Assembly (NCBI GenBank): GCA_018398765.1
Contig: JAHBMJ010005721.1
Span: forward strand, 1 to 29,109
Reading direction: 5' to 3'
Source of the DNA: Chromera velia
Lineage: Eukaryota; Sar; Chromeraceae
DNA: 29,109 bases
Each line of letters opens with the position of its first letter. The first letter of the stretch is position 1. This document shows positions 1 to 29,109 of this stretch, piece by piece. A program made the position numbers and the translations under genes. The notes under the pieces are model-generated. The model was not told the DNA's origin. It worked only from the letters and a program-made list of their open reading frames with translations, and did no database searches.

Positions 1-2
1 TC

Positions 3-60
<58 letters not shown>

Positions 61-136
61 TGTGCGTGCGTGCGTGTGTCTGCGCGCGCGTGCGTATATG
101 TACGTACGTACGTGCGTGCGTGTGTGTTTGCTTATG
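1..136. repeat. TG microsatellite, decaying into TGCG/TACG
   Basis: Near-perfect TG dinucleotide run over roughly the first 60 bases, then degenerate TGCG, TGTC and ACGT steps up to about base 136. The reading frame through it (Cys/Val/Arg) is an artefact of the repeat. Confidence 0.95.
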
Positions 137-346
137 TGTTTGAGTGTATGTTCGTCCTTTCTGATTGTGAGGGTTGTCTTTTGAGATGGCACTCTGTCTG
201 TGTGTCTCTTTCTATGTGTGCTTTCAATCCCTCAACAGCTGAGAGTAGTAAAGATGGTACGTTTGCATTCAAAACTGTAGACGTGCACGACGCAAGTCAA
301 AGCTGAGCGCAAGCAAAAACAATGCAACACGGACTGATGTTTTCAG

Positions 347-587
347 GTTCTTCATTCTAAGTGAATATTGGAAAGGAGCTGCGTGTGGGGTGAAGAGACC
401 AGAAGAGACTGCGAAAGAAGTCGCTAGTGAGGAGAAACACGCGGGCGACTCTGGGAATCCAACAGACTGGGATGACTTTGGAGCGAGTGAAGCTCTTTGG
501 GAGACGGTAGGGAAATTGAAGGGGGAAGTGTGTGTACATAGGTGTGGGTGGAATGAAATATTGACTGCCTCGAGAACTGGAGTTTAA
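347..587 (+). CDS. Possible terminal exon of an unrecognised gene entering from the left
   Basis: After a TTTTCAG acceptor ending at 346, a frame stays open from 348 to the TAA at 585-587 (79 residues). It has ordinary amino-acid composition, with an acidic middle (DWDDFGASEALWE). An AATAAA at 632-637 sits about 45 bases after the stop, where a polyadenylation signal would be. No ATG suits it, so it would need a phase-2 upstream exon. A strong-looking GTACGT donor at 257 follows an 18-base segment at 239-256, but joining that segment in this frame gives stop codons, so the true upstream exon is not seen. No family recognised. It could also be chance open sequence. Confidence 0.3.
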
Positions 588-631
588 GTGGTTTCGCTTA
601 TATGTCGAGTAATGGTATAGAAGTTTTGAAC

Positions 632-637
632 AATAAA
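632..637 (+). promoter_or_regulatory. AATAAA, possible polyadenylation signal
   Basis: Canonical hexamer 45 bases after the stop of the possible terminal exon ending at 587, at the entrance to AT-rich non-coding DNA, so its chance occurrence is not negligible. Confidence 0.3.
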
Positions 638-664
638 TTGAATAACATTGTGAAACATGTGCCA

Positions 665-1010
665 AGGCCTTGCACTAAAAAATTCTTTAAAAAAAAATCA
701 AGGACCTCATTTTTTTTTTTTAATTTTAGAATTTTGGAACAAAATCAATAGAAAATTGATCATTAAATTCATCATTATTGCAGGGTTGTGATCTCTACTG
801 ATCGAAAACAATTAATTAACCCTTCGCTGCCGGCAATTGCTGGTCTCAGCGATCTGCCGGCAATGGAGATTTCTTATAACCTTCGATCACCTACAGATTG
901 AAGTACGTGCTTTACTGACAGCTTCAGTTTTGTTGCTTTTGTAAAATTCTAAAAAAAAATTAAGACCTTCATTTTTCTTTTTTTTTTTAGAATTTTATAG
1001 TGCAAGGCCT
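665..1010. mobile_element. Fold-back, MITE-like element with terminal inverted repeats
   Basis: The left end (665-677, AGGCCTTGCACTA) is matched exactly by the reverse complement of the right end (998-1010). The similarity continues inward through AAAATTCT and A-rich tracts, then a (A)AGGACCT/GAAGGTCT pair. The 346-base element has no coding potential and contains two copies of TGCCGGCAAT (828-837, 855-864). No clear target-site duplication is visible, so the class is not assigned. It is most simply a non-autonomous DNA-transposon remnant, but a simple inverted duplication would look similar. Confidence 0.45.
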
Positions 1011-1810
1011 AGACATATGCATGTTTTAAACAAGTTGTAGGGTATTTCGTTTTTATAATTGCATGTGCGGGGCCTAGCAATTTATGTTAAAGTACCTTAA
1101 AATTAAATCACTCAATCTGAGTTGATGAAAAGGTCCCAAGATGTGTTACGTGTACTTATAAGTGCCCGGCTGTTAAAAAAGCAACTCAAAGGGGCCGCCC
1201 AGTTATCTTATAATTATATATCTAGTCATATATCTAGAACTTTATAGACAGTTTCTCTAATTATTGCATTTTCACTGATGCAAGAGGTTCAGATATCAAT
1301 TTTGAATCCCTTTGTATTAATTGCTAGTCGTATATTCAATAGAAATAAACAAAATTGAGTCGCTAATTCTAGCTAAAATATGTTAAAACCCTATAAAATA
1401 TGTTAAAAATGAATTGTATTGAATTGAGGCAGTTAAAGCTAGTGAGCCACCATAACTAATTAAAAGTCCTAGTCTAAAAGTAAAAGACTACAATCGTTTA
1501 AAACCCTACATAATATATTTTAAGATAGGTTTCAAAGCCAGAGTTGCGATTGCTACCAGTAATGACCTTTCGTTGCCGGCAATAGACATTTCTGACTTAG
1601 TCACTGCCGAAAAAAAAAAGGTAAAAAAATGAGTTTCAAAAATTTTTTTTTTTGGACTGTCATACTGTTTAAACCTATAAACGGACTGTGTACAGTGTAC
1701 ATAAATTTACTTTAATAGATAATGACCTACAGATTTTATCATTCAACTCTAATTTTCTCTGCGATCGACTGTTAATCGTTCTGCCGGTGGTGACAAGCTC
1801 TGCCGGCAAT
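828..1810. repeat. Dispersed TGCCGGCAAT motif, four copies
   Basis: Identical decamers at 828-837, 855-864, 1574-1583 and 1801-1810. Two are preceded by CCTTCGC or CTTTCGT, so the shared unit is longer than the decamer. They are GC islands in AT-rich sequence. Function unknown. Confidence 0.6.
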
Positions 1811-3136
1811 TGCCGTCCTGCTGGCAATCGCTCTTCTCTGCCGCCAAAAAGAAAAGTAACCCTGGAAAAATTGAAATAATACAGATAACTCTGCTCATCC
1901 AGAGACCTCTCCCAAGGCCCCCCTCTGGTTCAATCCTGCATGCATCCCTCAAAATGCCCATGTATATATATATAGCTACCATTAGCTAGCAAAGCGTTGC
2001 ACCTTAGGCTAGGCACTGGGCCCCTAGGGGTAATTTAAAAAAAATAAAAAACAAAAAAAAATGGTCATTTTCACTTTTTTTTTTTTAAATGTGTGGTTCC
2101 CTAGTAGTTTTGCATCCCGCCCATGGCTGTGAAAACAAAAAAAAAAAGGTCCGGAGAGCCTTTTTTTTTTTTTTCTTTGAAAATTACCCTTAGTTGCACC
2201 CCAGGATTGATGAGTCCGGTTCATTCCGGTTCTATAGGCGTGCAGTAATGAGAGCACTGGCCTTTTGGGCGTTCCTCTGAAGAAGAAGCGAGAAGTACTG
2301 CCCTATACAATCCTCGGTCTGCCTAACTGCTCTATCCTCTCGGGCTTTCTGTCTCTTTCCATTGCCACATACCTCTTCTATTCATATATGCTTCAATTGC
2401 CTATACCAAGGAATCTTCATCTCACAGCGATGATCTCGGAACTAGTTTGGGCCGGAATCGTCTCAGCGTGTCTTTTAAGTCATGATGAGAGGATCTGTAA
2501 CTGTACGCATGTATAATTATCGCCTTCTATTTAATACTAAAGTAAAACGGTAGGCTTTAATTACCCCAGGCTTTCACTAGGGCTTTTAACTTAAAGTTTT
2601 AAGTTATCTGATTTGCCATGCTAGTTGCTAGGCTAGTTGCCATGATAGTAGTAGTACTAGTAGCGGGGGTTACGGTATCGATCTCTGTCTGCCTAGCTGT
2701 CTGCATTGTTTCTAATGTCAGAAAAGAATAAAGAAGTTTTAAGAGAACAAAATGATATTATGACTATAGTATCATGACCTAGAGCTACATAAAAATATTT
2801 AAATTCTAGTTTAAATTGATCTAAATTGATCCAAGCTTGGACTAGAGCTTAGATGATTCTAAATAAATAATTTAATGCTTGATTTTTTTTCTCTTCCCTC
2901 AAAATATTTTTTTTTGTAACGCTCAAAACCAATACAACTTTAATTAAAAGACATAGTAGAGTTACTACATATATAAGTTAATTGAGTTCAGTTGAGTGTC
3001 ACACTGAGTTATGAAGTGAAGTGAAATTTTGAAGTTGTGATCAAACTAGACGTTGTCAGAAACAAAAACGTCGGTCGCTCCATACTGCCAAGTGCACCAT
3101 ACCAGCACGCCACCTGCATGGATTTAGCTGTATCGA
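1011..3136. other. AT-rich non-coding region
   Basis: Low-GC sequence with many A and T tracts and frequent stops on both strands. It holds two TGCCGGCAAT copies and a second fold-back element. The 83-residue frame near 2265-2516 lacks an ATG at its start and any recognisable content. No gene is supported. The last 150 bases are the 3' flank of the gene ending at 3137 on the minus strand. Confidence 0.6.
2024..2193. mobile_element. Short fold-back element with imperfect inverted ends
   Basis: CTAGGGGTAATTT at 2024-2036 pairs with AAATTACCCTTAG at 2181-2193 (12 of 13 bases complementary), followed inward by A-rich versus T-rich arms. The centre has further A and T tracts around a GC-richer core. 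This could be a MITE-like remnant of about 170 bases. The long A/T tracts raise the chance of coincidental pairing. Confidence 0.3.
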
Positions 3137-5923
3137 TTACAAATCCCACTGAGGTCCATGGCTCTTTGCCAAACGTGACCTCCTCAGTTTGCGTCTGAAC
3201 GCCATTAGAGGCAGAGACAGCAGGAGAGCGATTGCAGTGCCAACCCGGGCCGGAGTCACCTGTTTTTTCGCTGTCCGGCTGAGCATCTGGATCCATTCGC
3301 CGTCTCCCCACACAAATTGGCCCAGCCACGCGCTCCTCTGAGGTCCCAGAAGAGGGTAGAGACTCTGCAAAATCCATCTCTGCCCGGATCTGAAGATCTC
3401 CCGAGCACCCTTGTCGCTCAACACAGAAAAGGGCAGCGCGGATGCACCCCACTGAGATACGATGGCGCCATCAACAACCAAACGCTCGCCGTGTAGGACC
3501 ACAGGGGCGAACAGGCCCTCACCCCTGACTGAAGTCACGGCGACAACCTCAGACCACTCCACTCCCTTCGAGTCCCCAGACTGCACCACCCCCACAAAAT
3601 CCCCAGCCTTTACGTCACCCGCACGGACCGTCTCCTCTTCTCTTTCCATCTCCGTTCCGACTTTCCCCCTCACCACAGGCACAAAATGGCCCGAAGTCAC
3701 GGTGACAGAGTGCCCCGTCACTGTCTCGATCCTGCGAAATTCCTTGACGAAAGAACCCCCGGCAGAGTCGAAGGACTCATGATAGGCACCCAGTTCTCTT
3801 TTCTGTTCCCTTTGTCTCTCGGCAGGGATGCGGAAGGCAAAGAACGCCACTGGAGAGAACGAAGAGACTCCAGAAGAATCGACCGTTAAGATTCTGTCCC
3901 CAACCTGCACAGGCAAACCAAGAAAGACACAAGCGCATGCAGGGATGCAGAAGGCAAAGAGAGACAGAGACGGAGAGAGCAACGAGTAAGGACAGAACGG
4001 TAGACAGAATGAAAGTAGATCAAGTGATCCCCGGCCGCTAACCGCAAAAGGATTTGAGAAAGTACGTCAATCGATCAAGCTGGGACATCCCCTCTCTGTT
4101 TGCCTTCATAAACTTTCTGAGTGACGGCCGATTCCCCCCATGTATGTCCCTTTTCATCTCTTCATAAAACCTCTCTCCCTCCCCCTCTCCCCTAGTTGAC
4201 TGACGCACCTCCAACTGTTCCATCGACTTGATGCCCGAGGTCTCTTCTATCACAGAGGCGAAAGAGGGGAAACAACTGCCACCACCCCCACTGCTAGCGG
4301 CAGGTGCGCTCCCGTCTGCCCCGGCAGTCTGAGCGTTCTGTCCTGTCGCGCTCTGTCCGTTGGCCTGAGCACCCACACACAACCACACACACACACACAC
4401 ACACACAGGGGCGGAGAGACAAAGAGAGAGAGAGCGCGAGAGACAGCGAGAGAACAGAAAGCACAAGGATTTTCCTTCCTTTCCAGTCCCGTCAATCAAT
4501 CAGGTGATTGATTATCAGAGAGTTGGGGCACAAAGGGAACAAAGCGGATGAGTTGATCTGATAGAGAATCGAAGATCTGAAAGGATAAAATCAAAACACC
4601 CAGCCACAGGAAGGGATCAAGAAGAAGGAGGAAGCACAGGTAAATTTTGTTCCGAGAGTCCGCATGAACGTGTAGATGCCCACATAGGCCACAACAGAAA
4701 GGGCAAGCATGACCATGCATGAGGTACAAGTTGTCCAAAGTAGATGCTATTTCTTCTGTCTGTATGAGTCAAGCAGTGAACAGAACGACCGCAGGGTCAG
4801 GTGAAAGAGCCCGGATGGATGCGGACGCGGCCTAAGGACAAACACGCAGATTAATTACTGAGCGGAGCATTCTGTGGATTAGTCCTCTAGCCGGCTCTGT
4901 ACTGGGCTCTCTTTCTCCTTTCAGTTTTTTCATTCATTTTTTCGTTCTTCCCAACACACCTGTTTAGCTCCCCCTTGCTGTTGCTGTCCGTTCATCCCGT
5001 TCTGCTGCTGCTGCCCCTGTTGACTTCCTCCCATGCCGCCGTCCTGCCCCCCCCCCATGCCCCCCGACTGGCCCCCCGCCCCCGGGCCCCCTGCTCCCGG
5101 CATGCCCGGCATACCCATCCCGGGTGGGCCCTGCAGGACGTCAATGGAGACATTTAAGGTGGACACGCAGACAGGAAGTACACACATATGTACACCCAAA
5201 AAGACATGGACTGTCACGGATACACATAGACACTGCAAGAGAGAGACTAAGAGAGAGAAATCCGAGGAAAGCATGAATTGAGGAGCTGACGAACCATTCC
5301 GGGAAGAAACTCCTGCTGGCCTCTTCCTTCGTGCTCGTCCGGTTGTTGCTGCTGCTGTTGTATGGTCGTCGTCTTCTGGTCCTCCTTGGTGTTTCCGTTT
5401 GTCTTCACCTCGATGCCGTGTCTTCTCTTCTCATGATGGGAGGAGCCTCCATGGTCCTGAAGAAAGTCTGGAACCAGAGCACTGCAAGCAGTGGAATACA
5501 GGGCGAGCGATACTGGAGAAGGGATCTAAGAGCAACGCAGAGATATGAACATGTATGCACTGGCAGCAAACATGCGACGCCCATGGCAGCAAAGATCTGG
5601 AGATAAAGCGAATGTTTGACCAGAGAACCCTCACAGTCTTTTTACAGATCTCAGCCTCTGCTGGACTGATGAACATTGCCTGTCTGAGTGATAGGGTGGG
5701 TCTTGTTTTGGTCGGAGTTGCGCCTGCATGTATCCACGATCGATTGTCTGACCTTGTTTTCCCTTCCGGATTGACGGCGACTTCGATTCCCAAACTGCAG
5801 AGAGAAGCAAGAAAGAAGAAGGTTGAGCAAAGTGGGGAAAGAGATTGTGGACATGATGCAATCGAGGTGAGCTGACCACAGGGTGCAGAGCCCCAGTAGG
5901 AGACACACACCGCCACTCTTCAT
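3137..5923 (-). CDS. Secreted Hint (Hedgehog/intein-type) domain protein, five exons
   Basis: Exons (minus strand, all phase 0): 5923-5753, 5456-5295, 5130-4960, 4364-4209, 3904-3137; 475 residues. The first ATG is followed by a hydrophobic signal peptide (MKSGGVCLLLGLCTLWS). Residues about 110-195 are Gly/Met/Gln-rich low complexity. The Hint domain runs from Cys199 (SCFPSFASV), the expected nucleophile, through EVGDRILTVD across the last junction, to a TxxH motif (T290-S-G-H293), then GLFAPVVLHG and VVDGAIVSQW (about 350-372). In animal Hedgehog the last block reads like ASCYA; the Cys is absent here. Known Hint domains cleave their own chain before Cys1 through a thioester; activity here is inference. 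A hydrophobic stretch at about 441-456 followed by RRKLRRSR suggests a C-terminal membrane anchor. No Hedgehog signalling domain is seen. Exon 1 contains an internal CTCTGCAG, so its 5' half could hide another intron. Confidence 0.85.
4381..4406. repeat. CA/TG microsatellite before a splice acceptor
   Basis: A CA run on the plus strand is a TG run in the minus-strand intron. It ends about 15 bases before the GCTCAG acceptor of Hint-gene exon 4 (exon starts at 4364). Confidence 0.9.
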
Positions 5924-7560
5924 CAGCTGAACGATTCACGCAATGACTGGAAGAACCTTATTAGCCGTTTTCCTTTGAATTCCTCGGTACAAGGATGTAC
6001 AGGTGACTGTGGCCGACTGAGTTTGAGCTGAGTAAGATGCTGCTATGTGGATGCTGCTGGCCAGACGTGACTGAGTGTCTGTAACACTGAGTCAGTTTGA
6101 CAGACGGATGGATTGCGACGGTTGCGCTGCATGACTGCGCTCGGGGCTCGGTTTTGTGGCGTGCGAGTGCATGCAAACTTAGGCCCCCCCCCCCGGACTT
6201 CTGCTCCGCCGCGTGAACCCCATGCAACCGGCCCCGCATACCCCACACCGCGCCCGGACCGCGCAGGGCGGTCACGCAGACCGAGACCGAGTTCTGAATT
6301 AACCTTCCTCCTTTTAAACTTTCGGCTTTCTCTCTCCCTTCATGCAGTGCACTGAAGCTTTGATGACTGCAAGTTGTATTTGATGTTTGATTGCTCTTGT
6401 CATGCTTGATGGTGTTGTGTTCGTTCTCTCTGAAATCCTATATACCACGTGCTTCACCATTGTAAACGCCCGCAATACAACACGTTCCAACTGTCGAATA
6501 AACAAATAGAGCAAAGTCTATCCATCGATTAACACACTTTTTAGCTAGCTTTTTAGTGCTTTCCGATATTTTTTACCGTTATGTTTTTTCCAGGTCCCCT
6601 CACTGTTTGTTTCAAATATGACTTCAGAATTAAGAATTTTGTAATAATCTGCTACCTAAATCTACTTAACATCGAGAATAACATTGATTTCTTCTGTATG
6701 TTCTTAATATCCATAAATACTCACTTTCCAGTCTCGGTTAGACCCTTCAAATTACGCTTGATTGATCGTAACATACATGCAAATTATAATTAAATATGAA
6801 AAAGAAAATTATAGGATACTAATATTTTGTAATCACACTTAAAAATTATTATATATAGTACATCGATAGACAATCACAACATGAAGCCGGACAGCACAGA
6901 TACACTTAAATGCACTTAATTTTATGATTTGTGTTTTGTTTTAGCTTTCGTAGCGAGCGAATACAAGAAAGAGGCCAGCGGAGGCCAGTTGCTCATACGA
7001 TTCCACGTTTCTCTTAAATTCCGTTTCCGATGTCGGCTTGCATGATTCAATTACCGTGAAGCCCGTTTGGATCTTGACCAGACGTTGACCTTTGGACACA
7101 GGCAATTAAGGTGACCAGCCTGCTCTGCGCTGCTTCCAGGACCTGTCCCTTGCAATCCTTGCTCCCTTGCATGCATGCACAGTTGGACTCGGAAAGCTTG
7201 CATGGCCACCTAAGAGAAAGCATTGCAAAGTGTCGCCTCCCACAGCCTCCCCCGCGGACGATTGAAGCGTTTAATGCCGGTGAGCCACCCCTTGGGATCT
7301 TGCCCTTGAATGAATGGGTCTGAATCCATGTAGACGTGAAGCCCATGATGCGTGTCTGACTGATCATATTCTGCGAAGACATACAAAGACCTTCCTGCAT
7401 GCCAATGAAAGATTGGCCTTCAGGCTGACGCACTCACAGGCTGCTGCACAACCACTGTTGGGCTGTCGCACAACCCTTGACAGCTGCACCTCGTCACTGG
7501 TTGCATGCGTACTCGCGCTTTCATGCAACCCCAAGGCCAGAGGTGGAGGGGGGCATCACG
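5924..7560. other. Intergenic region upstream of the Hint gene
   Basis: Contains a C9 run near 6184, a GC-rich patch at 6180-6290 and an AT-rich stretch at 6480-6960. From about 7047 to 7433 the minus strand is open for 128 codons without an ATG at its start. That frame has ordinary composition but no recognisable domain or splice structure, and may be the 3' UTR of the gene at 7561. TGCATGC motifs occur near 6170, 7171 and 7502. No gene is called. Confidence 0.5.
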
Positions 7561-8345
7561 TTAATTCGCTGCGTACTCGCGGAGGGGGTTGAGGTCCCCC
7601 TGGACCGCCGCCGCGAGAGCACGGGACAGACGGCCGGGCTCTGAGGGAATACCGTCGTTGGTGTTGACAGTGCCGACAGGGAAGTCCATCGTGAGTCTGT
7701 AGTTGCTGGCGTATCTGTTGAAGGCATCCTTGATCAGGCCGACCTTCTGCAACTGGGAGTCACGACGCCCGCCGGGGTTATCCTTCCCGAAGGTGACGTC
7801 ACCCATCCGGCAGATGGCAACGATGGCGTCGACACAGTCTCTGGCGGGCCCTTGGGGGAAGGAATCCTCCTGACGGCGCTTGAGAAGTTCTGCAGCGAGG
7901 CGGTCCATGAGGGAGAGGAGGGAGGCCTTCTGGCCCCTCTGGTGTTTGCTGTCGGTGGCGACGTTCACAACCACGGGCTTGTCTTTCAGCAAGTCCTGCA
8001 GGCAGCCGAACAAAGAGCAAGGAAAACAGTGGGAGAAGAGGTGAACGCTGGATATTTTTGTGCAAACAGGCATTCAAGGCTTTTCCTGCAGATCGACATG
8101 CATGCATGCGTTTTCATATCAGATGAATCAAGAAAAGGTGCGTGGAGAGGAGGCTCCAGTCAGTAATACACATGTACCAAAGCAGATCAGCTGACCTCAA
8201 TGACTTTCTTGATCGACTGGAAGGGCCTGAAGCTGGGGCCGAAGTTGATCATAGTGTGGATCCATTTACTGGCAGAGAGGCGTTGGATTCGGTTTCCCTC
8301 TGAGTCAATGGAAGGTGTATACACACCAGGAACAGCAGGTTCTTG
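7561..8345 (-). CDS. Conserved-looking protein of unknown function, 5' end incomplete
   Basis: The terminal exon is 7995-7561 (144 codons plus stop), preceded by a clean CTGCAG acceptor. The penultimate exon ends at 8196 with GAG|GTCAGC, and the two join in phase 0 to read QSIKKVIE|DLLKDKPVVV. The upstream exon is open to about 8345 (VYTPSIDSEGNRIQRLSASK). A CTAAC branch-like site and an AG lie just beyond, so its 5' border and the start exon are not resolved. The protein is soluble, mixed-charge and probably helical, with a long basic/acidic helix (SLMDRLAAELLKRRQED), a Cys pair (RDCVDAIVAICRMGD) and a C-terminus rich in Leu and Ala. No family recognised and no catalytic motif evident. Confidence 0.6.
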
Positions 8346-9102
8346 GAGATACCAAACACAGACGCAGTCTTAGTGGTTAGATTGTCTCACACTTCACGAA
8401 TCAAGTAGCTTCAAACGGCTTCAAATATATCGATATGGTCTCAGCTACAGCTATACAAAGACAGCTCGGTTTTGGAAACTTTCTTCTTCTTGCGCTTGTA
8501 AATTAGGTTTGGATGGGCGGCGTATTCAAAACTAAGTAGACTTGGTTGTATGCTGCCCCCCTGTTGCGCACTGAATTAGTAGCTTTGTGGTGTTGGGTTT
8601 GGGTCACGTTCGCACCGACTGGCTGGCAGCGGATTCCGACTCCCTGGGTTCAGCAAAGACTGAGAGACACACTGAGAAGCTGCTCAGACGCATCATGTCA
8701 ATTCATGTCACGCATGCATACGCGATTTTTGCGGGGGGGTGCATCCTTGCGTGGGCCCTGAAAAGAGAAAAACTGCTGTTGCGAGTGCAACAATTGTAGA
8801 CGTGCGTGCCCCTCATACAGATTTCCGGGGCCCGCGTGCGCGCATGCATGCTTCAAACCCAACCCCTCCAAAAGAAGAAAGCTGCGAAATTTTTCAGTGC
8901 GAATGACTGACCTTCATGCATCGCCTTGATCAAGAAAAAGACACCGACAAGAATTCATCCGTTCAACCACACAACAAAAGTTGAGGCAACCCCCCCTAAG
9001 CATTCGAGAAGAAGTTCATTGAGCACTGCCCACTTTTCATCAGAAGCTCTTCAGTCGCCTGTATCGCTTGCAACTTTAACTTCGTCCACAGTTTCTGTCA
9101 CA
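8346..9102. other. Unresolved stretch between two genes
   Basis: Probably holds the missing 5' exon(s) of the minus-strand gene at 7561 and the 5' flank of the plus-strand ORF at 9103. TGCATGC-type motifs cluster near 8711, 8841 and 8914. The plus-strand frame of the 9103 ORF is open back to about 8926 but has no ATG there, and that part (Thr/Ser/His-rich) reads like untranslated leader. Confidence 0.4.
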
Positions 9103-9414
9103 ATGTTTCCGGACATCATGGAGTCAATGGAGAGGGAACAGAGGCAGCGGTTCGAGTACGAGCTGGAGACGCCGACGATGCCTCGCCAGCGGTTCTGTGC
9201 CCTGTTCCTCAGCGAATTCCTCAGCTTTGTCCTTGTGTCCTCGAGGTCCTCTTGGGACCAGATGAAGTGGGCGATCAACCAGGTCTCTTTGTGCCCTGAA
9301 GAGATCGAGTTTTTCGAGAAGATGGTCGATGTGCTGTCAGCTAGCGAGCCTCCTGAGGGTGGCTACCTTGGTCGTCGCCTCAAGCTGTACGACGAGATCG
9401 ACTGGGAGGAATGA
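9103..9414 (+). CDS. Small acidic hypothetical protein, 103 residues
   Basis: First in-frame ATG at 9103 (context CACAATG) and stop TGA at 9412-9414. The product is rich in Glu, Met and Phe, with aromatic and acidic clusters (EREQRQRFEYELETP, EEIEFFEKMVDV, and DEIDWEE at the C-terminus). No signal peptide, membrane segment or known domain is seen. GC-rich third positions agree with the other genes here. The frame is open for a further 59 codons upstream without an ATG, so an undetected 5' exon is possible. A direct repeat of about 80 bases starts eight bases after the stop. Confidence 0.5.
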   Translation: MFPDIMESMEREQRQRFEYELETPTMPRQRFCALFLSEFLSFVLVSSRSSWDQMKWAINQVSLCPEEIEFFEKMVDVLSASEPPEGGYLGRRLKLYDEIDWEE

Positions 9415-9421
9415 TCAAGAA

Positions 9422-9576
9422 GCTGCTGACGTTCTCGCATGAGAAGACAACACTGGTGTAGTGTGTCTTTCTCTCAGTGTGGTGATATTCATGCATGAAA
9501 TTGCTGCTGACGTTCTCGCATGAGAAGACAACACTGGTGTAGTGTGTGTTTCTCTCAGTGTGGTGATACATGAAAT
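9422..9576. repeat. Two-copy tandem repeat, period 81
   Basis: Copies start at 9422 and 9503 (GCTGCTGACGTTCTCGCATG). They share about 66 nearly identical bases plus a shorter CATGAAATT tail. The array lies in the presumed 3' UTR of the ORF ending at 9414. Each copy contains inverted stretches (GCATGAGAAGACAACAC) but no strong hairpin. Confidence 0.9.
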
Positions 9577-10825
9577 TGTCTCAAGTATTACGTTTCTCAA
9601 ATGTGTGGAAGAAGCCTACGGAATATAATATTGGTCCTGCATGGAGTCGCCTGGAATTTGTTAAAACTCTTTGCGGCAGCTTGTTGTCGGATCGGATGTA
9701 CTTAAACTGTCACGGTTGTACATAGAAAACAGAAGGGCGTGAAGAAAGCAAGAAAGAGCACGTGCCCCGAAGTTTCGTAGATTTGGTATGAATTCAACGT
9801 CCGACTCGCGGATCGACAGGATCCTCCTATTGTTTTGAACTCCGGGTATCCGGGTCTGGATGTCATTCTTCGACTGTCAGAGTACCTGTTCATGAAGTCA
9901 GTTTCAATGGAGTCATTGAAGTGAGCTTTGTGTTCTTGAGTGAACAGTGATGAACAGTGAGGTGCTGGTAATAACTCTTTTAAAAGATAAAAAGTCAGAC
10001 CGTGTGAGGCAGTTCACATAATGACATAATAGATCTCAGTTGATCCAAACTAATCCAATCATACGTGAGTTCACTTCAGGTTCAGTTGTCACTTCAAGAC
10101 TCACTTGCACTATATGACTTAATTGTCCTTAGTAAGATTAGTCAAATTTTAATGAAATTTACACTGAAGTTTAGAAAATTAATGAATAGTGATAATTAAA
10201 AATTAAGTTTAGAATTCAAATTTTTAATCTTGAAGTCTACAGACAATAATCTGACAATTTAAAACAATAGAACAAAAAACAATAATCTTTATAAATTGAT
10301 TTCTTTTTTTTTCTAGCATATAAGCTCTATGCTACTATAGTATAAGCTCTAAGCCAGGTTTTACTAGCTGTAGTACTTTTATTGTTAGTACTACTATCAT
10401 ATTCTGTTCAAGTTTTGGAACTTTCAGCCTGTATCAGCAAACATTCCTACTATAGCATTGCTAAACAAAATAAAAGTTTCAAATTTACGTTAAATTCTAT
10501 GCTAACCTCCGCATATAATTTTACAATTGTCCCTTTCACCAAAAAGTTTTTCTTAATGTCAATTCATTACAATTCGTAATTACACGATTGCCTTACTTCA
10601 ACTTATATAAATTGAGCATTTTGATATATATTGGTATAACTCTTCTTTTCAGTCAACAGCACGGGTGATACTAAGCGCAGAGCGGAAGAGTCTTACAACA
10701 TGCCAGGCCTGTCAAGAATGTAGATGAATGAAGTTTGAATTCATAGATCAATGATGCATGCATGAATTTGATCCCTTCTCTAATTCTTTGCGTCAATTTC
10801 TGGGCTGTACATGCATGATCAAACC
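9577..10825. other. Intergenic, mostly AT-rich
   Basis: Nothing gene-like was found. From about 9950 to 10670 the sequence is AT-rich with short direct repeats (TATAAGCTCTA near 10320 and 10340). TGCATGC motifs recur near 10755 and 10810. Confidence 0.5.
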
Positions 10826-10957
10826 TCACATGTAACCAGCGTTTTGCATGATGTTGGTGATGTCTGCGGTCAAGAGGGACTTGCCCAGGAATCGCATGGA
10901 GTTCGTTTGCAGAATTTTGTTTTTTTTTATCATCTCCACCCATTTTCCCTCATGCAT
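10826..10957 (-). CDS. Small ORF or terminal exon of unknown function, 43 residues
   Basis: ATG at 10957 to TGA at 10828-10826. The product looks like real protein (MHEGKWVEMIKKNKILQTNS, then MRFLGKSLLTADITNIMQNA). A TGCACAG acceptor-like site lies just upstream, so it may be the last exon of a gene whose earlier exons are between 10970 and 11700. No matching donor could be fixed. No family recognised. Confidence 0.3.
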   Translation of the reverse strand: MHEGKWVEMIKKNKILQTNSMRFLGKSLLTADITNIMQNAGYM

Positions 10958-11189
10958 TCCAGTCTGTGCACTCAGGAATCATCACCCAAGGAACACCCCA
11001 TGCAGGTGGAGAGCTCGAACGATCGGCACGCAAGACAACAGTCACGCAGTCAAGGCACGAAAACAAGTCAGGAAGCAAGTCAGTGATACAGTACGCAATT
11101 CACCCATACAACTCATCCCTCATTTCCTTTCTCATGTTGAAAACTCCCGGTGAAGTCAATCAGTTCCCTTCGAGCCTCTCTCTCCCCCT

Positions 11190-11237
<48 letters not shown>

Positions 11238-11766
11238 GGGTGTGTGGGTGTGGGTGTCTTTTGCTGAGTCGGGCATTACTTGTCCTGCTACGACACGTCT
11301 CGCCCCATCTCCCCAAACAACGGATGGAAAAAATCCCGTCAGTCAGTCAGACAGAAGATCAGCAGAGGCCGTCCAGCTGCCTGCAGGCAACAAAGAATCC
11401 AGCAGGCAACGAAGAATCCAGCGGACAACAAAGAAGCCAGCAGGCAGGCAGACAGACAGAGAGGCGCATTCATCCATCGGTCAGGCTTCGTGCCGAAGAG
11501 TGCATGCACAAACTGGACGCGTTCCTTTGGCAAGAAGAAGCACAAATGAAGGCCATGCATGAAAGTGATGCACTTTTGTGTACATCTCTCTGAGTTTCCA
11601 AAAGTCAGCCCACGAGAAAATCTCGACAGCCTCTTCCTTCCATGCACGGAGACAAGCTAGAAGGAAAGTTTCAAGAAAGCCGTTGTGCATGCGAGCTGTG
11701 CCGAGCTATTGGCTCTCTGTAGACACACCTTCTAATGCTTTCCCTTGACGCGATGCACTCACTCAC
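10958..11766. other. Unresolved region with TG microsatellite and short tandem repeat
   Basis: Contains a TG run at 11189-11236 and a threefold repeat of about 20 bases at 11395-11450 (CAGCAGGCAACGAAGAATCC-like). On the minus strand, 11690-11481 is an ATG-initiated 69-codon frame of ordinary composition (AWKEEAVEIFSWADFWKLRE). It starts 77 bases after the stop of the His-rich gene and may be its 3' UTR or a separate exon. The evidence does not decide. Confidence 0.4.
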
Positions 11767-12417
11767 TCACTCTGCCCCCCCCGCAGCAGCTGTGCCTGTG
11801 CCTGTGGCTGTGCCTGTGCAGTTGTGGAATGTCCTGGTTGGGTTGGCTGAGCGGAAGGTCTCGCACCTAGAGGACTGGAAGGTCTTTGTGGCCCCCCGGG
11901 GCTCCAGGTGGTTCTGTGAGTGGAGCGTCTCGTGGTGGACTCTGGTCTGGTGGTGATGGATGTCCCTGACGTGCACTATCTGCACCATGAGATAGAGCCA
12001 CAGGGACGGAAGGAAGGCAGAAAGGAAGAACGTGCAAGGAAGGGGGGGGCTGTTTGGTTTGGCTCCGAGGATGTGCCACTCACTGCCTGTGTGCATGCTT
12101 TCTTTTCAAGCGACATGATGACCGATTCTTTGCTGGTCGTAGACAATGGTATGCGTGGATGGGTGGGCGGGTGCGAGTGTCGGCGCCTTCTGATCGCACT
12201 TTTTAAATGAACAGATTGATGGAGAACAGATGCATAAATGGATGCAGGGGAAGTGACTCTGATTGCATCCCTCCCTCCCTCCCTCCCTTCCTTCCTTCCT
12301 TCCTTCCTTCCCTCCTTCCTTCCTTCCTTCCTTCCTTCCTTCCTCCCTTCCTTCCTTTCTTCCTTGCTTCCTTCCTTCCTTCCGTGCTTCCTCTCTCCCC
12401 CCCTCCTTCTGACTGTT

Positions 12418-12492
<75 letters not shown>

Positions 12493-12660
12493 GCGTCCGA
12501 CTACTGCCAGACTTGCTCTGCTCAATGTTCTTCTCTGACAGGCAGGCACGCATTCAGGCTGACCTCTTCCGGCACGACCTCTGTTCTGTGCACGTGCTCC
12601 TCGACGACGTGGTGGTCCGCGTGGTGGTGGTGCTGGTGATTGACGTGGTGCTTCACCCTG

Positions 12661-12695
<35 letters not shown>

Positions 12696-13820
12696 CCATC
12701 CATCCATCCACACATACATACATACATCATGGAGCGTTTCCCCAATTCTTTCGTTTGTCTTTGTTCTTTCTTGCACAGTCTAAGCAAAGAATGATCGAAA
12801 GGGGTGTTAAACAGAGATCCAATTGACGAATCCAATTCAGATCGATGCATGACACTGGCTCTGATAGCGACGGGGAAACGAAGTTAGCAGGAAACGGGAA
12901 GACGCACGGCAAGCAAGAGGATCGTTCAGGCCGGCTGGTCTTCCTTTTTAAGGATCGAGAGAGCACGAACACTTTGCACAGAATGAAAATGAGGCTCGCG
13001 CACGGCCAAGCTCAACAGAAGGGCACTTGGAGCCAACAAAGTGGCAAAGATGTTGGCTTTGATCTTCATCTACATTTTTTTTCATATCTTAGGATATGTA
13101 TATAAGTCCCTTTACAACAAAGTTGAGAGATGGCGGCGTCACTGCAGAGGGGGAAAATATGGAGACTATCAAAGCAGGTTAGAGAAGAAGTCCAACTGAC
13201 TTCACATTGTGGACGTGGTGAATGTGGTTGTCCTGCACTGTGTGCATTGGTTGTTTGACCACATGCTGGTGCACAATCTGCTTCTTCTCGACAGTCGGTG
13301 CATGTGTGTGGTGATGCACGACGTCGTGGTGGACGTTTCGTTCCTCGAAGGTCTCTCGGACCTCCGACTGTCCGACTGTGTGGTTGAATCTCTTCGCACA
13401 CGTGTGCACGAGGGGGGAAGCAGTGCCTGTGAGTGCACCTGTGTTGTACATGTGCGTCTGTCCGGATGTCGTCACGAAGGAAGTGGTGGCAGGCGAAAAT
13501 CCCGGATAGCCTGCCCCACAGGTCCGGCAATATCTTCCGCACCCTGCCAACTGCACAGAGGGGGTCGCGTGGCGGCAACAGCGTCCCGCACCGTAGCCGG
13601 TCTGGTGCACATGGGAACAGCCGTGAAAGTGACGGTGTCCACACCCGTGCCACAGAGCAGAGGGCGTGTTGTAGGCAGTCATCGCGACTGGAGGGGATGT
13701 CTTGACTTTGACGACTTCGTTTGTCGAGAGCACGACTCCCGCTGTCTTCATGCCTCCGCTAGAGGGAGACAGACCTTCCCCCCCCCCGCTGCTTCGGCTC
13801 ATTGGCGTCTCTGCATCCAT
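11767..13820 (-). CDS. Histidine-rich repeat protein, three exons
   Basis: Exons (minus): 13820-13201 (phase 2 end), 12657-12564, 11979-11767; 308 residues. Joins are AA|G GTG at GAA|GTCAGT...ATGCAG|GG, and GAG|GTCAGC...GTGCAG|ATA; all keep one His-rich frame. Residues 57-101 form a Cys/His cluster with seven Cys ([21 protein letters not shown]). Residues about 150-270 are a His/Val periodic stretch ([54 protein letters not shown]) with Val and His alternating every two to four residues, ending in a Thr/Gly-rich tail. Alternating-Val repeats with charged residues recall articulin/alveolin cytoskeletal proteins, but the usual Glu/Lys-Val-Pro units are absent, so that is only a suggestion. Metal binding is equally possible. 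No signal peptide. Confidence 0.7.
12268..12495. repeat. TTCC array followed by CT, GT and GA microsatellites
   Basis: CCTT/TTCC tetranucleotides at about 12268-12385, then CT at 12417-12434, GT at 12435-12459 and GA at 12460-12492. All lie in intron 2 of the His-rich gene (minus strand). Confidence 0.95.
12661..12728. repeat. CATC/CATA tetranucleotide array at a splice acceptor
   Basis: (CATC)n with one CGTC interruption, then (CATA)n. On the minus strand the GATG repeats run directly into the ATGCAG acceptor of exon 2 of the His-rich gene (exon starts at 12657). Confidence 0.95.
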
Positions 13821-14373
13821 GATTGATTTCCCTGGCTGGTTCTCTGGAGGTCCTTGTTACAGCAATGCAGTTCAAAGACCAACACGACACGATGTTGTCG
13901 ATGATACACCGTGCAAAGATGGAACGACAGAAGGCGTTAATTCATCATTTCAAAAAAAAAAAAACGTCTCACCTGTCTCGAACGTGCATGTACATGATGT
14001 GTACATGCACTCATGCAGCAGATGCATCCAAAGGGGCCCCGGCATGGATCATCGCGTTCTGAGCATGCATCAAGCAGAATTCAAGGCCGGGGCCCGGCAT
14101 GCAATTATCCGGCGGAAGAAACACGCGTTGCACAGGTGCGAAATCATATCTTCAAGCAACAGACACGCACCTTTCCCTTTGCCAAATCAAGTCTCATTGC
14201 ATCTCAGTGATCTCTGTTTTCTACGGCAGCCACCGAACAGGCGCGACGTATTGAAAGCCAACAAAGTCCCCATCATCCATTTGTTCGTTCCCTGAGCGTT
14301 GATCATTTCCTGCGCACCGTTTGATCGATCCGCTTGCTTGACCTGTCACGAGAACCTGTTACGGCCAAAAGCA
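13821..14373. other. Divergent intergenic region between His-rich gene and secreted protein gene
   Basis: This 553-base stretch separates two divergently transcribed genes and must hold both promoters. It contains an A12 run near 13951, a perfect 11-bp hairpin at 13984-14010, and TGCATGC-type motifs near 14065 and 14097. No TATA box is obvious. Confidence 0.5.
13984..14010. promoter_or_regulatory. Perfect 11-bp inverted repeat containing TGCATG
   Basis: Arms GTGCATGTACA (13984-13994) and TGTACATGCAC (14000-14010) around a TGATG loop, between two divergent genes. It could be a paired transcription-factor site or an RNA hairpin; regulatory role is inference. Confidence 0.5.
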
Positions 14374-14784
14374 ATGTTGGGATTCTGGATCTTCTGTGTG
14401 GCACTCCTCTTCACACAAGGAGCATGGGCAGCCAACACGATGTGCTTCTACTCTGACGAGACATGCCAAACGAAGTTGTTCCAAGAAGAGTGCTACTCAA
14501 ATTGCTTTGCAGACCCAGGAGTACAAAACTCGTACTTCCTCCAGTTCCAGATGTCTGGAACAACACTCAAGCAAACGCTCCACAAAGACGAAAACTGCAA
14601 CACACTTGTCGATACAGCCACTTACCAAGAGAACGTCGAGAAGGACGCGTGCACACAACGTGTGTCCTACACGGGAACGTCCTCACAGGGCCTCTATTTT
14701 ATATACAGTGAAAGTGCGGCGGTTGCTGCCGCTTACTCCCCGTTGCTCCTGACTCTGTTGGGCTTCCTGGCGCTTTCAAGATGA
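14374..14784 (+). CDS. Secreted six-cysteine protein with GPI-anchor-like tail
   Basis: Single-exon gene of 136 residues. The ATG at 14374 is the first in frame. Residues 1-19 are a signal peptide (MLGFWIFCVALLFTQGAWA, cleavage likely before Ala20). The mature chain has six Cys (24, 31, 40, 44, 75, 93), enough for three disulfides, and many Tyr, Thr, Gln and Asn. The C-terminus has small residues (SESAAVAAA) then a hydrophobic run (PLLLTLLGFLAL) ending almost at the stop, as in GPI-anchored surface proteins. AATAAA at 14948 follows. No named family recognised. A plain type I membrane protein is the alternative, but almost no cytosolic tail remains. Confidence 0.75.
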   Translation: MLGFWIFCVALLFTQGAWAANTMCFYSDETCQTKLFQEECYSNCFADPGVQNSYFLQFQMSGTTLKQTLHKDENCNTLVDTATYQENVEKDACTQRVSYTGTSSQGLYFIYSESAAVAAAYSPLLLTLLGFLALSR

Positions 14785-14947
14785 TCCTATGGGGACCGCC
14801 AGAGGGGCAACCCGGGTGGCCATAACTTTGTCCGTCTGCGTGATCCTTCACTCGGCATCTCACGGGACGGTGGGCGGACAGGATAGAGGGCCTCTTGTCT
14901 TCAAATGAGCTTGGGCCTTTGCGGTGAATTCGTAGTCTAGTCGAACG

Positions 14948-14953
14948 AATAAA
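14948..14953 (+). promoter_or_regulatory. AATAAA polyadenylation signal
   Basis: Hexamer about 165 bases after the stop of the six-Cys protein gene, on its strand, in an otherwise mixed-composition 3' flank. Confidence 0.5.
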
Positions 14954-15479
14954 ATGTAGTATAAAGATCTTTTGTCTGCGTATTCGCATGGGAACAATAG
15001 ACAGACAGTTGAGGTGTAATTCAGGACGGCAAGCGTGGTGATGACACGCGTTGCCTTGAACTTCAGGATCGGCTGTCTTTTCCTTGACTGAGTGACTGAG
15101 TGAATATCCTTTTTCCATCCAGCTGTTTGAGCCACTGGGCCCCTCCCTCCCTCCCCCCCACCCCTCTTCTTGCTTTTGCTCTCCCTTGCTCTCTCTCCCT
15201 CCCTTCTTGCTCGCGCTCTCTCTTCTTCAGACTCGCTCTCTCTCCCCCATGTCCTTCCAAGTCTCTCCATCTCCCTCCCTCCCCCCCTCTTTCCCTCTCT
15301 CTCCGCTTTCCCACAGGGTCTCCCTGCCCTCTTTTTCACTTTGTATTTTCCTGGTTCTGTGCGCTGTTAGCTGCTTCCTGCGGCTTTTGGTGAGGAAAAG
15401 AAAGAAAAAGTTTGCTTGACTGTCGCCTTTCTTTTTTTTGGTCATGAAGAGAAGGAGGGGAAAGGAAGAAGCACATATT
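14954..15479. other. Non-coding, pyrimidine-rich tract
   Basis: From about 15140 to 15320 the plus strand is almost all C and T (CTCTCTCCCTCC-like), then mixed. The long open frames on both strands come from the biased composition. No gene is supported. Confidence 0.6.
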
Positions 15480-15724
15480 CAAAGTGTCTGTCTGAAGAGA
15501 ACGAGAGAGAAAAAAGAAACATACGTTGTGTCCGAAAAGAAAGAAATCATGGTCTGTCTGTCTTTCTATCCGTGTCTGTCATTTCAAAGAAATAGCGAGA
15601 AAAATTTGGAAAGAGAGGACTGTGAAGTCTGTCTGTCTGTCTGCCTGTATGAAAAGGAGGGAGAAGAAGAAGAAACATACAGTCTGTCTGTCTGTAGAAA
15701 AGAAGGGAGAAGAAGAAACATATA

Positions 15725-15768
<44 letters not shown>

Positions 15769-16131
15769 GTCTGTCTTTCTTTCTTTTTGTCTGTTGTGTT
15801 CATGAAGAAAAGGAGGGAGAAGAAGAAGAAACATATAGTCTGTTTGTCTGTCTGTCTGTCTGTCTGTTCATGAAGAAGAGGGGGGAAAGAATCCATTTAG
15901 TCTGTTCTTTCTTTTTTATCTGTTTTGTGCATGAAGAAAAGGAGGGAGAAGAAGAAACATATGGTCAGTCTGTCTGGCTGGGTGTATTTCAGAGAAAAAG
16001 GAAAAGAAACGACGATATAGTCTGTCTGTTGTGCTCATGAAGAAGAGGAGGTAAAGAAACCTCGGGAAAGAAACCATACAGTCTGTCTGAAGAAAAGAAG
16101 GGAGAAGAAGAAACATATAGTCTGTCTGTCT

Positions 16132-16252
16132 TTCTTGTCTTGAGTGGAAGCAGCAGAGGAGTAGAGTGTGAAACCAGTGATCACGTGAAAGTCTCTCGGG
16201 AGGTGGAGAGGCAAGGGGCGCTTAACTCTCACCTTTCGGGCCCCCTGCCCAC
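16132..16252 (+). repeat. Duplicated segment, copy A
   Basis: 121 bases repeated at 17345-17465 with two mismatches seen (GTAGAGTG/GTAGCGTG and GTCTCTCG/GTCTGTCG). It is a non-repetitive block inside the satellite. Confidence 0.9.
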
Positions 16253-16426
16253 GCTGTTTGATTGTTGGTGCTGTTCTTTTGTCTTTGTTCTTTCTTCCTT
16301 TTCTCTGTGGTGTTCATGAAGAAAAAGAGGGAGAAGAAGAAGAAACATATAGTCTGTCTGTGGAAAAGGTGAAGTGAAGAAAAGACGATATAGTCTGTCT
16401 GCCTGTCTGTCTGTCTGTCTGTCTGT

Positions 16427-16574
16427 AAGGGGCCCTTAACTCTCCCCTTTCGGGCCCCCTACCCACTTTGTCTGAGTTGTCGTGATGTTCTTTTGTCTTT
16501 GTTGCTTTCTTTCTTTTTGTCTATTGTGTTCATGAAGAAAAGAAGGGAGAAGAAGAAACATATAGTCTGTCTGT
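16427..16574 (+). repeat. Duplicated segment, copy C
   Basis: Shares its first 30 bases with copies A and B (AAGGGGCCCTTAACTCT-like) and continues like copy B (CTTTGTCTGAGTTGTCGTGA) into the AAACATATAGTCTG unit, matching 17426-17575. Confidence 0.85.
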
Positions 16575-16847
16575 AAACGAACTCGTTCAGATGGAAAGAA
16601 TGTGGAAGTGCAAGAGGGCAACCCTGCACTGGGCAGTGAAGGGCCGCAGGGTACGACTCAAGGCCTGGAGCTCTGGTACCCTTCCACTGAGAGCGCGCCA
16701 AAAGAAAGGAAGGCTCTGTTTGTTCGTCTGTGTCTGTCTGTCTGTGTCTGCTTGTTTGTGTGTCTGTTTGTCTGTCTGTCTGTCTGGCTGTCTGTCCGAA
16801 CGAAAGGAAGCGATTCGGAAAAAGTGAAGTGAAGAGAAGACGATATA

Positions 16848-16883
<36 letters not shown>

Positions 16884-17037
16884 GAAGAAACATGTAGTCT
16901 GTCTGTGGAAAAGGTGAAGTGAAGAAAAGACGATATCGTCTGTCTGTCTGTCAGTCTGGAGAAAAAGAAACACATAGTCTGTCTTCTGAAAGAAAGGAAG
17001 GGAAAAAGGAAGGAAAAGACGATATAGTCTGTCTGCC

Positions 17038-17074
<37 letters not shown>

Positions 17075-17344
17075 GGTTTTAGAGAAGGTTCAAGGCCCAA
17101 CTGAGCACCGTCGCTCCTTTGGTATGGGACTTTGGAGAGTTTCGTTACCGCCGAAAGAGTCCTCCCGCAAGATACGAAGACACAGCATCAGAAGAAATCC
17201 CCCTCCGCAGGGACGCCCCCCCACCCCCCCACCTCTGTCTAAAGACCATGACGGTGCCGGTCCCCACGTGCAGCTTTCTTTTTTCGTTTTGTTGTCATTT
17301 TTAATTTTTGTTGGTTTTTCTTGCCCTGTTTTCTTTTCTTCTCT

Positions 17345-17575
17345 TTCTTGTCTTGAGTGGAAGCAGCAGAGGAGTAGCGTGTGAAACCAGTGATCACGTG
17401 AAAGTCTGTCGGGAGGTGGAGAGGCAAGGGGCGCTTAACTCTCACCTTTCGGGCCCCCTGCCCACTTTGTCTGAGTTGTCGTGATGTTCCTTTGTCTTTG
17501 TTGCTTTCTTTCTTTTTGTCTATTGTGTCCATGAAGAAAAGAAGGGAGAAGAAGAAACATATAGTCTGTCTGTCT
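17345..17575 (+). repeat. Duplicated segment, copy B (mosaic of A and C)
   Basis: Its first 121 bases match 16132-16252. From about 17426 it matches 16427-16574. It therefore joins the two upstream copies, as expected from unequal exchange or gene conversion within the array. Confidence 0.85.
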
Positions 17576-17588
17576 GTCTGTGTGAAAG

Positions 17589-17606
17589 AAACCCTAAACC
17601 CTAAAC
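17589..17606. repeat. Interstitial telomere-like repeat (CCCTAAA)
   Basis: AAACCCTAAACCCTAAAC, just over two units of the TTTAGGG type, set between two satellite units. Confidence 0.7.
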
Positions 17607-17806
17607 ATATAGTCTGTCTGAAAGAAATGAAGCGAAAAAGTAAACTAAAGAAAAGACGATATACTCTGTCTGTCTGTTGAGAGACAAAGACAAAATCATA
17701 TTGTCTCTCGGCCTTTCTGTCAGTGGGTAAAAACAACTGAGAGGAAAAGCACACATTCTGAGTGCACAGCTGCGCGCTTGTGTTTGTGTCTGTGTGTGTA
17801 TGTGTA

Positions 17807-18075
<269 letters not shown>

Positions 18076-18076
<1 letters not shown>

Positions 18077-18945
18077 CGCGAATTTGAATACAGCACCTAA
18101 CAGTACTGAAAAAGAAATATAGAAATTTTCATGATCGAATTTTAGAATATTTTAATAAAATATTTTAATTGAATTTTAAAGGCTTTTTAGGGTAAGATAG
18201 AATAAGATTGGCCAATCCGATTTATTAAGTCCTCTGTAGTGTTTTGATTACGTCTGTAATCAGCTCTAGTGATTAGTGATTAGAGCCTGTGTGATACAGT
18301 TGGTCAATCGATCTGTAATAGCTCCATACTGATAGGAGATAGAAGAAATATGGGAGTTATGTTTATAGTTTTTGTACGCTGTACTACTAGATAATGTTGG
18401 CCCCATTGTCAGGGTCGACTCGTGTTGTTTTATGATTTGATTGATTAGTTCCATATCAGGCCTTCCCGATTTAGGCTAGTTTTAAAATGCTTTAAACTCA
18501 ATCTAGACCCGAACTTGCTAAGAAATACTAAGAAAGAGGAGCATTAGACCAGACCAGAAATTAAGGCCCGCGAGGAATGAAACCTGACACTGCAAGAAAT
18601 CCAGAAAAGCCATTGAGTGAATAGCTTTAAACAGCTTTCAAAGGATTCCGAAAAATGCAGATAAGCGCGTCTGCATGACACTTGCGGCGGTGCGTCAGCT
18701 GGCATGCGTCATTTGATGTTCCGCCCGTCTATACCTCGCACTGAGTGTCAGAAATGCAGCCAATGCCGCGTCCCAAAGCAGATCCTTAATTGAACATCCT
18801 TGAACAAGAGGAATCATGACAGTGGTATCATATGTGTGTTTCGTGAAGTTTAAAAACGTTTTCTAGTGCATGCAAGCAAAGTCCAGCTGGCAGTTGAAAT
18901 TCCGTGAGCGCATGTGTACCCCAGCTGTGTCATAAAAACCCTCCG
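18076..18945. other. AT-rich intergenic region, promoter side of the FkbM gene
   Basis: AT-rich to about 18560, then GC-richer. No gene is seen. TGCATGC-type motifs near 18705 and 18866 lie in the likely promoter of the gene starting at 18946. Confidence 0.5.
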
Positions 18946-21900
18946 ATGATCGTGGGATCTTTTTTGTTGGTTCTATTGTTTGCGTGTATCCGGGCATGGG
19001 GGGCTTTCGGGTGGCTGAGGGACAGAGGAGGTGGGAGAGTGAGGTGGAAGCCTCCCGAGGTATTGCTACATGAGATGAGAAGCCAGGGCCTCTATGCGGG
19101 AGTCGGTCAGCCCTCCCTGTCTTCAGGGAACCGGACGGAGACGGAGACGGGAGGGTGCGGGTTCTTTCTCGTCAGACCTGCCAGAAACGGCCTCTTCGTG
19201 CTCTTCCCGTTCGATCTCTTCGTCTCCAATTCTCTCTTCATACACGGTTAGCCGAATACCTGTGCCTGTCCAGCCGCTGCTGTTTCTTTCTTTTTGGGCA
19301 GACTCTCGACATCCGTCCTGTTCCAGTTCGGTTGACTTCTCTGTTGGGGTGCGCAGTATCTTTTCATGACCCATTTGTTGAGTGTGGTCTTTTGCGCACA
19401 CTCGAGACACTTCTCGGTATAGTCTGAGATTCTGATGAGTTTTTTCGATCAAGTGAGGTGTTAGTGAGGGAACGGGAATGCTCTCCACGAAGATACCCGT
19501 CCCCCCGACTCTGTTTAATTAAGACTGCCTGCAGGTGTGTGGTCCGAGATGCTGGTCCAGCTCTCTCTGTTGTTCCTCCCGGAGGGGGGGTGGGCCCTGG
19601 ACGTGGGTGCCAACATCGGGGCCTTCACCGTGCCTCTCGCACAGAGAGCAGGGAAGAAGGGAGGGGTTGTAGCCTTCGAGCCCTTCCGTCTGACTCACCA
19701 AGTGCTCACAACGAATGTGGCCCTCAACGGTCTGTCTGTCTGTCGGTTTCTCGAGTTGTTTTGTTTGTTTCTCCTGTCACACATGCACAGTCTGGGTGAA
19801 AGGAGAAGAGGAGCCTGGGCAAAGGCACATGTGGAGGGAGGGAGAGAGAGGGGGGGGGGGCAAGAGAGTAGGGAGTCCAAACTGACAGAGAAAAGACGGG
19901 CTAGAAACTAAAGAAAGAGAAGTAGGAATGACGAGGAATGGGCATCATAAATGCTAAATTGTGGTATATCGGCAGGCGCCTTCTTTCTTGTCTGCATGCC
20001 TTGTGCTTTTAGTATGCCACCCTTTCTTTGCCGATTCTTCTTCGTTTCCTTCTGCGCGCTCTCTCTCTCATGTTTTTTCTCCCTTCCTTCCGCTTTTTCT
20101 TCCTTCCTTTCGTTCTTTGTTTCCTATCTTCCCGCTTTCCTTTCTTTCCTCATTTGCTTCCTTCTTCTCTCTCGTTCTTGTGCATGCAGGACTCTCGAAT
20201 GTGCACACTTTTCTTTTTTTTCTTTTCTGTATGATGTGTGCATGCAGGACTCTCGAATGTGCACACTTTTCTTTTTTTTCTTTTCTGTATGATGTGTGCA
20301 TGCAGGACTCTCGAATGTGCACACTTTTCTTTTTTTCTTTTCTGTATGATGTGTGCATGCAGGACTCTCGAATGTGCACACTTTTCTTTTTTTTCTTTTC
20401 TGTATGATGTGTGCATGCAGGACTCTCGAATGTGCACACTTTTCAAGCTGCGGCCTCAAACACGACTGGGCGGATCTGCCTTCCTCTGGTGGACGCTTTC
20501 TCAATCGGTGAGTGGGTGGGTCGTTCTGTCGGTCTGTGTGTGTCTGTGTGGGACAGAGAGAAAGGGCTAGGGAGAAATGCTGAAGGATATCTGAGCAGGG
20601 TGGGTTGGGAAGGATTTTAAGGACAGTCAATCAGCACAAAAACAGAAAGCGCCTATCCCACAATTAAGGGTCGATCCGGTCTTTCTTTGGGGCGTGTTCG
20701 AACACAATTAAGGACGGCCTCATCCGCCCTGAATTTCTTCGGAATGAACTCGAATGCATTTGTGAGGAGCTTTCTTCCTTTCCCCTTCTTTCCCTTTTGG
20801 CACATTCAATCCAGCATTGTTGTAACGGTAGAGATTTTGCATGCCTGCGTCTGTGACTAACCGTGTTTCTTTCAGTGGTGGTGTATGTCTCTAGCTTTGC
20901 AGTGGTTTTCCTGCAGCGCATCGTTTTTCTTCAAGTCATTGAAAGACAACCTTCCTCAATCAGATGCGGCATGCAGATTCAGCGACCACCTAGGGAATGC
21001 ATGAGTGCATGAATGAATGAATGAATGAATGTGTGCAGCAAATCTCGGGGCCTCTTCTGTCAGATCTGAAAACGAAGGAGAAAATGAGGCCATGGAGGCC
21101 GACGGAACGAGTCGAGAGGGCAGCAGGAGGAAGGCGAGGGGGAGCAGGGAGAGCGGGTGGTCTCATCCTTCCTCGGTCAGCTGATCATGCAGACACGGAG
21201 GCAAAGAGGGAGACATTTTTTCAGATTTCCCTCCGGCTGCCTATCCAAGGGTATCCCTCGTCTCTTCCTCACTCTCCCTGCCTCCCTCGTGGCGCCTCTC
21301 TGCCTGTCTGCATACCTTGAAGGGCCCCGGCTCTCTCTCTCTCTCTCTTCCCGTCTCCATGTAGATAGACTGAATTGCTTTGGACGTAGCGCTCAAAACG
21401 CTTTTCCCAAGTGTGTCTTCTCCATCGCTCTTTGTCTCCCTGTTGTCTCTTTTTTTTTTTGCAGAGGTGCGAGGCCGTCGGCAAAGGAGAGGAAGTCGAC
21501 AGTTTGATGGTCGACTCTCTGAGGTTTGACAGGTGGGGGGGCTGCGTGGAAAGGAGGGTAGCTTGCTTCAAAGAGAATTAACTCAGCTGAGAGATCGAGG
21601 AGGAGAGAAAGGACAGAGTAACAATCGCAGATAGGCATTCAGGGATAAATGATCGAGGGAGAAAGAATGCGTACTCCGCCTTGTTTAAGCAGCCAGGCAA
21701 TATGTCTCCATGACACAGAAACGGCAAGATTGTTCTTTCTCCCCCCATGCATACATCTCTTTCTTCTGTGTGTGATTCCATTTGGTTAAGTCAGATCGGA
21801 TTAATTCGCATACAACATTCGATACCTTGCTTGGTATGCACACTGGTCCAACCTGCCTGGCTTCCTTTGTTCGTTCTCCCTTGCTTTCCCCTTGTAATGC

Positions 21901-21946
21901 ACGATCAACTGTAGACACACACACACACACACACACACACTCACGC

Positions 21947-21979
<33 letters not shown>

Positions 21980-22788
21980 GACACACAGACAGACAAAAAA
22001 TTTCCCTTGTTTCTTCCTCTGAATTTTCTACATAAATGCAGAGTTGACTTTGTGAAGATCGACGTGGAGGGGCACGAGCTGTCTGTGTTGCAGGGGGCTC
22101 TGCGCACTCTGATGGTCCACCGTCCCGTCGTTCTGGTGGAGACAGACTCGGCAGGGGCTGGGCAGATGTTTGGGGAAATGGGCTTCGACTGTCGGAAGAT
22201 CTTCAACCATCCTTACGGAGAAGGTCAGCAATTAAACTGCGTTTTCTTATTCAGTAGAAGATGGGGGGGGAAATTGCAACCCCACTCCCTGCCGGTGTGT
22301 CTTTGAAAAGATCACGTCTGTCCGCGAACCTCCAAATATCTCAAACTAGCTGGATTTCTATGGATGTTTTGGTTTAGAAAAAGCTCTCTTTCGTGTCCAT
22401 GGACTCCTTCAACTTGGTCCTGATTTGCACGTGCTCAATGGTAGAATACGATTTCATTCACTCTGTACTTCTTGCTCCTTGTAGGAGTGACCAAACGCGG
22501 AAAAAGGTCTTGCGTCTGTCTTATCAAGGAAGCTGTCTCCATAGTTTTCTGCATGTTCAAACTTACATGGATGCAGGTGTGGACAGAGGCAGCCCGACCA
22601 CCTTCTACCTTCCTGAAGAATACGAAAATCTGTTGTGCGTCCCAAAAGAAAGGCCCGAATTGATGGAACGAGGCTTAGCCTTCATTCTTGGTCGATTTCA
22701 AGCCTGGAAGGAAGAAATAAAAAACAAAGAAACCGCAAAGGCGCCACAAGTAGAAAGTACTGGAGAACTAACAGGTCAAACATCTTGA
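18946..22788 (+). CDS. FkbM-type SAM-dependent methyltransferase, membrane-anchored, seven exons
   Basis: Exons: 18946-19246, 19535-19729, 20421-20507, 21039-21175, 21465-21532, 22042-22223, 22577-22788; phases 1,1,1,0,2,1 join cleanly into 393 residues. The first ATG (18946) starts a hydrophobic signal-anchor (MIVGSFLLVLLFACIRAWG), suggesting a type II membrane protein of the ER/Golgi. The FkbM fold shows the SAM-binding motif LDVGANIGAF (about 122-131), VVAFEPFRLT, NVALNGLSNV, NLGASSV, and the hallmark VDFVKIDVEGHE (264-275), then LVETD. FkbM enzymes usually O-methylate sugars or small molecules; the substrate is unknown. About 45 charged, low-complexity residues (SENEGENEAMEADG...) interrupt the domain in exon 4. 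AATAAA follows at 22853. Upstream frames at 18904 begin with GTG and were not used. Confidence 0.9.
20184..20420 (+). repeat. 58-bp tandem repeat duplicating the exon 3 splice acceptor
   Basis: Five acceptors with the sequence GCATGCAG|GACTCTCGAATG fall at exon-side positions 20190, 20248, 20306, 20363 and 20421 (spacing 58, 58, 57, 58). Each unit carries the acceptor, the first 24 bases of exon 3, a T-rich tract and TGTATGATGTGT. Only the last copy leads into the full exon in frame. Confidence 0.95.
21914..21995. repeat. CA and GA microsatellites in FkbM intron 5
   Basis: (AC)n at about 21914-21940, (AG)n at 21948-21967, then degenerate CAGA/CACA steps. Confidence 0.9.
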
Positions 22789-22852
22789 TTTAGCTACTGA
22801 TCTAGTAGTGATTCTAGCTTTGGATCTAGTTTTTTATCGCAAATTTTAAACT

Positions 22853-22858
22853 AATAAA
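22853..22858 (+). promoter_or_regulatory. AATAAA polyadenylation signal of the FkbM gene
   Basis: Hexamer about 65 bases after the stop at 22788, on the same strand, in AT-rich 3' flank. Confidence 0.5.
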
Positions 22859-22903
22859 TCGTGGAACTTAGTGGAATTCTGAATTTAAAGGATTTTAGTT
22901 GAA

Positions 22904-22905
<2 letters not shown>

Positions 22906-22940
<35 letters not shown>
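22906..22940. repeat. (TGAT)n microsatellite
   Basis: About eight and a half perfect tetranucleotide units in the AT-rich spacer after the FkbM gene. Confidence 0.95.
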
Positions 22941-22941
<1 letters not shown>

Positions 22942-23081
22942 ATGTTCCGCCCTAGGGCCTTCCTGCTATTTCTATCTGTCGCAATTTAAATTATTTTTCT
23001 ATGTGACCATTAGTCCAAACTACAAATACAAAGCCACCAAACAGTAGTAGACAGAAAAATAAAACGGCAAATGACTTTGCA

Positions 23082-23444
23082 ATGCTGGTTGATGAACGGG
23101 AGTGTCAAGAACGGATGCTAAGAGATGTGGAAATAACAGAGACGGCTATGAAAGAAGGTGAAATTATAAAACGACTTATAATTAAAAATACCCACATCTT
23201 ATCAAAAATGGGTCATATCACCGTCATAAAAATACGCGGACCTCTAAAATTTAGACTAAAAATTCTTTTGAACTCTTCTCCTGCCGATTCTGTGCTTTCT
23301 AGAGTGTCCCGACTTCTCAAATCACTGAAAAAGATTCAGGTGAAAAGAGGGGGCGCCTTAAACTTCCTCGCGGGGGTGGGCCGGCCGCGTTCTTGTAAGC
23401 GCCCCCCCGACAAACACACGCATGTGTCAGTGGCCCCGGAATGA
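23082..23444 (+). CDS. Doubtful 120-residue ORF, unknown
   Basis: ATG at 23082, stop at 23442-23444. The first 70 residues are charged and Ile/Lys/Glu-rich (ERECQERMLRDVEITETAMK), from AT-rich DNA. The rest becomes Arg/Pro-rich as base composition changes. The frame is also open for about 30 codons upstream. No domain recognised. It may be a fragment of a mobile element or simply open sequence between the FkbM and xanthine dehydrogenase genes. Confidence 0.2.
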   Translation: MLVDERECQERMLRDVEITETAMKEGEIIKRLIIKNTHILSKMGHITVIKIRGPLKFRLKILLNSSPADSVLSRVSRLLKSLKKIQVKRGGALNFLAGVGRPRSCKRPPDKHTHVSVAPE

Positions 23445-23920
23445 GTCTTTAAGTATTTGACGAAGAAATGCGGGCGGTCGAATGGCCCCGGAAAGTGCGC
23501 GTGCGTCAGACTGGACTCGATCGAAGATTTGATCGATCGACTCTCATCGACTGCTGCTGTCTCCGGACAGACACTGTAAGAGGATCAACCTACTTCTGGG
23601 TGACACTGTGTGCACAGATTTCCTGTCCGATCTCTTGCGTGTGAAGTTCCATTTGACCTAAGGTCGTCAGTGATGTGGGCCTGAGTTTTGTTGCTTTCTT
23701 TTGTGATCGTCAGTCTGCGAGTCAGTCTGTCACCTGATCGCTGAGTGGCTCCGCTCAAGATGGTTGGTCCTGCTTGGCGGTGACTTTAGAATGATCTGGC
23801 TGCTTAATTGACAGTGACTTGCTTGCTGCGTTCATGTTTGCATGAGAGCGCATATGTGTGCATACGTGTGTGCTGCAGGCCTGCGTGGACATTGAAGACC
23901 TGGCTTTGTCCGTCTCTGAG

Positions 23921-26900
23921 ATGAAGAGACGGTACAAGGAGGCTTCACCGTCCTTCACCGTGTATGTGAACGGGCAGAAGCACGAGATCAAGGAGACAGA
24001 GGTGGACCCAGAGACAACAGTGCTGGAGTTCCTGAGGGAGAAGTGCAGGCTTACCGGCACGAAGCTCGGCTGTGGGGAGGGAGGGTGCGGCGCCTGTGCA
24101 GGTGAGCTGTAGGCAGAATAGAGCGGGGGGAGGCGGGGAGATAGGAAGGGAGTTGAAGAGAACAGGTGAGAGGGGGAGAGAAGGAAGAGGGAAAGAAGAG
24201 TGGATGATCTACAAGGTAGAAGGAGAGGAATGGCCTCAGGCAGAGAAAGGGAGACTTCTTTCTGCCTTTTTGTCTTCCCTTCCCTTACTAAGCCCGCCTC
24301 TCCAATCCAACAAGAGAAGAGTATTACGAACGTCTGCCATTCGGTGGTGTCTGGCTGTTCTCCTCCAGGCTGTCTTACTAATGAATTGAATTACATTTAA
24401 TGTATGCAGTGATGAGTACGAGAGTAAACACAGAGACCGGAACGATGGAACACAGGTCGGTCCGTCATCCTCTTCCTTTTCCTTTTGCTTCAAGCAGTAC
24501 GACAAATGGAGTCTTCTGGACAAATGTGTGTTTGGGTGTTTGTGTGTTTCTTGGCAGCAGGGCTGGTAGATCGTGCATTCGGGTCGGCTAATCGGATGCA
24601 GCGATTTTCTTCCTTCATTGGATAGACATTCGATCGGTGTGTGCGACAAAACGGAGGTGCTGTTCGTCTGTCTGTATGTCATCTCTGTCCGTGTTTCCCT
24701 TTTCTTCGTGCAGGTCTTTCAACGCCTGTCTGACTCCCCTTCTGACAATGCACAACTGTGCGATCACCACGGTGGAAGGTGGGTGAGGTCATGGGGCATC
24801 CTGAGAAGAGAGGAGAAGAGAAAAGAGAAGAGAAGAGAGAGAAGGGAAAGCAGGAAGAGAGAGAGGACACGGGGGGACAAATTTGATTGTCCAACGCAGC
24901 CATTCATTCCTTCATTCAGTACTCTCACATTTTAGTGGAGTGGAGCTATGGGGCGTCGGATCCTCCTGTTCTTTTTCTCTCCTCTCCAAACAAATGGATC
25001 TCCCTCCCTCCCGTTCTGCCCCCCTCCCTCCTCCTCCTTCTTGCAGGTTTGAGTTCTGAGGGAAGCAGCGGCCCTTCCATGAGCCTCCATCCTATCCAGA
25101 AGGTCGCTCCGTCCCTCTATCTATCTATCTATCTATCTATCTATACATCGATACTCTCTGTCTATACATCGATACTCTCTGTCTGTCTGTTTATGCCTGG
25201 ATCGGGCTGCATCCAATACGTACAGAGAAAGGGTATTCTGTTAGAGAGCAGATGGGAGGATGCAGAATGTATTTCGGGCAAGATGATCCTCTCTCCCCCT
25301 CTTTTCGCTTCCCCTCATCACCGTTAGCTCATGCCTCTCTGGGGATGCGGTTGCCTGGGTCTATTCATTGACTCACTCACTGTCGGACCACGTGATTCCC
25401 CCCCCTCGATCGGCTGTCTGTCTACCTGCCTGTCTACCTGCAGGTCCTTTCAGACAGCCACGGCAGCCAATGCGGCTTCTGCACGCCTGGCATTGTCATG
25501 GCCTTGTACGCAAAGCACATGGCCACGAAGGTGAGTCGAGTCTGTCTCGATGAAGAGAAGAAGGTGATGCTGATGGGATAACATAAGCATCGATGGATCC
25601 CCCCACAGATTGATTGATCCAATTTCAGAACATGCATACTTCAATTCACATTAACGACATGACCGCGAAGGTTCAGTGGAAGTCAACCCAGAGGGGCTCC
25701 GTGGAAAGAGCAGGGAGGAGATGGAAGGAAAGAGAAGACCTACAAGACCCGAATGGTGTGGGTTCTCTCTCTCTGACGGACTGTCCCTCCTGGCTCCTCA
25801 TCCATGCAGATTGATATCATGGCACCGGACCTTCTCCTCCCTCCCTCCCACCCTTTTGTCCCCACGTTCCCTTCCCTTCTTCCCTCCTCCTTTTTTCTTT
25901 TTTGTGCAGGCTGAGGGTCGTGAGATGGATAGCGAGGATGTTGTGGCGGCTCTCGACGGGAATCTCTGCAGATGTACAGGTTCGTGCATTCGTTGAAAGG
26001 GGGGGGAGGGGAGTGGTGGTTTTCGTTTGGGTGCATATAAGCTGGCTTGATGGTTGTCTGTGTGTTTGTGTGTTCTGTTCCTGTGCTGCCCGCCTGCAGG
26101 CTACAGGCCGATTCTGCAGGCCTTCAACGCTGTCGATCGGTCGGAGACGGCAGAGCACTCTGAGGTCTGTCTGGAGGCTTCCTCTCCTCGATTGCTTTCT
26201 CTGTCGTATAAGGGAGAGCAACGGATCGCCTCTTCATTCTCATTCTGTGCCCATTGACATTTGGAAAGTGCGCGCTCGACAGATTGTGTTCGTGAGTTTT
26301 TGCTGAGAAAGGCAAGACAGCTCCAGGAAAGGGAAGGAGGGAAAACAAGAGCAGAGCAGGAAAAGACGAAACGGGAGAAGCTTATCTCCTTTAACTTTTC
26401 CTTTTGGCGGGTATACATCACCCTACCTTCCCCTCTCTTTCTTCCCCTTTGTTCCTCGTGTGAGTTGATTACCTGGACCTGTGATGTGCAGAACGGGCAT
26501 CAGGCCAACGGTGTGCACTGCAACGGCACCTCGCACTCGCATCACCACGGGCATGCGAATGGAGTGGCCAACGGGACGGGAGGGAAGGGGTGTGGGCACA
26601 GGGGCAGTGGAGACGGGTGTGGCCAGCAGAATGGGCACGCGGGGGGGCACTGCAAGGGAAAGGGGGAAGGGAAACACTGCGGGAAGTCTTTGCAGCTGTG
26701 CGAGAGGAGTGGAGAGAAGTCTGCCGGCTGGATGTGAGTTTCTTTTTTTGTGTCCTGTCTGTCGGGCATTCGGTTTCTTTCAACAATTTGTTCGTTCATC
26801 TCCTTCACTTTCTTTTTTTGTGTCCTGTCTGTCGGGCATTCGGTTTCTTTCAACAATTTGTTCGTTGATCTCCTTCACTTTCTTTTTTTGTGTCCTGTCT

Positions 26901-28047
26901 GTCGGGCATTCGGTTTCTTTCAACAATTTGTTCGTTCATCTCCTTCATTTTCTTTTTTTGTGTCCTGTCTGTCGGGCATTCGGTTTCTTTCAACAATTTG
27001 TTCGTTCATCTCCTTCACTTTCTTTTTTTGTGTCCTGTCTGTCGGGCATTCGGTTTCTTTCAACAATTTGTTCGTTCATCTCCTTCACTCAGCTTCCTTC
27101 CTTCCTACGTTCTTTCTTCTCTTCGTGGACGGATACACAAAAACCAAGGGAGAGAGGGAAGAGGGAAGGGAAACGAGGAGACTGTTTCCTTTTGCCTCGC
27201 CATGTCCTTTCATTGGGCTCGTCTGCTCGCTTATAGCCCCAGTTATGGGTCTTCGTGTGAGTGTTTCTGCGCTTCCTGTGTTGTTTTATCTGTCTCTTTG
27301 TGCCGTACCATGCTGACTTTTGCTTCCCTTCATTCCCTTCCCTTCCCTCCTTTTCTTCTCTCTCTGGTATGTGTCAGGGTCGAGCACGAGAGGCAGCAAG
27401 GAAAAGTGTTCGAACGACTCCTGGAGGCAGTGACTGGAGGGGAAGGGAAGGAGAAGGAGAAGAAGGAGAGCTTCGTGGCTGCAGGGGAAGCTGCTCCCCT
27501 TTATTTCTCGGGGAACCACCTCGGGAAGGAGGTCGAATGGTCAGTTTGTGTGTTTGTTTGTTTGTGTCCGTCAGATGAAGAACAAACACATCCGTATCGA
27601 CATCTTGTGACAGATGAGGTGGTGAGCAAGGTCTTTCTGAAAAAACAAATGAGGATGGCTTCTCGATCGTGCAGAGGGAAGTTTCTTGCAGGCATTCTTT
27701 GGAATTTCAGGAATGGAGGCAGGAATGGAGTTAGAAACAAAAGCAGAACTCCAACTGAACGGAAGGATCCCTTCTGTCTCTCGATCACTTCTCTGATCTC
27801 ATCTCATCTCATCTCATCCCCCTCAGGTTCACCCCCTCTCGGCTTGAGGATCTCCTCTCAGTTGTGGAACTGTACAGGAGGACAGAGAGGCCCTTCAAAC
27901 TACTCGTCAGTCGTCACTCTGTACTGTACGCCAATGGCCCGAAAGCCCCTCCATTTGTTTTTTGAGCTTGTCTGTCTGTCTGGTGTGCGTCTCCATCTGA
28001 TCCGAAGCCAAGTCTTTCCTTCTCTTCCTTCGTCTTCGACATTTGGT

Positions 28048-28091
<44 letters not shown>

Positions 28092-29096
28092 TGTGTGTGC
28101 ATGTCTCTGCATCTGTCTGTGCCTGCTCTCCTGTCCTCTCCTCTTCTGTGTGAGGTCAGGTTGGAAACACGGAGCGGCACATCGACAGAGTCTACAAAAG
28201 AACGCACAAATACCCCCTCGCTCTGATCATGACAGGTGGGTGGGACCTGGGGGGAGCGACCCTTTGTTCCTTCCTTCCTTCCTTCCTTCCTTTCATCCCT
28301 CCATCTGATATGTATGTTCGGATGACTATGATGACTTAATTGCAAATCTATTTGCAAATTGACAGTCACCAGCACGGCTTTTCTTTGATACCATTTTCAA
28401 TTTTTTTGACTGCCCGTCCTCTGAGCAATCGAGAACAAGGACGGGGTGCTCGACTCGACGGATTCTTTTTGTGCCTGTTTGCATGAACACATGTTTCTTA
28501 CAAGCACATAAATACATTGATTCATCAAACAATCCCTGCCTGCCTGCCTGCCTGCCTGCAGGGGATGTGAAGGAAATGAGCGGCATCAGGTGGTCCTCGG
28601 AGGGCGTCCGGATCGGGTGCTCTGTGAGCATCTCTGCAATCATGAAGGAATTCGAGGAGAAGCTCCAGGTCCGTTGTTGGGTGGGTGGGGGGGTGGTCCG
28701 CTTGGACTGTCTTAAATGATTCGTTTCTTTGCCTTCATTCTTCCCTTCCGCACTTTTTGTGCTTTTGTTGACTCTCATGTGATACATCTTTGCCATACTT
28801 TCGGGATATTCCGGGGATTTCTTTTTCTTTTTCTGTTGTCTTCTTTTGTCGCTTTTCCCTCTCCTTCTGGCTTTGGTCTCTCAATTCATATCTTTGCGTC
28901 TCGTTTCTTTTCTTCATTGGTCTGTCTGAGTGGCTGACGGATGTGGTGACTGACTCACTGTTTGACGTCTGACTGACTGACTGACTGACGGACTGACTGA
29001 CTGATTGCTTTGTTTTGTCTTGTTTCTACAGGAACTTGAAGAGAGGGATGAGGGATTCAAGGGACGCGTGCTCGCTGCTTATCTCGAGCAGATGCG
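23921..29096 (+). CDS. XDH: Xanthine dehydrogenase, N-terminal part (cut by the window edge)
   Basis: Exons: 23921-24101, 24410-24455, 24714-24778, 25047-25102, 25444-25530, 25910-25979, 26100-26164, 26492-26733, 27378-27539, 27827-27905, 28160-28235, 28562-28668, 29032-29096; all phases agree, giving 433 residues of the usual roughly 1,330. Oxidises hypoxanthine and xanthine to urate in purine breakdown. First 2Fe-2S cluster: [10 protein letters not shown] plus SFNAC. Second cluster: [10 protein letters not shown] and [13 protein letters not shown]. All eight Cys are present. Exon 8 encodes a His/Cys/Gly-rich linker. The FAD domain starts with [13 protein letters not shown] and [10 protein letters not shown] (typically GNTE-x-G-I, Gly lost). 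23921 is the first ATG; the frame is open back to a CTGCAG acceptor ending at 23878, so an unseen 5' exon is possible. Aldehyde oxidase is the close alternative; the deciding molybdenum-site residues are off-window. Confidence 0.9.
25116..25190. repeat. (CTAT)n and a 24-base direct duplication in XDH intron 4
   Basis: CTAT tetranucleotides at about 25116-25143, followed by a two-copy unit (ATACATCGATACTCTCTGTC) at 25143-25185. Confidence 0.85.
26739..27088 (+). repeat. Five-copy 70-bp tandem repeat in XDH intron 8
   Basis: Copies begin at 26739, 26809, 26879, 26949 and 27019 (TTTCTTTTTTTGTGTCCTGT...), nearly identical apart from single changes (TTCGTTGATC, CTTCATTT). The array begins five bases after the exon 8 donor (GT at 26734). 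It is free of stops over long stretches, which produces repetitive open frames that are not genes. Confidence 0.97.
28050..28100. repeat. CT/GT microsatellite in XDH intron 10
   Basis: (CT)n then (GT)n, about 50 bases, 60 bases before the GGTCAG acceptor of exon 11. Confidence 0.95.
28537..28560. repeat. (TGCC)n array forming a splice acceptor
   Basis: Five to six TGCC units whose last unit becomes the TGCAG acceptor of XDH exon 12 (exon starts at 28562). Confidence 0.9.
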
Positions 29097-29109
29097 GTAA
29101 GGGGGGGGG

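Follow-up and report, generated by a model that had tools for sequence, protein, structure and literature searches.

In animal Hedgehog proteins, a thioester is formed by Cys1 of the Hint domain, and Asp46 (D303) has the double role of restraining Cys1 and of activating cholesterol. Changes at position 46 (to Ala, His and other residues) have been studied in engineered Hedgehog mutants (PMC9163320, PMC13060885). The D303A variant was described to keep DTT-mediated cleavage with loss of full cholesterol transfer, and the D303H variant of Drosophila Hh to keep activity with a widened set of substrates (PMC9163320). According to a preprint, the D46A substitution makes thiolysis by the frog and fish domains 2-6 fold faster and blocks their use of cholesterol, and none of the D46A variants made from fly, frog, fish and human domains accepts cholesterol (PMC13060885).

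Hog proteins of protists (dinoflagellates, Cryptosporidium, red algae, jakobids and haptophytes) were described as combining a signal peptide, where the start is known, with a lineage-specific N-terminus and the Hog part; many of the N-termini contain conserved cysteines, and in some of the proteins the Cys of motif J is replaced (Burglin 2008, PMC2362128). In the protist Hog text of that paper (sections 9 and 16), position 46 and the C-terminal tetrapeptides are not discussed. Extracellular proteins with HINT domains were also reported for chromerids, photosynthetic algae related to the malaria parasites and probably the organism group of the present gene, in a single sentence that gives the HINT domain as shared with Cryptosporidium and Gregarina and contains no residue analysis (eLife 2015, PMC4501334). 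The synthetic system RELEASE (Retained Endoplasmic Cleavable Secretion) provides a third term of comparison: a protein is held in the endoplasmic reticulum (ER) until a cut by specific proteases frees the cargo (PMC8854555).

The window, which is the whole stretch of 29,109 nucleotides analysed here, contains a gene for a protein that resembles animal Hedgehog (1AT0/6TYY/6TD6, 7E2I) in its Hint domain as detected by profile, in Cys1, the TxxH motif and a G-x-x-x-P block near the Hint end, in a secretory-looking N-terminus and in the presence of a region after Hint. Unlike animal Hedgehog, it has no Pfam match to the Hedge domain, carries Phe in place of Asp46 and SQWG in place of SCYA, and belongs to a family the C-termini of which often end in [DE]L. 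That the arrangement departs from that of animal Hedgehog, as the earlier note had it, is correct, yet a signal peptide, a variable N-terminus and a Hog part had already been described for many protists in 2008 (PMC2362128). The window protein shares this arrangement with the protist Hog proteins, and differs from the many with conserved cysteines in having a low-complexity partner with no Cys among its 163 residues. By taking into account the features described below, we consider it somewhat more probable than the contrary that the gene encodes a Hog-type autoprocessing precursor, which would release its N-terminal part without cholesterol and the Hint half of which may be held in the ER.

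Gene model and the low-complexity partner

A single gene model of six exons, predicted from the genomic sequence, runs on the minus strand from 5923 to 3137 and would encode 456 amino acids, with GT-AG at all five introns; the ATG at 5923 and the stop codon at 3137 are present as they had been annotated. Exon 1 (5877..5923) contains the ATG and the signal-peptide-like MKSGGVCLLLGLCTL, and ends at the donor GTCAGCTC in phase 2. It is followed by exon 2 (5753..5794; acceptor CTCTGCAG, LGIEVAVNPEGKT, donor GTCAGACA), which at 42 nt could be skipped in frame. The partner segment is spread over exon 3 (5295..5481), with its hydrophilic part and a Gln run, exon 4 (4960..5130), with its Gly/Met/Gln-rich low-complexity part, which has no Pfam match, and the beginning of exon 5 (4209..4364), where an Ala/Ser/Gly-rich linker (...SSGGGGS) leads into the Hint start CFPSFASVIEETSGIKSMEQLE. 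Exon 6 (3137..3904) encodes the remaining part of Hint, the post-Hint region and the C-terminus up to the stop at 3137.

At the join that completes the Hint domain, exon 5 ends in ...MEQLE at the donor GTGCGTCAG, in phase 0, and continues with VGDRILTV of exon 6. The join (exons 4 and 5 in the earlier numbering of the exons) is supported at the sequence level because the joined Hint part scores 81.5 bits with Pfam Hint, compared with 61.1 bits when exon 6 is read alone as an open frame, and because the intron position, in phase 0 and just before (V/Y)GD, is common to three paralogues (L023, L026 and L030).

A codon-usage test, for which 11 paralogue frames (4373 codons) served as the training set, places the frame used above the other two forward frames in each of the six exons and gives negative scores to every one of the 15 forward frames in the five introns. 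Support is narrow for exon 4 (0.24 versus 0.21 and 0.18 for the other forward frames, with 0.23 reached on the other strand), while in exon 1 a frame of the opposite strand outscores the frame used (0.23 versus 0.13). The frame of exon 6 is open with a weak coding-like signal (0.11 versus 0.06 and −0.05), and over its last 180 nt the same test shows no signal.

The secreted start proposed earlier finds its counterpart in the N-terminal MKSGGVCLLLGLCTLC, which is secretory-looking by hydropathy (best 17-residue mean of the joined start, 2.35). Residues 17-179, 163 in all, include 41 Gly and 26 Gln, and Gly, Gln or Met make up 76% of residues 92-149, as expected from the earlier description of the partner as rich in Gly, Met and Gln. 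No Pfam family was matched by the partner segment in the joined protein, where Hint is the sole match at E up to 1; the Hedge signalling domain is likewise unmatched. When the protein was searched against its own genome (23 matches at E up to 10, of which 4 are the window gene itself), none of the matches at other places that are confined to residues 1-160 had an E value below 0.06. Some of the genome matches led by the Hint domain extend back into the linker, namely to residue 108 in L017 (E 4.6e-5), to residue 145 in L021 and to residue 141 in L022, probably as a consequence of low complexity.

Other features of the window were observed on the plus strand, where an FkbM-type methyltransferase (PF05050) is probably encoded by exons at 19519-19911 (E 0.00096, below the cut-off) and 21776-22306 (E 1.6e-10), and the open frame at 14296-14784 encodes a small cysteine-containing protein with, by eye, a signal-peptide-like start and a hydrophobic end similar to a GPI-anchor signal, and with no Pfam match. 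Tandem repeats are found at 26739-27089 (70 bp x 5.0, 98%), 20179-20444 (58 bp x 4.6, 99%) and 12270-12392 (CCTT x 30.8, 89%).

The Hint domain, its paralogues and position 46

The profile search supports the earlier assignment to a Hedgehog-like Hint, at the level of a sequence domain. On the joined protein, PF01079 (Hint) is matched over residues 171-351 with an E value of 1.8e-23 and 83.7 bits versus a curated cut-off of 29.7 bits (E 1.5e-16 for the open frame of exon 6 alone), and the CFPSF, VGD, TSGH and GLFAPVVLHG blocks are all present. Cys1, previously numbered Cys199, is residue 180 in the present model (codon 4272..4274, minus strand, as are all the coordinates of this gene), so that cleavage is predicted between Ser179 and Cys180. 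The TxxH motif is represented by TSGH (residues 271-274; 3686..3697), the Thr and His of which correspond to Thr69 and His72 of the Hh Hint domain. Phe225 (codon 3833..3835) aligns with Asp46 of Drosophila Hh, which serves there as general base for cholesterol. Soon after position 46, within residues 224-256 (about 3838-3740), lies an insertion of approximately 20 residues, a length found in no other of the 14 members aligned. The region after Hint is present, with SQWG (3446..3457) in the place of the motif J SCYA, so that Gln takes the place of Cys143 (C400), and with a VWGDG block (3299..3313) that was recognized in the alignment of members.

The genome contains at least 15 Hint places above the cut-off, the window gene included, among 21 candidates scored (both counts are lower bounds). 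Fourteen members were aligned with Drosophila Hedgehog, five of the rows (window, L008, L011, L015 and L016) being manual joins across introns; L014/L028 was left out as its first Hint exon was not found, and by eye its exon reads FFGHR, with His near position 46. In the alignment, Cys1 and the His of TxxH are present in 14 of 14 members, and position 69 is Thr in eight and Ser in six. Asp is found at position 46 in none of the 14: eight members have Val there and four, L023 among them, have His, L017 has Met and the window protein has Phe. The Cys of motif J is likewise absent from all 14. A profile built from these members was compared with PDB chains and found to score Drosophila Hedgehog (6td6, 1.4e-28; 6tyy, 2.4e-28; 1at0, 3.4e-27) and Sonic hedgehog (7e2i, 2.5e-20) far better than other Hint and intein-type chains, which reach only 0.0002 and weaker. 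Outside this genome, 14 plus 5 pattern matches were obtained in viral and genome contigs (viral, bacterial and archaeal), none of which is a relative by tblastn at E 1e-3.

In a tree calculated from rows cut by pattern (L018 and L021 were cut late, so that some post-Hint residues are included), the ten rows with Phe, Met or Val at position 46 lie on one side of a branch with support 88/89, which is found in 86% of 200 bootstrap trees. The four His-46 rows, between which the Drosophila row is placed, do not form a supported group (46/0); the window row is nearest to L018 by path, on an open fork. The block after Hint is [VI]WGDG in eight and VWGNG in one of the ten Phe/Met/Val-46 rows, and is found in none of the four His-46 rows, some rows ending earlier. 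The partners vary from member to member: they are cysteine-rich in L019 and L024, Ala/Pro/Gly-rich in L017 and very short in L027, while L020-L022 have a long cysteine-containing region and an acidic Pro-rich linker. A CC..C...YAC...C.....C...GCACD-like pattern before Hint was observed to be common to the N-terminal parts of L020, L021 and L022, two of which have nearly identical Hint parts. For the N-terminal parts of L019 and L021, Pfam gave no match with an E value of 0.01 or lower.

The combination of Phe at position 46 with the conserved Cys, Thr and His leads us to expect, by analogy with the engineered Hedgehog variants, a self-cleavage that would not use cholesterol. Two readings of the same residues compete with this expectation. 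It is improbable, in our estimate, that the protein transfers a sterol or lipid, so that a sterol or other alcohol attacks the thioester and the N-terminal part becomes lipid-anchored as in Hedgehog. In favour of such a reaction, Hint is followed by a region at the place of the sterol recognition region of Hh, and four paralogues carry the His46 with which Drosophila Hh keeps its activity on a wider range of substrates (D303H, PMC9163320). However, Phe at position 46 cannot be a general base, and the loss of cholesterol use in the D46A variants of all four animal domains (PMC13060885, preprint) also argues against it. Even less probable is a catalytically silent or decaying Hint domain in a protein that is secreted or exposed at the surface as a whole. 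The absence of Asp46 and of the motif J Cys, the insertion soon after position 46 and a low-complexity partner without separate relatives would all be consistent with decay, but Cys1, Thr and His are kept in the window protein, Cys1 and His persist in 14 of 14 members of a diverged family, and the frame of exon 6 is open with its weak coding-like codon signal. With respect to the favoured reading of an autoprocessing precursor, it should be considered that another residue could possibly replace Asp46, and that a non-catalytic Hint domain is possible.

The hydrophobic stretch and the KDEL-like ends

A transmembrane helix followed by a basic tail had been proposed for the C-terminus. A hydrophobic stretch, PARVGTAIALLLSLPLMAF, followed by basic residues is indeed found at 3197..3253, but as a helix it is only borderline, with a best 19-residue Kyte-Doolittle mean of 1.58. 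Its likely counterpart in L017 reaches 1.13, and five of the nine other tails do not exceed 1.29 (L017; L018, 0.85; L019, 0.91; L023, 0.84; L024, 1.29), the remaining ones giving 2.61 (the near-identical L020 and L022), 1.65 (L029) and 1.57 (L021). The stretch resembles the L017 tail, one of six tails compared, with 12 of 1000 shuffles scoring as high, and the genome search extends the L017 match to residue 431 of the window protein. A candidate splice (CAG/GTGACT) could remove the stretch with an intron of 65 or 111 nt: in the 111 nt version the protein would still end in QWDL, and in the 65 nt version it would acquire another tail, no closer to the six paralogue tails than are shuffles, of which 202 to 986 in 1000 score as high. 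The hydrophobic stretch may be a retained intron; the similarity to L017, seen in only one of the six tails, argues for its being coding.

These observations bear on the proposal that the window gene encodes a type I membrane protein, anchored by a helix at the C-terminus and with its basic tail in the cytosol, from which Hint cleavage would shed the N-terminal peptide while the stub stays in the membrane. The sequence RRKLRRSR after the hydrophobic stretch would suit a positively charged cytosolic side, the near-identical L020 and L022 combine their strong helix with a KKKQAA tail, and the similarity to L017, where no intron is needed, speaks for translation of the stretch. On the other hand, the hydropathy is borderline here and weaker in L017, L018, L019, L023 and L024 (0.84-1.29), the last 180 nt are those without codon signal, and an intron of 65 or 111 nt can be read through the region, so that a membrane stub appears to us unlikely.

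A possible alternative means of holding back the Hint half is the C-terminal tetrapeptide, QWDL (3140..3151), a degenerate KDEL-like end. Ends in [DE]L are found in seven of the 12 readable C-termini (QWDL of the window protein, KVEL, SVDL, GGEL, AGEL, GTEL and KNEL), versus at most three of 12 in 100,000 shuffles of the tails, a count that is not a probability because the members share ancestry. The KNEL end of L029 comes from an open frame further downstream that was attributed to this gene for its similarity, and L011, L014 and L016, which have no readable end, are outside the count of 12. Against KDEL-like holding in the ER, the other five of the 12 ends are without [DE]L (KQAA twice, ITGN, TCHI, the end of which is uncertain, and EEQE). 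With the pattern [KRHQSA]-[DENQ]-E-L, which we take to be that of KDEL-type retrieval, KNEL of L029 fits and QWDL of the window protein does not.

As to the machinery, seven matches to the KDEL-receptor family were found in the genome, some of which are exon pieces. Among 15 loci obtained from 38 HSP70 matches, only that on contig C786 (two overlapping loci) ends in HDEL, in what we infer to be the last exon of this HSP70. The use of PDI as a control for ER signals yielded no informative C-terminus in 20 loci of 39 thioredoxin-family matches. A bacterial-looking dnaK amid long open frames was also observed (L055, on C4039), by eye probably on a contaminant contig. KDEL-like RTDL and QTEL ends are known in MANF and CDNF, for which direct recognition by the receptor has been doubted (PMC4731063), and the mammalian KDEL receptor is selective at position −4 (PMC8248988). 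It follows that holding in the ER is plausible for L029 and L017, and weaker for the window protein. A further point is that QWDL would lie on the cytosolic side if the hydrophobic stretch is membrane-spanning.

Proposed processing and its implications

In the autoprocessing precursor that we favour, the Hint domain would, in the ER and by the chemistry of Hedgehog, convert the peptide bond between Ser179 and Cys180 into a thioester of Cys180. With Phe in place of the sterol-activating Asp46, this thioester would probably react with water or some other small nucleophile instead of cholesterol, and the N-terminal low-complexity peptide would be freed for export. It may further be suggested, less firmly, that the KDEL-like C-terminus or an association with the membrane keeps the Hint half in the ER, so that it is by self-cleavage that the N-terminal part could leave this compartment. 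A more general proposal, which we regard as rather doubtful, is that of a retain-and-release switch: a Hog lineage that lost the sterol-activating acid (Val, Met or Phe at position 46) and carries KDEL-like ends would use cholesterol-free self-cleavage to free a secreted cargo from an ER-held Hint half, thus gating export. The logic would be that of RELEASE, which is engineered and depends on specific proteases (PMC8854555); in the present case the cut would be autocatalytic and the retention is putative.

The combination of signal peptide, variable partner and Hint/Hog part in protists and the HINT proteins of chromerids were already known, and what was not found described is the absence of Asp46 from 14 of 14 aligned members, as read from their predicted sequences. 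Among the matches listed in searches of the open-licence literature for Hint with KDEL-like ends and for Hog in protists, the titles and the starts of the abstracts describe neither the series at position 46 nor the C-terminal pattern.

One genome provides a natural series at the decisive position 46, with Val, Met or Phe in ten members and His in four. The chemistry of these variants is predictable, and testable with existing FRET-type constructs, because the position has been studied in engineered Hedgehog mutants. Should these C-termini indeed retain the Hint half in the ER, engineered cleave-to-secrete circuits would have in this family a counterpart from nature.
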